Made by a program: the position numbers and the translations under genes
In this document: positions 1 through 55,119 of the stretch, piece after piece
Position numbering within the stretch: position 1 is the stretch's first letter
How the letters are laid out: every line of letters begins with the position of its first letter
Notes under the pieces: model-generated
The model's input: the letters and a program-made list of their open reading frames with translations, nothing else
Told to the model about the DNA's origin: nothing
Databases searched by the model: none
Source of the DNA: a virus
Virus record (IMG/VR): IMGVR_UViG_3300045922_000467
Coordinates: 1 to 55,119 of that record
Direction: 5' to 3' (one strand)
Length of the DNA stretch: 55,119 nt

Positions 1-31
1 AAAATTGGGGGGGGGCGCCCACCCCCCCCCC
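1..31 (-). terminator. G/C homopolymer terminator of the leftmost leftward gene
   Basis: Read on the minus strand, a run of ten G (from 31 to 22), a six-base loop and a run of nine C (15 to 7) are followed by AATTTT. This is the layout of a Rho-independent terminator. It sits about 10 bases after the stop of the 42-428 gene. The stem is made only of homopolymers, which is odd, and its exact length may be uncertain in an assembly. Confidence 0.6.
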
Positions 32-41
32 GCCGGGCCCA

Positions 42-428
42 TTAGAGGAACTCCACCGGCTTGGCCTTGCGGCCAGCGGGGATCCGCTTCTGGAGAGGCT
101 TGTCTTCCAGGAGCATCAAGGATGCTCCGCCGAAGTTGCTATAGCACAGAACGGGCTTCAGCCCCTTGCGCATAGCGGCCTCGATTTGGGCGATGGTGTG
201 AGCCACCGCCTTCCTGTTGTCACCCGTCGGCGAAACGCCGGGGATGAAACAGGAGTATGGGGCGAGCGGCAATTTTGCCGCCTTGATCCGCTCCAACAAC
301 GCGTTGATATTCGCGTTGTTGTAGGTGGATGCCCCCTTGGGAGCAGGGGCCTTGTCCGTCACACGACGGAGTTGAACCCCGGTGTCGCTCTTGCGGAGCC
401 ACACCATGCCGTCAAAACGGCCAGCCAT
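42..428 (-). CDS. hypothetical early protein, 128 aa
   Basis: I do not recognise this protein. It starts at ATG 428 behind AAAGGTAGG, a good Shine-Dalgarno, and ends just before the homopolymer terminator. It is basic at both ends, with a Gly/Ser-containing central part (around residues 58-70) and no membrane segment or clear signature. It lies downstream of one of the two duplicated leaders (23-base repeat at 580-602), so it is probably a stand-alone early transcription unit. Small early phage genes of this kind often act on host functions, but nothing in the sequence shows which. Confidence 0.75.
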   Translation of the reverse strand: MAGRFDGMVWLRKSDTGVQLRRVTDKAPAPKGASTYNNANINALLERIKAAKLPLAPYSCFIPGVSPTGDNRKAVAHTIAQIEAAMRKGLKPVLCYSNFGGASLMLLEDKPLQKRIPAGRKAKPVEFL

Positions 429-579
429 ACAAGCCTACCTTTCTAGGGGCCACGGGCTATGGCGGGCCCGCTCCCCCTTGCTAGTTCCGGCGTCCCGGTG
501 AGAAACAGCGCCCCTCAAGGGGGCTTGCCGGCGGCCGTCGCTGCCGACGCCCCCTTTGAACCAGAGCGCCGGCTGGCGG

Positions 580-602
580 GCAAATGTCCAATGATTTCAA
601 TG
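580..602 (-). repeat. duplicated early leader repeat, copy A
   Basis: Twenty-three bases identical to 1359-1381. The core on the plus strand is CAATGATTTCAATG; on the minus strand it holds CATTG, four bases, CATTG. Both copies lie 110-155 bases upstream of a leftward gene. Position suggests a promoter or activator site for leftward early genes, but no matching sigma70 -10 box is visible. Confidence 0.7.
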
Positions 603-645
603 ACTTAACCGCTTTCGCGCGCCCTCGCGCGCCGAGGCCCGACCA

Positions 646-656
646 ATGACCCCCCG
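646..656 (-). promoter_or_regulatory. CGGGGGGTCAT motif, copy 1
   Basis: The minus strand reads CGGGGGGTCAT. Three further exact copies, all on the minus strand, are at 1434-1444, 54505-54515 and 54574-54584. All are intergenic in the early region. Copies 1 and 4 share flanks (GTCGCT-CGCTCC upstream on the minus strand). The function is unknown. Confidence 0.55.
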
Positions 657-685
657 AAACTAGAGGGGAGCGAAGCGACCCGCGA

Positions 686-728
<43 letters not shown>

Positions 729-737
729 ACCCGCGCG

Positions 738-771
738 AAAGAGGCCCGCCCCGGATCTCTCCAGGGCGGGC
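738..771 (-). terminator. terminator after the 778-987 gene
   Basis: On the minus strand an 8-bp stem (771-764 with 751-744, GCCCGCCC and GGGCGGGC) is followed by CTCTTTC. It lies 7 bases after the stop of the upstream leftward gene. A close relative with a full T6 tail is at 54696-54727. Confidence 0.65.
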
Positions 772-777
772 GGTCAG

Positions 778-987
778 TCAGATGATGTGGACCTGGGTTC
801 GTCCGTCCGGCATCCACCAGACCATCGTTCGGGCCGCTGTGCGGCCGAAGTCGCCGCGGTGGCAGATGGTGGTTCGGCGGTGTCCCTCCACGTTGATGTG
901 TACGGCACCGGTGATGGTGGCTGGGTCGATGGTCCGGCCGGCCTGGGCCAGGACTTCGAGCGCCTCAGTTAGCTGCTTGGCAAACAT
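778..987 (-). CDS. hypothetical small early protein, 69 aa
   Basis: I do not recognise this protein. The start at 987 (MFAKQLTEALEVL) was chosen because GGAGGACATAGT directly precedes the ATG; longer upstream reading has no such site. It has an amphipathic N-terminal helix and a basic, His- and Trp-containing C-terminal half. It follows the 1037-1246 gene after a 9-bp hairpin and ends at a terminator, so the two are probably one short leftward unit. Confidence 0.7.
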   Translation of the reverse strand: MFAKQLTEALEVLAQAGRTIDPATITGAVHINVEGHRRTTICHRGDFGRTAARTMVWWMPDGRTQVHII

Positions 988-1008
988 ACTATGTCCTCCG
1001 GTTGGGGA

Positions 1009-1031
1009 GGGGCCGGCGGGATGCCGGCCCC
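1009..1031 (-). other. 9-bp perfect hairpin between two early genes
   Basis: GGGGCCGGC at 1009-1017 pairs with GCCGGCCCC at 1023-1031 around a 5-base loop. It lies between the stop of the 1037-1246 gene and the Shine-Dalgarno of the 778-987 gene. There is no T-run after it on the minus strand, so it may be a leaky terminator or an RNA-processing site. Confidence 0.5.
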
Positions 1032-1036
1032 TCAGG

Positions 1037-1246
1037 TCACTCGCCGTACAGGGCGATCTCAGCTGCGATCTGACGATCGATCTCAGCCCACCTCCGCTCG
1101 GCCGCAGCCCGCTTCTGGGCGTATTCACGAGCGACCTTGTCGCATCTGGCCTGCTCTTCGCGGAGAGCCTTACGGCCCTCCACCTTGAGTTCGACCCGAA
1201 CCTCGCGACCCTTGCGGTCGCGGACGTATTTAACAAAGCGCTGCAT
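1037..1246 (-). CDS. small basic coiled-coil early protein, 69 aa
   Basis: I do not recognise this protein. It is highly charged, rich in Arg, Lys, Glu and Ala, and almost surely helical: residues 20-65 alternate basic and acidic residues in a coiled-coil-like way. It starts at ATG 1246 behind AAGGACTGTAAC. It is the first gene after the second copy of the duplicated leader (1359-1381). A small helical charged protein could bind nucleic acid or a host protein; that is only inference. Confidence 0.65.
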   Translation of the reverse strand: MQRFVKYVRDRKGREVRVELKVEGRKALREEQARCDKVAREYAQKRAAAERRWAEIDRQIAAEIALYGE

Positions 1247-1358
1247 GTTACAGTCCTTGTCCGGCGTCCCGGGGAGGGTGGCGGCGCCCGGATGGGCTGT
1301 CCCGCACCAGCTGCCGTCGCTGCTGGCCTCATCAATCGGCCACAGCCTCGCGTAACGC

Positions 1359-1381
1359 GCAAATGTCCAATGATTTCAATG
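1359..1381 (-). repeat. duplicated early leader repeat, copy B
   Basis: This copy is identical over 23 bases to 580-602. The 110-120 bases that follow leftward also share GCGACGGC and GGGACGCCGG blocks with the region after copy A, so the whole leader looks duplicated together with its gene unit. Confidence 0.7.
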
Positions 1382-1604
1382 GGTTAAACGCACATCGGAT
1401 GGCCGAGCGGAGGGGGGACATGGATGGCCGAAAATGACCCCCCGCCCCCTAGAGGTAAGCCTCTCACAGCAAAGCCCCAAAAACCCAAATGTATACAATT
1501 CCCGCGGTCAAATGGAGCGAACGATGTCTGTTTTTCAGCCCTCTACTTTTACGGTGAAGCGTCTTACCTATGCCGCGTAGAGGAAGCGCTTGCGTTGAGC
1601 GTCT

Positions 1605-1633
1605 TTGACGCAAGTCCGGTGCGTTATTTTGAT
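1605..1633 (+). promoter_or_regulatory. possible rightward sigma70 promoter
   Basis: TTGACG and TTTGAT are separated by 17 bases. The -35 box matches consensus at five of six positions and the -10 at four of six. It would read towards the small gene at 1909 and the terminase genes. The -10 is weak, so this is tentative. Confidence 0.3.
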
Positions 1634-1709
1634 TTTGATTGATGCCGCGCGCACGGGCATGATTTTCAAAGAAACGACGAACTGTCCTGCCGGGCTTCGG
1701 GTTTCTAGA

Positions 1710-1785
1710 TGGTGACTCCGGCTGGGCTTGAACTAGCGTCCTTCAGTTTAGCAGACCGACGCTTTTCCAGCTGAGTTACGGATCC
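1710..1785 (-). tRNA. tRNA-like gene, anticodon GCU, CCA encoded
   Basis: Reading the minus strand from 1785, 76 bases fit canonical tRNA numbering without insertions. The acceptor strands are GGATCCG and CGGAGTC followed by A and an encoded CCA. U8, A14, G18, G19, U33 and the T-loop TTCAAGC are all in place. The anticodon loop CTGCTAA gives GCU, which reads Ser AGC/AGU codons. Unusual points: the variable loop has only five bases although tRNA-Ser normally has a long variable arm; mismatches occur at 3-70, 10-25, 13-22 and 52-62. It may be functional, decayed or a tRNA mimic. It is opposite in direction to the downstream structural genes. Confidence 0.65.
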
Positions 1786-1791
1786 TCGCCA

Positions 1792-1825
1792 AGAACGCCG
1801 GGAAACGCCAACTTCCCGGCGTTCT
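1792..1825. other. 13-bp perfect hairpin beside the tRNA-like gene
   Basis: AGAACGCCGGGAA at 1792-1804 pairs perfectly with 1813-1825 around an 8-base loop. It starts seven bases from the 5' end of the tRNA-like gene. No T-run follows on either strand (AATTTC on plus, TGGCG on minus), so it may be a tRNA-processing or termination structure. Confidence 0.55.
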
Positions 1826-1908
1826 AATTTCAGCTTACCACTTGAACGTGCGGCATACAATTTGACTTCCCAACCCCCGTCGTTTACAACGCCCCGAGGA
1901 GACCGCTG

Positions 1909-2064
1909 ATGCAAAAACCCCCGTGGGAGAAGCCGAACCCGAAAGAGCGCAGCACCAAGCTGACTCCATCGCAGAAAGCCAAAGCCAAAGCGGCCGCGAA
2001 GGCCGGGGGTCGCAAATACCCCAACCTGGTTGACAACATGCGAGCGAGCCGGAGCGACAAGTGA
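1909..2064 (+). CDS. small basic protein before terS, 51 aa
   Basis: I do not recognise a family. It starts at ATG 1909, seven bases after GAGGAGA (1896-1902), and its stop overlaps the GTG start of the small terminase by four bases (GTGA), so the two are translationally coupled. It is very rich in Lys and Ala, with a basic helix around residues 14-35. Position and charge suggest a DNA-binding accessory to packaging or simply the first gene of the late block; neither is proven. Confidence 0.7.
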   Translation: MQKPPWEKPNPKERSTKLTPSQKAKAKAAAKAGGRKYPNLVDNMRASRSDK

Positions 2065-2558
2065 ACGCCCTTGCCCAGGAACTCCACGCTCAGACCGGCT
2101 GGTCAGACCGGCTGGCTTTCGATGTCGCCCTCACGATGGAGGGGTCCGGATTCGACATCAACGAGGTGCTTTCGGTCCACCAGATCGACGCGGCCGAGCT
2201 TGCCCGGTTCGGATCGGATCCGGTGTTCGCCCGCAAGGTGGATAACTACCGCTCGGAGATCCGGGAGAAGGGTCTGACGTTCAAGCTCAAGGCCCGCGCC
2301 CAGGCCGAGGAACTGCTCAACACTTCCTGGACTTTGATCCACGACCGCACGATCAGCCCGGCGGTCCGCGCCGATCTCATCAAGATGACCGTGAAATGGG
2401 CTGGTCTCGAGCCCAGGGGGGATCAGGCCGATACGCCCGTCGGGGAGGGGGTCAAGATCGTCATCAACATGGGTCCGCCGGCGGCGTTGCCGGGCGATGA
2501 TGCGAAGACCGTGGTCGACGCTGTTGCGGTCGACACACCGATGGTCACGATCGGTTAG
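2061..2558 (+). CDS. terS: terminase small subunit
   Basis: 165 aa. It is the probable DNA-recognition subunit of the packaging motor, binding phage DNA and handing it to the large subunit. The sequence shows a helical N-terminal region (residues 10-50), a central basic segment around RSEIREKGLTFKLKARAQAEEL and a disordered C-terminal tail, as usual for small terminases. It starts at GTG 2061, coupled to the gene before it. The identification rests on size, fold-like pattern and place just ahead of the large terminase; no single diagnostic motif is seen. Confidence 0.7.
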   Translation: MNALAQELHAQTGWSDRLAFDVALTMEGSGFDINEVLSVHQIDAAELARFGSDPVFARKVDNYRSEIREKGLTFKLKARAQAEELLNTSWTLIHDRTISPAVRADLIKMTVKWAGLEPRGDQADTPVGEGVKIVINMGPPAALPGDDAKTVVDAVAVDTPMVTIG

Positions 2559-3169
2559 CGGTACAGGGGTATGCCGCCGAGCCCGACCCTGACCGGCTGG
2601 CGCTCCACGATCTTGATGCGGCCCAGGCGGATCAGTTCGAGTTTGCGTTCGAAAGGGGGTAGCTTGGCGAGGCGTTCCTGCAGCTCGGCTTCGGCCCGCT
2701 TCTCGGCGAGTTTTCGGGCAAGGGCTGCGCGGGCCTCGGCGCATCGCTTCTGTTGCTCGAGACGTATATCCCGTATCTGCAGTGCCGCTCTGACGGCGTC
2801 CACCATTCTCTGGCGTCGGACCGGGTCTCTCCAGCGGGCTTTCGTGATGGCTGACTGTGCGGCCCGCATGGCGGGGGTCCAGGTGAACTCCGCGTGCCGT
2901 GCGCGGCGGTGGGCTTCGAAATCGGGGTTTCTCCGCAACTCGGCGAGTCTGGCTGCGCGGCGTCTGGTGAGCTTTCCTCGGTCATAGGCGATGTTGTGGT
3001 GGGCCATGAAATCGCTCAGCCGAGCCACCGATATACCCAGGGACGCTGCGATTTCCCGGCGCAGAACGCAGGCGCCCACCTGTTGCCGGACCCACTCCAG
3101 ATGTGGCAACAAACGTTTGAACTTGACCGATCGCGGGAGCTTCGGTTCCATGTCGGGGTCTGAGGACAT
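2555..3169 (-). CDS. HTH-containing basic protein nested between terS and terL
   Basis: 204 aa, read opposite to all its neighbours. Residues near 35-60 (REIAASLGISVARLSDFMAH) have the shape of a helix-turn-helix. The middle (RNPDFEAHRRARH, ITKARWRDPVRRQRM) resembles the DNA-binding repeats that accompany homing endonucleases, and residues 140-190 form a charged helical tail. No HNH or GIY-YIG catalytic motif is present. Start ATG 3169 lies 4 bases from the terL start with no Shine-Dalgarno; the frame stays open further upstream, antisense to terL, so the true start is uncertain. Its end overlaps terS by four bases. Probably a selfish or regulatory insertion. Confidence 0.65.
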   Translation of the reverse strand: MSSDPDMEPKLPRSVKFKRLLPHLEWVRQQVGACVLRREIAASLGISVARLSDFMAHHNIAYDRGKLTRRRAARLAELRRNPDFEAHRRARHAEFTWTPAMRAAQSAITKARWRDPVRRQRMVDAVRAALQIRDIRLEQQKRCAEARAALARKLAEKRAEAELQERLAKLPPFERKLELIRLGRIKIVERQPVRVGLGGIPLYR

Positions 3170-3172
3170 GGA

Positions 3173-4552
3173 ATGCAGATAAACTATACCCCGCCCCCCA
3201 CAGGCAAGCGTTTTATGCTGTCGGACGCGAAAATGCGTGTTCTCATGGGCCCGGTGGGAAGCGGCAAGAGTGTGACCTGCTGCTTCGAGTTGGTTCGCCG
3301 CGCATATATGCAGAAGCCCGATGCGCAGGGGATCCGCCGCAGCCGGGCTGCGGTGGTGCGTGAAACGTCGCGCCAGCTCCAGGACACCACGATCAAGACC
3401 TTCCTTGACTGGTTCCCGAGCGGGGTGTGCGGGCAGTATATGAAGACCACGAAGACCTATTTCTTCAAGGTGGGCGATGTGGAGTGCGAGATCATGTTCC
3501 GCGCGCTGGACGACGCCGACGATGTCGCTAACCTCAATTCGCTCGAGCTCACTTTCGCCTGGTTCAACGAGTGTCGCGACATTCACCCGGCGATTGTCGA
3601 CGCCATGTCGAAACGCATCGGTCGGTTCCCGTCGGCAAAGGACGGGGGCCCGACATGGCACGGGATGTGGGGGGATACCAACCCGCCGACCACGGACACA
3701 TGGTGGTATTACCAGATGGAGCAGCTCAGTCCGGAGGACGGCGTCTCGCCGAACAACAACGGATGGGCGGTGTTCAAACAACCGTCGGGGCGCAGCCCGT
3801 TTGCGGAGAATATCGAAAACCTTCCGGAAGGTTACTACGACACTCAGGGTCGGTCGGAGGAATATATACGGGTTTACATCGACGGTGAGTATGGACAGTC
3901 GCTGGCAGGGCGGCCGGTGTTCAGGCAGTTCCGCCCCGACTATCACATGGCCCGAGAGGCGCTTCGTCCGATCATCAACGGCATACGGCCGGTCTTCGTG
4001 GGGATAGACCTCGGGCTCACACCCGCAGCCGTGGTCGGCCAGCAGGACGCCCGGGGGCGGGCATTGATCCTCGCCGAGGCGGTATCATTCGACATGGGGA
4101 TACAGAGGTTTTCGCGGACTATCCTCAGGCCGCTGCTGCTTGAGCGGTTTCCCGGGGCGCCGGTGATTCTGGTTACGGACCCTGCCGGGGTCCAGCGGGC
4201 CCAGACCGATGAACGCAGCGCTGTGGATATTCTCAAGGCCGAGGGGTTCAAAGTGTTCCCGGCGAGGACGAACAATCTCACGGCCCGGATATCCGCCGTC
4301 GATGACTTCCTCATGCGCCAGGTCGACGGCGATCCTGCTTTTCTGATCGATCCGCGCTGCACCCACCTCAAGGCAGCACTCATGGGGGGTTATCGGTTCA
4401 AGAAAAACGATGAAGTCATCGACAAGAACAATCACTCTCACGTCGCCGAAGCTCTCCAGTATCTGATGCTCCACATTGCTACCGGCGGGGAGGGGCGGCT
4501 CGTTGCACGGGCGAGGCCGGTGAAAGATATTTCAGTGGCGGGCTGGACATGA
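3173..4552 (+). CDS. terL: terminase large subunit
   Basis: 459 aa. It is the ATPase-nuclease that pumps DNA into the procapsid and cuts it. Walker A is GPVGSGKS at residues 26-33; the Walker B region is LELTFAWFNEC with the catalytic Glu; the C-terminal RNase H-like nuclease begins with VFVGIDLGLTPAAVV, whose Asp is the expected metal ligand, and has a late DP-rich segment near LVTDPAG. It starts at ATG 3173, seven bases after GAGGAC. It is separated from terS by a leftward gene, which is unusual since the two are normally adjacent. Confidence 0.95.
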   Translation: MQINYTPPPTGKRFMLSDAKMRVLMGPVGSGKSVTCCFELVRRAYMQKPDAQGIRRSRAAVVRETSRQLQDTTIKTFLDWFPSGVCGQYMKTTKTYFFKVGDVECEIMFRALDDADDVANLNSLELTFAWFNECRDIHPAIVDAMSKRIGRFPSAKDGGPTWHGMWGDTNPPTTDTWWYYQMEQLSPEDGVSPNNNGWAVFKQPSGRSPFAENIENLPEGYYDTQGRSEEYIRVYIDGEYGQSLAGRPVFRQFRPDYHMAREALRPIINGIRPVFVGIDLGLTPAAVVGQQDARGRALILAEAVSFDMGIQRFSRTILRPLLLERFPGAPVILVTDPAGVQRAQTDERSAVDILKAEGFKVFPARTNNLTARISAVDDFLMRQVDGDPAFLIDPRCTHLKAALMGGYRFKKNDEVIDKNNHSHVAEALQYLMLHIATGGEGRLVARARPVKDISVAGWT

Positions 4553-4604
4553 GGCGGTTGGGTTGGTAATTTAGCGGCACTGCACTGTTCTCCAAACAGC
4601 AGCA

Positions 4605-4637
4605 GGGGCGGCACCTTTCCCCCAAGGGTGTCGCCCC
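4605..4637. other. 11-bp hairpin between terL and portal
   Basis: GGGGCGGCACC at 4605-4615 pairs with GGTGTCGCCCC at 4627-4637 (one G-T pair). It lies in the 125-base gap between terL and the portal gene. No T-run follows on the plus strand. An imperfect inverted repeat (CTG..TGTT..AACA..CAG, about 4581-4603) sits just before it. It may set the ratio of terminase to portal expression. Confidence 0.5.
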
Positions 4638-4677
4638 ACCATTGCCCGCGTGGGTGATATGTGTAAAATAGGGATCC

Positions 4678-6738
4678 ATGGCTGGCCTGTCCCTTCTCCG
4701 AGTGGTCTCCAACGATGAACTGAGCCGCATGGAGGCGGAGCAGACCGCGAGGGCTCTGGAAGAACGCCAGCAGCAGCCGATGGTGTTGGGCATTGTGGCG
4801 TACGTACGCCGGTGCTGGGACGCTGCGCGGATCGCCAAGAAACCGATCGAGGATCGGATGCTCGCCAACATGCGCCAGCGCAAGGGGGAGTATGAAGCTT
4901 CGAAACTCTCGGAGATCCGCAAAGCCGGCGGGTCGGATGTGTTCATGCTGCTCACCGAGGTGAAGTGCCGCGGAGCCGAGAGTTGGCTGCGCGACGTCCT
5001 CATGGAGAATGGGACTCCGCCGTGGGATCTCACTCCCACGCCCATACCGGACCTGCCCCCCGGGGTTGCGGACCGCCTGGTCGAGATGGTCGGACAGCGG
5101 GCTTTGGAGAGCCTGCAGGAGACGGGCCGGGCTCCGACACCCGAGCAGATCGAGGAAATGCGGGAGATCGCGCAGCAGGAGATCCGGCTCCGTCTGCTGC
5201 AGGAGGCGCAGAACCGCGCCGACAAGATGAAGTATCGAATCGGCGACCAGTTTGCACAGGGCGGCTGGGCGCGTGCTGTCAACGAGTTCATCACGGATTT
5301 CGTGACCCACCCTGCGGCGATATTGAAGGGACCTGTCGTTCGCCGGCAGCGCAGACTTCGGTGGGTTTCGCAGCCCGGCGGTCAGTTCGGTGCAGAGGTG
5401 GAGGAGGTGCTCGCGCCGGAGTTCGACCGTGTTGATCCGTTTCGTTTCTACCCGCAGCCGGGGATCGGCGACGTTCAGGAGGGCTACTGCTTCGAAGTCC
5501 ACAAGCTGTCCCGGGCGGATCTGGCCGACCTCATCGGGGTGCCCGGATATGATGAGGATGCGATTCGCGCCATCCTCATGATGGACACCGACCAAAGCTG
5601 GTTCGATGTGGAGGATGATCCGGGGAAGGAATCTCTGGAGAACAAGTTCAACACGCACTTCTCGACGGAGGTCGAGTTTTGGGCGATGGAGTTCTGGGGC
5701 AAGGTGAGTGGCCGCATGCTCCGTGAGTGGGGTCTCTCCGAAGAGGAGGTGCCCGACGAGGCCAGGGAGTATGACGCCAACGTGTGGATCGTGGCGAACT
5801 ATGCGATCAAGGTGGTGCTGAACTACGACCCCCTCGGCGAGAAGCCATATTCGGTGTCGTCGATGGTCAAGGTCCCCGGCGCGATGTGGGGCAAAGGGCT
5901 GCCGGAGGTTATCGAGGATATCCAGGCTATCTGCAACGCGGCGGCTCGCGCGCTGGTCAACAACATGGGGATCTCGTCCGGCCCGCAGGTTGAGGTGAAC
6001 ATCGACAGACTTCCTCCTGAGGAGGAGATTACGAAGATGTATCCGTGGAAGATCTGGCAGGTGCTGAATGATCCTGCCGGATCGTCCGCTCCGGCGCTGC
6101 GGTTCAACCAGCCGGACAGCCGCGCCACGGAGTTGATGGCGGTTTACGACAAGTTTTCCCGGTTGGCTGACGACCACTCCGGCATTCCGGGGTATGTCTA
6201 CGGCGATCTGGATGTTCAGGGCGCAGGGCGTACGAGCTCCGGACTGTCCATGCTCATGGGGGCTGCCGGCAAGGCGATCCGCCAGATCGTCGGGTATATC
6301 GACGCTGATGTCATTCACCCGGTTGTGCGCCGTCAGTTCATTTACAACATGCGGTTCGACCCCGATCCCACGATCAAGGGTGACGCAGAGGTGGTGCCGA
6401 AGGGTGCGGCGACCCTGGCGGTTCGCGAGACGGTCAACATGCGCCGCCTGGAGTTTCTGCAGATGACGGCGAATCCGGTCGACTCCCAGATCATCGGGGT
6501 TGGGGGCCGTGCCGCGTTGCTGCGCGAAGTTGCCAAGGGGCTCAGCATGGACATCGACGAAATTGTCCCGAGCCGAGACAAGCTGGCTTTGCAAGGTCGT
6601 CTGCAGATGGCAGCAGAGGCGATGGCGGAGCAGGCGGCGCCAGCGGATGCATCAGATCCTCCGGGCGCGCAGAACGCTGCAGGCGCTCCGGCCGGGGGTC
6701 GTGAGGCCAACACCATGTCTCCGCGGATGCCGCAGTGA
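4678..6738 (+). CDS. portal protein
   Basis: 686 aa. It forms the dodecameric ring at the capsid vertex through which DNA passes and to which the tail attaches. Its length fits P22-type podovirus portals. It is rich in Asp/Glu and helical at the N-terminus, has the long central body with PGAMWGKGLPEVIEDIQ and GIPGYVYGDL segments seen in such portals, and ends in an Ala/Gly/Pro-rich tail. Start ATG 4678 follows AGGGA. Its stop overlaps the next start (GTGA). Confidence 0.9.
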   Translation: MAGLSLLRVVSNDELSRMEAEQTARALEERQQQPMVLGIVAYVRRCWDAARIAKKPIEDRMLANMRQRKGEYEASKLSEIRKAGGSDVFMLLTEVKCRGAESWLRDVLMENGTPPWDLTPTPIPDLPPGVADRLVEMVGQRALESLQETGRAPTPEQIEEMREIAQQEIRLRLLQEAQNRADKMKYRIGDQFAQGGWARAVNEFITDFVTHPAAILKGPVVRRQRRLRWVSQPGGQFGAEVEEVLAPEFDRVDPFRFYPQPGIGDVQEGYCFEVHKLSRADLADLIGVPGYDEDAIRAILMMDTDQSWFDVEDDPGKESLENKFNTHFSTEVEFWAMEFWGKVSGRMLREWGLSEEEVPDEAREYDANVWIVANYAIKVVLNYDPLGEKPYSVSSMVKVPGAMWGKGLPEVIEDIQAICNAAARALVNNMGISSGPQVEVNIDRLPPEEEITKMYPWKIWQVLNDPAGSSAPALRFNQPDSRATELMAVYDKFSRLADDHSGIPGYVYGDLDVQGAGRTSSGLSMLMGAAGKAIRQIVGYIDADVIHPVVRRQFIYNMRFDPDPTIKGDAEVVPKGAATLAVRETVNMRRLEFLQMTANPVDSQIIGVGGRAALLREVAKGLSMDIDEIVPSRDKLALQGRLQMAAEAMAEQAAPADASDPPGAQNAAGAPAGGREANTMSPRMPQ

Positions 6739-6932
6739 AGCGTCCGACTGACGAACAGATGCTTGCGCTGCGCAACATGGCCCGGCATAATCCTCAGGTG
6801 CTGGAGTACATTCAGCAGTGGAGGCACCAGGAGATGGAGAGCCTTCCACACGCGACGACGAACGTGGCAGTCCAACAGGGCCGCTGTCAGGTTCTCGGGG
6901 AGCTGATAAAGCTCCTCACCGAAAGGTCCTGA
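6735..6932 (+). CDS. hypothetical protein between portal and scaffold, 65 aa
   Basis: I do not recognise a family. It begins at GTG 6735 overlapping the portal stop, so it is translationally coupled. It is helical and contains no Cys-pairs or membrane segment. Many podoviruses carry a small helical gene at this place between portal and scaffold, thought to help head assembly; that comparison is by position only. Confidence 0.7.
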   Translation: MKRPTDEQMLALRNMARHNPQVLEYIQQWRHQEMESLPHATTNVAVQQGRCQVLGELIKLLTERS

Positions 6933-6973
6933 GGGGGGAGACCCCCGACGCATACCAACTGGAGCGTTTTGAA

Positions 6974-7984
6974 ATGGCTATCCCTGCGCAGGCCCGCGTG
7001 GCCGCTGAAACTGCGAATCGGCGTATCGCTGAACTTGCTGGTACCCCGGGCACCCCCGCACCGACCGAGAACGAGTCCACAAGTCCTGCGCCTGCGCCGG
7101 AGAATGAGCCTGCGCCCGCGCAGGAAGTTGCGGATTCCGCGCCTGCGCCTGCGCCTGCGCCTGCGCCGGCATCCGATTCGGACTGGCAGCAGCGGTACAA
7201 CACGCTGCAGGGCATGTTCAACGCCTCGCAGCGGCAGTCGCAGGCGGACATCCAGGCGCTGCGGAACCAGGTGGACAGCCTTACGGCGCTGTTGGCGCAG
7301 ACCAAGTCGGACACCCAGCAGCCGGCTTCGGCGGATCCCGACGCCGCGATCACTGACCAGCATCGGCAGGAGTATGGCGACGCCATCGAAATGATGCAGC
7401 GCGCAGCACGAAATGTTTTGCAGCCTGTGCTGGCAAGACTGGCAAAGGTTGAGTCAGAGATTTCGGCCATAAATGAGGGTGTCGTTCCGACTGTTCGAAG
7501 CGTTGCACAGGCTCAGGCGATGACTGCGGAGGACCTGTTTTTCCGGGATCTGACTCAGGAAATCCCGAACTGGCGCGACATCAACAACAACCCGGACTTC
7601 CAGGCCTGGCTCCTACAGCCGGAGCCCCTCATTGGTGTTCTTCGGCAGACAATTCTCGAAGATGCACAGCGTAACAACGACGTAGGGCGCGTCGCGCTGC
7701 TGTTCCGTGCGTGGCCCGGATACCAGGCGTCCCCGGCTCCTGCGCCGGCTCCCAACCAGACAATGAGCGGAGCGCCGGCTGCGCTCCAGAGTCAGATTGC
7801 GCCGGGTCGTGGGCGGGCCCCGGCTGCGCCTCAGCAGGCCGCCCCGAAGATTTATACCAGCCGGGAGATTGCTCAATTTTTTGACGACGTCCGGGCGGGT
7901 CGCTATTCTGGCCGCGAGTCCGAAAAGGCTCGAATGGAGGCGGACATCTTTGCGGCAGGCCGGGAGGGGCGTGTCCAGGGATGA
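6974..7984 (+). CDS. probable scaffolding protein
   Basis: 336 aa. It likely directs coat-protein assembly inside the procapsid. Evidence is the place between portal and coat gene and the composition: a Pro-Ala-Glu rich disordered segment (residues 25-70, including an AP repeat), a coiled-coil stretch (residues 75-110, then 125-185) and a basic C-terminus (SREIAQFFDDVRAGRYSGRESEKAR), which in scaffolds contacts the coat. The start at 6974 was preferred because GGAGC lies nine bases upstream; an in-frame ORF extends further up without such support. Confidence 0.8.
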   Translation: MAIPAQARVAAETANRRIAELAGTPGTPAPTENESTSPAPAPENEPAPAQEVADSAPAPAPAPAPASDSDWQQRYNTLQGMFNASQRQSQADIQALRNQVDSLTALLAQTKSDTQQPASADPDAAITDQHRQEYGDAIEMMQRAARNVLQPVLARLAKVESEISAINEGVVPTVRSVAQAQAMTAEDLFFRDLTQEIPNWRDINNNPDFQAWLLQPEPLIGVLRQTILEDAQRNNDVGRVALLFRAWPGYQASPAPAPAPNQTMSGAPAALQSQIAPGRGRAPAAPQQAAPKIYTSREIAQFFDDVRAGRYSGRESEKARMEADIFAAGREGRVQG

Positions 7985-8009
7985 GACAAGCAACGTGAGA
8001 GGCTGACGA

Positions 8010-8918
8010 ATGACGTATCCGGTGTCCCCAGGTCGCCCCAACTACTCGGGGAACTTCATCCCCGAAATCTGGTCGGGCAAGCTGATCGAGAACTTCTACG
8101 ACGCCACCGTCTTGGGAGCGATCACCAACACGGATTACGAGGGCGACATTCGTCGTTTCGGCGACACCGTCAACATCCGCACCACGCCGACGATCGTGAT
8201 CCGCGAGTACGTCAAGGGTCAGACCCTGACCGTGGACAACCCGGATTCCCCGAAGATCCAGCTGCTCATCGACAAGGGTGAGTATTTTTCGTGCGTCGAG
8301 GACGACGTCGACAAGGTGCAGTCGGATGTGGCTCTGATGGACATGTGGTCCAAGGATGCTTCCGAGCAGATGAAGATCCGGATCGACCAACGCGTTCTGC
8401 CGGGTGTTCTTCCGGACATTTCGCCGCTCAACATCGGCACGACCGCCGGGGCGAAGACTGCGTCATTTAACCTGGGAACACAGGCTGCGCCGGTTGCGAT
8501 CAACAATACCAATGTCACGGATCTGATTGTCGACATGGGCACCGTGCTCGATGAAGCCAACTGCCCTGAGCAGGGGCGCTGGATGGTGGTTCCGGCAAAG
8601 ATGGCCGGCCTCATCAAGAAATCGGAGCTCAAGGATGCGTCGCTCAGTGGGGACGGGACGTCGCTGCTGCGCAACGGTCGGCTCGGCATGATCGACCGGT
8701 TCATGATCTACGTCAGCCACAACCTGCTGTTCAACAGCGGTCGGTTCCACATCATGGCCGGCACCAAACAGGGGATCACGTTCGCGTCGCAGATGACCTC
8801 GATGGAGACCCTGCGGTCGACAACCACGTTCGGAAACATCATTCGTGGCCTGCAGGTGTACGGCTACCGGGTGGTGAAGCCCGAGGCGCTGACCAGCGCC
8901 GTCATCACCATCGCGTAA
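8010..8918 (+). CDS. major capsid protein, P22 coat-like
   Basis: 302 aa. It is the main shell protein, with the HK97 fold. It resembles P22 gene 5-type coat proteins of podoviruses: N-terminal NFIPEIWSGKLIENFYDATV, then an E-loop-like part (FGDTVNIRTTPTIVIREYVKG), a DDVDKVQSDVALMDMW helix (the spine helix) and a P-domain with WMVVPAKMAGLIKKSE. It follows the scaffold gene by 25 bases and is followed closely by two small head genes and a terminator, the usual coat-gene arrangement. Confidence 0.93.
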   Translation: MTYPVSPGRPNYSGNFIPEIWSGKLIENFYDATVLGAITNTDYEGDIRRFGDTVNIRTTPTIVIREYVKGQTLTVDNPDSPKIQLLIDKGEYFSCVEDDVDKVQSDVALMDMWSKDASEQMKIRIDQRVLPGVLPDISPLNIGTTAGAKTASFNLGTQAAPVAINNTNVTDLIVDMGTVLDEANCPEQGRWMVVPAKMAGLIKKSELKDASLSGDGTSLLRNGRLGMIDRFMIYVSHNLLFNSGRFHIMAGTKQGITFASQMTSMETLRSTTTFGNIIRGLQVYGYRVVKPEALTSAVITIA

Positions 8919-8930
8919 GGAGCGTCTCAG

Positions 8931-9368
8931 ATGGCCGCATATACTGATTCTCTGGGGTTCAATAAGGGGACTCCGGCGCTGTTTGACCGCAACGAACGGA
9001 ACGTCGTGCTGATGGAGGTCGAGCTGAACTTCGCCAAGATTGCTGCTGCTCGGGCTGCTGCCGGCGCTGCGGCCTTGGCGGCCACAGACACCCTCGAGGT
9101 GATGCCGCTTCCGCCGTCCACACTGGTTCTCGCGGCCGGTGTCCGCGTGTCCAAGGTGGAGGGTGCCACGGCAACCATAGACCTCGGCGACAGCGGCAAC
9201 GCGACGCGTTATGTGTCGAACGCAGACCTGAATGCTCTGACCAATGTGGCTGGCACCACAGCGTTCTACAACGCCACGGGACTGCCGCTGCGGGTGACCC
9301 TTGACCACAACTCCATCGACGCTGCGGTGGCAACGGTGTGGGCCCTGGTCGCTGGTCGCGTGAGGTAA
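8931..9368 (+). CDS. probable capsid decoration or head-stabilising protein
   Basis: 145 aa. It is rich in Ala, Val and Thr with alternating beta-strand pattern after a helical, Ala-rich part (residues 28-50). It has no catalytic motif. Small beta-rich proteins directly behind the coat gene are commonly decoration or cement proteins. The start ATG 8931 follows AAGGAGCGTCTC. Confidence 0.6.
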   Translation: MAAYTDSLGFNKGTPALFDRNERNVVLMEVELNFAKIAAARAAAGAAALAATDTLEVMPLPPSTLVLAAGVRVSKVEGATATIDLGDSGNATRYVSNADLNALTNVAGTTAFYNATGLPLRVTLDHNSIDAAVATVWALVAGRVR

Positions 9369-9383
9369 CGGAGGTACCGAGGT

Positions 9384-9632
9384 ATGGCCCGGGTTGACAC
9401 AATCGCGCGCGAAGCTGTGAATATCCTCAGCGGCGCAGTCGCTGCGCAGGTTACTGCAAAGGGGCCGCTGCAGCTGCAGAGCTATACGGTTGCCACGGCT
9501 CCGTCTGCGGCTGGGAGGACCGGGTCGGTGATCTTCGTCACGAACGGAAACTCCGGAGCACCCTGTATTGCCGTGAGCAACGGCACCAACTGGCTTCGCA
9601 TCGCTCTCGGCACTGCGATCGCTGCGTCTTGA
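9384..9632 (+). CDS. small beta-rich virion protein, 82 aa
   Basis: I do not recognise a named family. The C-terminal half (SAAGRTGSVIFVTNGNSGAPCIAVSNGTNWLRIALG) is of the short beta-hairpin type found in phage fibre or head appendage proteins, where it often begins a trimeric module. The start ATG 9384 follows CGGAGGTACCGAGGT. It lies between two capsid-associated genes, so it is probably a virion component. Confidence 0.6.
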   Translation: MARVDTIAREAVNILSGAVAAQVTAKGPLQLQSYTVATAPSAAGRTGSVIFVTNGNSGAPCIAVSNGTNWLRIALGTAIAAS

Positions 9633-9643
9633 TGGAGGCTTAT

Positions 9644-9751
9644 ATGCGGAAGCCCATGGGGAAGGCGGCCGGGCTCAAGCCGTGCAGTTCGTGCAAGTCT
9701 GCGGGCAGGTGCAAAGCTGCCGGCAAGTGCATGGCGAAGTCCAAGAGGTAA
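9644..9751 (+). CDS. 35-aa Cys4 basic peptide
   Basis: ATG 9644 lies behind GGAGG (9635-9638). The peptide is strongly basic and has four cysteines spaced C-x2-C-x5-C-x5-C, which could bind one zinc. Similar tiny Lys/Cys-rich products occur next to coat genes in some podoviruses, but I cannot name the family. It is the last gene before the capsid-operon terminator. Being so short, it may be missed in routine annotation. Confidence 0.65.
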   Translation: MRKPMGKAAGLKPCSSCKSAGRCKAAGKCMAKSKR

Positions 9752-9772
9752 TCGGCGTCGCCCACCGACCGG

Positions 9773-9814
9773 AGACTCCGTCACGCAGACACGCGCGGCG
9801 GAGTCTTTGTTTTT
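9773..9814 (+). terminator. terminator after the capsid genes
   Basis: AGACTCCG at 9773-9780 pairs with CGGAGTCT at 9799-9806, followed by TTGTTTTT. The loop is 18 bases and can form a small inner stem. It separates the highly expressed coat genes from the tail-fibre genes. Confidence 0.8.
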
Positions 9815-9839
9815 AGAGCATGCGGAGGTATAAGGCGGT

Positions 9840-10793
9840 ATGGCCGGCAAGCGCATCCCCGCACTCGATCCGATCACGGCAGCGCAGACCGCCGGAGACG
9901 ACTTGCTGGTGATCTTCGACACGTCGGGAGACACAACGGTCCGGATCACCCGCAACCAGCTTGCCGAGGCAGTTACCCCGCAGCTGCCCTTTACCCCAAC
10001 GGGGTCAGTGACGTCGAACACCGTGGTGGGCGCCATAGCGGAGCTGGCTACCGCTCCGGCTCCAACTGTCGACCTGGCGTCGGTAATTATCACCGGCGGC
10101 ACTATCAATGGCGCGACAATCGGGGGTGTGACGCCGGCTGCGGGCACTTTCACCAACCTCGGCGCCACTACTGCCACACTGGGATCCCTGACGCTTGGAG
10201 CGCCTCTCCCGGTCGCCAGCGGCGGTACTGGTAACTCGACGGCGCTCGGTGCGTTTGATACTTTGTCGGGGGTGGCGTCGACTTCGTTCGGTCGGGCCCG
10301 TCTGGCAGATGTCGACGCTCCGGCCGCGCGCAATTCGCTGGGTCTCGGCGCGCTCGCTACCAAGACCAATATCAACAACGGCGACTGGTCCGGCACTCCG
10401 CTCTCGCTTGCTAACGGAGGAACCGGGTACGCTGCTGCCAGTAAGGCGGATCTGCTCAATCATCTGGGGGGATTCGGGGTCAGCGATGAGCAGCTGACTG
10501 CTACTGGGTATGTGCGGCTTGCTAACGGTCTGACGCTGCAGTGGGGGCAGAACCGTAATGCAGTGTCTATTCAGAGCGGGCCGTTCACGACGACCTTCCC
10601 GGTTCCGTTCACGGCCGCTGTTTTCGTCGTTCTCATGACCGGGTACAACTCGAACGCTGCGGACAACAAGGAGCTCGAACCTCAGTTGGTGTCGACAACT
10701 TTGACGACGTTCCAAACCTATTTGCAGCTGTCTGACAGCAACACCTCCGGTCGAGGCCTGGACGGGTTCGACTGGTTCGCGATTGGCGTTTGA
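9840..10793 (+). CDS. tail fibre protein with gp53-like C-terminal domain
   Basis: 317 aa. It is probably a trimeric receptor-binding fibre. The N-terminus (MAGKRIPALDPITAAQTAGDD) is of the type that attaches phage appendages. The middle has repeats such as ITGGTINGATIGGVTPAAGTF and PVASGGTG, a triple-beta shaft pattern. The C-terminus (GYVRLANGLTLQWGQ ... FPVPFTAAVFVVLMTG ... GFDWFAIGV) fits the gp53-like fibre head domain. It starts at ATG 9840 behind CGGAGGTATAAGGCGGT. Confidence 0.85.
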   Translation: MAGKRIPALDPITAAQTAGDDLLVIFDTSGDTTVRITRNQLAEAVTPQLPFTPTGSVTSNTVVGAIAELATAPAPTVDLASVIITGGTINGATIGGVTPAAGTFTNLGATTATLGSLTLGAPLPVASGGTGNSTALGAFDTLSGVASTSFGRARLADVDAPAARNSLGLGALATKTNINNGDWSGTPLSLANGGTGYAAASKADLLNHLGGFGVSDEQLTATGYVRLANGLTLQWGQNRNAVSIQSGPFTTTFPVPFTAAVFVVLMTGYNSNAADNKELEPQLVSTTLTTFQTYLQLSDSNTSGRGLDGFDWFAIGV

Positions 10794-10808
10794 ATGTAGG
10801 ACCGAGCT

Positions 10809-11873
10809 ATGACGGCGAGTCTTTCTGGACAGACGATTTCGACCACGTTCAGCCAGCTTCTCCACATGGGCGGCGCGCTGACGGCGACCGAATCTGTTGT
10901 ATTTTCTGGTGCGGGGGTTGCCAGCGCGGTGCAGCTGGGGACTTTGTCTTTCCGTGCTGGGAACGTGCGGATTCAGAACAACACCCTCAGCGCGGTCAAC
11001 ACCAACGGCAGTATTATGCTGTCACCAAGCGGTACCGGCGCAGTTGTAATCCCCAGGGTTGATATCACCGGCGGCACGATCAGTGGGCTTTCGCTGCCCG
11101 TCCCTGTGGCGTCCGGCGGAACCGGGGGGAACACGGCGGCGGCGGCCCGCGCGTCGCTGGGGGTTTCGGCGACCGGGGCGGACGTCACATACCTGTTCCG
11201 GGGCAACAATCTGAATGATGTCGACAATATCGCAGTGGCTCGGACCAATCTGGGTTTGGGCACCCTCGCGACGCAGAATGCAAGCTCCGTCGCCATCACT
11301 GGGGGTACTATCAGCGGTGTTACGATGACCGGGGCGTTCACGTTCACGAGTATCACAGCGAGCACGGTCAGCGCCACCACCGTCACATCTGCCGACGGCA
11401 GCTTCGGCACGTCGTTGGCGGCCGGGAGCCTCGCGATTGCCGCCAACGCTCTGTCTGCCACAAACACCAACGGAGATGTCGAGTTGGTGCCAATCGGCGG
11501 TGGCCGGGTGCTGTTCCACAAGAAAGCGGGGTACGCCCAGGGGGTGGGGCTCGGCGTCGCCGTGACCCAGGCGACCAGCAAAACGACGGCCGTCACCTGC
11601 AATGCGGTTTCCGGGGATATCACAATGGCCGCCGGCAACCTGGCTGCGGAGGCGACTGCGACGTTCCAGGTGAACAACGACCAGGTTCTTGCGACGGACA
11701 TGGTCCTGGTGTGTCAGGTCGATTCGGGCACTCCCGGCGCCTATTTGGTGGCGGTTGATCGCGTTCGTGCAGGCTCGTTCGACGTCTCGGTAACCAATGT
11801 GAAGGCTGGGGCCAGCACTTTGGATGAACAGGTGAAGATCCGGTTCATGGTGATCCATGGGACGAACACTTGA
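10809..11873 (+). CDS. tail fibre or appendage protein
   Basis: 354 aa. The sequence is built of short beta repeats (DITGGTISGL, AITGGTISGVTMTG, PVASGGTGG) shared with the previous gene, so the two are related shaft proteins, probably by duplication. The C-terminal third (residues 235-354) is a compact beta domain with a conserved-looking VTNVKAGASTLDEQVKIRFMVIHG end. That end resembles virion proteins that cap a fibre shaft. It starts at ATG 10809 soon after the previous stop. Confidence 0.75.
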   Translation: MTASLSGQTISTTFSQLLHMGGALTATESVVFSGAGVASAVQLGTLSFRAGNVRIQNNTLSAVNTNGSIMLSPSGTGAVVIPRVDITGGTISGLSLPVPVASGGTGGNTAAAARASLGVSATGADVTYLFRGNNLNDVDNIAVARTNLGLGTLATQNASSVAITGGTISGVTMTGAFTFTSITASTVSATTVTSADGSFGTSLAAGSLAIAANALSATNTNGDVELVPIGGGRVLFHKKAGYAQGVGLGVAVTQATSKTTAVTCNAVSGDITMAAGNLAAEATATFQVNNDQVLATDMVLVCQVDSGTPGAYLVAVDRVRAGSFDVSVTNVKAGASTLDEQVKIRFMVIHGTNT

Positions 11874-11976
11874 TGAGGGATGCAACGAGTAACCCCCTTT
11901 CGCAGAGCGCGCGGGTGTGCCACAATCAGCCGGCGTACAACACATGTGCGCGAACGAGGTGATAAGGGGTAGCGTA

Positions 11977-12231
11977 ATGGCGAAGACTCCTGCATGGCAG
12001 CGCAAGGAGGGGAAGGACCCCGACGGTGGGCTGAACGCCAAAGGTCGTGCGTCCTACAACCGCGAGACAGGCGGCAATCTGAAACCGCCAGCGCCCAACC
12101 CCAAAACCAAGGAGGATGCGGCCCGCCGCAAGTCTTTCTGCGCACGGATGGGCGGGATGCCGGGTCCCATGAAGGACGAGAAGGGCCGTCCGACCCGGAA
12201 GGCCAAGGCTCTCAAAGCCTGGAACTGTTGA
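11977..12231 (+). CDS. DUF6321-like small protein
   Basis: 84 aa. The pattern WQRKEGKDPDGGLNAKGRASYNRETGGNLKPPAP...RRKSFCARMGGM is typical of small phage proteins grouped as DUF6321, found in structural regions of tailed phages with no known function. It is basic and Gly/Pro-rich, probably poorly folded alone. The start at 11977 was chosen over the longer frame because AAGGGGT precedes it. Confidence 0.7.
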   Translation: MAKTPAWQRKEGKDPDGGLNAKGRASYNRETGGNLKPPAPNPKTKEDAARRKSFCARMGGMPGPMKDEKGRPTRKAKALKAWNC

Positions 12232-12241
12232 GGAGATATCG

Positions 12242-12673
12242 ATGAGCATGACAATTATGCTGCGGCGCCGTGGTACTGATATTCTCTACCCGTATCACGA
12301 GGAGATGGCCAAGAACCCGAACATGGAGTCGGTTTTGGTCGGCGACGGCGGCGTCCCGGTGGCACCGCCGAGCGAGGCCGAGATCGTCGCTGCGGCGGTG
12401 CCGCCAAGCAAGGCCGAGATCGTCGCTGCGGTGGCGCCGCCAAGCGAGGCCGAGATCGTTGCTGTGCCCGAGAAGCCGAAGAGGACGAGGAAGCCAAAGG
12501 CGGAAGGTTCTGAGGAGTCGGTCCCGACCTTGGAGCAACCGACACTCCCGCTGGAACCGGCTCTGCCGCAGGTTGACTTCGGGGACTTGGGTGATGCGGG
12601 TGGGGTCGGGTCCCCGGTTCTGACCGGAAACCCTGATCTTGATGCTGAGCTGACGAAGGCGATGAACGCGTGA
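12242..12673 (+). CDS. repeat-containing virion-region protein, 143 aa
   Basis: I do not recognise a family. Residues 40-75 hold three tandem copies of a unit close to PPSEAEIVAA, also visible in DNA as a 45-base imperfect tandem repeat from about 12,362 to 12,470. A Lys/Arg patch (KPKRTRKPK) and an acidic, Pro-rich tail follow. It is probably disordered. It lies between the fibre genes and the adaptor genes and is coupled to the next gene by a GTGA overlap. Confidence 0.6.
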   Translation: MSMTIMLRRRGTDILYPYHEEMAKNPNMESVLVGDGGVPVAPPSEAEIVAAAVPPSKAEIVAAVAPPSEAEIVAVPEKPKRTRKPKAEGSEESVPTLEQPTLPLEPALPQVDFGDLGDAGGVGSPVLTGNPDLDAELTKAMNA

Positions 12674-13317
12674 CGCCGGCGGACATCATCCTCGATGTCC
12701 GCGACTTGGTGCAGGACACTGCGACGCCGTATCGATACAGCGATGCGGTGCTCCTGCGTTTTGTAAATCAGGCGTTCCGGCGGGCTGCGGTCATTCGCCC
12801 GGACCTATTTCACGTCTATGAAGAGGCGCTCCCCACAATCCCCGGCAAGGTGCAGCAGTCTCTTCCGGAGGGATCCATACGGTTGGTTGAAATATTCGCT
12901 GCCGATGGCCGAGCGATTCTTGAAGTGGCCCGGGAGACTCTCGATCAGTCACACCCCGAGTGGCGGTCAGATGACCCGGGGCAGCCTCTGAACTTCATGC
13001 GCCACCCGCGCAATCCAACGATGTTCTTTCTTTGGCCGCCCCCGTCGCTGGGCGTGACGCTCGAAGCCGAGTATGCCCGGACGCCGGCTCTGCTGGGGAT
13101 CAACGACGAGATCGAAGAGTTTCCTGCCGCGTACATCCCCGCGATCATTGACTGCACCGTGGGCCTCGCGGAGTCGGTCGACGACGAGCATGTCAATAGC
13201 GGCCGGGCCAAGCAGTTTATGGATAGTTTTACTCAGCAGATGGGGCTGGGGCTCCAGGTTCGCCCGGTGTCTGATTCCGAGGGAGCGGGCATGTCTCCGG
13301 AGGCGCAGCCGAGGTGA
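12670..13317 (+). CDS. head-tail adaptor-like protein (DUF6682-type)
   Basis: 215 aa. The N-terminal segment (DIILDVRDLVQDTATPYRYSDAVLLRFVNQAFRRAAVIRPDLF) is the typical start of phage adaptor proteins that sit under the portal ring. A beta domain (KVQQSLPEGSIRLVEIFAADG) and a helical C-terminus follow. The start is GTG 12670, overlapping the previous stop by four bases, and its own stop overlaps the next start in the same way. Family naming is from memory of the pattern. Confidence 0.7.
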   Translation: MTPADIILDVRDLVQDTATPYRYSDAVLLRFVNQAFRRAAVIRPDLFHVYEEALPTIPGKVQQSLPEGSIRLVEIFAADGRAILEVARETLDQSHPEWRSDDPGQPLNFMRHPRNPTMFFLWPPPSLGVTLEAEYARTPALLGINDEIEEFPAAYIPAIIDCTVGLAESVDDEHVNSGRAKQFMDSFTQQMGLGLQVRPVSDSEGAGMSPEAQPR

Positions 13318-14084
13318 TCGAGAGAACTTTTGCCAGCCTAGTTCCAAGGATCTCCACCGTAGCGACGGGGTGCCCCACTCCGACTATGATTTCGCATATT
13401 CGCGAGGCGGCGATCCGCGTGTGTGGCCAGTCGCTGTTCTGGCGCCAGGAGTTGCGGAAGATCAATCTGCTCCCGGGAGTGTTCGAATATGCGTTCCCAA
13501 CGCCCCTCAAGGCCGAGGTGGCGGTGGTGTTCGCGGCGCTGACCGACAACCGGCGGCTCGAAGTGCTGACGCTGGAGCAGGCAATCTGCAGGTATCCGGA
13601 GTGGGCCGATCTGTTTTCTGGGGTTCCTTCGGAGACAGCATGGAGTGAGACCGACCCGAACACCTGGAATGCGGAGGAGTTCAACGAGAACACGATGAAC
13701 AACTCGAATCCGTACAACCTGGTACCGGCTATCATCGAGAAGGCCGGGCAGCCCCGCGTCATTTCGCAGGTGTCCCCGCATAGGTTCATCGTGCTTCCGC
13801 TGCCGGATGACCAGAGGCCCTACTTGACGCGGATCATTGCAGCACTGAAACCAAGCCGGTCGTCGTCAGCGATACCTCAGATCGTGTTCGACGAGGTCGA
13901 GGACGCGGTGTTTCACAATGCGCTGCAGCACCTGATGGCGATCCCCAGCCGCCCCTGGTCAGATCCCGAGCAGACAACGTACCACGGGCGGCTTGCACGC
14001 TCGGAGATTGCCCGGCTGCGTGCGCGGGCCAATTTGACGGTGCATCGCGGCATGATGATGGCCTACGGCCCGCATTTTGTGTAG
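13314..14084 (+). CDS. second head-tail adaptor-like protein
   Basis: 256 aa. It resembles phage adaptor or tail tubular-A type proteins: a helical opening (PTPTMISHIREAAIRVCGQSLFWRQELRKINLLPGVFEY), a central beta part, then a long C-terminal helical region (EVEDAVFHNALQHLMAIPSRPWSDPEQTTYHGRLARSEIARLRARAN). It starts at GTG 13314, coupled to the adaptor before it. The pair probably forms the connector between portal and nozzle. Confidence 0.65.
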   Translation: MIERTFASLVPRISTVATGCPTPTMISHIREAAIRVCGQSLFWRQELRKINLLPGVFEYAFPTPLKAEVAVVFAALTDNRRLEVLTLEQAICRYPEWADLFSGVPSETAWSETDPNTWNAEEFNENTMNNSNPYNLVPAIIEKAGQPRVISQVSPHRFIVLPLPDDQRPYLTRIIAALKPSRSSSAIPQIVFDEVEDAVFHNALQHLMAIPSRPWSDPEQTTYHGRLARSEIARLRARANLTVHRGMMMAYGPHFV

Positions 14085-14093
14085 GGAGGGGGG

Positions 14094-14423
14094 ATGGCGA
14101 TCCAGTTCTCCAACAATGCTTTCTCGATCCTCCCGAATCTGGTCGAGAGCACCGACACCCAAATCGAACTGGGGTCTGGGGATGGAGCTCGCTTTCCGGT
14201 TCTCGGGACCGGGGATCACTTCTATGCGACCATCGTCGACACGATGGGCAATCTCGAAGTTGTCAAAGTCACGGCGCGGGTCGGTGATTTGCTCACTGTG
14301 GAGAGAGCCAAGGAAGGCACTTTGGCGATGCCGTTCCCGCCGCTGTGTAGGTTGGAGCACCGGATCACGGCGCAGACGCTTCGTGATCTGATCGCTGAAA
14401 CGACTGACTATTTGTTGCTGTGA
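14094..14423 (+). CDS. virion-associated protein, short paralogue
   Basis: 109 aa. It is closely related to the first 100 residues of the next gene: both have a F/L-G/N-N opening, a GSGDGARFPVLGTGDHFYATI-type block, LEVVKVTARVGDLLTVERA and a RLEHRITAQTLRDLI-type end. So it is a duplicated module, likely an appendage or anchor domain. ATG 14094 follows GGGAGGGGGG. Confidence 0.7.
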   Translation: MAIQFSNNAFSILPNLVESTDTQIELGSGDGARFPVLGTGDHFYATIVDTMGNLEVVKVTARVGDLLTVERAKEGTLAMPFPPLCRLEHRITAQTLRDLIAETTDYLLL

Positions 14424-14432
14424 GGCTCTTCG

Positions 14433-15404
14433 ATGGGTGTAATCCTCCGTAACAACGTTTCCGGCACTCTGGCTACCACGGTCAGTGCTTCGGACGTGGG
14501 GTTGGTGCTGACCTCCGGGCACGGCAACCGGTTTCCGGGGCCTACCGCTGGCGACTATTTCTATGCCACTTTGGAGGGGGTTGACGGGTCAATCGAGATT
14601 GTCCGGGTAACAGAGAGGGTCGGCGACGTTCTCTTCGTGGAGCGCGGATCGGATGACTCGACACCAGCTTCGTTTTCGGCAGGGACCCGCCTCGAGATGC
14701 GGGTTAACGCTGCCTGCATCAGGGACATCGTCACCGAGGGTATCGCGGTCACGCCGGTCTACCCGGATTTTGGTGGCAACGGCGGGCTGTTTTTGAGGGT
14801 GAATCTCTCTGAAACCGGTGTGGAGTGGGGCATGGTCAATGTACCCGACCCGCTTCCGGACCTCGATGGGAACGCCGGCAGGATTCTTTTCGTAAAAGCT
14901 GACGAGACTGGTGTGGAGTGGGGCGACCCCCCAGTCTGCGAGTGCCCGATCGCGGTGGGGTATGGCGTCGGCGAAAACGCCTTTTTGGTTTATAATGACG
15001 CGACTGATTTCTGGGACGCGCGCGATCCTGAGCAGGTTCGGCAGATTCTCGGGGTTGATGCTCGGGTTTTCGGTACCGGTATCGAGGCGCCCTCGTCCGA
15101 TAACGAGGTGCTTCTTCGCTTTGCTTCGGACGTGAGTGGGCAGATCTCGGCGGATCTCATTGACTGGGAAGTTGAGCCCGAGGGGGTAGCCACCGGGGGG
15201 AACTATGTAATTGAGCTTAAGGTCAACAACACAAACCGCGGCACTATCACGATCAGCACGTCCGGCGTCGTTTCTACCACGACTGTTGGGGGACTGCCGG
15301 TTGGTATTGCAGCCGGGGATGTGATAAAGCTGGTTGCGCCGAGCGACGCCTCCGCGAGAGGCGCGGCGCTGAGTTTTGCTGTCACAGGAAGGGTGCTGTT
15401 CTAA
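14433..15404 (+). CDS. tail appendage protein, long paralogue
   Basis: 323 aa. The N-terminal 105 residues repeat the previous protein. Then come two copies of a short module (GNGGLFLRVNLSETGVEWGMV and GNAGRILFVKADETGVEWGDP) and a C-terminal beta domain. It probably attaches to the tail through the N-terminal module and presents a receptor-binding or stabilising domain. Its stop overlaps the next ATG (TAATG). Confidence 0.7.
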   Translation: MGVILRNNVSGTLATTVSASDVGLVLTSGHGNRFPGPTAGDYFYATLEGVDGSIEIVRVTERVGDVLFVERGSDDSTPASFSAGTRLEMRVNAACIRDIVTEGIAVTPVYPDFGGNGGLFLRVNLSETGVEWGMVNVPDPLPDLDGNAGRILFVKADETGVEWGDPPVCECPIAVGYGVGENAFLVYNDATDFWDARDPEQVRQILGVDARVFGTGIEAPSSDNEVLLRFASDVSGQISADLIDWEVEPEGVATGGNYVIELKVNNTNRGTITISTSGVVSTTTVGGLPVGIAAGDVIKLVAPSDASARGAALSFAVTGRVLF

Positions 15405-16399
15405 TGGCTCTGCTCGCTTTCGGAAATCGCCTGCTGTGGATGGGGCGGGGCTCCAGTTCGACGACCATGAGCAGCACGCTGGGGTCGCCAGCGCTGTTCG
15501 ACAACGCGGTTGTCAGCGAGGGTGTGTCTACACCTGGGCGAAGCACTGTCGGGGCGCAGTACGTCGGTTACGACCACACTTCGGGGGTGACCCGCGCGCA
15601 GTTCCGGTTCGATATGGCGTCTGAGGGCGGCGGCGCGGCGGTGACTTCTCCGCTTTTCGAGATCGTCGGAACATCTGGAACTCCTATTGCAGAAGTCAGA
15701 ATCGGAACCACGGCGTCGATCGTTCAATTCCGGTCTCTCAACACGTCGTCGGTCATGACGCAGCGCGGAGCGGACCTCAGCGCCGTGGCGACGGGGCTCA
15801 CTTCCTACGTCATTGATTTTACGAGCGGGGCCAACGGCGAGGTTAATATCTACCGGGGCGGATCTCTCTGGCACTCGGCGACCTGGACGGGCGGCAACTC
15901 TGCTACGATCGGCGGCATCCGGCTGTATAATTTTGCATCCGGCACCCAGCGGACTGTCTATAGCCAATTTGCCATGTCCGACGGCGATGATCTGCGCGGT
16001 TTTCTCGTGCAGAGTGTTGTTATAACCGGGACCGGGTTTCACAATGACGGTACCGGACTTCCCGCCGACACCGGCGACGCCGACATCACAACCGCAAAGG
16101 GGCTCAGTACGGCCGACGATCGGTGGTCGGGCACGAAGCCAACGGTCACGCTGCCGTCAGGAGCGGCGTTGGAGCAGGTGGCGGTGAATCTGCTCGCTCG
16201 CGCCACGTCCCCGGTTCCCAACGCGCGGATACTTGTGCGTCGAGCTGGCAACGACAGCTATGACAGCAACCTATCGCCGGCGCTGAGCTCTGGGTACACG
16301 GCGCGCAGCCGGATTTTGACACTTGACCCTACCACGGGGTTGCCGTGGGATTTGAGCAACTTCAACGCGTCAGAGTTTGGGCTCCAGGCGCGTGCATAA
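15404..16399 (+). CDS. beta-rich tail-associated protein
   Basis: 331 aa. Residues 20-205 read as a beta-sandwich: alternating hydrophobic strands with VGYDHTSGVTRAQFRFDM, a SFVIDF-like strand and GEVNIYRGGSLWHSATW, as in concanavalin-like carbohydrate-binding domains of phage tails. The C-terminal part (residues 205-331) is a second beta domain. No catalytic motif is seen. It sits between appendage genes and is tightly packed with both neighbours. Confidence 0.6.
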   Translation: MALLAFGNRLLWMGRGSSSTTMSSTLGSPALFDNAVVSEGVSTPGRSTVGAQYVGYDHTSGVTRAQFRFDMASEGGGAAVTSPLFEIVGTSGTPIAEVRIGTTASIVQFRSLNTSSVMTQRGADLSAVATGLTSYVIDFTSGANGEVNIYRGGSLWHSATWTGGNSATIGGIRLYNFASGTQRTVYSQFAMSDGDDLRGFLVQSVVITGTGFHNDGTGLPADTGDADITTAKGLSTADDRWSGTKPTVTLPSGAALEQVAVNLLARATSPVPNARILVRRAGNDSYDSNLSPALSSGYTARSRILTLDPTTGLPWDLSNFNASEFGLQARA

Positions 16400-17467
16400 A
16401 TGTCAATCACATACCTAACACGCCGAAACTCGGTAACCGTTAACACCGGCACCAGCCGCACGGCGGGTTCGTATATAGACCCTGTTGCGTCGAGCATGAC
16501 CAACGGGTGGCAGTTCTGCTTTTGCGCGGTTCAGAATAACGACACGATAACAACAGCCACATCCGGCTGGACAAAGATCGCGCAGGTCAACTCCGGCTCT
16601 GGCTTCACTGTCGCTCTGTTCACGGCAAAGCTCGGAGCGGCCACCCCTTCGTTTCAGTGGACGAATGCCGCCCACGGCCATGTCATGGGCGGGGCGTTCG
16701 ACAGCGGCTCCTATGACATAATCGCGACCGCAGTCGCCAGCAGTACAAGCAATACAGGCAACACTTCGCCGCACACCGCCACCGGGCTTACTGCGGTCCA
16801 CCCAGACGGTATGACGTTGGCGTTGGCGGTTGTTTCCGCAGGCCAGTCAACAAGCTACGGAGCCGCGTCTGCTGGCTGGACGAACCGGTGGAACCAGGGC
16901 ACGAGCGCAACCATCAATATGCGCAGCGTGATGGCGACGCGGGATGACAACAACCCCGGCGCCACCGGCGATGTCTCCTGGACGCATACCGCTAATCCTT
17001 GGGTAGCGTTCCAGATTGAGCTTGATGTCAGCAACGAAGCCGGTCCTCAGCTCGATGTCGCTGAGATGGAGTTGGCGGTACCGCATGGCGAGGGCCCGCT
17101 CAGTGCCCGCGAGATGGAAGTCTCCGCGCTGCTGAAAACCAGCGTTGGTCTCGACGTGCCGGAGATGGAGGTCGCCGCACTCCTCAGTGTCGACTTTGAC
17201 CCCGACCCGCCCCTCAATGTGCAGGAGATGGAGCTTGCATATATACCCAACGCCGGAGCGGGTGTCTTTGCTCAAGAGTTGGAGCTCGCCGCGCTGCTCA
17301 GTGTCGATATTGACACCGACGATCCGCTCAACGTCCAGGAAATGGAGATCGCCACGTTTCTGAGCGTTGATCTCGACGATCCGCTCAGCGTGCGGGAGCT
17401 GGAGATGGCTACCCTTCTCAGTGTTGCTCCAGTAGCGGTTCGGCGCAGACCCCTGTATATTTCCTAG
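16400..17467 (+). CDS. tail-associated protein with EMELA tandem repeats
   Basis: 355 aa. Residues 1-210 form a Ser/Thr/Ala-rich beta domain. From residue 215 a 12-25 residue unit recurs about eight times with the core L-x-V-x-E-M-E-x-A, often followed by LLSVD: LDVAEMELA, LSAREMEVS, LDVPEMEVA, LNVQEMELA, VFAQELELA, LNVQEMEIA, LSVRELEMA. I know no named family for it. Regular acidic repeats could give a shaft or a calcium-binding surface. It starts at ATG 16400 directly after the previous stop. Confidence 0.7.
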   Translation: MSITYLTRRNSVTVNTGTSRTAGSYIDPVASSMTNGWQFCFCAVQNNDTITTATSGWTKIAQVNSGSGFTVALFTAKLGAATPSFQWTNAAHGHVMGGAFDSGSYDIIATAVASSTSNTGNTSPHTATGLTAVHPDGMTLALAVVSAGQSTSYGAASAGWTNRWNQGTSATINMRSVMATRDDNNPGATGDVSWTHTANPWVAFQIELDVSNEAGPQLDVAEMELAVPHGEGPLSAREMEVSALLKTSVGLDVPEMEVAALLSVDFDPDPPLNVQEMELAYIPNAGAGVFAQELELAALLSVDIDTDDPLNVQEMEIATFLSVDLDDPLSVRELEMATLLSVAPVAVRRRPLYIS

Positions 17468-17487
17468 AGTGTGGTTTGGAGTGGGAT

Positions 17488-17709
17488 ATGGACGCGCAGG
17501 CACTCATTAACATAGCGTTTGCCATGGTTGGTGCCCTGTGCATGCTGCTGATTCGGACAGTTTTTTCTCGGCAGGAGGTTCACGACGAGCAGATCCGGCA
17601 GTTCCCGAGGGATTATGTGGCGAAAAGCGACTACGATCGGGATATTCGCTACGTCAAAGATCGCCTCGACACCATCGTCGACAGGCTGGGAGGGAAGGCA
17701 GACAAATGA
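17488..17709 (+). CDS. small membrane protein before the endolysin
   Basis: 73 aa. One transmembrane helix (residues 5-23, LINIAFAMVGALCMLLIRTVF) is followed by a charged helical tail (residues 30-70) facing, by the positive-inside rule, probably the cytoplasm. ATG 17488 was chosen because GGAG lies eight bases upstream; a TTG 12 bases earlier has no such site. Its stop overlaps the endolysin start (ATGA). It could be a holin-type or pinholin-like lysis regulator, but also a virion membrane protein. Confidence 0.7.
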   Translation: MDAQALINIAFAMVGALCMLLIRTVFSRQEVHDEQIRQFPRDYVAKSDYDRDIRYVKDRLDTIVDRLGGKADK

Positions 17710-18245
17710 GCGAGCCCCGTCATCTGCAGATTGCCCGGTCGTACATCGGCGTCATTGAGATCCCCGGCCCCCAGCACAACCCGACGATCCAAAAGTGGAA
17801 CCGCAGGCTCAAGGCTTCCTGGGGTGACGACGAGACCCCCTGGTGCGGGACGTTCGTTGCCGCATGCCTGGACGAGGCTGGGCTGCCGATCATCGGACAG
17901 TGGGCCAGCAGCCGCGCCTGGAACCAGTATGGGGCTCGTCTGCAGGCGGATCGTCTGGCTCCCGGCGCAATCATGGTGTTCTGGCGCGGGTCGCCCCAAA
18001 GCTGGCAGGGACACGTCGGGTTCTACGTCGGCGAAGACCCCACCCACTATCATATTTTGGGGGGAAACCAGTCTGAGCGCGACCCAGCGACGGGCCGGCT
18101 CAAGCACACCGGCGGGGTCAATGTAATGCGGATTCCCAAGGCTCGGTTTGTCGGTGCGCGGTGGCCGCGCGGCCTGCCGGTTCTCGGCGGGCCGGTGCAT
18201 CTGTCGGCTGCCGGCGTTCCTGTGACCAGCGGCAATGAGGTGTGA
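17706..18245 (+). CDS. endolysin, NlpC/P60- or CHAP-like (TIGR02594-type)
   Basis: 179 aa. It is a probable peptidoglycan amidase or endopeptidase that breaks the cell wall at lysis. It has the TIGR02594-type pattern: WGDDETPWCGTFVAACL with catalytic Cys47, GHVGFYVGED with His103, and LGGNQS with a polar Asn121 as third residue. There is no signal peptide, so release needs a holin. It is coupled to the small membrane protein before it and followed by the holin candidate. Confidence 0.85.
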   Translation: MSEPRHLQIARSYIGVIEIPGPQHNPTIQKWNRRLKASWGDDETPWCGTFVAACLDEAGLPIIGQWASSRAWNQYGARLQADRLAPGAIMVFWRGSPQSWQGHVGFYVGEDPTHYHILGGNQSERDPATGRLKHTGGVNVMRIPKARFVGARWPRGLPVLGGPVHLSAAGVPVTSGNEV

Positions 18246-18246
18246 C

Positions 18247-18522
18247 ATGTGGCAGCGGGTGAAGAATGAGTTCGATATGCTCTCACACATGTGGAGTGTG
18301 CGCCTCGCTGTGCTTGCCGGGGTTGTGGCGGCCTACTTGGTCGCAAACCCGATGGTGCTGGTCGAACTGACGGTGTACCTCCCCGAGCGGTGGCGCCCGG
18401 CTGCGTCGGCGCTTGCCGGGTTCCTGGTGTTCGTCCTCCCGACAATTATTCGCCGTCTTCCGCAGCCCGGATTGAAAAATCACATGCACCCCCCTTCAAA
18501 ACCTAGGTCAGACGAGGTATAG
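18247..18522 (+). CDS. holin-like membrane protein
   Basis: 91 aa. Two hydrophobic helices (about residues 18-38 LAVLAGVVAAYLVANPMVLVEL and 56-72 ASALAGFLVFVLPTII) flanked by charged ends give the class II holin layout. The N-terminal W..V..MWSVRLA pattern fits small phage holins such as the DUF7940 group. ATG 18247 follows GAGGTG. It lies directly after the endolysin. Confidence 0.75.
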   Translation: MWQRVKNEFDMLSHMWSVRLAVLAGVVAAYLVANPMVLVELTVYLPERWRPAASALAGFLVFVLPTIIRRLPQPGLKNHMHPPSKPRSDEV

Positions 18523-18541
18523 ATTTCGGCGGAGGTTTCCC

Positions 18542-18754
18542 ATGCGCGATTTTTTCCTGCGGGTCCGACTCGGCTGGTACACGTTCAAGACCGGTCTGCG
18601 GCTGACTGCTGACGGATGGACCACGTCGCCCGAAGTGGGGAAAATCGCCATCCGGGGTATGCGGAACCCTGAGGCTCTGACGCTGTCCGAAATCCGCAGC
18701 TGCTGTGCCAGTCTGGTGGCGCAGCTACCCCGCAAGGATCGGCGCGATGCGTAG
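18542..18754 (+). CDS. hypothetical lysis-region protein, 70 aa
   Basis: I do not recognise this protein. It is basic at the N-terminus, has a WTTSPEVGKIAIRG segment and a helical C-terminus with two adjacent Cys. It overlaps the i-spanin start by eight bases, so it is translated within the lysis cassette. ATG 18542 follows GGAGGTTTCC. Confidence 0.65.
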   Translation: MRDFFLRVRLGWYTFKTGLRLTADGWTTSPEVGKIAIRGMRNPEALTLSEIRSCCASLVAQLPRKDRRDA

Positions 18755-19190
18755 TGTGCTGAGGGCTATCAAGGCGATCAGCAGTGGCAGCTGGTTCAGC
18801 ACAATCCTTGTCGCAGTGGTTGTCGGCATGTTTTTCGTCGTCGCCACGCAGATTATGGAGGCCGGCGTGAAGAAAGGCCGGGCTCAGCGTCAGCCGGAGA
18901 TCAACGCACTTCAATCGGCGAATATGGCCTGTGAGGCGTCCTCTAGCGCGTACCGAACTTCGCTCGACGTCCAGAACGCTATGGCTCGGGAAATTGCTCG
19001 TGAGGGCAAGGCTTTGCGTGACGCGTCGGCAGCGGCGAGCAGAGCGACATTGTCTGCTTTGCGGGAGTCCGAGGATCTTCGGCGTCGTCTGCGCGCTTCG
19101 GCTGCGCAGCCAGCTGCGGACGATGTACCGGTAAACGTGTTGAACCGCGAGGCCTGGGAGGCGGTGCGATGTGCTCATGGAGGGTGTTGA
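18747..19190 (+). CDS. i-spanin (Rz-like)
   Basis: 147 aa. It is the inner-membrane half of the spanin complex that fuses inner and outer membranes at lysis. Residues 17-36 (WFSTILVAVVVGMFFVVATQ) form one N-terminal transmembrane helix; residues 45-120 are a periplasmic coiled coil rich in Ala, Arg and Glu. The start at 18747 was preferred over an earlier in-frame codon because AAGGATC precedes it. The o-spanin gene starts inside its 3' end in another frame, the classic Rz/Rz1 arrangement. Confidence 0.85.
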   Translation: MRSVLRAIKAISSGSWFSTILVAVVVGMFFVVATQIMEAGVKKGRAQRQPEINALQSANMACEASSSAYRTSLDVQNAMAREIAREGKALRDASAAASRATLSALRESEDLRRRLRASAAQPAADDVPVNVLNREAWEAVRCAHGGC

Positions 19191-19444
19191 TTTTGGCCTT
19201 GCTGGCGGGGTGCCAGACACCTCAGCCGCGGGTTATCGAGAAGGTTGTGACACAGCCTGTCGTGGTTGAGCGGCCGGTTCCCTGCATCAAGGATACCGAT
19301 ATTCCTTTGCTCCCAGCGCCGCTTGTCGACGCCCCGGCAACTGCGAATGCTGCGCTCAGCCTGGCGCTTGCCAAGCTTGATGAGTATGTGAAATACGGTG
19401 CGGGGTCTCAGTCGATCATGCGGAACTGCGCCAAGCTGCGCTGA
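19169..19444 (+). CDS. o-spanin (Rz1-like lipoprotein)
   Basis: 91 aa. The signal peptide MCSWRVLILALLAGC carries a lipobox (LAGC) with Cys15 as the lipid-modified residue. A Pro/Val-rich segment (EKVVTQPVVVERPVPC) follows, as in Rz1 proteins. It overlaps the i-spanin gene by 22 bases. The outer-membrane lipoprotein indicates a Gram-negative host. Confidence 0.85.
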   Translation: MCSWRVLILALLAGCQTPQPRVIEKVVTQPVVVERPVPCIKDTDIPLLPAPLVDAPATANAALSLALAKLDEYVKYGAGSQSIMRNCAKLR

Positions 19445-19453
19445 GGAGGTATT

Positions 19454-21874
19454 ATGTCCGGGGTGAAGATCACCCGGTTTCTGGGGATCTTTCCCAAACA
19501 GAGCCCGGAGCTTCTCCCGGACACCGCTGCGCAGATTGCCCGCAACTGCAAGCTTGATAGCGGGGATATCATTCCGTACCCGCAGGGGGTTGTTCGTGCG
19601 AACTCGGGAAATCCTAGTGATGTACGTACACTCTACGCTCTGCGGGATCCGGTAACCGGCGAGAACGTATGGCTGTCGTGGGGCTCTGAGGTAGATATCG
19701 CGGTTCTGACGGATGTCGGGACAACCGAACAGCGGTTCTATTACACTGGCGATGGCGCTCCGAAAGTCAGCAACTTCCGATTGGCGGCGACTCTCGCGGC
19801 TCCGCCGTACCCGGCGCAGTTCTATGATTTGGGGCTCCCGCTGCCTACAGACGACCTGGTTTTGGTGGCTACCGAGCAGCCGTTCTCAACCAAAACTTCG
19901 GCTACCATCGCTCGGGACAGCACCGGTCTAGCCACCATAACGACAACTGCGAACCACGAGCTTCGCACCGGTCAGCGTGTCACGATCACCGGATTCACCT
20001 TTCTGGAGGGCACCTACTCTCGCACGGGAACGACGGTCACCGTGACCATCATCGGTCACGGATTCGCCACTGGCGAGCAGGTCGGGCTCGATTTCATTTC
20101 CGGGGATGCGACTGACGGGTTCTACACAGCTACCGTGACTGGTCCGAACACGTTCACGGTTTCAGATCCCGCCTCCGGGAATACTTCGGGGTCTGTGCGT
20201 TTGACGATTGCATCATTCAACGCACCGAGCGTCGAGGTCATCGTGGTGAACCCTACGACGTTCACCTACAATAGCCCGGGTCCGATCGTCGGTGCGATCA
20301 GCAACAGCCAGGGGCGCATTGATCTGGGCGGCAACCCGCAGGCTCGGACATATGTGTTTACCTGGATCACTCCGTGGAGCGAGGAGTCCGTGGCGTCGAA
20401 GCCTTCGGCCAGTATCCTGGTGCGTGAAGGTACCCCCGTGCTGGTGACCGGGCTTCCGCAGCTCAAGCCGCCCGGCAACAATTTTGTCCGGGGAGTGCGC
20501 CTGTACCGGACACTGCCCTCGCTGTCAGGGACCGAATATTTCCGACTGCAAACATTCTGGTTCCCCACTAAGGTTCGGTCGGCGTCGCGTACCAGCGGGG
20601 TCGTCACGGCGGTTTTGGAGTTTCCTCACAACAAAGTGCCGGGGGAGCGCATCCGCATCGAGAGCTCCACCAACCCAGCACTTGATGGCGTTTTCATAGT
20701 TCTGGACACGCTCGACGATTTTCGGCTGACCTATGCTCAGGCAGGCAGCGACGGAGATCTCGGGGTCGGGTCAACCACCACGATGTACCACGATGTTGCT
20801 CAGACAAACGTCGACCCGGCTCGGTGGTGGGGGTATGCCGGCGACTATGATTTCCTGGATGACTTCGACTCGCTGGTACTGAATCGCGTCCTGGGCTCCG
20901 ATGAGTTTGATCCGCCTCCGGGCAACCTTACCGGGCTGATCGCTCTGCCGAACGCGGTGCTTGCCGGGTTTGAGGGAAACACGGTCTATTTCAGCGAGCC
21001 GGCCCAACCTCATGCGTGGCCCCGGGAGTACGCGCTGTCTCTGGAGTACCCGATCCGCGCGCTCGCCGCCATTGGGGGTGGTCTGTTCGTGGCTACCGAG
21101 AAGTATCCCTACTATATCAGCGGGACGGACCCGCGCGTCATGCAGGCCCAGCGTATCGATGCCAACTACCCGTGCCTCAGCCGTCGCAGCCTGGTTTTGA
21201 CCAACTCGGGGATTATCTATGCGACGCACGACGGTCTGGCAGTTTTCACTCCGGGCGGTACGCAGCTCATCACGCGGGTGATGTACACCGACGATACGTG
21301 GAAAGATCGGCTGGATCCGACGACTATCCGCGCGGTCTACTACGGTGAAGGGTATCTGGCATCTCACTCTTCTGGCGGGTTTCGCTTCGAACCCGACCCG
21401 CAGACCGGCGGGACTTTCGTGGATTTGGATCTGACCTTCTCTGCTGCAGTATACGAACCGCGGATCGGCAAAGCGTTCTACGCCAGCGGGACCAGCGGAG
21501 ATATTCTGGAGTGGGACGCCACTGACCAGCCACCCATGGAGTATGAGTGGAAGTCGAAGACGCTTGTCACGCAGGATATGTTGAATCTGGGTGCTGCCCG
21601 GGTGATTGCCGACTACGGAGTTTCGAGCCCCATCTGGGACGAGGTGGCGGACTTGTGGAATACAACGGCTGCCAACTGGGTTGCTTCCGGCGATCTGGTC
21701 TTCCGTATGTGGGTGAACAAGGATTTGATTTTCCAAAAGGTTGTGTCTGATAGCGGAGTGTTTCGTCTGCCGACAGGGTATCGATCCGACACGTTTGAGT
21801 TTGCCCTTTCGGGGGATGTGCGAGTGCGGGCGGTTCACCTGGCGGAAACGCCGATGGGTCTGAGAGGTGCTTGA
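19454..21874 (+). CDS. tail nozzle / tail tubular B-like protein
   Basis: 806 aa. It probably forms the hollow tail tip through which DNA leaves. Its large size, lack of membrane segments and an N-terminal pattern like FPKQSPELLPDTAAQIARNCKLDSGDIIPYPQG are typical of podovirus nozzle proteins. Inside, residues 155-265 insert beta modules (SFNAPSVEVIVVNPTTFTYNSPGP type), and the second half has a propeller-like repeat (AALGGGLFVATEKYPYYISG, GIIYATHDGLAVF, EGYLASHSSGGFRF). ATG 19454 is preceded by GAGGAGG. Confidence 0.8.
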   Translation: MSGVKITRFLGIFPKQSPELLPDTAAQIARNCKLDSGDIIPYPQGVVRANSGNPSDVRTLYALRDPVTGENVWLSWGSEVDIAVLTDVGTTEQRFYYTGDGAPKVSNFRLAATLAAPPYPAQFYDLGLPLPTDDLVLVATEQPFSTKTSATIARDSTGLATITTTANHELRTGQRVTITGFTFLEGTYSRTGTTVTVTIIGHGFATGEQVGLDFISGDATDGFYTATVTGPNTFTVSDPASGNTSGSVRLTIASFNAPSVEVIVVNPTTFTYNSPGPIVGAISNSQGRIDLGGNPQARTYVFTWITPWSEESVASKPSASILVREGTPVLVTGLPQLKPPGNNFVRGVRLYRTLPSLSGTEYFRLQTFWFPTKVRSASRTSGVVTAVLEFPHNKVPGERIRIESSTNPALDGVFIVLDTLDDFRLTYAQAGSDGDLGVGSTTTMYHDVAQTNVDPARWWGYAGDYDFLDDFDSLVLNRVLGSDEFDPPPGNLTGLIALPNAVLAGFEGNTVYFSEPAQPHAWPREYALSLEYPIRALAAIGGGLFVATEKYPYYISGTDPRVMQAQRIDANYPCLSRRSLVLTNSGIIYATHDGLAVFTPGGTQLITRVMYTDDTWKDRLDPTTIRAVYYGEGYLASHSSGGFRFEPDPQTGGTFVDLDLTFSAAVYEPRIGKAFYASGTSGDILEWDATDQPPMEYEWKSKTLVTQDMLNLGAARVIADYGVSSPIWDEVADLWNTTAANWVASGDLVFRMWVNKDLIFQKVVSDSGVFRLPTGYRSDTFEFALSGDVRVRAVHLAETPMGLRGA

Positions 21875-22218
21875 TGTCGTTGTTTCGCCCTATCCCGGCG
21901 GTCTTCGGAGTTGGCCTGAGCCCTGCGATGGTCGCGATTCTGGAGCCGATAAAGCAGAATGTGGAGGTGCTCACGGGCCAGCGCGGCGCGCTCGGCGCTG
22001 ATTCAACGGCGCTGCTCAAGGGGGCGGTGACTGTCAACCCGCTCTCGCGGCCACCAGCATTTATCAATGCCACTGGCGCCGCCGTCTCTATCCAGGGTGT
22101 GCCTCTCGCATCCGGCGACGATTACGTGCGAGCAGTGCAGGACCTGCAGTTGCTAAGGAACGATATGCAGGCTATCGTGGATACGCTGAACGCCCTCATT
22201 GTCCAGCTACGAGGTTGA
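21874..22218 (+). CDS. hypothetical tail-region protein, 114 aa
   Basis: I do not recognise it. The ATG at 21874 shares its A with the stop of the nozzle gene (TGATG), so translation is coupled. Residues 75-114 form an amphipathic helix. Small proteins at this place in podoviruses often join nozzle and fibres. Confidence 0.65.
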   Translation: MSLFRPIPAVFGVGLSPAMVAILEPIKQNVEVLTGQRGALGADSTALLKGAVTVNPLSRPPAFINATGAAVSIQGVPLASGDDYVRAVQDLQLLRNDMQAIVDTLNALIVQLRG

Positions 22219-22219
22219 T

Positions 22220-22861
22220 GTGCAGGACTTCAACATGGACCCCCGTTTGGCGCAGATCGTCGACATGCCGTCGGCGCCGGCGCCCATGGCTGCTGGTCTG
22301 GCGATGCCCACGTCTGGCGCTCCCGGCGGGATGCCGCAAGGCGCTCCACAGGGCGTTGGCTTGGCTGGCGGCGGAGGCGACTTGGATCCTGCTATGGTCG
22401 ATTCGCAGATCAACCAGTTTCTGGGCAGCCAGCCGCAGGCTGTGGCGCAGATTCAGCAGGTCATGCAGGAAGCCATGGCGTCTGGCGAGCTTACGCCGGA
22501 GGAGCTTAGCCTGATGGGGCAGCTCGCTACCATGGCGATGCAGAACCCGGAGATGTACCCACAGATCGTGCAGTACGCTGTTCAGCAGGGAATCGCACAA
22601 CCGGGAGATCTGCCCGAGCAGTACGATGCAGGAATGGCTATTGCGATTGTGATTGCGGTTCGCGCCCTGCAGCAGGGGCAGCAGAATATGCCGAGCATGG
22701 CGGCTGGTGGTCCAGTGCCGGACTCGACCAGCGGGTCGACGGTGATTGAAGCGCACAATGGCGAGTACATGATTCCCGAGAATGTCGTGCGTGCGAAGGG
22801 CACGGAGTTCTTTGACAAGCTGGTGGCGCAATATGCCAAACCCCCGGCAGCCACATATTGA
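22220..22861 (+). CDS. Met/Gln-rich internal or tail protein, 213 aa
   Basis: It is very rich in Met, Gln, Ala, Gly and Pro, with a Gly-rich low-complexity opening (residues 20-50), a helical centre (residues 60-120) and the ending GGPVPDSTSGSTVIEAHNGEYMIPENVVRAKGTEFFDKLV. That ending resembles phage proteins near internal virion genes. GTG 22220 is preferred since GAGG lies five bases upstream; a TTG at 22199 and an ATG at 22235 are alternatives. Confidence 0.6.
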   Translation: MQDFNMDPRLAQIVDMPSAPAPMAAGLAMPTSGAPGGMPQGAPQGVGLAGGGGDLDPAMVDSQINQFLGSQPQAVAQIQQVMQEAMASGELTPEELSLMGQLATMAMQNPEMYPQIVQYAVQQGIAQPGDLPEQYDAGMAIAIVIAVRALQQGQQNMPSMAAGGPVPDSTSGSTVIEAHNGEYMIPENVVRAKGTEFFDKLVAQYAKPPAATY

Positions 22862-23276
22862 ACTGCTTGAGGGTCCGGCTGCTCTTGCAAAGTGGGGCGT
22901 GTTTGGCCCCATATTGGAGGCGGCGTCAACCGCTCACCCGATTGTGGCGTCCGAAGTGGATGCGGATCATTTCTACCAGCAGGTCGCCACGGGGCAGTGT
23001 GCGGTTTTCGACTGCACGGTCGATGGCGAGACCACGCTGGTTCTGGTGATCCAGTTCGCCTACTGCGGGCGCAACAAGACGGCCGAGATCGCAGCCGTTG
23101 CCGGCAAGCACCTGATGTTCTTCAAGCACCTCTACTGGGAGCCCATTCTGGAATGGCTTAAGGCCAACGACGTGGTTTTTGTCGACGCCCACGTTCCGCT
23201 GGACCGGGTTGATCTGTACCGAAAACGCTTTGGATTTAAGCACGCCTGCGCGTATATTCGTCTACAGCTGAGGTGA
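22833..23276 (+). CDS. GNAT-like protein of the internal virion cluster
   Basis: 147 aa. The layout (CTVDGETTLVLVIQFAYCGRNKTAEIAAVAGKHLMFFKHLYWEPILEWLKANDVVFVDAHVPLDRVDLYRKRFGFKHACAYIRLQL) follows a GNAT acetyltransferase fold: a central beta strand, a helix, then the VDLYRKRFGFK ending. The acetyl-CoA loop (Q/R-x-x-G-x-G/A) is not clear, so it may be a structural relative like those at this position in T7-type phages. It overlaps the previous gene by 29 bases. Confidence 0.6.
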   Translation: MPNPRQPHIELLEGPAALAKWGVFGPILEAASTAHPIVASEVDADHFYQQVATGQCAVFDCTVDGETTLVLVIQFAYCGRNKTAEIAAVAGKHLMFFKHLYWEPILEWLKANDVVFVDAHVPLDRVDLYRKRFGFKHACAYIRLQLR

Positions 23277-23279
23277 TAT

Positions 23280-24338
23280 ATGTCGAGAGCCTTGAAAATC
23301 GGTCTGGGGGTGGTGGCGGCGATTGCTATCCCGTTCGCTGCACCGGCTATCGCCGCGAAGCTCGGTGCGGCGACCCTGCTGACCAAAGTTGGTCTTGGGG
23401 CTACGGCGGCGGGGATCGGCGGCGCGGCCCTTGTTGGCGCTGGCCTCGGCGCCGGCGTGGCAGCGCTTACAGGGCAGAACATCGGCCGTGGCGCGCTGAT
23501 GGGTGGTTTGACTTCCGGCGCTGGCGCACTGCTCAGGGGGCCCAGCGCAGTTGCCGGCGCGAAAGGCGGTTCCGCGGCGGGCGCAGCGGGCACCGCGGGA
23601 ACGGCGGCACCCATGAGTGCGATCCCCGCAAGTTCTCTGTCGGCAGCGCCGATGACTCCGATCCCGGCGGGTGCGCTCACTGGCGGCGCGTCTGCCGGGG
23701 GCTCGGCGGGCGGCATCGCCGGGGCAGTCGGCGGCGCGGCGGCGGGTGTCAAGACAGGCATTGCGGGGGCCTTGTCGAAGCCCGGCGTTGGTTTGGCTGC
23801 GGGGGCGCTGGCCGGCGCTGCACTGAGCGGCTCGGGACTGTCGGCGGCGCAGAGAGCGGCGATGCAAGCCGGCCAGGCGGATCTGGACCGTCTGAACTCC
23901 CAGAACCAAATGGTCTTTGACGCTCGGTTCCGCGGGGCAAACGAGCTTCTCCGTATGTCTGACTACGTCAACCCGGAGTATGAGGGACTTCAAGCTGCTC
24001 GTCGGGCGCAGCTCCAGGGGGCGGCGGCGCGGAGCGACGCGCTGCGCGGCAGGACGGGGTATCGCCGGGACGCGGAAAGTAGGCGCCTCGATCTGGACAC
24101 CGCGAGGAACGTCGGAACGGCGTTCGATAGTGGGTTCACTGGCGGGTTCAACCGCAACGTGGCGGCGCGCACTGCTGGGCTCAGCGCGCTCCCGGATCCG
24201 CCTGCGGGTCTGTTCAACGAACGGAACCAGCTGTTGGCCATCGACGAACTCCGGCGCCGGCGGAGGGATACTGATCGGGAAAACTTCGGGGCACTCTGGG
24301 GTCATCTGGTCAACCCGTCGGTTCTCAGGGGTAGCTGA
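23280..24338 (+). CDS. Gly/Ala-rich ejection protein
   Basis: 352 aa. Residues 1-70 are strongly hydrophobic with GAG/AAA patterns (LGVVAAIAIPFAAPAIAAKLGAA, GIGGAALVGAGLGAGVAAL). Residues 70-190 stay Gly/Ala-rich, and from residue 195 the chain becomes charged and helical with many Arg. This fits internal virion proteins that insert in the host envelope at infection. It starts at ATG 23280 after GAGGTGATAT. Confidence 0.65.
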   Translation: MSRALKIGLGVVAAIAIPFAAPAIAAKLGAATLLTKVGLGATAAGIGGAALVGAGLGAGVAALTGQNIGRGALMGGLTSGAGALLRGPSAVAGAKGGSAAGAAGTAGTAAPMSAIPASSLSAAPMTPIPAGALTGGASAGGSAGGIAGAVGGAAAGVKTGIAGALSKPGVGLAAGALAGAALSGSGLSAAQRAAMQAGQADLDRLNSQNQMVFDARFRGANELLRMSDYVNPEYEGLQAARRAQLQGAAARSDALRGRTGYRRDAESRRLDLDTARNVGTAFDSGFTGGFNRNVAARTAGLSALPDPPAGLFNERNQLLAIDELRRRRRDTDRENFGALWGHLVNPSVLRGS

Positions 24339-24340
24339 GT

Positions 24341-26374
24341 ATGTCGGTCGGCGACCTGCTGGGTGGGGCGGGGTTGATCCTTTCGTCCAAGCGGCGGGCG
24401 GAAGACGACCTGCGTTTTTCGCGGGAGATGCAGCTTCGTATTGAAGCTCTCAATCGGCTGGATGAGAAGCGCCGACTGCAGAACGCTCGTGTTGCGCAAG
24501 ACATCGAGAGCATGAGCCCGCCCTCATTCTCCATGCCCGACGCGCTGGATGTCGGCATTGCGGTTCCCCGGCGGATCGAGCAGGCACCGGTTGTCGAAGA
24601 TCTTACGTCTCTGCCTGCGGCGCCTCTTCCCGATTTCAGCCCCCGAGATCTGCCGGCGTCAGCAGCTCGCCCCAAGGCCGGGGTCAATTCGACTCCGGCA
24701 TCTCGCGGGCGTCCGAGAGTTTCTGGCGCCGAGAGGTCGGTGGGGTTCCATAACTTCCAAAACAAGATGCAACGGTTGTTTGGATCCGACGAACAGCCGG
24801 CAGCACCAGCGGCAGCGGCGGCCGTTCGTCGGGCAGGACCGCAGTACGGGCCGAAGCGGCAGGGAGCCGGGGGGTCGGTGGGGATCCACAACTTCCGAAA
24901 CAAGATGCAGCGGTTGTTTGGATCCGACGAACAGCCGGCGGCACCGGCGGCACCGGCGGCACCAGCGGCACCAGCGGCACCAGCGGCACCAGCGGCAGCA
25001 GCGGCAGCGCCGGCTGTTCCTTGGACAGGATCGCAGATCGCCGCGGCTGCTGGCAACGCAGGACCTTCGGCATTTTACAACCAGATGGTGAGCGGGGCGG
25101 AGTCGGGCGGTAATCCGAACGCCAAGAACCCCGAGACCAGTGCGTACGGAAAGTTTCAGTTTGTCGAAGACACGTGGATCCGTACGTTCAAGCTGGCTTT
25201 CCCGAAAAGCAATTTGTCCAATAGCCAGATACTTGCTCTCCGTTCGAACCCGGAGGTGCAGCAGATCCTGCAGGACACCCTGACGGCGTCGAATGGCCAG
25301 GTGCTCGATAGGGCGGGCATGCCGGTGAATGACGTGACGTTGCGGCTCATGCACCTTCTCGGCGCCAAAAACGCTCTCAAGACTCTCAGGGCTTCGGCAG
25401 ACACTCCGATGGAGAAGATCGTTTCGGCGGATGTCTTGGAGAAAAACGCGTCCCTGCTCAAGGGGCGGACTGTCGGCGATCTCGTCGAATGGGCCGCGCA
25501 GCAGATGGGTGCCAAGGAGGGTGGACCTGCGCCGCCGGGGACGCCGCAGATGTCAGCCCGCCGTATTGCAGCCTCTACGCCCGAGCCGGCGCCGATGCGC
25601 CAGGTTTCGGATTTCTATCGCGGCAACCCGGAGGCGATCGGCAACGACATGCGGGTGCTGATGACCACCCGCGCCGAGCTGGTTCGCAAGGCGCAAATTG
25701 CTTTGGCGGCCGGGATCGGGGAGGAGGCCGAGGCTTACCGCGATCAGGTGGTCGCTCTGGATCAGAACATCCTGCAGGTTCAGGCTTCGCAGGCGATGAT
25801 GGATTTGTCGTACAGCGCCGACCCGCGTCGGATGGCGGCCGTCTGGTCGTACCAGACCGGGCAGGACATCAATATCCGGCCGTACACTGACGGTACGTTC
25901 GACGTCCTGTCGGGTGGCGGGGTTGTTCACTCACGCGTCAGCATGGACGAGCTTACCGATATGTTCATGTCGGCAACGGACAGCGGCTTCCGCCAGCGCA
26001 AGATTGACTTCCAGTTCAAAGCTGCCGAGGAGCAGTTGAAGATGAACGCGGCGACCCAGCAGGAGGCGCTCAAGCAGGCTGGCCAGATGCGCCTCGACAG
26101 CAACAACAACCTGGCGAAGCTCAACCAGACTATCGCTGAGCAGATGCTGCGTGGGCGGAACGATATAGCGCTCGAAACGGCCCGGCAGAACGGGCTCAAG
26201 ACGCAGCTGGTCAACCGCGCGGACGGCAGCAGCTCAGTGGTGATTTACACCCCCAACGGTGATGTTATGCAGGTGCTCGACCTGAACGCACCGGGGATGG
26301 AGATCGACGGGGTGAAGATGCCGGCCGGTATCCGCGTCTCGAACGTCCCCGGCCTTATGCGCCAGATTCGGTAG
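24341..26374 (+). CDS. internal virion protein with lytic transglycosylase-like domain
   Basis: 677 aa. Residues 245-375 match a lysozyme-like transglycosylase: FYNQMVSGAESGGNPNAKNPETSAYGKFQFVEDTWIRTFK, with Glu254 in the GAESGG motif as likely catalytic acid. It probably opens the cell wall locally during DNA ejection. Before it lie two copies of a 20-residue motif (SVG-HNF-NKMQRLFGSDEQPAAPA, residues about 133-155 and 180-205) and an Ala-Pro tract. The C-terminal half is helical and charged. The gene is three bases after its neighbour's stop. Confidence 0.75.
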   Translation: MSVGDLLGGAGLILSSKRRAEDDLRFSREMQLRIEALNRLDEKRRLQNARVAQDIESMSPPSFSMPDALDVGIAVPRRIEQAPVVEDLTSLPAAPLPDFSPRDLPASAARPKAGVNSTPASRGRPRVSGAERSVGFHNFQNKMQRLFGSDEQPAAPAAAAAVRRAGPQYGPKRQGAGGSVGIHNFRNKMQRLFGSDEQPAAPAAPAAPAAPAAPAAPAAAAAAPAVPWTGSQIAAAAGNAGPSAFYNQMVSGAESGGNPNAKNPETSAYGKFQFVEDTWIRTFKLAFPKSNLSNSQILALRSNPEVQQILQDTLTASNGQVLDRAGMPVNDVTLRLMHLLGAKNALKTLRASADTPMEKIVSADVLEKNASLLKGRTVGDLVEWAAQQMGAKEGGPAPPGTPQMSARRIAASTPEPAPMRQVSDFYRGNPEAIGNDMRVLMTTRAELVRKAQIALAAGIGEEAEAYRDQVVALDQNILQVQASQAMMDLSYSADPRRMAAVWSYQTGQDINIRPYTDGTFDVLSGGGVVHSRVSMDELTDMFMSATDSGFRQRKIDFQFKAAEEQLKMNAATQQEALKQAGQMRLDSNNNLAKLNQTIAEQMLRGRNDIALETARQNGLKTQLVNRADGSSSVVIYTPNGDVMQVLDLNAPGMEIDGVKMPAGIRVSNVPGLMRQIR

Positions 26375-26382
26375 GGGGTCTT

Positions 26383-29300
26383 GTGGCTGACCAGCTGACC
26401 ATTGCCAACCCCTTTCTGGCGATGCCGGGTATGTCCTCCGGTACCCCTGGTGTCGATCAGATATTTGGTCTGATGGACCAGCAGGCGGCGGTCAGTCAGC
26501 GGCAGCAGGCCGGGCTCCTCGTGGGTATCGCCAACGCACCGAGTCCGGCTGCGCCGCGCTGGGAGGCTGCCCCGGCACCGGCGTATTTCAACCCGGCCAC
26601 AAACCAACTGCGCCTTGGCGGGCGGGATATCGACGCAGACGATGCCCAGGCGACACTGGAGCTCGCCAACCAGCCCAACACGGAGCCTGTCGACGAGGGG
26701 TGGCAGGCGCTGTCCAGCCAGGACCTGGGGGTTCTCGTCGACTCGATTCGCAATCCTTCAACCGGGCGGCTGGTTCGCAAGAACTTCCGACTGGGGGCTG
26801 CTGGGCTCAAAGAGCTGTACGGCGCGGGGCTCGCCTACGTGGGGGCCGGGGAAGCCGGGCGTTCGATAATGGACAGCGCCAGGGAATCCCAGCGCCGACT
26901 GTCGCCATTCAACCGCAACCTCACCGACATCGGCTCATCGCCGGAGAAACGTCTCACCGATTGGTTCGTGGCCACTCTCGCCCAAGCCGGGCCCAGTATT
27001 TTGGAGAGCGTGGCGGCCGGTTTTGTCGGCGCTGGTGCGGGTCTTGCCGTTGGCGGCCCGGCGGCTTCAATCGGCGGTGCTATCGCCGGGGTATTCGGCA
27101 GGCCGGCGTTCAAAGCAGCGGTCATCAAGGCGGCTCGCAAGGAACTTGCTGGCGAAACACTGGACCAGGCCGAGAGACAGCTGCTCAAGAATGTAGCGGC
27201 GGTCAGCGCCGCAACGCTCAACACTGGCCGGGGTGCTGTGCCGCTGGCCACGATTAACCGCCAGGCGATGCTGCAGGGCATCAGTCGCACAGGACGCGAC
27301 CAGGCGCTGCTCGGCGGGGCTTTGGTTGGCAGCAGCCTGAACAGCTATCGCACCGGGGTTTCGGACGTCTACGCTAACCAGATCGAGCAGGGCACCGAGG
27401 ATCGCCTCATTGCTGGGGCATACGGCGTTCCCTATGCTGCCCTTGAGCTTCTCCCGGAAGGGGCTGCCGCGCTCAAGCTGCTGGGATATATAGGTCGGGG
27501 TTCTCAACAGGCCGGCAGGGCTGGCCTGCGCACCTATGCAGGTCGTGCTGCGAAAGGGGCCGCTATCGGGGCGGGTCTGGAGGGTGTCACCGAAGCTGGT
27601 CAGGAAGCCCTGGTTATGGGTGGAGCCGGGGAGGATATCCTCAGCGACGAAGGCGTTCTACGTCTCATCAACTCATTCGCCGCGGGTGCCGCGGTTGGCG
27701 CCCCGCTCGGCGCTGCTGCCAATCTTCGCGGGTACAACGAAGTTGATGCCCTTACAATGCGTAATTTGGGGTATGAGCCGTCACCGCCACCCGACTTGGA
27801 TATTTCCGTCGATTTGGCGGGCACACCATTTAATGACCCCAACTACCAAGTGCCCGCGCCGTCTGCACCCCCGGTGGTTCCTGGGGTGCCTCTGCAGCCG
27901 GTTTCGCCGACTCTTTTTGAGCGGGCCCAACAGATGGCTGCGGCGCCGACGCCCCCTGATTTTGGTGTCTTGTCGGCTGGCTATCGAGCAGCAGCACAGC
28001 CGGCAGTAGATTCTGCTGCACCCGCACCCGCAGCTGTGGCGCCCGCTGCTGCACCCGCACCCGCACCCGCACCCGCAACTGTGGCGCCCGCAGCTGTGGC
28101 GCCCGCTGCTGCACCTGCGAAGGCGCCTGCTAAGGGTAACAAGCTCAAGCGTGGCGCTGCGGCAGCTGCCACGCCGGCCGAACCTCCTGCTCAGCAGCCT
28201 GCGCCCGCACCCGCACCCGCACCCGCACCCGCACCCGCGCCCGCACCCGCACCCGCACCCGCAACTGTGGCGCCCGCAGCGGCGCCACCGCTTGCATCCG
28301 ACATTATGTCGGGCATCCTTGACCTGGACGGCGCAGCAGAAAGGGCCCCCAATATCTGGCAAATGATGCGCCGCCAGCTGGGTGAGGGTAAGGTGCCCGA
28401 GTGGAACACCCTGACCGAAGAGGAGCAGGACGATTTTACCGTAACGATTGCGGAGACCGAGCTCGATTCTAACGTGGCACCTATCGAGCAAGGTCGGGTG
28501 TATCGCGCCAAGGTTCAAGAGATTGTCAATGCTCGCCGGTCGGCGCCGAAGCCCGCAGCGACGCCCGCAGCGACGCCCGCAGCGACGCCCGCAGGCAAAG
28601 CTAAAGTGCAGGAAGCAGGTAAGGCGGCTGCGCCGAAGGCGGCTGCGCCGAAGCCCGCAGCGACGCCCGCAGGCAAAGCTAAAGTGCAGGAAGCAGGTAA
28701 GGCGGCTGCGCCGAAGCCCGCAGCGACGCCCGCAGCGACGCCCGCAGCGACGCCCGCAGCGACGCCCGCAGGCAAAGCCAAAGTGCAGGAAGCAGGTAAG
28801 GCGGCTGCGCCGAAGCCGGCAGCGACGCCCGCAAAGTCTCCAGAGGAAATAGAGGACACGTTGCGTAAGTCGGTTCGGCTCGAGGATAATGTGTCGGCAG
28901 AGGAGCGCGAGTATCAGCAACTAGCGGCGGATGCACTGATTAATGCTATTCTGAACAAGCAACCTATGCCGGAGAGGATGGCCGAAATTGACGCCGATCC
29001 GGAAAAGCAGCTAAACGCGCTGAGCGGGATTTACGGGCCTGACGTTGTCGGGATTTATCTCGGCATTCTACCAATAGATGTCGTAAATCCTCAGTGGGTA
29101 GCAACGCGGGGTTTTGTCGATCTGGAGGTTACCACAAACGGCGGCCTCCAAGTGCGCAAATGGGTGCGCAACGAAGCCGGCCGTCGCCGGTACATGGAGT
29201 TGCAGAAGCAACTCGGTAAGGAGGCGCCGGTCGAACCGGACCCCCCAAAAAACCCCGCGCCGGCGGCGGCGCCAAAGGCCGCTCCCTCAAAGCCGGTTGA

Positions 29301-32300
29301 TCCAGTAGCAACAGCCCGCGAGCAGTGGGCTCGGTCGATGCCGGAGCGGGTCGAGCTCGACTTCGACGAGGTCATAGCCGAGACCCGAGACAGGTGGGTC
29401 CGCTATGTCGAGGCCAACAACGGCAGGGTGACCGAGGAGCAGGCCGAAACATGGCTTTCGGCCAACGAAGAGGATGTTGTCGCGCCGATGCTCACTCGCA
29501 CGGCCAAGGAGGACGTCATCGACCTGATGGAAGATGCCGACTCGGTGGCAAACCGGGGGCAGTTCGCCAACCTGATTCCAGAGCTGGTAGCCACAGCGTT
29601 CTTCAATTCGGATGCCAATATCCGAGCTGAGGTCAACCGTCTGCGTGACTATCTAAAGTCGCTGCTCTCGGTGCCCGCCGACCGATGGAAGGTCGACATG
29701 ATCTCCCGGGAGATCATCCAGGAGATCAGCACCAACGCTCGCACAGCGCGATCCAAGGGCGTGACCGCGCCGTGGTGGCAATGGCTCAAGGACACCGGGT
29801 TCGACCAGGGCATCAAGGTTCTCACGATGCCGAGCGGGCTGACCGAGCAGGAGAAGGCCGGGTTTACCAAGGTTCAGAAACTCGACGACTCCGACGTTGT
29901 CAGCCAGGGCGGGCGCTTCCGGGTGGCGGACGGCAAGCCGGCGGAGCCTCTTCCCGTCGGGCGTTTGCGTATGGCGCTCAGCCGGTTTCTCTCCAGACTG
30001 CAGGTCAAGCCCAAGGTCATGGTCTATCGCAATCTGCTGGACTTCCAGCAGCGAAATCCAGGTCTCTATGCTCAGGCAGTCGCTGCGCGGCCGGAGGGTG
30101 ACTTCGCTGCGACTGCGGCAGCCGGGTACAGCTTCGGTCCGAACGTTATCATTTTCTCCGACAACATCATGTCGACGGATCATCTGAACGCAGTGCTGGC
30201 CCATGAAGCAATTGGCCACTTCGGGCTGCGCTCGATACTCGCCCCGGCGCAACTCCGCCAGGCTCTGGAGCGTGTATATCGTGGCGACGCGCGCATCCGC
30301 GCAATGGTGGACAACGCCGTAGAGACCACCGGAGTCAGCCGTCTGGAAGCCACTGAGGAAGTGCTGGCGGACATGGCTGCGGTAACGGATGTTTCGGTGA
30401 TCCGCCGGATCTGGAACGCTGTAAAATCGGCGCTCAACAAGCTGGGTGTGAAGTTCGGAGATGAGCACGCACGCTACCTGATCGGCCTCGCCCGCCGGTA
30501 TGTGCGCAACGGCAGCTCCGGTCACCTGATTTCTGGCGACTTCATGGTGCAGACGTTTGAACAGATGCAGGCCGAGGCGAGGGGAATGTTCTCCCGGGCC
30601 AGGCCGGTCGGAGATCTTGCGTCAATGGCGTTCGCTGCAGGCTCCTACAACTACGCATCGTCGAGACAGAAGGGGCTCCTCGGTGCGATAGAGGCCCTCC
30701 AGAACATCAAAGACCGTGGCGTTGATCTGAAATATGCGGCGGCGCGGGGTCTCGAAGCGGTACAAACCCTCGACCAGAAGGCGCGGCGCAGCGAAGGACT
30801 CAGCCTGGTTTTCGACCTGGTTCAGCGCCAGGCGGCGTTCGCCAGCACTCTCCTGAACAAGTATCAGGGGATGACCGACACAATGCACGGCAAGCCCGGA
30901 GACCTTCTCAACATAAACAGACTGCCGTCGAGCATTGAGCAGGAAAACGCTGGCCGCCTGCTGGCCTACGCTGCGCTGCACAAACAACGCACAGTGACCG
31001 AAACGCAGATGGCTAACACCGGCAAGCTGCTGGTTGTGACACCGAATGGCCAGGTCGAAATCGACCAGACCGTGCTGGCGGCGCTGCGCAAACTAGGCAC
31101 GGTGACCGCCGAAGATTTCCGGAGAGGGTTCGACATCGAGGTTACGGTGCCGGGCGAGGAGGGCGCACCGCAGACTTTGAAGCGCGACCGGTTCCAGTAT
31201 GACGTCGATGAACGTTCGATGGAGTGGAAGATATACCAGGAAACCCGCGCTGCCATCGAAGAGGCTGCAGTGGACAGCCTGATGGCTGAGGTCCAGGCCT
31301 ATAACACCGACGCGGCCAACCTGCTCGACCGGCTCAACCGCGGTCGCTCAGGGAGTTCTCTGTTCACCATGGAAGACCGCAATCGTCTCTGGAGCGTGAT
31401 CGAGATTTACAGGAATATCAAGGCTCAGAACTCAAAGCGGTCGGGGACTGCGATCACTTATGACAACAGGTCAATCGCCGAGGCCGAAGAGTTTCTGATT
31501 TCCTGGGGGCGCGCTCTGTTCAACACCGAGGTGTTCAAAGTGTGGGATAGAGACCCCAGCGCCAGCAAACAGCTTGTGGACGACCACGGCAAGTACCGCG
31601 CGGCTGAGTTCGATGAAGCCCGGGCCGCGCTCATCGAGCTGCGCAAGCGGACGATCGACAAAGATACTTCGTTCAAGATCCAGAACCGCATCCGCGACCT
31701 GAACATGAACCAGGACCTGCTGCAGTCTGGTGAGAACGCTGCCAAGCGGACGATTGCTACGGCCTATGTGCCGTTCTCGCGGCGCGGGGACTGGCGGGTT
31801 CGCCTGGTGGCCAAAAGCAAGGACGGCGATGTCGTCAGACTGCACCAAAGCTTCCGGGATCTGCTGCCCTACTACCACGTTGACAGTAACAGCACTGCGA
31901 TCGACATGGCCAGGCAGCTGGACGAAACGTTCGACGGTCAGGAGTTCGACGTGCTCACGGAAGACGGCGGGCGCATCACAGTGACCTTGCAGGCGGAGTA
32001 TGAGAGCAACCCGCGCAGCCCCAATCTCGAAACCTCAGTCAATTTCCGGGAGTTCATCTACGCCCTGCAGAAGATGGATATCAACGTCACTCCGGAGATG
32101 CGCGAAAAGATCATCGAAACGATGACCACCCTGGACGACCGGGCTCGCAAAAGCTTGCAGCGCACCGGCGTGCCGGGGTGGGACAAGAACGTCATCCGCT
32201 CGGCGTCCGAGCATCTCGAAACTTCGGCGCACGTCTCTGCCAAAAAACTGTACCGGGGGCAGATCGACGACATTCTGCTCAACAGCAAGCTGTGGCTAGG

Positions 32301-34209
32301 GGACGAAAAACGCCTGGAGAGCCTGGCAGCAGCTGTTCAGACGGCGCGCACGCCCGGAGCCCGTGCTGCTGCACAGCGCGCATACGAAGAATATGCATTC
32401 AAGTATCTCTATATGGCGCCGGGCGGCCGGACTGTGACGATCGCTGGCAAGGAGATGCAAACTCTTGGCCGCGGAGAGGATTACAAAGAGTATGCCAAAG
32501 AGCTGCTCCGCTGGTACTCGGAGACCACTAACATCCAGAACTCCGTGGAAGACTATCTGTCAGGCGAGACCAGTTCGCGCCTCAAGATGATGGCCGTGAT
32601 GATGCAGCTGGGGGGCGTCGTAGCCGCAGCAGCCGTCAACCTCAGTTCGCTTATCACCAACACCGTTCCGTTTCTCGCAACGCGGAACGAGGCGCGCGGG
32701 TTCGGGGGCGGCTTCGGGTTCGGCAACGCATCGACGGCGCTGTGGAAAGCTGGGGTGGACGTCGGCCACGCTCGGTTCCAAGACCAGAAGTTCCTGCAGA
32801 AAATGATGGCTGAGGGCAGCTGGGGTGACTACGGACTGACCCGGGCAGAGGCGGCATATCTATATGAAGCCACTTTGAATAACCGGCTGGGAGCAGCGCA
32901 GATGAACGCGCTGATTGGCACGTCGCGCGGCAAGGTGCAGAGCCCGAGAACTCAGGCTGCCATCCAGGCGTGGATGTCGATGTTCTCCTTCACAGAGCAG
33001 TATACCCGGAGAGTGACTGCCCTGGCGTCCTACCGGCTGCAGATGCAGAGACTCGTGGCGGAGAATGACGAGCTGGCTCAACCAGGGCTGTCAGCGCAGA
33101 GACGCGACCAGATCATGGAGGAGATCGAGAAACAGGCGGCCACGTTCGCCGATGAGGCGGTTATCTCGTCTCAGGGCGAATATGGCATGTTCAATCGGCC
33201 ATCGATGGCGCGCGGGAACATCCTCCAGTACGTGTTCATGTACAAGCAGTTTCTCATCACGACTGTGCAGCTCCTGCGTAACATGCCCCCGTCGGGACGG
33301 GCGTACGCCCTCGGAGTCCTGTTTCTTGCTTCCGGGCTCAAGGGCATCCCGTTCGCTGACGACTTCATGGATCTGCTGGACACCCTGCTGCAGAAGTTCG
33401 GGTTCAAGATCGGCGGCGTCGAGAAGGAAATCTCCGAGTTCGTTGACGCGGTGGCGCCCGGAGTTACTCCAGTTGTGATGAGGGGCTTCATCGACCAGTT
33501 CACGGGAGCCACGGTGTCGACCCGATTGGGCTTCGGTGACCTGGTCCCTCTCACAGGCGCTTTCCGTGCTGGTGCGGATCCGGCGCGCGAGATGCTCGAC
33601 TTCTCCGGGCCGGTGTTCGGCGGGCTTACCCAGCTGGTCGGCACCGGCGCGCAGACGCTGCAGTACGCGGCTGAGAGCGTCGGCCTGGCACCTAACCGGA
33701 TATCCTTGTCGGACATCGCCAGGCAGTCTCCTGTGGCTCTGGCGAGGGCCTTGGGCGACGCCTACGTGTTCACCGGCACCGGGAAGATTATCAACAACCG
33801 GAACCAGGTTGTGTCGGACGATGCGAGTGCCGGGGTAATCTTCGCGCGTGCTCTGGGCTTCTACCCCGCCGCGGCGACCCGGATCAACGATGTGATCCGG
33901 ATGAGCAAGCGCGCCACTGAGTACCAGCGGGAAATCACCGCAGGGTATACCGCTGCCTACATCAAAGCGGTGGTGACCGGAGACGACGATCTCCGCCAAG
34001 ACATCGTTGACGCAGTGGCGAAGTGGAACGAAGCAGCTGAGGGGACTGGTCTGGAGCTGCGGAACTTTGGCCGCACGGCAGCGAGGGCTGCCCGCGAAGC
34101 GCAGCGACCGGCAGCCGCGCGGTATCTCCGCACGACGCCGATCGGAATGCGCCCCGAGACCATGGAGCTGCTGCGGGCCTATGGCTTGGAGGATGAAATC
34201 GAGTTCTAA
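26383..34209 (+). CDS. giant polyvalent-type ejection protein with zinc-protease motif
   Basis: 2,608 aa, start GTG 26383. Residues 1-470 are rich in Gly and Ala with hydrophobic stretches; residues 510-830 are Pro-Ala low complexity, including near-identical DNA repeats (28,550-28,830). A HExxH motif, HEAIGH at residues 1274-1279, in LAHEAIGHFGL, is a metallopeptidase signature. The C-terminal 550 residues have a hydrophobic stretch (LGGVVAAAAVNLSSLITNTVPFL, about 2070) and a region (QGEYGMFNRPSMARGNILQYVFMYKQFLITTVQLL) of the kind found in phage large polyvalent proteins. Such proteins are injected with DNA and carry effector domains. It overlaps the convergent gene by four bases. Confidence 0.8.
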   Translation: MADQLTIANPFLAMPGMSSGTPGVDQIFGLMDQQAAVSQRQQAGLLVGIANAPSPAAPRWEAAPAPAYFNPATNQLRLGGRDIDADDAQATLELANQPNTEPVDEGWQALSSQDLGVLVDSIRNPSTGRLVRKNFRLGAAGLKELYGAGLAYVGAGEAGRSIMDSARESQRRLSPFNRNLTDIGSSPEKRLTDWFVATLAQAGPSILESVAAGFVGAGAGLAVGGPAASIGGAIAGVFGRPAFKAAVIKAARKELAGETLDQAERQLLKNVAAVSAATLNTGRGAVPLATINRQAMLQGISRTGRDQALLGGALVGSSLNSYRTGVSDVYANQIEQGTEDRLIAGAYGVPYAALELLPEGAAALKLLGYIGRGSQQAGRAGLRTYAGRAAKGAAIGAGLEGVTEAGQEALVMGGAGEDILSDEGVLRLINSFAAGAAVGAPLGAAANLRGYNEVDALTMRNLGYEPSPPPDLDISVDLAGTPFNDPNYQVPAPSAPPVVPGVPLQPVSPTLFERAQQMAAAPTPPDFGVLSAGYRAAAQPAVDSAAPAPAAVAPAAAPAPAPAPATVAPAAVAPAAAPAKAPAKGNKLKRGAAAAATPAEPPAQQPAPAPAPAPAPAPAPAPAPAPATVAPAAAPPLASDIMSGILDLDGAAERAPNIWQMMRRQLGEGKVPEWNTLTEEEQDDFTVTIAETELDSNVAPIEQGRVYRAKVQEIVNARRSAPKPAATPAATPAATPAGKAKVQEAGKAAAPKAAAPKPAATPAGKAKVQEAGKAAAPKPAATPAATPAATPAATPAGKAKVQEAGKAAAPKPAATPAKSPEEIEDTLRKSVRLEDNVSAEEREYQQLAADALINAILNKQPMPERMAEIDADPEKQLNALSGIYGPDVVGIYLGILPIDVVNPQWVATRGFVDLEVTTNGGLQVRKWVRNEAGRRRYMELQKQLGKEAPVEPDPPKNPAPAAAPKAAPSKPVDPVATAREQWARSMPERVELDFDEVIAETRDRWVRYVEANNGRVTEEQAETWLSANEEDVVAPMLTRTAKEDVIDLMEDADSVANRGQFANLIPELVATAFFNSDANIRAEVNRLRDYLKSLLSVPADRWKVDMISREIIQEISTNARTARSKGVTAPWWQWLKDTGFDQGIKVLTMPSGLTEQEKAGFTKVQKLDDSDVVSQGGRFRVADGKPAEPLPVGRLRMALSRFLSRLQVKPKVMVYRNLLDFQQRNPGLYAQAVAARPEGDFAATAAAGYSFGPNVIIFSDNIMSTDHLNAVLAHEAIGHFGLRSILAPAQLRQALERVYRGDARIRAMVDNAVETTGVSRLEATEEVLADMAAVTDVSVIRRIWNAVKSALNKLGVKFGDEHARYLIGLARRYVRNGSSGHLISGDFMVQTFEQMQAEARGMFSRARPVGDLASMAFAAGSYNYASSRQKGLLGAIEALQNIKDRGVDLKYAAARGLEAVQTLDQKARRSEGLSLVFDLVQRQAAFASTLLNKYQGMTDTMHGKPGDLLNINRLPSSIEQENAGRLLAYAALHKQRTVTETQMANTGKLLVVTPNGQVEIDQTVLAALRKLGTVTAEDFRRGFDIEVTVPGEEGAPQTLKRDRFQYDVDERSMEWKIYQETRAAIEEAAVDSLMAEVQAYNTDAANLLDRLNRGRSGSSLFTMEDRNRLWSVIEIYRNIKAQNSKRSGTAITYDNRSIAEAEEFLISWGRALFNTEVFKVWDRDPSASKQLVDDHGKYRAAEFDEARAALIELRKRTIDKDTSFKIQNRIRDLNMNQDLLQSGENAAKRTIATAYVPFSRRGDWRVRLVAKSKDGDVVRLHQSFRDLLPYYHVDSNSTAIDMARQLDETFDGQEFDVLTEDGGRITVTLQAEYESNPRSPNLETSVNFREFIYALQKMDINVTPEMREKIIETMTTLDDRARKSLQRTGVPGWDKNVIRSASEHLETSAHVSAKKLYRGQIDDILLNSKLWLGDEKRLESLAAAVQTARTPGARAAAQRAYEEYAFKYLYMAPGGRTVTIAGKEMQTLGRGEDYKEYAKELLRWYSETTNIQNSVEDYLSGETSSRLKMMAVMMQLGGVVAAAAVNLSSLITNTVPFLATRNEARGFGGGFGFGNASTALWKAGVDVGHARFQDQKFLQKMMAEGSWGDYGLTRAEAAYLYEATLNNRLGAAQMNALIGTSRGKVQSPRTQAAIQAWMSMFSFTEQYTRRVTALASYRLQMQRLVAENDELAQPGLSAQRRDQIMEEIEKQAATFADEAVISSQGEYGMFNRPSMARGNILQYVFMYKQFLITTVQLLRNMPPSGRAYALGVLFLASGLKGIPFADDFMDLLDTLLQKFGFKIGGVEKEISEFVDAVAPGVTPVVMRGFIDQFTGATVSTRLGFGDLVPLTGAFRAGADPAREMLDFSGPVFGGLTQLVGTGAQTLQYAAESVGLAPNRISLSDIARQSPVALARALGDAYVFTGTGKIINNRNQVVSDDASAGVIFARALGFYPAAATRINDVIRMSKRATEYQREITAGYTAAYIKAVVTGDDDLRQDIVDAVAKWNEAAEGTGLELRNFGRTAARAAREAQRPAAARYLRTTPIGMRPETMELLRAYGLEDEIEF

Positions 34210-34442
34210 TGAACGATTACCGGCACGAAACTCGTGACGTCCACAGTCCACCACATACCGTTTGCGTCTGGACCAGCCACGATAACGGCAGCTGTATGAA
34301 CCGGGGGGTCCCCCGGCTGCCGGCCTTCCAATAGGTCCACATCAGGTTCGCTGAAAGCGTTGACGATAGGCACTCTTTGCCCGTCGGTCAGCATTATTTC
34401 GAGTTTCCCCCAGTCCACGATATCCACGTCAAGGGCGCTCAT
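34206..34442 (-). CDS. hypothetical protein, last gene of the leftward block, 78 aa
   Basis: I do not recognise it. It has beta-strand alternation and acidic residues (VDIVDWGKLEIMLTDGQRVPIVNAF, then MWWTVDVTSFVPVIV). ATG 34442 overlaps the stop of the gene before it (ATGA), so the start is firm. The gene ends four bases inside the convergent giant gene. Confidence 0.65.
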   Translation of the reverse strand: MSALDVDIVDWGKLEIMLTDGQRVPIVNAFSEPDVDLLEGRQPGDPPVHTAAVIVAGPDANGMWWTVDVTSFVPVIVH

Positions 34443-34780
34443 CGAGCCAGCCCCCGGCAAAAGGCTGCCCGGCGGGTGTCCCGGTCGGCGTTCTTCCGGT
34501 CACCCTTTACAGCGTGGCGCTTGGCGTGCATCTCGAACCACTCCGCGGCTAGTTTCAAGCGGCTTTCGGCGTCGTCGAGCCGCGCCGCCAGAACTACCAT
34601 CTCGTCAAACAACCGTTTGTTTTGCCGGGACAGATGAGCATATTCTTCGTGCGCAGGGTTGCGTCCCACCAGGCGGCTTTCGGCAAGAGATACAAGGTTT
34701 TCCCTGGCTAGGTCGATCGTCGGCGGCAGTGACTCGGTCTTGAGCGCGTGGACGATTTCATCGGTGATTGGGTATGACAT
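34439..34780 (-). CDS. hypothetical coiled-coil protein, 113 aa
   Basis: I do not recognise it. It is highly helical: residues 20-85 have the heptad-like pattern LARENLVSLAESRLVG and LFDEMVVLAARLDDAESRLKLAAEWF, and the end is basic (RHAVKGDRKNADRDTRR). The start at 34780 was chosen because TAGGAGAACAGCC precedes it, the extended ribosome site shared by many leftward genes. It follows the primase-helicase gene. Confidence 0.7.
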   Translation of the reverse strand: MSYPITDEIVHALKTESLPPTIDLARENLVSLAESRLVGRNPAHEEYAHLSRQNKRLFDEMVVLAARLDDAESRLKLAAEWFEMHAKRHAVKGDRKNADRDTRRAAFCRGLAR

Positions 34781-34790
34781 GGCTGTTCTC

Positions 34791-37682
34791 CTATTTGACG
34801 ACCGAGAGCTGCCCAAGAATCTTGTCCTCGAGAGCCGTTTCCCCGGGCTCGGTCGTAAGGTCTACCTCCAGCATGTGCCGGAGCCGGGAATTGTTGAGGT
34901 TCAGCACCACCACACAAACCTGCGGGAGCTTCACCGGGGTGTTCTTGGTCAACGTGGCCTTGCCACTGGCAGGGGTGCAGACGGCGCCGGCCATGGCCAT
35001 CGTGTCGACAACACCCTTGATATCAAACCCCTTGTAGGCCAGCCATCTGCGGAGGTGGTTGCGATCGATCATCACGGTACCGCGATCAAACGGGGCCTGC
35101 ATGTCTTTGCGGTGGAGGTCGATGCGGACCCGGATCTCTCCGCGGGGGATCCGGTTCGGGTCATATGATGGCTTCCCTCTGTCAGTGTGCGTCAGCGTGA
35201 CCGTGCAGCCGGCGTGCTCCACCAGATATTCGGTCACCAGATCGAAGGCATCGAGCGTCTGGTCGATGACAACGGTTCGGTTGCGCCGGACATTCTCAAG
35301 AACAAGTTTCACAGCCGGTTCCGGCCGTACAAGGGTGAGCCCCCAATCATAGGCCAGCCGGCCGGCGAGATCCGAAAGCACGGCGATGGACTCCCAATAC
35401 CGCTCCTCGCCAGCGAACTGAAAGTGGTACCTGGCTCGGAACGTGTCGAAGGCATCCGCGACCACAGCCTTCACGCCGCTCGGCCCGAGCTCCAGCAGAC
35501 GCCGCACGAACTCCGGACCGATATGGCCGTAGTGCTCGTTGATGGCTTTGTAGAGCTCGCGTCCGCCGGTGCTGTTCCCCTCGAAGATTTTTTTCCGCTC
35601 TACCGGGAGCTCGAGAACACGCACCCGCTGGGCCCCATACTCCTGCCCACTGGTCAGCAACTTCGACCCGAAAGACCCGTTCATGGATGCGATCATGAAC
35701 ATGCACCACTCCCGGGCGGTCTTCTCCTCGGAGTTTCTCCCAAGGCGGGCCTTGTCTCGCCCCTGAGTAACCATATAGACCAGCTCCCCGGCGTCGCGGG
35801 GGTCAAGGATGGTTGCCTCGTCGATCGTCACCGGCAGGTTGTTGCACATGCCCATCCGGCCGAACAACGCGTTCTGAGTGAACTTGGCAGCAAAGTGGAG
35901 CTTGCTCGGATCCCCCCAGATGCTTTGTGCCCACAGCTGTGCCAGGGTCTTGCCGGCCCCCGTGTCGCCGCACAGAACGATCAGCGCCCCTTTCAACCCA
36001 GTGAACGGCAGCAGGATGGATGCCAACGACGAGAGCCAGGTGAAATACTGCTCGGTGAGCCCCTGCGTCTGAAACAACTGTGTCAGGTTGATCTGCTTCT
36101 GACGGCCGCCGGCGGTGTGGTAGAGACCGCTGCCGACCGCGATAATCGTGCTCGACAACTGCACCTGCTGGTCGAATATGGTCCCATCCGGAGCGCGGGA
36201 TATTAGCCGGTCGCCGATCACGAACTGAGTGAAAGACTCCTTCCAGCCCATGGTGGAATATGAGTTTGTCAAAGTGCGGATCTTCCGCAAATTGTCCATG
36301 TACCCGCGCAGCATCATCTGGAAAGTTCTCGTCTGCTTCTCATTGAACAACACGATGCCTTGGTCGGCACAGCTTGAGCCGAACTCCCGAGCACCGTCGA
36401 CCAACAAGGCTTGGCGCAGTGTGAGCAGCTGCCATCCGACATGGGATCGATGCCAGCGAAAGCGGCACACCTCGTAGCCAAGACCTTCATCTCTGCCATA
36501 ACTCACCGGATAGATGTCGAAGGGAGTCACATCGACCGGGACATCTTCTATCACATATTTGATCCCCTCGGGAGTTCGCTTGAAGCCCCGAGGAAGTGGC
36601 ACAACCATCGCCTCCTGGTCGGGTGCATCAGCCGACGGAGCGATCTCCAGAAAGCTAACGCCAAGCCGTACGGGGGTAGTTATCTTGTCCTTGAACGGGC
36701 ACTTGTCGCAGCCCTTTGCCCTCGCTTGGTTGAACCTTTCACACGTTGCCGGCCCGGTGGTGCTGTCTTTCCATTGCTGCATTTTTCTCAGCGTCGCAGG
36801 ACGGCTGAACCCGGGGTGCTGGTCAGACCATGCGACAGCGACTCCCTCCGGGTCTGCCGTATATGCCGCGACACCGAGCATGGCGTACCACATTGGCTCG
36901 GGCACTTGGGCCTGGTTCTCCACCCCCCACCGGATCTGCTGGCACTTACTGACGATGGTCGCTGCATCCGCAGGCGGTCCAGTGAAAGGGACCTGCATCG
37001 CTGCATTGAGTGCCATGTTCCCGGAGAAGGCCGCCGGGGGGCCCGGGGCTCCTGCGGGGGTGTTAGGCTGCAGAGCAGATCGAACGGCCGCCACAGCCCG
37101 GCAAAACTCGACCACGGGTATATTGGGAGCGTCGGCGAGCAGCACCACCGGGGCGTTTCGTTTGAAGTTCATCGTACAGATCGGCCGGAGGACGCGCGAA
37201 CTGTCGGCTGTCACTGTCGGGTCGATGTGCAACTCGGCCTCGATCAACGCCGCCTTGAGCGCCTCGGCCAGCACCTGCCAGGCACTGCCGTCCAACTCCT
37301 GGTCAAGCACCCAGTAGCAGTGCAGGCCAGCGCCGGAGCCGACGACAATAGGCCGGGGGAAGCTGTGCTTGTGGAGAAAGCCGCCGAGAGCCCCAAGCCC
37401 TTCGCGCCACGTCGGATAGGGCTTGCCGGGGCCGCAGTCGATATCAGCCGCCATCGACCGCACCCACGCCACGTTCCCCTGCTTGCGATTCTCCTTGGTC
37501 TTGAAACTGGCCACCGAGAAATACGCATCGACGCCACCGTCGGAGATAGCCTTGGTAACCGCCGCCACATCAGCCACGGTGTCAACCATCAACTGGCGCG
37601 GGGCTCGGCCTTGCGGGATAGCCAGCGTGGCATAGAAGCCCGTTGCGGGAAGAACCCGCTGGAGGAAGCTGAACGTGTCCAT
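34791..37682 (-). CDS. PrimPol-like primase fused to DUF927-type helicase
   Basis: 963 aa. It likely primes and unwinds phage DNA. The N-terminal archaeo-eukaryotic primase (AEP) domain has the metal-binding DID at residues 80-82, the GSGAGLHCYW strand with its His, and VTADSSRVLRPICTMNFK, the third PrimPol motif. A Cys cluster (C-x8-C-x2-C, CERFNQARAKGCDKC) follows. From about residue 360 a DUF927-like part leads to Walker A GDTGAGKT (572-579), VTIDEAT and MIASMNGSF. ATG 37682 has no good Shine-Dalgarno but is near a 30-base palindrome. It is the main replication enzyme beside the DNA polymerase; a gp4-type helicase is absent. Confidence 0.85.
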   Translation of the reverse strand: MDTFSFLQRVLPATGFYATLAIPQGRAPRQLMVDTVADVAAVTKAISDGGVDAYFSVASFKTKENRKQGNVAWVRSMAADIDCGPGKPYPTWREGLGALGGFLHKHSFPRPIVVGSGAGLHCYWVLDQELDGSAWQVLAEALKAALIEAELHIDPTVTADSSRVLRPICTMNFKRNAPVVLLADAPNIPVVEFCRAVAAVRSALQPNTPAGAPGPPAAFSGNMALNAAMQVPFTGPPADAATIVSKCQQIRWGVENQAQVPEPMWYAMLGVAAYTADPEGVAVAWSDQHPGFSRPATLRKMQQWKDSTTGPATCERFNQARAKGCDKCPFKDKITTPVRLGVSFLEIAPSADAPDQEAMVVPLPRGFKRTPEGIKYVIEDVPVDVTPFDIYPVSYGRDEGLGYEVCRFRWHRSHVGWQLLTLRQALLVDGAREFGSSCADQGIVLFNEKQTRTFQMMLRGYMDNLRKIRTLTNSYSTMGWKESFTQFVIGDRLISRAPDGTIFDQQVQLSSTIIAVGSGLYHTAGGRQKQINLTQLFQTQGLTEQYFTWLSSLASILLPFTGLKGALIVLCGDTGAGKTLAQLWAQSIWGDPSKLHFAAKFTQNALFGRMGMCNNLPVTIDEATILDPRDAGELVYMVTQGRDKARLGRNSEEKTAREWCMFMIASMNGSFGSKLLTSGQEYGAQRVRVLELPVERKKIFEGNSTGGRELYKAINEHYGHIGPEFVRRLLELGPSGVKAVVADAFDTFRARYHFQFAGEERYWESIAVLSDLAGRLAYDWGLTLVRPEPAVKLVLENVRRNRTVVIDQTLDAFDLVTEYLVEHAGCTVTLTHTDRGKPSYDPNRIPRGEIRVRIDLHRKDMQAPFDRGTVMIDRNHLRRWLAYKGFDIKGVVDTMAMAGAVCTPASGKATLTKNTPVKLPQVCVVVLNLNNSRLRHMLEVDLTTEPGETALEDKILGQLSVVK

Positions 37683-37693
37683 AGCGGTTCCGG

Positions 37694-37723
37694 GGTAGCG
37701 GAGGGTCTATACCCTCCGCTACC
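37694..37723. promoter_or_regulatory. perfect 13-bp palindrome between HTH gene and primase gene
   Basis: GGTAGCGGAGGGT at 37694-37706 pairs with 37711-37723 around CTAT. It occupies most of the gap between the HTH gene and the primase start. No T-run follows. It could be an operator, an attenuator or an RNA-processing stem that controls primase expression. Confidence 0.65.
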
Positions 37724-37735
37724 TTGCATCGCAGG

Positions 37736-38017
37736 TCAATAGCGGGCGGCGAGATCGAGGAAGCGCTGCTGTCGCTCCCGGTCACCCATCTTCCGGATTT
37801 CCTCAGTAGGCCACTGAAAATCGCGGATCACGGCGCCCATCTTGGCGAGGGCTCGCCGGAGCTTCTCCTCATGGGTGTGCCGGGGGTTCCGATCGCCCCT
37901 CACCCAGGAGTAGTAGGTGACGCGGTGGACGCCAGCCAATGTCGCCACGGTAACCACCGACAGAAGCATTCGCTCCCGGATAGCCTCCAGTTTCTTGATA
38001 TCGATCGGCTCCCTCAT
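37736..38017 (-). CDS. small helix-turn-helix protein
   Basis: 93 aa. Residues 18-50 (LLSVVTVATLAGVHRVTYYSWVRGDRNP) have the XRE-like pattern of an HTH DNA-binding protein: small residue turn, then a recognition helix ending YYSWVRGDRNP. The ATG at 38017 overlaps the preceding stop (TGATG). It is the only small HTH protein in the leftward block and is followed by a perfect palindrome. It is a candidate regulator of that palindrome or the GTATAC sites; this is inference. Confidence 0.75.
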   Translation of the reverse strand: MREPIDIKKLEAIRERMLLSVVTVATLAGVHRVTYYSWVRGDRNPRHTHEEKLRRALAKMGAVIRDFQWPTEEIRKMGDRERQQRFLDLAARY

Positions 38018-39093
38018 CACACCGCTCCGCCAGGATTGAGGAGAGCCGCGATCTCTGCGGCCAGGCTCGAGCTGTTGCTGCTGACCACGACCGGCTCCGC
38101 GGTCTCCGCAGCCGGGGCCGGGGGCGGGGCCGGGATGTTGCTGCTGACCGCAGCGGGTGCGGGTGCGGGTGCGGGTGCGGGCGCCGCAGACGAAGCGCCA
38201 AATCCTGAGCGCCGCTTCGCCTTGGCCGGAGAAGCGGCAGGAGCAGGAGCAGGAGCGGGAGCAGGCGCCGCGGGCGGCACAACCGGCGCAGGCGGAGGGG
38301 CAAGCGTCGGCGGCACAACCGGCGCAGGCGGAGGGGCAAGCGTCGGCGGCACAACCGGCGCAGGCGCCGCGGGATCCGGAGCCCGGGTCACCGCGCGGAT
38401 AGCCTCGGGGTCCTGCATCACAGCATCAACCGCGGCCTGCTGCTCGGCACTCAGGTAACCACCAATCTGGAACTGCAGTTTCGGAAATGATGCCGACGGG
38501 TCGAAGGTCATCCTGGTGATGACGCATTGCACCGGGATGCCGTGCTGGTTCAACTGGCGGATATACTGACCAAGACCCTTGAGCGCCGCAGGAGTCACGT
38601 TCAGCAGGTAAATCCCCGCCGAAGGATCCTCCGGGCCTACCACGGCGAGCCGCTTGTGGTCCGAGCACGCCTTGAGCTGCTGGCCGGTGTCGGTCTGCTT
38701 GGAGCCCCACACATTCTGCGGACACCCGGCGCACGATGCGGCCTGCTTCATCGGGCTGTCCGGGTTCGGCACAATCCCGTTGTCCGAAGAACAATCCGGA
38801 GCAGCGGCCTCCTGATCGGGCGACCACCCCTGAGCGTACCAAGTCTTGGAAATGGCGGGGTTGGCCCCAACCACCACGACATCGAGGTGCAGCGTCGGGA
38901 CGAGAATCTCCTCCCCATGCTCGATGATGCGAAACCGGGCGCCCTTCAAACTGATGCGCGACGTGGACTCCCCACCAACGCCGGCCATAACCGCCGCAGA
39001 GAGTGAGGTGGGGTCGGAGACCGCCGCCGGCCCGATACGACCGACGAGGTGTGCCGGCACCTTAAGGCCGGTGTGGGTGACGATGTCGTTCAT
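38017..39093 (-). CDS. conserved replication-associated protein with Cys cluster and Pro-rich linker
   Basis: 358 aa, no named function. Residues 1-115 are a beta-rich domain (ISLKGARFRIIEHGEEILVPTLHLDVVVVGANP), then Cys residues in DCSS, SCAGCPQNVWG and LKACSDHKR could bind a metal. Residues 150-230 form a second beta domain. The remainder is Ala-Pro low complexity with a near-exact PPTLAPPPAPVVP repeat. Position next to primase and the beta fold suggest single-stranded DNA binding, but this is inference. ATG 39093 follows AGGAAGGAATC. Confidence 0.65.
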   Translation of the reverse strand: MNDIVTHTGLKVPAHLVGRIGPAAVSDPTSLSAAVMAGVGGESTSRISLKGARFRIIEHGEEILVPTLHLDVVVVGANPAISKTWYAQGWSPDQEAAAPDCSSDNGIVPNPDSPMKQAASCAGCPQNVWGSKQTDTGQQLKACSDHKRLAVVGPEDPSAGIYLLNVTPAALKGLGQYIRQLNQHGIPVQCVITRMTFDPSASFPKLQFQIGGYLSAEQQAAVDAVMQDPEAIRAVTRAPDPAAPAPVVPPTLAPPPAPVVPPTLAPPPAPVVPPAAPAPAPAPAPAASPAKAKRRSGFGASSAAPAPAPAPAPAAVSSNIPAPPPAPAAETAEPVVVSSNSSSLAAEIAALLNPGGAV

Positions 39094-39114
39094 GATATGA
39101 TTCCTTCCTGGGGG

Positions 39115-39300
39115 TTACTTGGTTCCAACCATTGCCTCGCGGGCCTTCGTAGCGACGAAAACCTCCGTCAGCTCGTACTCGTCCTTGGCGATATACGTGC
39201 CGTAAAAACCGCGAACGATATAGCCGTTGGCGACTCGCTCGACTTCATAGTGTCGAGACGTCCGGGGCATATCCGCGCTGTCAGTGCGTGAGTTCGTCAT
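39115..39300 (-). CDS. hypothetical small protein, 61 aa
   Basis: I do not recognise it. Start ATG 39300 was chosen for the preceding GGAGTAGGC; an earlier in-frame codon has no support. It has a single beta-sheet pattern (YEVERVANGYIVRGFYGTYIAKDEYELTEVFV) and a Lys-ending. It follows the 134-aa gene by four bases. Confidence 0.65.
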   Translation of the reverse strand: MTNSRTDSADMPRTSRHYEVERVANGYIVRGFYGTYIAKDEYELTEVFVATKAREAMVGTK

Positions 39301-39304
39301 GTGC

Positions 39305-39709
39305 CTACTCCACTTTCGCTGACGGACGGCGGACGTTAACGTTGATCCGCTGGGAAAAGTCGACCCCGGGAGGCACATGACCGACGCTGTCCAGGATCTC
39401 CCGGACGACGGACTTGTTCACACCCTGGGTCAGCATGTCCCAACGCTGTTCCTCGGTGATGTACGCAAGCACCGCCTCCCAATCGCTGACACGGGCCGTG
39501 TCGATGCGCGATAGATATGCGGTACCATGGGGGGTTTTGAAGCTGTCGACACCGGTAGCCGTGGCAATCTGCAGGATGTATGCCTCCAGCTTGCCCATGG
39601 CCTCGTTGATCGGAAACAACCGGTCCTTTGTTTCCTGCTCGATGGCGGCCTTCCTATCACGAAGCTCGACATACTTCGCGATGACCGCGTCTACGGTCGG
39701 TTCTGTCAC
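39305..39709 (-). CDS. hypothetical helical replication-region protein, 134 aa
   Basis: I do not recognise a firm family. Residues 5-50 are a long charged helix (VIAKYVELRDRKAAIEQETKDRLFPINEAMGKLEAYILQIA); residues 55-70 hold the VDSFKTPHGTAYLSR segment, a beta hairpin; the end is basic. This layout recalls nuclease-inhibitor or Gam-like phage proteins, without certainty. GTG 39709 is preceded by GGAGAACAGCA. It overlaps the helicase gene by four bases. Confidence 0.6.
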   Translation of the reverse strand: MTEPTVDAVIAKYVELRDRKAAIEQETKDRLFPINEAMGKLEAYILQIATATGVDSFKTPHGTAYLSRIDTARVSDWEAVLAYITEEQRWDMLTQGVNKSVVREILDSVGHVPPGVDFSQRINVNVRRPSAKVE

Positions 39710-41268
39710 TGCTGTTCTCCACGCGTCTCTGCCTCGATGACTTCGAGGAGTAGACCCTGCAGACTCTGCCGTTTTTCGAGCCGGTTGTAAACACGTTTTT
39801 CGAGGGTGGACCCATAAATGTGTACCCGGATGGTGGTGTGCTGCTTGCCGATACGCTCAGTCCGCCCGCAAGCCTGGGTATATATCTCATTTTTGTCGAT
39901 CGGCCCGTACCAGACCATCATCCGGGCACGGGTGAGGGTAAGACCATGGGCCATGCAACCAGGGTGCGCGATCAGGATTCGGGGGTCCGGATCGTTCTGG
40001 AACTCATGGAATATGCGGGTTCGATCCTTTGCCGACACGTCCCCGTATACATAAGCGCATGTGTAGTGTTTACTGAGTTCCCGATACAACATCGCCAGCA
40101 CCCCGGTGAGCGGGACGAACACAATCACCTTATCTTGAGGGTGCAGAGCGTCGACAAACTCCCGCACCAAGTCGACGCGAGGTGTAGCGTCGAACTCGAC
40201 CGGGCGGCCGGCCGTATCATAGGCAACCCCGCAGCTGATCTGCAGCAGTTTGTTCACCTTGACCGCCTCGTTGACCGCGGTGATCTGGCCGCCGGCATGC
40301 TCAGCCATGAGACTCTTCACCATGGTGTTGTATGCAGCACGCTGCTCATCGCTCATGTCCGACTTGCGTTCCATGGTGACAACTGCCGGAAGGTCGAGAC
40401 ACTCATCCCGGGTAAATCTAATAGCGGGCTGCAGGATCTGGCGAACCGTGTCGATGGCGCCTGCTTTGGGCACATATCGGAAGTTCCCCACCTTCTGCAT
40501 CACCAGATCGCGGAAAGCGCTGTATGACCTGGCGATCCCAGTGTTTCCAACCAGCTTGGCCAACGCCCAAGCATCGGTCGGCTCGTTCGGGGTGGGCGTG
40601 CCGGTCATCAGCCAAAGCCGGACGTTCGGGTTCCGGGTCAGAAACTTATACAAAATCTTGAACTTACGCGTCTGGGGGTTTCGATAGACGGCAGCCTCGT
40701 CGACAATCACAAGATCGAACATCCCATCGGCCTGATCGGCGATGATCTCAAACCCTTCGTGGTTGACGATGTAATAGTCTGCGTCCGCACTCGCCAGCAG
40801 CTTCCGGCGACGCTTGGCGGTGCCCCGCAGCACCGTAGCCACCCGCCCTATAAGGCTTGTGAATATCTCCTTGCTCCAAACCGGATCGAGCGTTGACAGC
40901 GGCGAAAGCACAAGCACGCGCTTCACAGCCCCGATGCTCATCAGATAGTCCGCTGCCCAGAGTGCCGACTGCGTCTTCCCAGTGCCGATGTCGTTCAGAA
41001 CAAGACACCTGGGGTGGATGGTCAGGAACGCCGAAGTCAGCCGTTGGTGTTTGTAGGGAGTGAATCGCCCCGGCCAATTGTAGTGGTAGAGGATGGGCGA
41101 CGGCACTCGGATGCCCATGTTGTTCAGCACCCGAACAGAGTCCAGATCATGCGAAACCATGACCAGAGGGTGACCCCCAACCTGCTGGGCAGTGGGTAGA
41201 CAGGCGGCCACCTGCGCCGGATTGTCTGTCCGAAAAATGACCTGCCGCTTGTCTTCGACAACAATCAT
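39706..41268 (-). CDS. SNF2-type DEAD/DEAH helicase
   Basis: 520 aa. It is a superfamily 2 helicase or translocase for replication or recombination. Walker A is NDIGTGKT at 92-99; motif II is DEAA at 190-193 (a variant of DEAD/DEAH); motif III is MTGTPTPNEP; the C-terminal half has IAHPGCMAHGLTLTRARMMVWYGP and YTQACGRTERIGKQHTTIRVHIY, motifs V and VI. Start ATG 41268 overlaps the VRR-NUC stop (ATGA); the open frame runs 60 codons further without a ribosome site. Its nuclease neighbours suggest they work together. Confidence 0.9.
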   Translation of the reverse strand: MIVVEDKRQVIFRTDNPAQVAACLPTAQQVGGHPLVMVSHDLDSVRVLNNMGIRVPSPILYHYNWPGRFTPYKHQRLTSAFLTIHPRCLVLNDIGTGKTQSALWAADYLMSIGAVKRVLVLSPLSTLDPVWSKEIFTSLIGRVATVLRGTAKRRRKLLASADADYYIVNHEGFEIIADQADGMFDLVIVDEAAVYRNPQTRKFKILYKFLTRNPNVRLWLMTGTPTPNEPTDAWALAKLVGNTGIARSYSAFRDLVMQKVGNFRYVPKAGAIDTVRQILQPAIRFTRDECLDLPAVVTMERKSDMSDEQRAAYNTMVKSLMAEHAGGQITAVNEAVKVNKLLQISCGVAYDTAGRPVEFDATPRVDLVREFVDALHPQDKVIVFVPLTGVLAMLYRELSKHYTCAYVYGDVSAKDRTRIFHEFQNDPDPRILIAHPGCMAHGLTLTRARMMVWYGPIDKNEIYTQACGRTERIGKQHTTIRVHIYGSTLEKRVYNRLEKRQSLQGLLLEVIEAETRGEQQ

Positions 41269-41669
41269 AGCCGACTGATCCTGGTGAGCAGGGCGCGGAG
41301 AACCCCCATAGACTCGGGGCTTTCTCCGACGACAACAAAGGTGCAGCCGCCCGCCCCTGATATGTTCTGCAGCGTACGGGCTTGCAGGTCGGTGAGGACC
41401 CCCCGCGCAGCCTTGGTCTCGATGGCGATGAAACGTCCTTTGTAACAACAGATGAAATCCGGGATGCCCATATGACCCATCCCGCTGCTAACCGGCATGA
41501 AAAACCAGACACCAAACTCCTTGAGAAGATCCTTCACCAGCGCCTTGACACGACCTTCCGGAGTCCGGGATTTCCTGACGGAAGCCCTACTTCGCGTGGG
41601 GACAGGTTGGCTTTGCCGGGCAGAAGTTGCAGAGGCCGGAGGGGCGAGCGGGCCAGCGGTTCTGGGCAT
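41265..41669 (-). CDS. VRR-NUC domain nuclease
   Basis: 134 aa. Residues 62-100 carry the VRR-NUC core of the PD-(D/E)XK superfamily: GMGHMGIPDFICCYKGRFIAIETKAARG, with Asp71, Glu84 and Lys86 as catalytic residues. Such nucleases cut branched DNA and often accompany a SNF2 helicase in phages, as here. The start ATG 41669 follows AAGGAAG; its N-terminal 35 residues are Ser/Pro/Ala-rich and overlap the Cas4-like gene by 83 bases, a long overlap. Confidence 0.9.
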   Translation of the reverse strand: MPRTAGPLAPPASATSARQSQPVPTRSRASVRKSRTPEGRVKALVKDLLKEFGVWFFMPVSSGMGHMGIPDFICCYKGRFIAIETKAARGVLTDLQARTLQNISGAGGCTFVVVGESPESMGVLRALLTRISRL

Positions 41670-42252
41670 GGGCTTCCTTTATCTTGTTGACCCGCTGGAC
41701 AACGCCAGCGAGAAGGTCGGGGATTTGGGTTCGGCTGTAAACTTCGCTGTCCTGCTTCCTATCCTTGAGCCACACGAACACAGCAGTGACCGACTGCACG
41801 GCCGGGCTGTGTATCATTGTAGCCGCCGCAGCAATCTCCATCTGGAAAAAATCCGGATATCGCTTCCCGGTCTTCCAGTCGGCGATGACTGCTCGGTTGC
41901 CAGCCACAACCTCGACATCGGTCTTGGTCCGGAGAAACACGTCGCGGTCCCACCACCCCCCGGGAGCGAACGACCGGTTGAGACAGCGGTCAACCTCAGC
42001 CTTGATCGTGCCACCTTGTGCAGCGGCTTCGAAAGCCCCCACAACGGGCTCGTGGTGAGCGAGATCGTGAGGCAACGGTACCTTGTCGTTGATCCGCTTC
42101 TCCAGCGCCTCATGGCTACGGTCGCCCGCCCAGGACGCCTTGGTGCCGACGTCTTTAATGTCCTGGACAACCCGCTGTCGGTAGTATCGCAACGGACACT
42201 GCTCGAACTGCTTCAAGCTGGTGAAGGAGTGAGCAGCGGGGATGGCTGGCAT
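41587..42252 (-). CDS. Cas4/RecB-like nuclease with Fe-S cysteines
   Basis: 221 aa. It is a PD-(D/E)XK exonuclease of the Cas4 or AddB type. The N-terminal SFTSLKQFEQCPLRYY holds Cys19; the centre has TDVEVVAGNRAVIADWKTGKRY with the catalytic Asp and Lys; the end GLCNFCPAKPTCPH supplies Cys208, Cys211 and Cys217. Four cysteines in this arrangement bind a [4Fe-4S] cluster. There is no CRISPR array or Cas1 in the window, so it is a replication or recombination enzyme. ATG 42252 follows GGAGAACAGTTGA. Confidence 0.88.
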   Translation of the reverse strand: MPAIPAAHSFTSLKQFEQCPLRYYRQRVVQDIKDVGTKASWAGDRSHEALEKRINDKVPLPHDLAHHEPVVGAFEAAAQGGTIKAEVDRCLNRSFAPGGWWDRDVFLRTKTDVEVVAGNRAVIADWKTGKRYPDFFQMEIAAAATMIHSPAVQSVTAVFVWLKDRKQDSEVYSRTQIPDLLAGVVQRVNKIKEAHAQNRWPARPSGLCNFCPAKPTCPHAK

Positions 42253-42716
42253 TCAACTGTTCTCCGATATGCGGCGCGCATGGCGTCCCGTGCCAGCTTG
42301 TCGCATAAATCATGGACATAGGTCCGCGGAGAGAGAGTCCCTGAGTGCGCTTTCACATACCTAACCCGAACTTCGAGCCGCATCGAACGCACCGTATCCG
42401 CCAGGGTGACGCATGCACGCTGCACCTTGGTCGGGTTCTTCCTCGGGGATGACCCCCTCCAGTTCTGAATGATACGCAAAGCGTGATCGTTGTCCAGAGT
42501 GAAAAGGACCGTGTCGAACTTTCTCACCACGCCTTGTAGAATCCCCAGATGCAGGGCGTTGATCGCCGCCATCAGCTCCGCGTGGTAGCTATTGGATACA
42601 GGTTGCCGGAACACCCCGGCCTTCACTCCAGTGCATCCCCGCTCTGATTTAACCCATCCGGCCCAAGCACCCACGGGTGCGCGAACGCTTGCATCTGATA
42701 TTATGGTAACTAACAC
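42213..42716 (-). CDS. ribonuclease H (type I fold)
   Basis: 167 aa. It probably removes RNA primers. It has Asp8 in ISDAS, Glu47 in YHAELMAAINAL, Asp75 in FTLDNDHALRI and a late acidic site in YVHDLCDKLARDAM, plus the YVKAHSGT segment that in RNase HI lies close to the active site. GTG 42716 with AAGGAGATTCATC upstream is the start. It overlaps the Cas4-like gene by 40 bases. Confidence 0.85.
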   Translation of the reverse strand: MLVTIISDASVRAPVGAWAGWVKSERGCTGVKAGVFRQPVSNSYHAELMAAINALHLGILQGVVRKFDTVLFTLDNDHALRIIQNWRGSSPRKNPTKVQRACVTLADTVRSMRLEVRVRYVKAHSGTLSPRTYVHDLCDKLARDAMRAAYRRTVECQPSPLLTPSPA

Positions 42717-42737
42717 GATGAATCTCCTTGCGTACGG

Positions 42738-43128
42738 CTACACTTCATCCGCCCCCAACCAATCGTGGGCACGCCACGTTCCCAGCATCTGAGCTGCAGA
42801 TACAGCCTGAGACAGCGTCCAAGTACTGGGTGCATAGATGTATACAGCTTCGACCTTCTGGGCGTAGTCGCGCTCCTTCCAGACAAACAACCTGTAGGGG
42901 ATGCTGCCCGGGATCGGGCAAAACTCCAGCCCCGCCGCGATATCGCGCCAGCTGCTTGTGATCTTGTGCATGAGTACGGTGCGGCCGTTCTCCGGCCCCC
43001 CGGTCAACATGATCGCCCGAGGGTGGTGCCTGACAACGCGGGCAACGCCCCGCATCACAGTATCGTTCAAAGATTCACACGACTCGGCATAGATACTGGT
43101 ACCCACCGCAGCAGAATCCCCCTGACAT
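42738..43128 (-). CDS. hypothetical protein with probable one-base frameshift near its start
   Basis: The open frame from GTG 43106 gives 122 aa with no ribosome site. The natural start is ATG 43128, behind GGAGAACAG, but that frame stops after 17 codons. Removing one base from the GGGGG run (complement of 43118-43122) joins ATG 43128 to the long frame as MSGDSAAVGTSIYAES. This could be a sequencing error, a phase-variable tract or a real mutation. The product has no known family; it has hydrophobic strands (HHPRAIMLTGGPENG, VEAVYIYAPSTW) and no catalytic motif. Functional status is unclear. Confidence 0.55.
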
Positions 43129-43145
43129 CTGTTCTCCGAAAGAGA

Positions 43146-43355
43146 TCAATTCCAGCTAAGAGGGAAGAGCTCACCTCCATCTTCGGAGTACACCTGCTCA
43201 ATGCTCGCGCCAGAAACCATGCCGAGTATATCGACGGCTACCCGGAAAAACAGCTCGGGATTATCCCTGCCGATCTCCATGAACAGCTGTAGCGCACCAT
43301 CCAAAAATGCCCTGCGGGCCGCAGTCTCCCGAACAAATGCTTCGTCACCAGTCAT
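43146..43355 (-). CDS. hypothetical small protein before RNase H genes, 69 aa
   Basis: I do not recognise it. It is acidic and helical (residues 8-45). ATG 43355 overlaps the DNA polymerase stop (ATGA) and also has GGAGAACGTGC upstream. It is probably coupled to DNA polymerase translation. Confidence 0.65.
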   Translation of the reverse strand: MTGDEAFVRETAARRAFLDGALQLFMEIGRDNPELFFRVAVDILGMVSGASIEQVYSEDGGELFPLSWN

Positions 43356-45286
43356 GCACGTTCTCCTTGGTTAAACCTATCCAGAGGGACTAGGTCCCCG
43401 TAGTTGTATCCGATTCCGATCTCGCAGTCCAGAGGTAGCCCCGGCATCCACACTGGCGGGGTCGTCATCGTGGTGTGGACAAAGCTGTGGGTTGCGTGGA
43501 TATCCTGCTCCCGAACCAACAGGACGATATTGTCGTGGACTTGGAGTAGAACCGGGGCGACACCCCGCAAAACCACCATCTTCTCCCGGATGATATCGGA
43601 GGCCAGCGCTTGGATGATGTTCTCCAGAACCTTCGCGCCGTATAGCCGGGTCGCGGCATCGGGAGAGATGTCACTCCCGGTCATATTGGATTTCACCCTC
43701 GCGAGCAGCGCTGCGCTGGTACTGCAATAGGAGGCCTCGCCCCCGACGCGAAAGATGCCTGGGTAATCCAACGCCATACCGTTCGGGCGGATGATCCGTG
43801 TACCCTCAACCCGAGCCCACTCATTGATATCGCAGTTCGCTCCATCAATCATGGCCTGGATCGCATCGTCGAGACGAAACCACATATGCCGGATCCGGGT
43901 AAACTTGTTCCTGTAAAAATTAACATCCATCGACGCTTCCGATGACAGCAGAATGATACCCCCCTGTATACGGGCCATCTCCCTGTAGCTCTCCGCTCCG
44001 ACGCCATATTGCAGCGAAAGTATGGACACCTTACCCAGCATGCGCTCCCGCTTATTGGCCTTGGTGACCTTGAACCCGAAACGCTCACTGGCGTAGCTGC
44101 TGTATACATCTTCACCCTGAGCAAACTGGTTCACCAACCCCATCTCCCCGCAGAACATGGCGCAGAGCCGGGCTTCGATCTGAGACAAGTCAACGTCAAG
44201 CAAGACATACCCCGGCGGCGCCTCCATGCACTGCTTTAGGGACTTGCCGTTGCGGCTGGGCAGGTTCTGCAGGTTAATGCTGCCGGTACCGGAGAACCTC
44301 CCTGTGTGCGCTCCGTAATAGTTCAAAGGAACAGGCAGCAGCCCCCGAGTGGAAATGCCGAGAAACCGCTTGGCACGGGTCTCATCCAGCGATGACTGAG
44401 TTCCCAGCCTAGCCTCGACGAAGCTGCGCACCAACTCGTCATCGCTCAAGAGAAGCTCGGCGGTTATGCGGTGCGTCTTGGTGAGGGACGGCTCCCCGGT
44501 TTTGGCGGATCTGGGCAGCCGACCGCTGAGCAGCCCATCCAGAAATCGAATGGCGTCACGGCTGCGCAACCACTTGAAGAAAGCCTTTCTGTCGACACCC
44601 CCGAAATTGGGTAGGTCCGGCATACCCACAAGATCGGCCAGTTTTTTCTGCAGATCCTCGACAAGAGTGTCCTTCCTAGCAATGACCTCCCGCGTGTAGT
44701 CAACCAGTTTGCGCTGGTTCAGATGGATGTAAGGCTTGGTAAACATCTCCAGCGTAATGTGGATAGCGGCCCTCTCCGTCAGCGGGAGTTTGTTTTTGAG
44801 AATGTGAAACAGAGCGAGGCAGTTCTCGGCATCGCGATTAGCATAGAGCGGGCCGTAAGATGCAAGCTCATGGAGCGTCATGTCTGAGCGCCGCTTTCCC
44901 TTCATCTGCACTACCATATCGCCCTTATCGGGCAGACCGTAATGGCGAGAGAGTTTAGCCAGCGACAGGCCGGGCGATACCCGGTGGAACGGACGCGCCA
45001 TCTTGAGAGTGCATGCCATGACCCGAGGGTGGATATTGTAGCACCAAGCCAGGATGGCGAAATCGAACAGGCCATTGTGGGCAACGACCGTCCGAGACTC
45101 AAGATTTAGGGCACTAAGTTCAGCGTGAATATTCTCATAAATCCATCGCGTAGGCGTCCCCGGCTCTGCGATGCTGACACCGATTGTCTCGAACCGAGGG
45201 TCGCGAATATACTCCTCGGTGGACATCTTTCTCAAGCTATAGTCGTCGCTGTAGAAAGTCTCAAAGTCGATAGCCACAACATTCAT
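43352..45286 (-). CDS. polA: DNA polymerase, family A with proofreading exonuclease
   Basis: 644 aa. It replicates the phage genome. The exonuclease has DFET near residue 9, VVAHNGLFDFAIL and YANRDAENCLALF. Motif A is DLSQIEARL with Asp366 and Glu371; the O-helix segment RMLGKVSILSLQYG has Arg417, Lys421 and Tyr429, with Leu425 where E. coli has Phe762; motif C is QVHDNIVLL with Asp585. Motif C normally reads HDE, so Asn586 replaces the usual Glu. The start at 45286 was chosen for GGAGAACACGCAG; an earlier in-frame start adds 23 residues. Confidence 0.93.
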   Translation of the reverse strand: MNVVAIDFETFYSDDYSLRKMSTEEYIRDPRFETIGVSIAEPGTPTRWIYENIHAELSALNLESRTVVAHNGLFDFAILAWCYNIHPRVMACTLKMARPFHRVSPGLSLAKLSRHYGLPDKGDMVVQMKGKRRSDMTLHELASYGPLYANRDAENCLALFHILKNKLPLTERAAIHITLEMFTKPYIHLNQRKLVDYTREVIARKDTLVEDLQKKLADLVGMPDLPNFGGVDRKAFFKWLRSRDAIRFLDGLLSGRLPRSAKTGEPSLTKTHRITAELLLSDDELVRSFVEARLGTQSSLDETRAKRFLGISTRGLLPVPLNYYGAHTGRFSGTGSINLQNLPSRNGKSLKQCMEAPPGYVLLDVDLSQIEARLCAMFCGEMGLVNQFAQGEDVYSSYASERFGFKVTKANKRERMLGKVSILSLQYGVGAESYREMARIQGGIILLSSEASMDVNFYRNKFTRIRHMWFRLDDAIQAMIDGANCDINEWARVEGTRIIRPNGMALDYPGIFRVGGEASYCSTSAALLARVKSNMTGSDISPDAATRLYGAKVLENIIQALASDIIREKMVVLRGVAPVLLQVHDNIVLLVREQDIHATHSFVHTTMTTPPVWMPGLPLDCEIGIGYNYGDLVPLDRFNQGERA

Positions 45287-45465
45287 CTGCGTGTTCTCCA
45301 AAATATCCGGATGCCCTTCATGTCCCACCGTCAACATGCTGGTCGGGATCCCCAAACGGTGAGTGCTTGCGCAATGTCGGGTTGGCCGTAGCCACGACGT
45401 TCCGGATCGACGCCGCAGGAGGTGTGGGGTCCCTAACTCATGCCCGAAACTGTATACGCCGGGGG
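45287..45465. other. gap in the leftward block with a GTATAC site
   Basis: This is the longest non-coding stretch inside the leftward block. It holds one GTATAC (45452-45457), seven bases past the stop of the preceding gene, in GGCGTATACAGT on the minus strand. A TTGCAA lies 15 bases before TATACA, a short-spaced possible promoter for the replication genes. Nothing else stands out. Confidence 0.4.
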
Positions 45466-46377
45466 CTAGGCTTGCAAGAGTTTTTGCGCCAGGGTCGCCG
45501 CAAGCCGCCCTCGGTGGTACTTGAACATCTCTTCGGATATACCAGGTCCAAGGAACAGGCCGAGAGGTCGGACATTGCCCCGGTCACGCCACGCATCCAG
45601 CTCCGAAAGGAGGTCGTGGTCGGCATAAGCTGTCAAAATACCGCGCATCTCTGGAAAGTAGTAGGAAACCTCGGACCACCGAATAGCCGCAGGACCAGAC
45701 CGCAGAACTTGCATGAGGACATCTTCCGAAAAGCTCCACTGGAAGCGCTTCTCATATACTGCATATACACTCCGAACTAGGTCCATCATGGCCTCGGCGG
45801 CCTCCCAATAGCGGGGTATTCCACGCGCAAACCCACCGAAATAATGGGAGATAGCCGGATTTGACGCCAGCGGTGGCAGCGAACCGGCGGGTCGCTTTAT
45901 GTATTGATTGACGACATCCGAAGGATACTTTTCCCACTCACTTGCATCCATTACCTGCAGCCTGGACCCGTCAGCAGGGAGCAGTGACAAACGGTGCCGA
46001 TAGCCCGTAATGCCAACTCTATCAAACGCAGCCCCGGGGAACGCGACCCGTTCCAACTCAAGTAGCGGGCGGGGTCTCTGGGGAGCAGTGTATCCAACAC
46101 TGGCGATTGTATTGAACCCGCCCGACTTAGAGCTGTATTTGCTTACCCCAACCATAGAAATATCGATCGGGATGTCCTCCAGCGGAAGCAGGTGCTTGAA
46201 CGGGGCGCTGGCGATAGGATCCGCCACCATATCCAAAACAGCGTTGACTAGGCCCGTCCACTCCGCTGTGTGGTGTTCTTGTATAGCTAGTTGCTTCATC
46301 TTGCCCACATAATCTGCAAGCCGTGATCGCAGCCGACGCCCATGATCTACCTTGATGTTGCTTGACTTCCCAGGCAT
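45466..46377 (-). CDS. hypothetical protein of the low-GC cassette, 303 aa
   Basis: I do not recognise it. It is aromatic-rich in the second half (NPAISHYFGGFARGIPRYWEAAEAMMDLVRSVYAVYEKRFQWSFSEDV) and has no membrane segment. Start ATG 46377 has GAGGAGGAG upstream and lies next to the stop of the 236-aa gene. Base composition is visibly lower in GC than neighbouring genes and its ribosome site lacks the GGAGAAC form. Confidence 0.7.
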   Translation of the reverse strand: MPGKSSNIKVDHGRRLRSRLADYVGKMKQLAIQEHHTAEWTGLVNAVLDMVADPIASAPFKHLLPLEDIPIDISMVGVSKYSSKSGGFNTIASVGYTAPQRPRPLLELERVAFPGAAFDRVGITGYRHRLSLLPADGSRLQVMDASEWEKYPSDVVNQYIKRPAGSLPPLASNPAISHYFGGFARGIPRYWEAAEAMMDLVRSVYAVYEKRFQWSFSEDVLMQVLRSGPAAIRWSEVSYYFPEMRGILTAYADHDLLSELDAWRDRGNVRPLGLFLGPGISEEMFKYHRGRLAATLAQKLLQA

Positions 46378-46379
46378 GC

Positions 46380-47090
46380 TTACTCCTCCTCGATAACATC
46401 TTCATCTGGATTATACAGACGACTCTCCTCGACGGCTTCCGCTACAGCCTCGTCACTGGTTAGACGTTCATATTCGGCCTCCAGTTCCTTAAAGAAGTCC
46501 TTCATCATACTTCGCGCCCAGATGTTGAATGCTTCATTAAAACGGTCCATCCCGGCGTAATTCCAACTACCATTTTCATACTGTTTGAGGTATTCGTCAT
46601 GGAGACGAAGAGCAGCAAGCAAGTTCAGCGGCATCGCGGACACCACCTCCTCTTGTTCAACGTAGTACATGTAATTAAACTCAACACTGTGTGACACACT
46701 ATGCTCGTGGTAGTAGTTACTACCCCCTACACGGCGGGGCACGACACTCAGAGTAAACAACCTTGTCTTGAGTCCCGCCAATATGGCAGTTTTGTCTCCG
46801 TCGGTAAGTGGAGACCCTGAAATCGTATGCAGCATATCCAGGAAGGCGTCTAAATCAACGCCTTCTTCGGGTTCGATCTCTCCGCAAAACTCGAAGCTTG
46901 CACCGCTGCCCTGTATGTAGAACCCGGTCCACATAGGGTAACTCACTGATAAGCACCTAAAGATACCAAATGTATCTGATGCCATCCGCGTCTTGAAATC
47001 GTCCCAGATACACTCGAACCAAAACTCTGATTCGACATTTATGTACCTGTACTTGTCGATGATGCACTGGGGTATATTTCCAGTAGTCAT
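46380..47090 (-). CDS. hypothetical protein of the low-GC cassette, 236 aa; phage family sometimes labelled antitoxin
   Basis: The pattern IPQCIIDKYRYINVE-FWFECIWDDFKTRM, then WTGFYIQGSGASFEFCGEI and SNYYHEHSVSHSVEF, matches a phage protein family that I recall as often labelled antitoxin of a toxin-antitoxin stability system, with little evidence. The C-terminal tail (EAVAEAVEESRLYNPDEDVIEEE) is very acidic. It starts at ATG 47090 behind GGAGG. No toxin gene of a known type is next to it. Its true function is unknown. Confidence 0.65.
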   Translation of the reverse strand: MTTGNIPQCIIDKYRYINVESEFWFECIWDDFKTRMASDTFGIFRCLSVSYPMWTGFYIQGSGASFEFCGEIEPEEGVDLDAFLDMLHTISGSPLTDGDKTAILAGLKTRLFTLSVVPRRVGGSNYYHEHSVSHSVEFNYMYYVEQEEVVSAMPLNLLAALRLHDEYLKQYENGSWNYAGMDRFNEAFNIWARSMMKDFFKELEAEYERLTSDEAVAEAVEESRLYNPDEDVIEEE

Positions 47091-47118
47091 TCCCCAACCT
47101 CCCTATCTTTGGCGGACA

Positions 47119-48117
47119 TCAGATAACTCCCCGCCGACCTCGGAGAGTTTCGACAGCAACAATAAGCGCAACTCGTTGCAGAGGGTCCCTCAGCTCTTCG
47201 AGCAAGTCTACAATTCTGTGGCTGTGAGACGGCCACCCTATTTCAGAAGCCACGGTATTCCACCGGCTCATATCAGTAATCCGATTGTCGATAAGCCCGA
47301 CTACGGCGACCATAATCCCCGTCCACTCATATTCACGGGGCATTGCAGCCCCATTATTTGTTTCCCGGTCATATTTAGGGGGAATCGCAACCTCAGGATT
47401 TGTTGCCCAGTCAGGGTGCTGAACCAGCCATGGACGGTCACGGAACCTCGGGAAGATCCGAGTGGAGATTTTGTCTACGTGGGCGATGCTTCCGGTCATC
47501 GTATCTCGCATTCGGAAAAACTTCTCTATGAACACAAAGTTACGGCGAAACTCGGCATCGACATCCCTCCACATAGGAATAGCCGAATGTATCTGTTCTT
47601 CCGTTATTCGGTTGTAAACCTGTATCTCGCCGGTCTTGGTATTGAACCCTATAAGTTCGTCTACCAATACCCACGGATCAGTATATGCATGCCTCGATCG
47701 GACATACGTGTAGCCGCGTACCGTCTTAAGTGTGAGCATATCACACGTCTCAGCCATCCACTTAGGACTGTTCTTTCTTAGCGGCTGCACTGCAATAAGC
47801 CAGTTATCGGAAGTCAGTATTCCGTTTGGCGGAGCGGTTGGGGTAGTTGACCTCAAACGTGCGGGATTTTTTCTGTCGAACTGCGGATCGCTTTTATGAA
47901 AGCGGCCACCGAACATCACCTCCATGGAGTAATACAACCATACCTGGATGCGTGGGTTGTCGCTCCTATCGGCCGGATCGAACCGCACAACGATTTTCCA
48001 GTCCCTGTCATAGTACGAGCATCCTTGATACTTATTCCACTTCCTTGCAGTGCGGATATGATGAGCCACACTATCATAATCCAGCCGAATTGGATCTCGC
48101 CTACTTCCCCACGCCAT
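47119..48117 (-). CDS. hypothetical protein of the low-GC cassette, 332 aa
   Basis: I do not recognise a function. The opening MAWGSRRDPIRLDYDSVAHHIRTARKWNKYQGCSYYDRDWKIVV recalls a group of phage proteins with a WG-x-R start and repeated Arg/Tyr, usually found beside the type of gene at 46380-47090, so the two may be functional partners. It is basic and aromatic. ATG 48117 follows AAGGAGACGTGTC. Confidence 0.65.
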   Translation of the reverse strand: MAWGSRRDPIRLDYDSVAHHIRTARKWNKYQGCSYYDRDWKIVVRFDPADRSDNPRIQVWLYYSMEVMFGGRFHKSDPQFDRKNPARLRSTTPTAPPNGILTSDNWLIAVQPLRKNSPKWMAETCDMLTLKTVRGYTYVRSRHAYTDPWVLVDELIGFNTKTGEIQVYNRITEEQIHSAIPMWRDVDAEFRRNFVFIEKFFRMRDTMTGSIAHVDKISTRIFPRFRDRPWLVQHPDWATNPEVAIPPKYDRETNNGAAMPREYEWTGIMVAVVGLIDNRITDMSRWNTVASEIGWPSHSHRIVDLLEELRDPLQRVALIVAVETLRGRRGVI

Positions 48118-48147
48118 GACACGTCTCCTTCGCTAATATCTGGTCGG

Positions 48148-49329
48148 TTACATCTTGATGACTTCGCCCCACGGCGCTTGGTCAGCGCCGTTGCTCACCC
48201 AGAGCGTGGGGTATGGTGTCGGCACGCCGAAGTCGCTGCAGTAGAGGTCGGTGAGAAAAACACAGGCAACCGGTTCAATGTCCTTGTCTTCAAGAAACCT
48301 GAACACCGGAGAGAACGCCGTTCCTCCGCCACCGTGTGGCTTGATAACCAACTCGTCATCCGGCAGGAACACGTCGTGGTGGGCCACCTCACTGTCGAAG
48401 TAAACGACATGCAGCTCGACCGGACGGCAGTCCTGGTGGGCGGCCTTCACCTCGGCCGCAAACTCATTGAGGATCTTCTCGCTGATGGATCCGGAGCAGT
48501 CCACAGCAAACACGACAGGTCCCATCTGCTCACCATTCCGGCTGGCAGCGTAGATCCCCTGCGACGCAAAGCGACGGTTTGGGCGGGAGTAGGACCGCTC
48601 ATCGGTCTTCGCCTTGACGAGGAAGTTCCGAAGAACTTCTCGCCAATCCAGCTTGGGGTCGAGGATTTCCCCGACGAGACGCTGCAAGCCGGCGGAGAGC
48701 TTGCCTGCCATCTTGGCCGCCTGAGCAGCCTGAGCAGCCCGGATCTTCCACTCACCAGCCTGTTCCTCCTGCTCAGCGGGAGACCCCTCTGCATCGAACA
48801 GAACGTCCAGAGGATCCCCGCGGCCGTCGCCGTAGTCTGAGGGCAGCAGGTTGTAGATGTTGTCGGTGATACCATCGCCGGCCTTGAACAGGCTGTTATC
48901 CAACAGCGCACCCTCGGGCATCCTGCCGATTTTCTCTTCGGTCAAGTGCTGATTGATGACATAGTCACCAGCGGCGTTCCACTTCCTGGGATCGCGACCG
49001 TGACGCCGGTAGCAGTGATCCATCATGGGGTGCATACACTCATGCGCCATGACAAACTGGAGTTCGGCGTCGGTCAAACTGTCCAGAAACTCACGGTTCC
49101 ACACCACCCACTTGCCGTTGGTCCCAGCCGTCGACACTTCATCACCAACCAGATAGTGGGGCATGGACAGCGCGAGGTATCCAAAGAACGGATTGTGCAT
49201 CACGAGTTGGGCCTTGGCTTTCGATATCCGCTGCATCAGGACGCTGTCACTGGGGATCCGGGTTCCGCCAGTGCGGGACCCGGTGTGGTCGGGGGAGTAG
49301 GGGGAGTTCGGAATGCTTGGGACGGTCAT
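48148..49329 (-). CDS. VWA protein with metallopeptidase-like domain
   Basis: 393 aa. The N-terminal half resembles the DUF2201 metallopeptidase-type domain: HECMHPMMDH at residues 96-105 is a zinc HExxHxxxxH. The C-terminal half is a von Willebrand A domain with MIDAS residues Asp277, Ser279 and Ser281 (DCSGS), then a GGGGTAF segment with the third MIDAS Thr and a LTDLYC. Such proteins pair with MoxR ATPases, which here lies at 51843-52838. ATG 49329 was chosen over a GTG six bases upstream because GGAGAAGTGACA fits it. Confidence 0.9.
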   Translation of the reverse strand: MTVPSIPNSPYSPDHTGSRTGGTRIPSDSVLMQRISKAKAQLVMHNPFFGYLALSMPHYLVGDEVSTAGTNGKWVVWNREFLDSLTDAELQFVMAHECMHPMMDHCYRRHGRDPRKWNAAGDYVINQHLTEEKIGRMPEGALLDNSLFKAGDGITDNIYNLLPSDYGDGRGDPLDVLFDAEGSPAEQEEQAGEWKIRAAQAAQAAKMAGKLSAGLQRLVGEILDPKLDWREVLRNFLVKAKTDERSYSRPNRRFASQGIYAASRNGEQMGPVVFAVDCSGSISEKILNEFAAEVKAAHQDCRPVELHVVYFDSEVAHHDVFLPDDELVIKPHGGGGTAFSPVFRFLEDKDIEPVACVFLTDLYCSDFGVPTPYPTLWVSNGADQAPWGEVIKM

Positions 49330-49331
49330 TG

Positions 49332-49841
49332 TCACTTCTCCTCAGGTGTGATGTTGTTGAGAAAATCGGAGACTCTCGGGGCTTCGGGGTTAACCGGATG
49401 TTCGATGCGGCGGATAATTTCGAACTGCTCCTGTAGCGCCCATGATAAGTAGACGATGTCGGGGGTGCCGTTTTCCGGGGCATCATCCGGATAAGGTGGT
49501 TCCGTGCAGGTGTGCTCCACGTCGTCGATATTTTCGCCGATCCGAACGAACACCGTGGGAAACCCGGCCTCCTCGGCAAAGTGCAGGAGCTTGTTAGAAG
49601 CCTGCACATCCAGATAGCCTTCGTACCATTTGACGCTCTCCCAAAAGGCAGTCAGCATGACGCCCTTCGCGATCTGGCCCCCGAGGCCCGCCTTGTAGTC
49701 GATATCTTGCACCCCGTAGTGGTCGTTCATTTCATGGACGACATCGGTCTCACCACTGAGTGTCAGCTTCGCCATGAACTTGACCAAGTCCTCGGCGCGG
49801 AGAAACCCGATGCCGATCGCCACATCAGATCGATACCCCAT
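49332..49841 (-). CDS. MGYRSDV-type phage protein, 169 aa
   Basis: The start MGYRSDVAIGIGF is the hallmark of a widespread phage family of unknown function. Residues 25-65 (LSGETDVVHEMNDHYGVQDIDYKAG) and 100-125 (GFPTVFVRIGENIDDVEH) form a mixed fold without catalytic motif. The start at 49841 has AGGAGGT upstream; a longer frame has no support. It lies directly beside the VWA gene, whose stop-start spacing is two bases. Confidence 0.7.
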   Translation of the reverse strand: MGYRSDVAIGIGFLRAEDLVKFMAKLTLSGETDVVHEMNDHYGVQDIDYKAGLGGQIAKGVMLTAFWESVKWYEGYLDVQASNKLLHFAEEAGFPTVFVRIGENIDDVEHTCTEPPYPDDAPENGTPDIVYLSWALQEQFEIIRRIEHPVNPEAPRVSDFLNNITPEEK

Positions 49842-49869
49842 GTTAGTTACCTCCTCTAATTCATCGAGA

Positions 49870-50250
49870 TCACAGAAGCGGCGGTTGGCTGTTGTCGCCA
49901 TCCGAGTCGGTTGCCAGACAGAGTACCTCGATGGTGTCGCTGCCCGTGATCTGGGTGACAGAGTTGCCAGCGCCCCAGATGTTGACCAGATACGACGACA
50001 GCGCCGCTCGAACCCGATCAGCATCAAACGGGGCGGTGTTCACGACACGGACTTCACCGGGCTGCATTCCCTGGATCTGCGGCCTGTAGACGGCGGCCAG
50101 CTCTCCGGACTTGGCCCTTGGGGACTTCACATGGTGGGTGAACTCCCCTTCCATCAGCGGCTCTCCCTCGGGGGGGACGATCATGAACTGACATTTGAGA
50201 TTGCGGAGTTGCATCGCGATCTGCGTGATCGCTCGGGTGCGGATATTCAT
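49870..50250 (-). CDS. hypothetical protein of the MoxR/VWA group, 126 aa
   Basis: I do not recognise it. It has beta strands (LKCQFMIVPPEG, GEVRVVNTAPF, TIEVLCLATDSDGD) with a basic N-terminus. The ATG at 50250 is preceded by GGAGAACAGTG; a GTG three bases earlier is also possible. It sits between the 169-aa gene and the DUF3150-like gene. Confidence 0.65.
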   Translation of the reverse strand: MNIRTRAITQIAMQLRNLKCQFMIVPPEGEPLMEGEFTHHVKSPRAKSGELAAVYRPQIQGMQPGEVRVVNTAPFDADRVRAALSSYLVNIWGAGNSVTQITGSDTIEVLCLATDSDGDNSQPPLL

Positions 50251-50267
50251 CACTGTTCTCCCTTGGG

Positions 50268-51122
50268 TTAGGCGGCTGCCATGAACGGAGCCATGGCATC
50301 CAGGATTGCCTGCGCATCATCGGCCACCGATTGGCGAACCGTCGTGTAGTCACGCAGGGTCTGCGGATCGCAGATCAGTTTGTCCTCAACCTCGCGGCGC
50401 ATCGCTTCCAGGTTGGGGTCGTCGGTCAAGTTAAGTCGGGGAAGCAGATCGATCAGCTCAGCGATGTTCTCGACGAGGCTGTTCCGGAACTGGGCTTCGG
50501 GGTCCTTGAGACGTTCTGCCATCTTGGAGACCCGGTCATAGAGACGCTTCCACACATCGCGAACGGCGAGGGCCTGCGCCTCAGCGACCTGCTCCGTGAT
50601 CTGCTTCTGGATGCGCTCCATCTGCTCCGACGAGAGATGCACCCGGAAGTCCTGCGCCGAAGGAACCGGCAACACGGTCATGGTGATCCTGAACCGCCGG
50701 CGAATGTCGGTGACATCGGGGTAGTCCTCGCTCTTGAACATCGCTCCAAGCGTGTTCTGCGCTTCATGAACGAGACGGGGGTATTCGTGGACAAACCGAT
50801 CAACGAGGTTCTCCCACTCCGACTTGTGGAGGTCAAACTGCCGGGTAAACTCCAGAAAGTTTGCAGTCGGCAAGATCATCTGACCGTCCATGCCCCACGG
50901 GAGGGTCTGTTCGTAGAACCAGGTCCGGATGGCAGATGTCTTGGAGACGACGTCCCGGAGATAGTCGTTGGCCGGAAGCAGCGACTTGTTGTAGCGACCG
51001 ACCGTCTCATCGACGTTCTTGCTGCGGGCAACCTCCTTGGACACTTCCCGGTCAAACCGCCGTGCCGTCCACTGGCTGATGCCGAGGTGAACAAGCACCG
51101 CACGTTCATTGAGCTGAACCAT
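50268..51122 (-). CDS. DUF3150-like protein of the MoxR/VWA group
   Basis: 284 aa. It resembles DUF3150, a mostly helical phage and bacterial family found with MoxR and VWA genes. The N-terminal LVHLGISQWTARRFDREVSKEVARSKNVD and the central RRRFRITMTVLPVPSAQDFRVHLSSEQMERIQKQITEQVAEAQALAVRDVWKRLYDRVSKMAERL are charged and helical. No enzyme motif is visible. It may bridge the ATPase and VWA partner. ATG 51122 follows AGGAGAGAGAAA. Confidence 0.7.
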   Translation of the reverse strand: MVQLNERAVLVHLGISQWTARRFDREVSKEVARSKNVDETVGRYNKSLLPANDYLRDVVSKTSAIRTWFYEQTLPWGMDGQMILPTANFLEFTRQFDLHKSEWENLVDRFVHEYPRLVHEAQNTLGAMFKSEDYPDVTDIRRRFRITMTVLPVPSAQDFRVHLSSEQMERIQKQITEQVAEAQALAVRDVWKRLYDRVSKMAERLKDPEAQFRNSLVENIAELIDLLPRLNLTDDPNLEAMRREVEDKLICDPQTLRDYTTVRQSVADDAQAILDAMAPFMAAA

Positions 51123-51170
51123 TTTCTCTCTCCTCTCTGTGGTTAACTGTTGAACCCGAAAAACCGAATG

Positions 51171-51359
51171 TCAGTCATCCCCTCGCGTCCTCTCGATGAC
51201 GGCTCCCAGGGGTATCTGACACCACAACGCCGCCACCGTGATGACGGCAAAGATGATGGCCAGCGGGGTGTCGTTCATCCACACCAAGGCGTAGATCTCG
51301 CACCCCGCCGTGGTCAATGCGAACACCGCCAGCCAGAACTTCAAGAAATACAGCAGCAT
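51171..51359 (-). CDS. two-helix membrane protein, 62 aa
   Basis: I do not recognise it. Residues 1-22 (MLLYFLKFWLAVFALTTAGCEI) and 28-50 (NDTPLAIIFAVITVAALWCQIPL) are hydrophobic, giving two transmembrane helices with a short loop and a charged tail. The start ATG 51359 follows GGAGAACCTC. It lies within the MoxR/VWA group, so it may give that system a membrane anchor; this is only position-based. Confidence 0.65.
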   Translation of the reverse strand: MLLYFLKFWLAVFALTTAGCEIYALVWMNDTPLAIIFAVITVAALWCQIPLGAVIERTRGDD

Positions 51360-51389
51360 GAGGTTCTCCTTCCTGTTCATCCCACCCTC

Positions 51390-51770
51390 CTAGAATTGGC
51401 TGGAAAACTCGACGCACCCGAGGTCGTCGATATCTTCGAGATAGCCGCCGAACGCGGTCAGCGCCCCGGTCTCCATGTCGAGAACCACAACCCCGGCGTC
51501 GCCGTGGGAGAAATGCCCAAGGTCGACCGGATCCAGACTGTCCGGACCCTCAATAAGGCCCATCGACAGGGTGCCGGGTCTCGCAGCATGGATCACCCCG
51601 CATATCCGGGCCGAAGCATAGGACGCATCTCCGCGCCTCATGAACTTGCCGGCATCCTTGAGGAGCGGGATCACATCCCCTCCCAACCAGTGGAAATAGA
51701 TCGCCGCGAAAAACGGCTTCCTGGTTTTGTTGTTGGTCTCGGTGAGAACGACGATCACACGGTCACCCAT
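51390..51770 (-). CDS. hypothetical protein of the MoxR/VWA group, 126 aa
   Basis: I do not recognise it. The start MGDRVIVVLTETNNK at 51770 is supported by AGGAGAGTGTGAT. It has mixed beta (KPFFAAIYFHWLGGDVIPLL, DAGVVVLDMETGALTAFGGYLEDIDDLG) and an acidic C-terminus. Confidence 0.65.
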   Translation of the reverse strand: MGDRVIVVLTETNNKTRKPFFAAIYFHWLGGDVIPLLKDAGKFMRRGDASYASARICGVIHAARPGTLSMGLIEGPDSLDPVDLGHFSHGDAGVVVLDMETGALTAFGGYLEDIDDLGCVEFSSQF

Positions 51771-51842
51771 ATCACACTCTCCTGGCTCATCAGGCAGCGG
51801 GAGGAACCCCGCCACGACACCGGGTTTCCCCGGTGTTTCGCC

Positions 51843-52838
51843 TCACCACAACAGGTTCCCGTTCTTCATGGCGAACTGGGCGAACGCCGACGTGTCACAG
51901 AGCGACTGGTCCCGCCGAACTGCCATGGAGACGGTGAGAACGGTGAACTCTCCCGGCATTCGCTCACCGTATCGCAGGATGCTGCCCAAGTTCTGCTGGG
52001 TAACACGGGCCGCCAGAGCCCCGGACAGGGCGTAGAGCGTCGCCGGGTCATCCGGAACCGGGCTGTTGTCCGGGTCAAGAATGATCCGGTCGATGTTGGG
52101 GAGCTTGTTGACGATCCTCATGAACCCGAGGAACTCGGCGGCAGCCCCCTCACCAATGGACCCGGAGTAGAACTCCATCTCGAATGCAGGGTCGATCTTC
52201 CCGATGAACGGGGCGACGCCCTCCGACCACGAACGACACGTCGGGTTCACTTCCCGCTGTGGGTCGAAGTCGTTCAGAAGGGCCGGCCTGTATCGGAAGA
52301 ACGACACCAGCGACGTCGGGACGTTGTTTGCCAATGCCCAGCTGGACCAATCGTCGAGATGCACATCGAGCGTCACCACGGTCTCACGGTTCCGCAGATG
52401 CGACAGCACCTTGTTGGACCCTGCTCGGTCAGACACCCGGTTCCCGGTCGAGATCACTCGCCAGCCGTCAGCCAGAGGAACACCGTGGAGGGTCCTTGCC
52501 TGGCAGATGTTGGCCATGACTTTCTGCAGATCGGGTGAACACTGGTTGCGGTCATCGAACAACAGGATGCCGCCCCTCTCGGTCCCGGGCTTCCCCTGGT
52601 AGGGGAACCACTCCGGCATCTTGTATCCGAAACTCGTGTCGCTGGTCATCATGTCGGGGACACCGAAATCCTCGACGACCATCGTCGGCATGTGCCGGGT
52701 GATGACGGGGATCCCCATCTCCTGGCCGGCCTCCTCCACGAGGGAGGTCTTGCCGACACCCGGCGGCCCCTCGATGCAGAGGGTGCGGAGGGAGGGGTGG
52801 GTATCAACGATCAGTTTCTTGAGGTTGGCGGGTCGCAT
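51843..52838 (-). CDS. MoxR-family AAA+ ATPase
   Basis: 331 aa. It is an AAA+ ATPase of the MoxR class, likely a chaperone-like motor for the VWA partner. Walker A is GPPGVGKT at 24-31; Walker B is GILLFDD at about 90-96, where the usual Glu (DE) is Asp96; sensor 1 is VISTGNRVSD; an arginine finger region is in VLSHLRNRE. ATG 52838 follows GGAGAACTGAAT. The Glu-to-Asp change may slow hydrolysis. It lies about 2.5 kb upstream of the VWA gene in the same transcript. Confidence 0.9.
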   Translation of the reverse strand: MRPANLKKLIVDTHPSLRTLCIEGPPGVGKTSLVEEAGQEMGIPVITRHMPTMVVEDFGVPDMMTSDTSFGYKMPEWFPYQGKPGTERGGILLFDDRNQCSPDLQKVMANICQARTLHGVPLADGWRVISTGNRVSDRAGSNKVLSHLRNRETVVTLDVHLDDWSSWALANNVPTSLVSFFRYRPALLNDFDPQREVNPTCRSWSEGVAPFIGKIDPAFEMEFYSGSIGEGAAAEFLGFMRIVNKLPNIDRIILDPDNSPVPDDPATLYALSGALAARVTQQNLGSILRYGERMPGEFTVLTVSMAVRRDQSLCDTSAFAQFAMKNGNLLW

Positions 52839-52840
52839 AT

Positions 52841-53047
52841 TCAGTTCTCCTGGGAGTTGTCTGCGAACGGCTTCCGACCAAACTCCCGATGGTCAGGGCC
52901 GAGGTGAACCACGATCTCGTCACCAGTGAGTGACCGCAGGGCATCACGGGACGCCTTGGCTTCGGTCTTGGCGGCAAAATAGTGGCGCTGACCGTTCACA
53001 AGGTAGCTCCTTGTGGTGCGGTCATACAGCTGGAACAGGCGTCTCAT
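52841..53047 (-). CDS. hypothetical small protein, 68 aa
   Basis: I do not recognise it. The ATG 53047 overlaps the preceding stop (ATGA), so the start is firm. It is basic in its first half (RTTRSYLVNGQRHYFAAKTEAKASRDALRSL), followed by a conserved-looking GDEIVVHLGPDH. It lies upstream of the MoxR gene. Confidence 0.65.
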   Translation of the reverse strand: MRRLFQLYDRTTRSYLVNGQRHYFAAKTEAKASRDALRSLTGDEIVVHLGPDHREFGRKPFADNSQEN

Positions 53048-53331
53048 GGCATCACCACCGGATGGTCGACCTGACAGAGGGCCACCTCAGCTTCAATAGT
53101 CGCCACACGGTAGGTTACCTCTCCAGAGGACCCATACTGGCTGAGCCTCACGAAAAGACACCCACGTTCAACGGCAGTGAAGGTCTGGTCGTGCAGATAC
53201 CACACCGGAACCCGGAAACCGGGGGCACCACTGGCAGGGCAGCAGTGAATTGATTCACCACAATACCTCAGCCAAGCATTGACGGTTCCGGGGACAGGGT
53301 ATTCCCCGGTGTAGATTTTCTTCGTCCTCAT
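53044..53331 (-). CDS. hypothetical protein, 95 aa
   Basis: I do not recognise it. It is beta-rich with several Cys (YCGESIHCCPASG, GCLFVRLSQYGSSGEV). The start at 53331 is backed by AAGGAGTGACCGCC. It is the second gene of the leftward block. Confidence 0.65.
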   Translation of the reverse strand: MRTKKIYTGEYPVPGTVNAWLRYCGESIHCCPASGAPGFRVPVWYLHDQTFTAVERGCLFVRLSQYGSSGEVTYRVATIEAEVALCQVDHPVVMP

Positions 53332-53353
53332 GGCGGTCACTCCTTGGTTGGGG

Positions 53354-53698
53354 TCAGGCGAAGGGCCGGCCATGCCGGGCAGAGGGGTTCAGCGACGGAC
53401 CCTTTCTGGGGTCCAGAGCAACCAGGGTGTAGGAGTCCCGGTTGTACTGGATCCGAATATGGGTGAACCCATACTGCCGCAACGTGGGGCGGTCGTTCAT
53501 GGTGACGAAACTCCCGCAGAAGATGTCGTCGAGAGCGACATGCTCATGGCCGACGACAAAATCATAGACGGCGTCCTCAGGAGAGAGATACCGGTTGTAA
53601 CGGGGTCTCACAGTGAGAGCCTTATACCGGCCCTCATTCGAGAGGTCGTGCCAGTGGCGGCCGAGATCACGGAAGCTATTATATGTGGTTGCCTTCAT
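53354..53698 (-). CDS. first gene of the leftward block, hypothetical, 114 aa
   Basis: I do not recognise it. The ATG 53698 follows GGAGGTATACACCT, in which the Shine-Dalgarno overlaps a GTATAC site, so a protein bound there could block translation initiation. The product has a basic N-terminal half (YNSFRDLGRHWHDLSNEGRYKALTVRPRYNRYLS), a central LSPEDAVYDFVVGHEHVALDDIF and a C-terminal beta strand. It starts about 79 bases after the predicted promoter start. Confidence 0.7.
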   Translation of the reverse strand: MKATTYNSFRDLGRHWHDLSNEGRYKALTVRPRYNRYLSPEDAVYDFVVGHEHVALDDIFCGSFVTMNDRPTLRQYGFTHIRIQYNRDSYTLVALDPRKGPSLNPSARHGRPFA

Positions 53699-53720
53699 AG
53701 GTGTATACCTCCAGCTGTGA

Positions 53721-53744
53721 GTGTATACGATTAGTCGTATACAC
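53721..53744. promoter_or_regulatory. 24-bp perfect palindromic operator
   Basis: GTGTATACGA and its exact complement TCGTATACAC flank the centre TTAG. It lies between the promoter start (about 53,777) and the first gene's ribosome site, at roughly +33 to +56 of the leftward transcript. A third GTATAC (53703-53708) overlaps the ribosome site. It has the shape of a repressor operator or an RNA hairpin that hides the start. Confidence 0.85.
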
Positions 53745-53783
53745 CAGAGTGTAACCACCACTCCAGGGGTGTGGCGGACGGCC

Positions 53784-53813
53784 ATTGTAGCACCGCCCGC
53801 CGGCGGCTGTCAA
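53784..53813 (-). promoter_or_regulatory. near-consensus sigma70 promoter of the leftward block
   Basis: On the minus strand TTGACA (53813-53808), an 18-base spacer and TACAAT (53789-53784). The -35 box is perfect and the -10 has one mismatch. Transcription should begin near 53,777 and run leftward through the MoxR/VWA and replication genes. The match to host sigma70 consensus argues that host RNA polymerase reads these genes. Confidence 0.85.
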
Positions 53814-54630
53814 CCCTGGGGGGTAGGGGGGCGGGGCGATTTGGCGGCGGCACGAGGATATGTATACACGTTTTCGGTGTTAGGAGGGGGGTTCTGGATA
53901 GTAACGTATACAAATACGGGGGTTTTTGAATACTCCTACACGTTTTTTGACCCCCTATTTGTATACTTTCGTGTTACATTTGTATTCAATTTTTGTATCC
54001 GTTTATGAGAAATCAAGGACTTGCGCGGAAAAAACTATCAAACGTTACACTATCTGGTGAAAATCTAGGGGCGCTGGATTTCACGGGGCTGCGGGGCTGT
54101 ATACGTATACTGTATACGTATACTGTATTCAGTTTACATTTGGGTCCCCCTATATAGTGTATAAAAAAATGTATACACATATAGTTGATAAAAATGAGAC
54201 CTCGAAACCAGGTTAGGAGTTACAACCTAACCCCATGGTTTTATTGCGCTTTCGCCCCAAATGGATACACTTTTTGAATACAAGTAATACAGTTTTTGTA
54301 TACAAATGTAAACAACGAGCTTGTTTCGTTTTGTGCGCTGCACAATAGTCTCAAACCGGACCTACCGTCTGTAAGACGCTGATTTTCCCAGATATTTTTT
54401 AGCGCTACAGTTTGATAGCAACGTATACAAATGTAAACAGTCAACGATTATAAGGACTTGCGCCGAGGGCCCCGGGTGTTGCGGTGCAGCATGACCAGGG
54501 GGCAATGACCCCCCGAGCCAATACTTCTAGGATATCAGGTGCTTAGGGGCGGCGGACCCGGGTGTCGCGTGCCATGACCCCCCGACGAATAGGAGGAGCG
54601 CAGCGACGGAACCGCGCGCCCGCGTCCGCA
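53814..54630. other. AT-rich control region with GTATAC array, no clear gene
   Basis: No credible gene fits. It contains ten of the thirteen GTATAC sites of the cluster (53862, 53906, 53961, 54099, 54105, 54112, 54118, 54171, 54298, 54423). Two tandem 13-base TGTATACGTATAC units are at 54098-54123. A 17-base direct repeat GTATACAAATGTAAACA is at 54298-54314 and 54423-54439, and a 12-base repeat AAGGACTTGCGC is at 54015-54026 and 54452-54463. An inverted repeat GGTTAGG/CCTAACC is at 54211-54232. Two CGGGGGGTCAT motifs (54505, 54574) lie near the right end. It is AT-rich against a GC-rich genome and holds iteron-like repeats, so it is a candidate origin or control region. Confidence 0.7.
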
Positions 54631-54633
54631 CCC

Positions 54634-54682
54634 GCGCCCTGCGCCCTGCGCCCTGCGCCCTGCGCCCTGCGCCCTGCGCCCT
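54634..54682. repeat. heptamer tandem repeat (GCGCCCT)7
   Basis: Seven perfect copies of GCGCCCT lie next to the terminator at 54696-54727 and beside a CGGGGGGTCAT motif. It is non-coding as far as I can see. It corresponds in position to the hexamer repeat at 686-728. Confidence 0.9.
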
Positions 54683-54695
54683 GAATCGCGGGCAC

Positions 54696-54727
54696 AAAAA
54701 ACCCGCCCCGGATTGCTCCGGGGCGGG
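54696..54727 (-). terminator. strong terminator after the 54744-55073 gene
   Basis: On the minus strand CCCGCCCCGGA, a short loop and TCCGGGGCGGG are followed by six T. It is the clearest Rho-independent terminator in the window and ends the 54744-55073 transcript. Confidence 0.92.
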
Positions 54728-54743
54728 CAGTGAGGGCGGGCTG

Positions 54744-55073
54744 TTAAACCCGCCGTAAGGTGGCAGATGGCAGCCTCGCGGGCTTCCGGCGGCCGACTGG
54801 TTCAACCGTCACGGATACCGTGGCGGCGCCCATCGGCGCGACCGGCGTTCCAGCGAGTCCCCGGATTGCCCGCCCCAACTCCCACAGGATGGTATCCATG
54901 GGAGCCGGAAGAGGGATTGGCTCCGGTTCCGGATACTCTCGCACCACCACAGACCGGTTGTGCTTCCGGCATTCCGCGATATCGCGGAAATACAGGAACT
55001 CACTAACCATGAAAGTTGGTGGGTTGTCCGATATCAGGATGTTGATGCCGGCGGGGATATTGGTTTCAGTCAT
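54744..55073 (-). CDS. hypothetical early protein, 109 aa
   Basis: I do not recognise it. The start ATG 55073 is backed by GGGAGTGACAAGC; an in-frame codon 15 bases earlier is less likely. It has an N-terminal beta pattern (GINILISDNPPTFMVSEFLYF), a Pro-rich centre (PEPEPIPLPAPM) and a basic C-terminus. It ends before a strong terminator. Confidence 0.7.
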   Translation of the reverse strand: MTETNIPAGINILISDNPPTFMVSEFLYFRDIAECRKHNRSVVVREYPEPEPIPLPAPMDTILWELGRAIRGLAGTPVAPMGAATVSVTVEPVGRRKPARLPSATLRRV

Positions 55074-55096
55074 GCTTGTCACTCCCAAAAAGTGGC

Positions 55097-55116
55097 GGGG
55101 CGGCGAAAGCCGCCCC
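55097..55116 (-). terminator. hairpin at the right window edge
   Basis: GGGGCGGC (55097-55104) pairs with GCCGCCCC (55109-55116) around four bases; on the minus strand GCCACTTTTT follows. It lies upstream of the 54744-55073 gene and would separate it from the next leftward gene if the window ends are joined. Confidence 0.6.
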
Positions 55117-55119
55117 CCC

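Follow-up and report, generated by a model that had tools for sequence, protein, structure and literature searches.

MoxR ATPases working with a VWA partner have been described in several settings. In NorQ/NorD, the MoxR hexamer holds the VWA protein, and ATP hydrolysis distorts the linker of this partner (PMC9976466, PMC13036017); by cryo-EM of NorQD, a finger of the VWA protein is found in the ring pore and its C-terminus on the post-sensor-1 loop (PMC13036017). A role in biological conflict is described for the ternary MoxR-vWA systems of Kaur et al. 2020 (VMAP, iSTAND; PMC7159879). Among viruses, the MoxR/VWA couple of Acidianus two-tailed virus (ATV) has been reported to take part in tail development (cited in PMC7824862), and a MoxR-vWA(metallopeptidase) pair has been found in group 2.2 jumbo phages by Iyer et al. 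2021, who proposed virion assembly and processing as its task (PMC7824862). The gp24/gp25 genes of N4, of unknown function, are among the 14 core genes of N4-like phages and belong to the middle transcripts, and in phage RPP1 a second structural module lies near their homologues (PMC4193335). A CRISPRi-ART study using N4 was consulted for the pair, and the passages retrieved mention the rII genes only. The MoxR-VWA(peptidase) pair is, thus, already known in phages, both from the survey of Iyer et al. (PMC7824862) and from the N4 core genes (PMC4193335).

Here, a three-gene form of this couple is described in a podovirus-type genome. The window, i.e. the whole stretch of DNA that was analysed, is the complete IMG/VR record IMGVR_UViG_3300045922_000467 (55,119 bases), in which no terminal repeats were found and to which the isolate phage collection searched held no near-identical phage. 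Its plus strand carries podovirus-type genes (terminase, T7-like portal, head protein and a 2608-aa protein), and its minus strand those of a family A DNA polymerase, a helicase, an exonuclease and a primase/helicase. Three larger genes stand at the start of the non-structural arm on the minus strand, upstream of the DNA polymerase and separate from the virion genes of the plus strand:

51843..52838, minus strand: MoxR-like AAA+ ATPase, 331 aa (Pfam PF07728 AAA_5, PHROG 1297)
50268..51122, minus strand: DUF3150-like helical third component, 284 aa (sub-cut-off match to PF11348, and homology)
48148..49335, minus strand: VWA/DUF2201 protein, 395 aa (N-terminal DUF2201_N minigluzincin-like domain, C-terminal VWA)

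All three had been named in a preliminary description of this DNA, and each is upheld by profile, homology or fold searches. The ATPase matches AAA_5 with 28.6 bits (cut-off 22) and PHROG 1297 with an E of 4e-61, finds its best PDB profile matches in the AAA modules of midasin, possesses the AAA+ core residues and is encoded near the VWA-protein gene. Its Walker A motif is GPPGVGKT, its Walker B LLFDDR and its sensor-1 residue N133, while R151 and R202 are, by their positions, the probable Arg finger and sensor-2, respectively. K30, D95, N133, R151 and R202 are invariant in an alignment of 12 divergent members including N4 gp24; the 12-member alignments built for this and for the VWA protein sample this clade, three plasmid trios, a Planktothrix phage, N4, Erwinia S6, Thermus phiFa, a Rhizobium phage and pSYSA. 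The DD that the preliminary description had pointed out in place of DE in Walker B is indeed read in LLFDDRNQ. The second acidic residue is D in 57/57 MoxR proteins of the clade and also in two Burkholderiales plasmid MoxR, and E in the remaining aligned members; DnaA/DnaC-type AAA+ proteins likewise carry a DD Walker B. That DD marks an inactive or special ATPase was considered and rejected, the feature being clade-invariant, present on plasmids too and accompanied by otherwise intact ATPase residues.

The VWA protein scores 157.4 bits against PF13203 (DUF2201_N, cut-off 23.2) and 78.8 bits against PF09967 (cut-off 26.4). It contains the announced HExxHxxxxH as HECMHPMMDH, with the HExxH...H residues at 98/99/102/107, and a complete MIDAS (D279, S281, S283, T339 and D363); H98, E99, H102, H107 and the five MIDAS residues are invariant among the 12 divergent members aligned, N4 gp25 included. 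In the AF2 model (pLDDT 82), residues 271-395 adopt a VWA fold that superimposes on many VWA domains (Z ~11-12, rmsd 2.3-3, ~125 residues). Profile and fold comparisons both place the N-terminal part closest, though weakly, to selecase MJ1213, a minigluzincin; from its sequence, this part is probably a peptidase with its active-site residues intact. Phage members also share a conserved (F/W)GEVV-like C-terminal tail. The label ‘HNH endonuclease’ that PHROG and GenBank attach to this family finds no support in the sequences and is rejected, so that a misleading database label is removed from the VWA/peptidase component.

The invariant histidines would bind metal whether catalytic or not, and the best-studied MoxR-VWA couples insert metals. 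Metal or cofactor insertion, in which the HExxH...H domain would hand a metal to an enzyme of the element itself as in NorQ/NorD or CobS/CobT, nevertheless seems quite unlikely: the catalytic glutamate E99 is invariant as well, as expected of a peptidase, and in the phages and plasmids inspected a conserved metalloenzyme gene was not recognised beside the trio.

The third protein, previously proposed to be helical and DUF3150-like, reaches 20.9 bits against PF11348, under the gathering cut-off of 24.9, and is, therefore, labelled ‘DUF3150-like’ and no more; only 9/29 of its relatives reach PF11348 at an E of 0.01. A DUF3150-annotated plasmid protein is retrieved by tblastn with an E of 8e-37, and the best viral fold match is also DUF3150-annotated (E 2e-19). 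When its AF2 model (pLDDT 81, pTM 0.52) was compared with solved structures, none stood out, and because the matches are generic helical bundles (best Z 10.3, rmsd 2.4, 96 residues, within residues 183-283), no conclusion on its fold is drawn.

That these proteins belong together is judged from their conservation. An IMG/VR scan with the VWA protein yielded 80 relatives (best segments 52-61% identical), of which 79 carry the DUF3150-like gene upstream of vwa and 71 carry moxR, the missing ones falling at contig ends. As this set had been chosen through the system itself, two further anchors were tried. The DNA polymerase scan required an alignment as query, a single sequence giving no match; wherever enough upstream sequence was available, moxR, DUF3150 and vwa followed in this order (21/21). 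With the DUF3150-like protein as anchor, moxR was found upstream in 54/54 loci and vwa downstream in 75/75, although these counts are not independent events, as the sets have contigs in common and their loci are related by descent. Thus, in the co-conservation check proposed in the preliminary description, the trio was present in every informative relative, far above chance, and, with three large proteins co-conserved without exception, a common machine is very likely. That the three form a complex is considered quite likely. Median identities to the window are 56% for MoxR, 56% for VWA and 48% for DUF3150, as compared with 39% for the DNA polymerase. In the distant polymerase relatives KPP25 and Rollin the trio is absent from the stretch examined.

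The surrounding genes behave differently. From p53354 to p47119 (53,698 down to 47,119) minus-strand genes are arranged head to tail and spaced by -4 to 48 nt, and a promoter-like site lies ~90 bp upstream of this operon:

53784..53813, minus strand: promoter-like site TTGACA-18-TACAAT with extended -10 (consensus match only, 11/12)
52841..53047, minus strand: p52841, 68-aa protein, 2 nt upstream of moxR and the one small partner that is conserved
51171..51380, minus strand: two-helix membrane ORF, 69 aa, with two hydrophobic stretches; in the operon but outside the conserved system
46380..47090, minus strand: p46380, PHROG 5162 family, 236 aa, a loosely associated accessory gene

The idea of one transcript behind a promoter agrees with the head-to-tail arrangement and the 11/12 site upstream, whereas the number of such sites in the region is near chance (7 found vs 5.1 expected); that the operon is ‘early’ is suggested by its position. 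The two-helix membrane ORF exists as claimed. The picture of a tight set with a membrane partner did not survive: this ORF, p51390, p53044, p47119 and p45466 have no detectable homologue in the 80 relatives after four profile-search rounds, and the same rounds returned homologues of p53354, p49870 and p49332 in 3, 5 and 6 of them, respectively. The membrane ORF and most of the small operon genes are, therefore, rejected as subunits. By contrast, the p52841 family (family HMM against the window, E 8e-10) occurs in 47/54 relatives whose upstream sequence is long enough, and in each case precedes moxR. The p46380 family occurs in 21/54 relatives and, in Pseudovibrio axinellae (locus L258), is likewise encoded next to the trio. 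Some relatives encode other small ORFs with hydrophobic stretches upstream of moxR, in two families of 14-15 loci each, for which these searches gave no relation to the small ORFs of the window. The system is, thus, narrowed to three or four proteins.

The trio is not confined to phages. A relative of the DUF3150-like protein is found on 41 plasmid records, with all three genes in those inspected; the plasmid homologues are 32-39% identical over the full length. On Burkholderiales plasmids (e.g. NZ_CP062805, NZ_CP139167 and NZ_CP071828) the same families stand in the same order, in many cases immediately ahead of a VirB-type T4SS operon, with VirB11 and VirB4 of the T4SS just downstream of the VWA gene in 8 Burkholderiales loci. 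The trio is also present on nine bacterial genome contigs, with the gene order kept in eight (plasmid and bacterial-contig trio loci: L250-L254, L256-L259 and L265-L268). No homologue of p52841 was found in the plasmid loci searched.

How should such a distribution be read? Universal, strongly purified and catalytically intact, the conservation looks, at the level of sequence, more like that of core machinery than that of an arms-race takeover gene. The preliminary description had seen in the set a good candidate for an undescribed early takeover system. On such a reading, host factors of transcription, metabolism or defence would be unfolded, inactivated or cleaved by the machine. Several observations agree with takeover: the trio leads a non-structural operon and has a good promoter-like site ahead of it, close DUF3150-bearing copies are found mostly on phages and plasmids, the N4 pair belongs to the middle transcripts (PMC4193335), and analogous MoxR-vWA ternary systems operate in biological conflict (PMC7159879). 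Takeover and counter-defence genes are, on the other hand, typically patchy rather than universal and slowly evolving, and host shutdown would be unusual for conjugative plasmids. Furthermore, PADLOC defence models were matched by bare P-loops only (weak matches of MoxR to MkoA/IetA, and none for the VWA and DUF3150-like proteins). On balance, takeover is considered somewhat unlikely. As to its being undescribed, the phage MoxR-VWA(metallopeptidase) pair had been reported (PMC7824862), while none of the papers listed in the literature search joined DUF3150 and MoxR, and the three-gene form itself was not met in any account found.

Service to the element's own complexes is favoured over takeover, only moderately, because of the universal, slow-evolving presence of the trio and its shared setting on plasmids. 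Conservation alone fits an own-complex target and an invariant host target alike. In a variant of the latter, which we regard as unlikely, a three-protein machine (MoxR ring, DUF3150 adaptor and VWA-coupled peptidase) traded between phages and conjugative plasmids would remodel or cleave a specific host target soon after DNA entry and so let the element establish.

Comparison with other phages separates the couple from its third partner. Among 50,697 phage records, relatives of MoxR occur in 454, of VWA in 578 and of DUF3150 in only 4. Seven VWA-bearing isolates were inspected (N4, S6, phiFa, TM3_14A, phage G, PA5oct and Pag-Yong1), and in each MoxR lies upstream within ~5 kb. No DUF3150 gene stands between the MoxR and VWA genes of N4 and S6, as judged from gene layout, or of phiFa, TM3_14A, phage G and PA5oct, for which profile-profile comparison also led to the rejection of a hidden DUF3150. 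Key ATPase, MIDAS and peptidase-type residues are common to this clade, the plasmid trios, N4, S6, phiFa, TM3_14A and pSYSA. A link to the AcrVA2-annotated gene downstream in Planktothrix phage Pag-Yong1 was also rejected, its homologue being in no other locus. Because the DUF3150-like protein is present in one couple lineage and absent in another, it is best read as an adaptor or scaffold; since pair-only phages manage without it, its role is not readable from the pair.

A dedicated virion-assembly chaperone or protease, as proposed for jumbo phages and reported for ATV, draws on the proposal of Iyer et al. (PMC7824862), on the RPP1 structural module near the gp24/gp25 homologues (PMC4193335) and, possibly, on a mass-spectrometry note carried by the PA5oct MoxR record. 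It is, however, distinctly improbable for the present trio, which is also found on plasmids, i.e. elements with no virions, and which sits in the replication arm; N4 gp24/gp25, moreover, are middle and not late.

Our tentative first choice is that the trio is one ATP-driven remodelling or trimming machine which, in the early or middle phase, serves large complexes of the element itself rather than attacking the host. The place of the N4 pair among core genes and middle transcripts (PMC4193335), the proposal of chaperone plus processing by Iyer et al. (PMC7824862) and the PA5oct note also speak for it. MoxR would form the ring, on which the VWA protein may dock via its MIDAS-bearing VWA domain by analogy with NorD on NorQ; the (F/W)GEVV-like tail would fit such NorD-like docking. 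In this way the VWA protein would bring a zinc-peptidase-type domain to the ring, and remodelling is probably coupled to cleavage, because the extra domain is zincin-like and its catalytic glutamate invariant. The DUF3150-like protein, as adaptor or scaffold, would set the substrate: possibly replication or injection/virion-precursor complexes in phages, and the conjugation apparatus in plasmids. Both the order of action and the peptidase activity are inferred steps. Against a virion role of this own-complex machine stands the placement of the trio in the non-structural arm, apart from the plus-strand virion genes, and against a common plasmid role the fact that not every plasmid copy adjoins a T4SS (loci L082, L087, L088 and L268).

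As far as was found, there is no earlier account of the three-gene form, of its invariance within this podovirus group or of its occurrence on T4SS plasmids as well. The couple known from the N4 core genes is here accompanied by a third partner that is never missing; it occurs throughout an environmental group of podoviruses and beside plasmid conjugation operons, and N4 on E. coli K-12 provides the laboratory system where the question becomes testable.

Among the bacterial systems, NorQ/NorD (Paracoccus), RavA/ViaA (E. coli) and CobS/CobT share with the present trio a MoxR ring, a VWA co-chaperone and an intact MIDAS; they differ in that their known targets are host enzymes and that they are not known to carry a DUF2201_N peptidase domain. 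The MoxR-vWA ternary conflict systems also combine the couple with a third conserved protein, but here this protein is DUF3150-like, the aligned VWA relatives show no variable effector domain, and the setting is that of phages and plasmids, not tied to multicellular bacteria. The couple of ATV is a viral MoxR-VWA too, although of an archaeal virus and without the peptidase domain. Closer is the pair of group 2.2 jumbo phages, made of the same two families with the VWA fused to an N-terminal metallopeptidase; the PA5oct copy inspected differs by the absence of a DUF3150 protein between its genes. The Burkholderiales plasmid genes agree in the three families, their order and, for some MoxR, the DD Walker B, but are plasmid-borne, frequently with a VirB T4SS operon immediately behind them, and in the loci searched are not accompanied by p52841. 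Finally, N4 gp24/gp25 (Schitoviridae) are likewise adjacent MoxR and VWA/DUF2201 genes whose ATPase, MIDAS and HExxH...H residues all align with those described here, whereas identity is limited to 22-27%, the N4 Walker B reads DE, and gp24 and gp25 are separated by a 167-nt gap with no DUF3150 third gene.

The family of the VWA/metallopeptidase-type protein (48148-49335, minus strand; a relative of N4 gp25) carries the name 'HNH endonuclease' both in PHROG 1314 and in GenBank, a label that is unsupported by the conserved residues. Upstream of the minus-strand operon, in which this protein is encoded with the MoxR ATPase and the DUF3150-like protein, lies an AT-rich intergenic stretch of about 0.7 kb (53703-54428). 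The palindrome GTATAC is found 22 times in the whole window, against 3.0 expected, and 13 of these 22 copies fall within this stretch, where they are possible operator or origin repeats.

In relatives, these three genes are located upstream of the DNA polymerase gene (polA), and the interval between vwa and polA holds four families absent from the window: a DUF6378 protein (L005:7437-7919; 53/71 relatives), the N-terminus of which is helix-turn-helix-like, a 225-aa family (65/71), a 265-aa family (53/71) and a 160-aa ORF (L063:4634-5116; about 25 of the 71). The last, which starts MTVIVWDGETLATDRQ, has no match in Pfam or NCBIfam and, to the eye, resembles a proteasome-type Ntn hydrolase.

Elsewhere in the window, one large protein is probably an internal virion protein:

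26383-34209, plus strand, 2608-aa protein with a C-terminal part related to PHROG 11358

Two genes downstream of vwa, Planktothrix phage Pag-Yong1 carries a gene with the annotation anti-CRISPR AcrVA2 (L083:10048-11088), which has no homologue among the other loci. On Burkholderiales plasmids, the gene of a 500-aa protein (L265:3868-5370), which shows about 30% conservation in eight other loci, is located upstream of moxR.

Follow-up and report, generated by a model that had tools for sequence, protein, structure and literature searches.

In the known lambda/P22-type and C-protein cases, each region holds a handful of operators. In cluster A mycobacteriophages, repressor and stoperator motifs diverge in pairs (PMC6550527), and in PLE satellites the iterons diverge under attack by a phage nuclease (PMC8263062; PMC7145576). 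The locus described here shares its logic with the latter two systems. It lies in IMG/VR virus record IMGVR_UViG_3300045922_000467, a linear record whose 55,119 bases were analyzed as a whole (hereafter the window), and it consists of an array of the six-base palindrome GTATAC in front of an early operon.

Like the stoperators of cluster A, the array comprises many copies of a short word, some of them near an early promoter, and the word and its cognate protein, here a candidate, diverge (PMC6550527). On the other hand, cluster A stoperators are asymmetric sites, up to ~30 in number, spread over temperate genomes, whereas the sites described here are packed into a gene-free region and two words coexist in the relatives; an integrase and dispersed sites, which are defining features of cluster A, were not found in this group. 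The likeness to the RepA/ori system of PLE resides in a noncoding repeat region that is read by one DNA-binding protein, again a candidate here, and whose repeats diverge (PMC7145576; PMC8263062). PLE, however, possesses three semi-palindromic iterons of ~30 bp and a RepA_N initiator; the present locus has an XRE-type candidate and sites of 8-9 bp that number ~20 or more, and no known initiator family was found (Rep_3 was searched). What defines such an origin above all is the start of replication at its repeats, for which the array here is a candidate. Finally, the fold of the candidate binder and the presence of palindromic sites around an early promoter recall the operators of lambda and P22 and those of restriction-system C-proteins, although about 20 sites are found here over 0.7 kb. 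In the library of papers that was searched, neither GTATAC operators nor phage Rollin, a remote cultured relative, are mentioned.

The Phage Genome and Its Relatives

The rightward genes of the window include those coding for the terminase large subunit, a portal/head-tail adaptor and a 2608-aa protein. The leftward genes include those for a MoxR-type ATPase (phrog_1297), a VWA/metallopeptidase protein (DUF2201), a DNA polymerase, a PD-(D/E)XK nuclease, a VRR-NUC-like endonuclease and a SNF2-type helicase. A tRNA-Ser (gct) gene was also observed at 1710-1785 (-), near the early/late junction. Cultured relatives are remote, with terminase identities of 45% for Pseudomonas phage Rollin and 40% for Rhizobium phages RHph_TM, and a nucleotide search of phage records with the window gave no match. 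Single-protein scans (polymerase, helicase) returned no or one relative, and alignments were required: that of the ATPase gave 80 loci of uncultured phages, and that of the helicase 80 more.

Profile searches of the window and 16 relatives, which gave matches in control genomes, detected no tyrosine integrase (PF00589), no serine resolvase/integrase (PF00239) and no ParB (PF02195); a ParB/parS-type centromere was considered as well, and no ParB-family protein was found. The absence of these proteins from 17 genomes suggests, without proving it, that the clade is virulent. In Rhizobium phage records, the homologue of the primase-helicase is labelled 'putative integrase' (MN988472.1, 42239-45322; locus L008), which is probably a misannotation.

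The GTATAC Array and Its Control Region

A sequence-only reading of the window had drawn attention to 13 copies of GTATAC within about 730 bases. The exact count is indeed 13, in 726 bp:

53703-54428, no strand assigned: GTATAC array, 13 sites by word count
53703, 53723, 53737, 53862, 53906, 53961, 54099, 54105, 54112, 54118, 54171, 54298, 54423: starts of the GTATAC copies
54097-54128, no strand assigned: densest block, 2.5 copies of CTGTATACGTATA with four GTATAC and nested palindromes
53981-54439: span of the near-variant sites, from motif fit and repeats, namely TGTATTCA at 53981 and 54124, TTTACA at ~54131, TGGATACA at ~54262, TGAATACA at 54275, and TGTAAACA at ~54307 and ~54432

The cluster is real. 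The whole window contains 22 copies, nine of them outside the cluster, compared with a mean of 3.0 and a maximum of 8 in 100 dinucleotide shuffles. Local Markov models of the AT-rich region anticipate 0.5 copies (first order; maximum of 4 in 5000) to 1.7 copies (second order) where 13 are found, and base composition is therefore no explanation of the cluster. The enrichment is thus confirmed; the chance rate of one copy per 4 kb that had been assumed for it was too high, the shuffles giving about one per 18 kb in this genome of 60% GC. Near variants add further sites: with TGTATTCA, TGAATACA, TGGATACA and TGTAAACA, the total of TGTA..CA-type sites rises to some 20 or more. These variants were listed by means of a free motif fit on the window, which served for nothing else, as it counted overlapping sites too often. 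The words of the array are TGTATAC followed by A, G or T, together with TGTATTCA and TGTAAACA. Elsewhere in the window, five more GTATAC are scattered over 5.4 kb of the replication operon (40045-45457), above the background rate; two of them are perfect TGTATACA (42839 and 44101), in or near the polymerase gene.

The array occupies a region of ~0.9 kb bounded by a terminator on one side and by the leftward early operon on the other:

53354-53698, minus strand: gene opening the early operon (114 aa), with counterparts in 7 of 11 relatives
53784-53813, minus strand: predicted early promoter, TTGACA-18-TACAAT, matching the consensus at 11 of 12 positions, TG preceding the second hexamer
54012-54024, plus strand: conserved repeat ATCAAGGACTTGC (family ATCAANNACTTR), enriched in the regions of relatives
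54450-54461: partial second copy of this repeat, ATAAGGACTTGC
54579-54591, minus strand: upstream border element TATTCGTCGGGGG (CATACGTCGGGGG in relatives), start of the region
54701-54728, minus strand: intrinsic terminator closing the upstream small-gene cluster, 12-pair stem and T tract

The description of this region as AT-rich and devoid of genes holds, since its GC content is 44% (60.5% for the genome) and no gene having a relative lies within it. Its position relative to the promoter needs a correction. The predicted promoter (53813-53784, minus strand) reads into the leftward early/replication operon, and the cluster had been placed upstream of it; this is true of ten GTATAC, but the other three (53703, 53723 and 53737) lie between the promoter and the first gene, and the copy at 53703-53708 sits between the Shine-Dalgarno sequence of that gene (53708-53712) and its start codon. 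A TTGACA-type element recurs at the downstream edge of the region in relatives. At the upstream edge, CATACGTCGGGGG or a near variant is found at the same place in about 55 related loci, sometimes in two copies, and the window has a degenerate second copy at ~54505-54522. When the window was searched for RNA families, the matches were all weak; they fell at the terminator, apart from a chance match to one miRNA. GC-rich simple tandem repeats were observed near both contig ends, at 54616-54683 (GCGCCCT, ~10 copies) and at 679-728 (CCCGCG, ~8 copies).

Arrays at the Same Locus in Related Phages

Dozens of uncultured phages of ~55 kb carry an AT-rich, gene-free repeat region at the same place, and in nearly all relatives with enough sequence the array region lies upstream of the early operon. 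The spelling of the repeat differs from genome to genome (TGTAAAGTT, TGTATAGTT, TGTAAGGTT, TGTATACTT and others). For instance, the array words are AACTTTACA in L028 (20 copies of CTTTACA), AACTATAC in L014, L016 and L080, CTATCTA and AGTATAC in L045, TAATCTA in L041, CCTTACA in L010, and TGTAATA in L005; the spelling nearest to that of the window, TGTATACTT/AAGTATACA, occurs in L045, L031 and L033. GTATAC itself is a misleading search word in relatives because they use other words. The expectation that related phages would have the same cluster was consequently borne out as regards the locus, but not as regards GTATAC.

When 58 regions were pooled, 41 of them redundancy-screened, two classes of sites, the definitions of which derive from these same data, exceeded their counts in shuffled regions: class I, TGTNNNGTT, with 6.84 per region vs. 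0.99, and class II, TAGATNNTT, with 4.16 vs. 0.19. Most pooled regions contain both classes. Two further elements, ATCAANNACTTR (0.88 per region vs. 0.01) and AACTTGACA (1.50 vs. 0.01), are enriched in the same 58 regions. Neither class is represented in the window by its standard words, and the results obtained with relatives are therefore transferred to it by position, border and distal element.

The two classes are distributed differently along the genome. In ten genomes, 26 class II words fall inside the arrays and 3 in the remainder, whereas the density of class I sites is 7.0 per kb inside the arrays, 1.27 per kb within 1.5 kb outside them, and 0.25-0.32 per kb beyond, which is the background. 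Class I flank sites coincide with ribosome-binding sites in 13 of 43 cases vs. a background of 16%, a preference that is suggestive only. Word counts revealed no comparable TGTN-type cluster in three distantly related cultured phages, namely Pseudomonas phage Rollin (30-61 kb part only), Pseudomonas phage KPP25 and Rhizobium phage RHph_TM3_14A (the greater part of the record in the last two). Dense repeats of the GCCGTAGC/CTACGGC type were also observed just upstream of the ATPase gene in L040 (3700-4600), L052 (3000-4100), L011 and L015.

The Distal Element and the Concerted Change of Words

One array-type site of the window lies away from the array, in a composite element:

1452-1500, minus strand: conserved distal composite element TGTATACATTTGGGTTTTTGGGGCTTTGCTGTGAGAGGCTTACC, which contains a single array-type site, TGTATACA (1490-1497)

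The record is linear; on a circular map its ends would adjoin, from which we infer that the distal element and the array would form one neighborhood, as they do in relatives. Most relatives have this element, which starts with a single class I site followed by CGTTCCTTTTTTGGGGTCGTGCTTTGAGAGGTTTAC and lies mostly 0.6-1.4 kb upstream of the border. In the window as well as in L014, L045, L041 and others, the array-type site is accompanied by a conserved T-run and GGGG, near the early/late junction and the terminase genes; a role in transcription initiation as a promoter, in packaging or in regulation is conceivable for the element.

Although ~1 kb or more separates the distal site from the array, its word is that of the array of the same genome. 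In the 41 screened regions, a TATACA-type distal site is found in 8 genomes, and TGTATA is the first or second commonest TGT word of the array in 8/8; conversely, 20 genomes have a AACTTTACA- or AAGTTTACA-type distal site, and TGTATA is among the first two array words in 0/20. The change of words was also captured in a sister pair, L030 and L033, the genes of which are nearly identical. Between these two phages, more than 12 class I sites over 1.9 kb have changed (AAGTATACA to AAGTTTACA, TGTATACTT to TGTAAACTT, AAGTTGACA to AAGTGAACA, and others), mostly in their three central bases, and identity amounts to 89% at class II positions vs. 76% in class I sites and spacers. A trans-acting factor of changed specificity can produce such a joint change, which local duplication does not easily do. 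These observations thus strongly suggest that the binder would be a diverging, phage-encoded, trans-acting protein with lineage-specific specificity.

A Candidate Binder Encoded in the Replication Operon

The candidate binder and its neighbors are as follows:

37736-38020, minus strand: 94-aa HTH_3 protein (XRE/lambda-repressor fold), candidate binder, Pfam HTH_3 E 6e-5
34791-37682, minus strand: primase-helicase (DUF927, phrog_25314), its gene following that of the HTH protein
38017-39093, minus strand: conserved 358-aa protein with a Cys motif, overlapping the start of the HTH gene (alignment)

The 94-aa protein is presumably the HTH protein of 93 aa to which the sequence-only reading had referred. 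Its gene is located in the replication operon, between the primase-helicase gene and that of the 358-aa protein. The latter, which has an acidic tail in relatives, appears SSB-like by inspection only, and a structural search gave no convincing solved relative. The model of the 94-aa protein (AlphaFold, pLDDT 92.5) consists of a lambda-repressor-type HTH with extra helices, and its nearest folds are C.Kpn2I, DdrO, C.AhdI and P22 c2, none of which reaches E 0.001. The protein is present in 11 of 11 long relatives examined. HTH_3 matches number one in 15 of 17 genomes, two in another, and none above threshold in the last, which nevertheless has the 94-aa protein; in nearly every genome searched, this protein is the only HTH_3 match. 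Its recognition helix spans residues 33-40. In the first 12 HTH sequences, R33, Y36, Y37 and W39 are invariant and positions 32, 34 and 38 vary, the window protein having H32, V34 and S38. By analogy with the 434 repressor and other lambda-type HTH proteins, we take these variable positions to be at or beside those that contact bases.

Probable Operator and Origin Functions

We hold with moderate confidence that the GTATAC array is the operator array of the 94-aa HTH protein in an early control region, probably doubling as a replication origin, both functions being deduced from position and composition. Iterons of a replication origin, the second role proposed in the sequence-only reading, are compatible with this explanation, a regulator array and an origin not being mutually exclusive. 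Indeed, the region is gene-free, class II words are almost confined to it, the GC skew changes sign near it, and in 10 of 11 genomes DNA stability is lowest there, at both 100 and 300 bp; in the eleventh, the array is split by the contig ends. GC skew also follows gene direction and is therefore no proof of an origin.

These properties, along with the tens of short repeats, the location of the HTH gene inside the replication module and the lack of an integrase in 17 genomes, would also suit an array that is purely an iteron-type origin, lying near the promoter incidentally, with repeats to which an initiator binds, either the HTH protein or part of the primase-helicase. This explanation is unlikely. 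Class I sites extend into the flanks up to 1.5 kb (1.27 per kb vs. a background of 0.25), and their word is found at the conserved distal element and in some gene leaders; together with the sites that the window has between promoter and first gene, this distribution suits an operator better than a pure origin. Moreover, a profile search found no Rep_3 initiator in the 17 genomes, a result that also weighs against the origin half of the preferred explanation.

Co-variation of the Array Word and the Recognition Helix

The assignment of the operator array to the 94-aa protein relies on the co-variation of site and helix. In the 26 genomes for which both data are available, TATACA-type distal sites occur only with T/H32 or K/R38, and AACTTTACA-type distal sites only with S32 and G/S/N38 (8 vs. 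17 genomes after removal of one near-duplicate; naive Fisher p 9e-7, with kinship ignored and the rule drawn after seeing the data). According to the tree of the rest of the HTH protein, T/H32 has three separate origins. The co-variation of word and helix comprises only about three independent changes, and an independent-pairs test is not significant, such a number of pairs being too small for any phylogeny-corrected test to reach significance. Furthermore, the helix SRMTYYGW occurs with several array words (TGTAAA, TGTCAA and TGTAAG), and hence the word is not set by the helix alone; further residues or a different protein also play a part. No correspondence with the HTH helix was seen for class II words. 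On the whole, co-variation suggests that the class I factor may be the 94-aa HTH protein.

The small number of independent changes and the service of several words by one helix type are also what would be seen if a different phage protein bound the sites and the co-variation of the helix were a coincidence of phylogeny. We regard this as improbable, given that the association of residues and words is complete over the 26 genomes and that the variable residues presumably lie at or beside base-contacting positions. That the array binds a phage regulator, as had been proposed earlier, is well supported by the lineage-specific words at one locus, the joint changes of sites and the co-variation with the HTH protein.

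Slightly less credible still is that the array serves a temperate phage as a set of immunity operators or stoperators, the words diverging as immunity types do. Lineage-specific words, the number of sites and the presence of some of them in gene leaders agree with such a function, for which diverging repressor and stoperator motifs provide the precedent (PMC6550527). However, neither tyrosine integrase, serine resolvase/integrase nor ParB was found in 17 genomes, and the sites are concentrated in one region, class I reaching only the near flanks instead of the whole genome. As for a functionless product of local repeat expansion or of misassembly, to which the tandem block at 54097-54128 might point, it is extremely improbable and is already contradicted by the comparative data: the sites have unrelated flanks, are found on both strands, recur at one locus across independent metagenomes, and share their word with a distal site ~1 kb or more away.

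Proposed Mechanism and Significance

According to the operator-and-origin explanation preferred here, a phage-encoded sequence-specific protein, for which the 94-aa HTH protein of XRE type is the likeliest candidate, would bind the GTATAC array at ten sites upstream of the early promoter and three between the promoter and the first gene, as well as the distal site. The bound protein would control early transcription, that of its own operon included. The AT-rich and easily melted array region would probably also serve as the replication origin, of which the second site class of the relatives and the conserved border elements would be parts. In this combined region, class I may act mainly as operator, as its occurrence around the promoter, in the near flanks and at the distal element suggests, and class II mainly as origin, considering its near-confinement to the array. 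The neighbors of the HTH gene likewise speak for an origin.

More tentatively, a clade of apparently virulent phages may keep a combined origin and early-control region written in two site alphabets, one locally frozen and the other rewritten together with the helix of an XRE-type protein. Each lineage might thereby own a private address for replication and transcription, the selective pressure perhaps coming from satellites, from other phages in the same cell or from nucleases directed at origins. Whatever its cause, the divergence offers, in dozens of related phages, a natural series of specificity changes that involve both a DNA-binding protein and the set of its sites, and a close sister pair caught after the switch makes the change of a regulator's word over more than 12 sites directly amenable to study. 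If the region is an origin, it also suggests a way in which related phages may keep their replication private.
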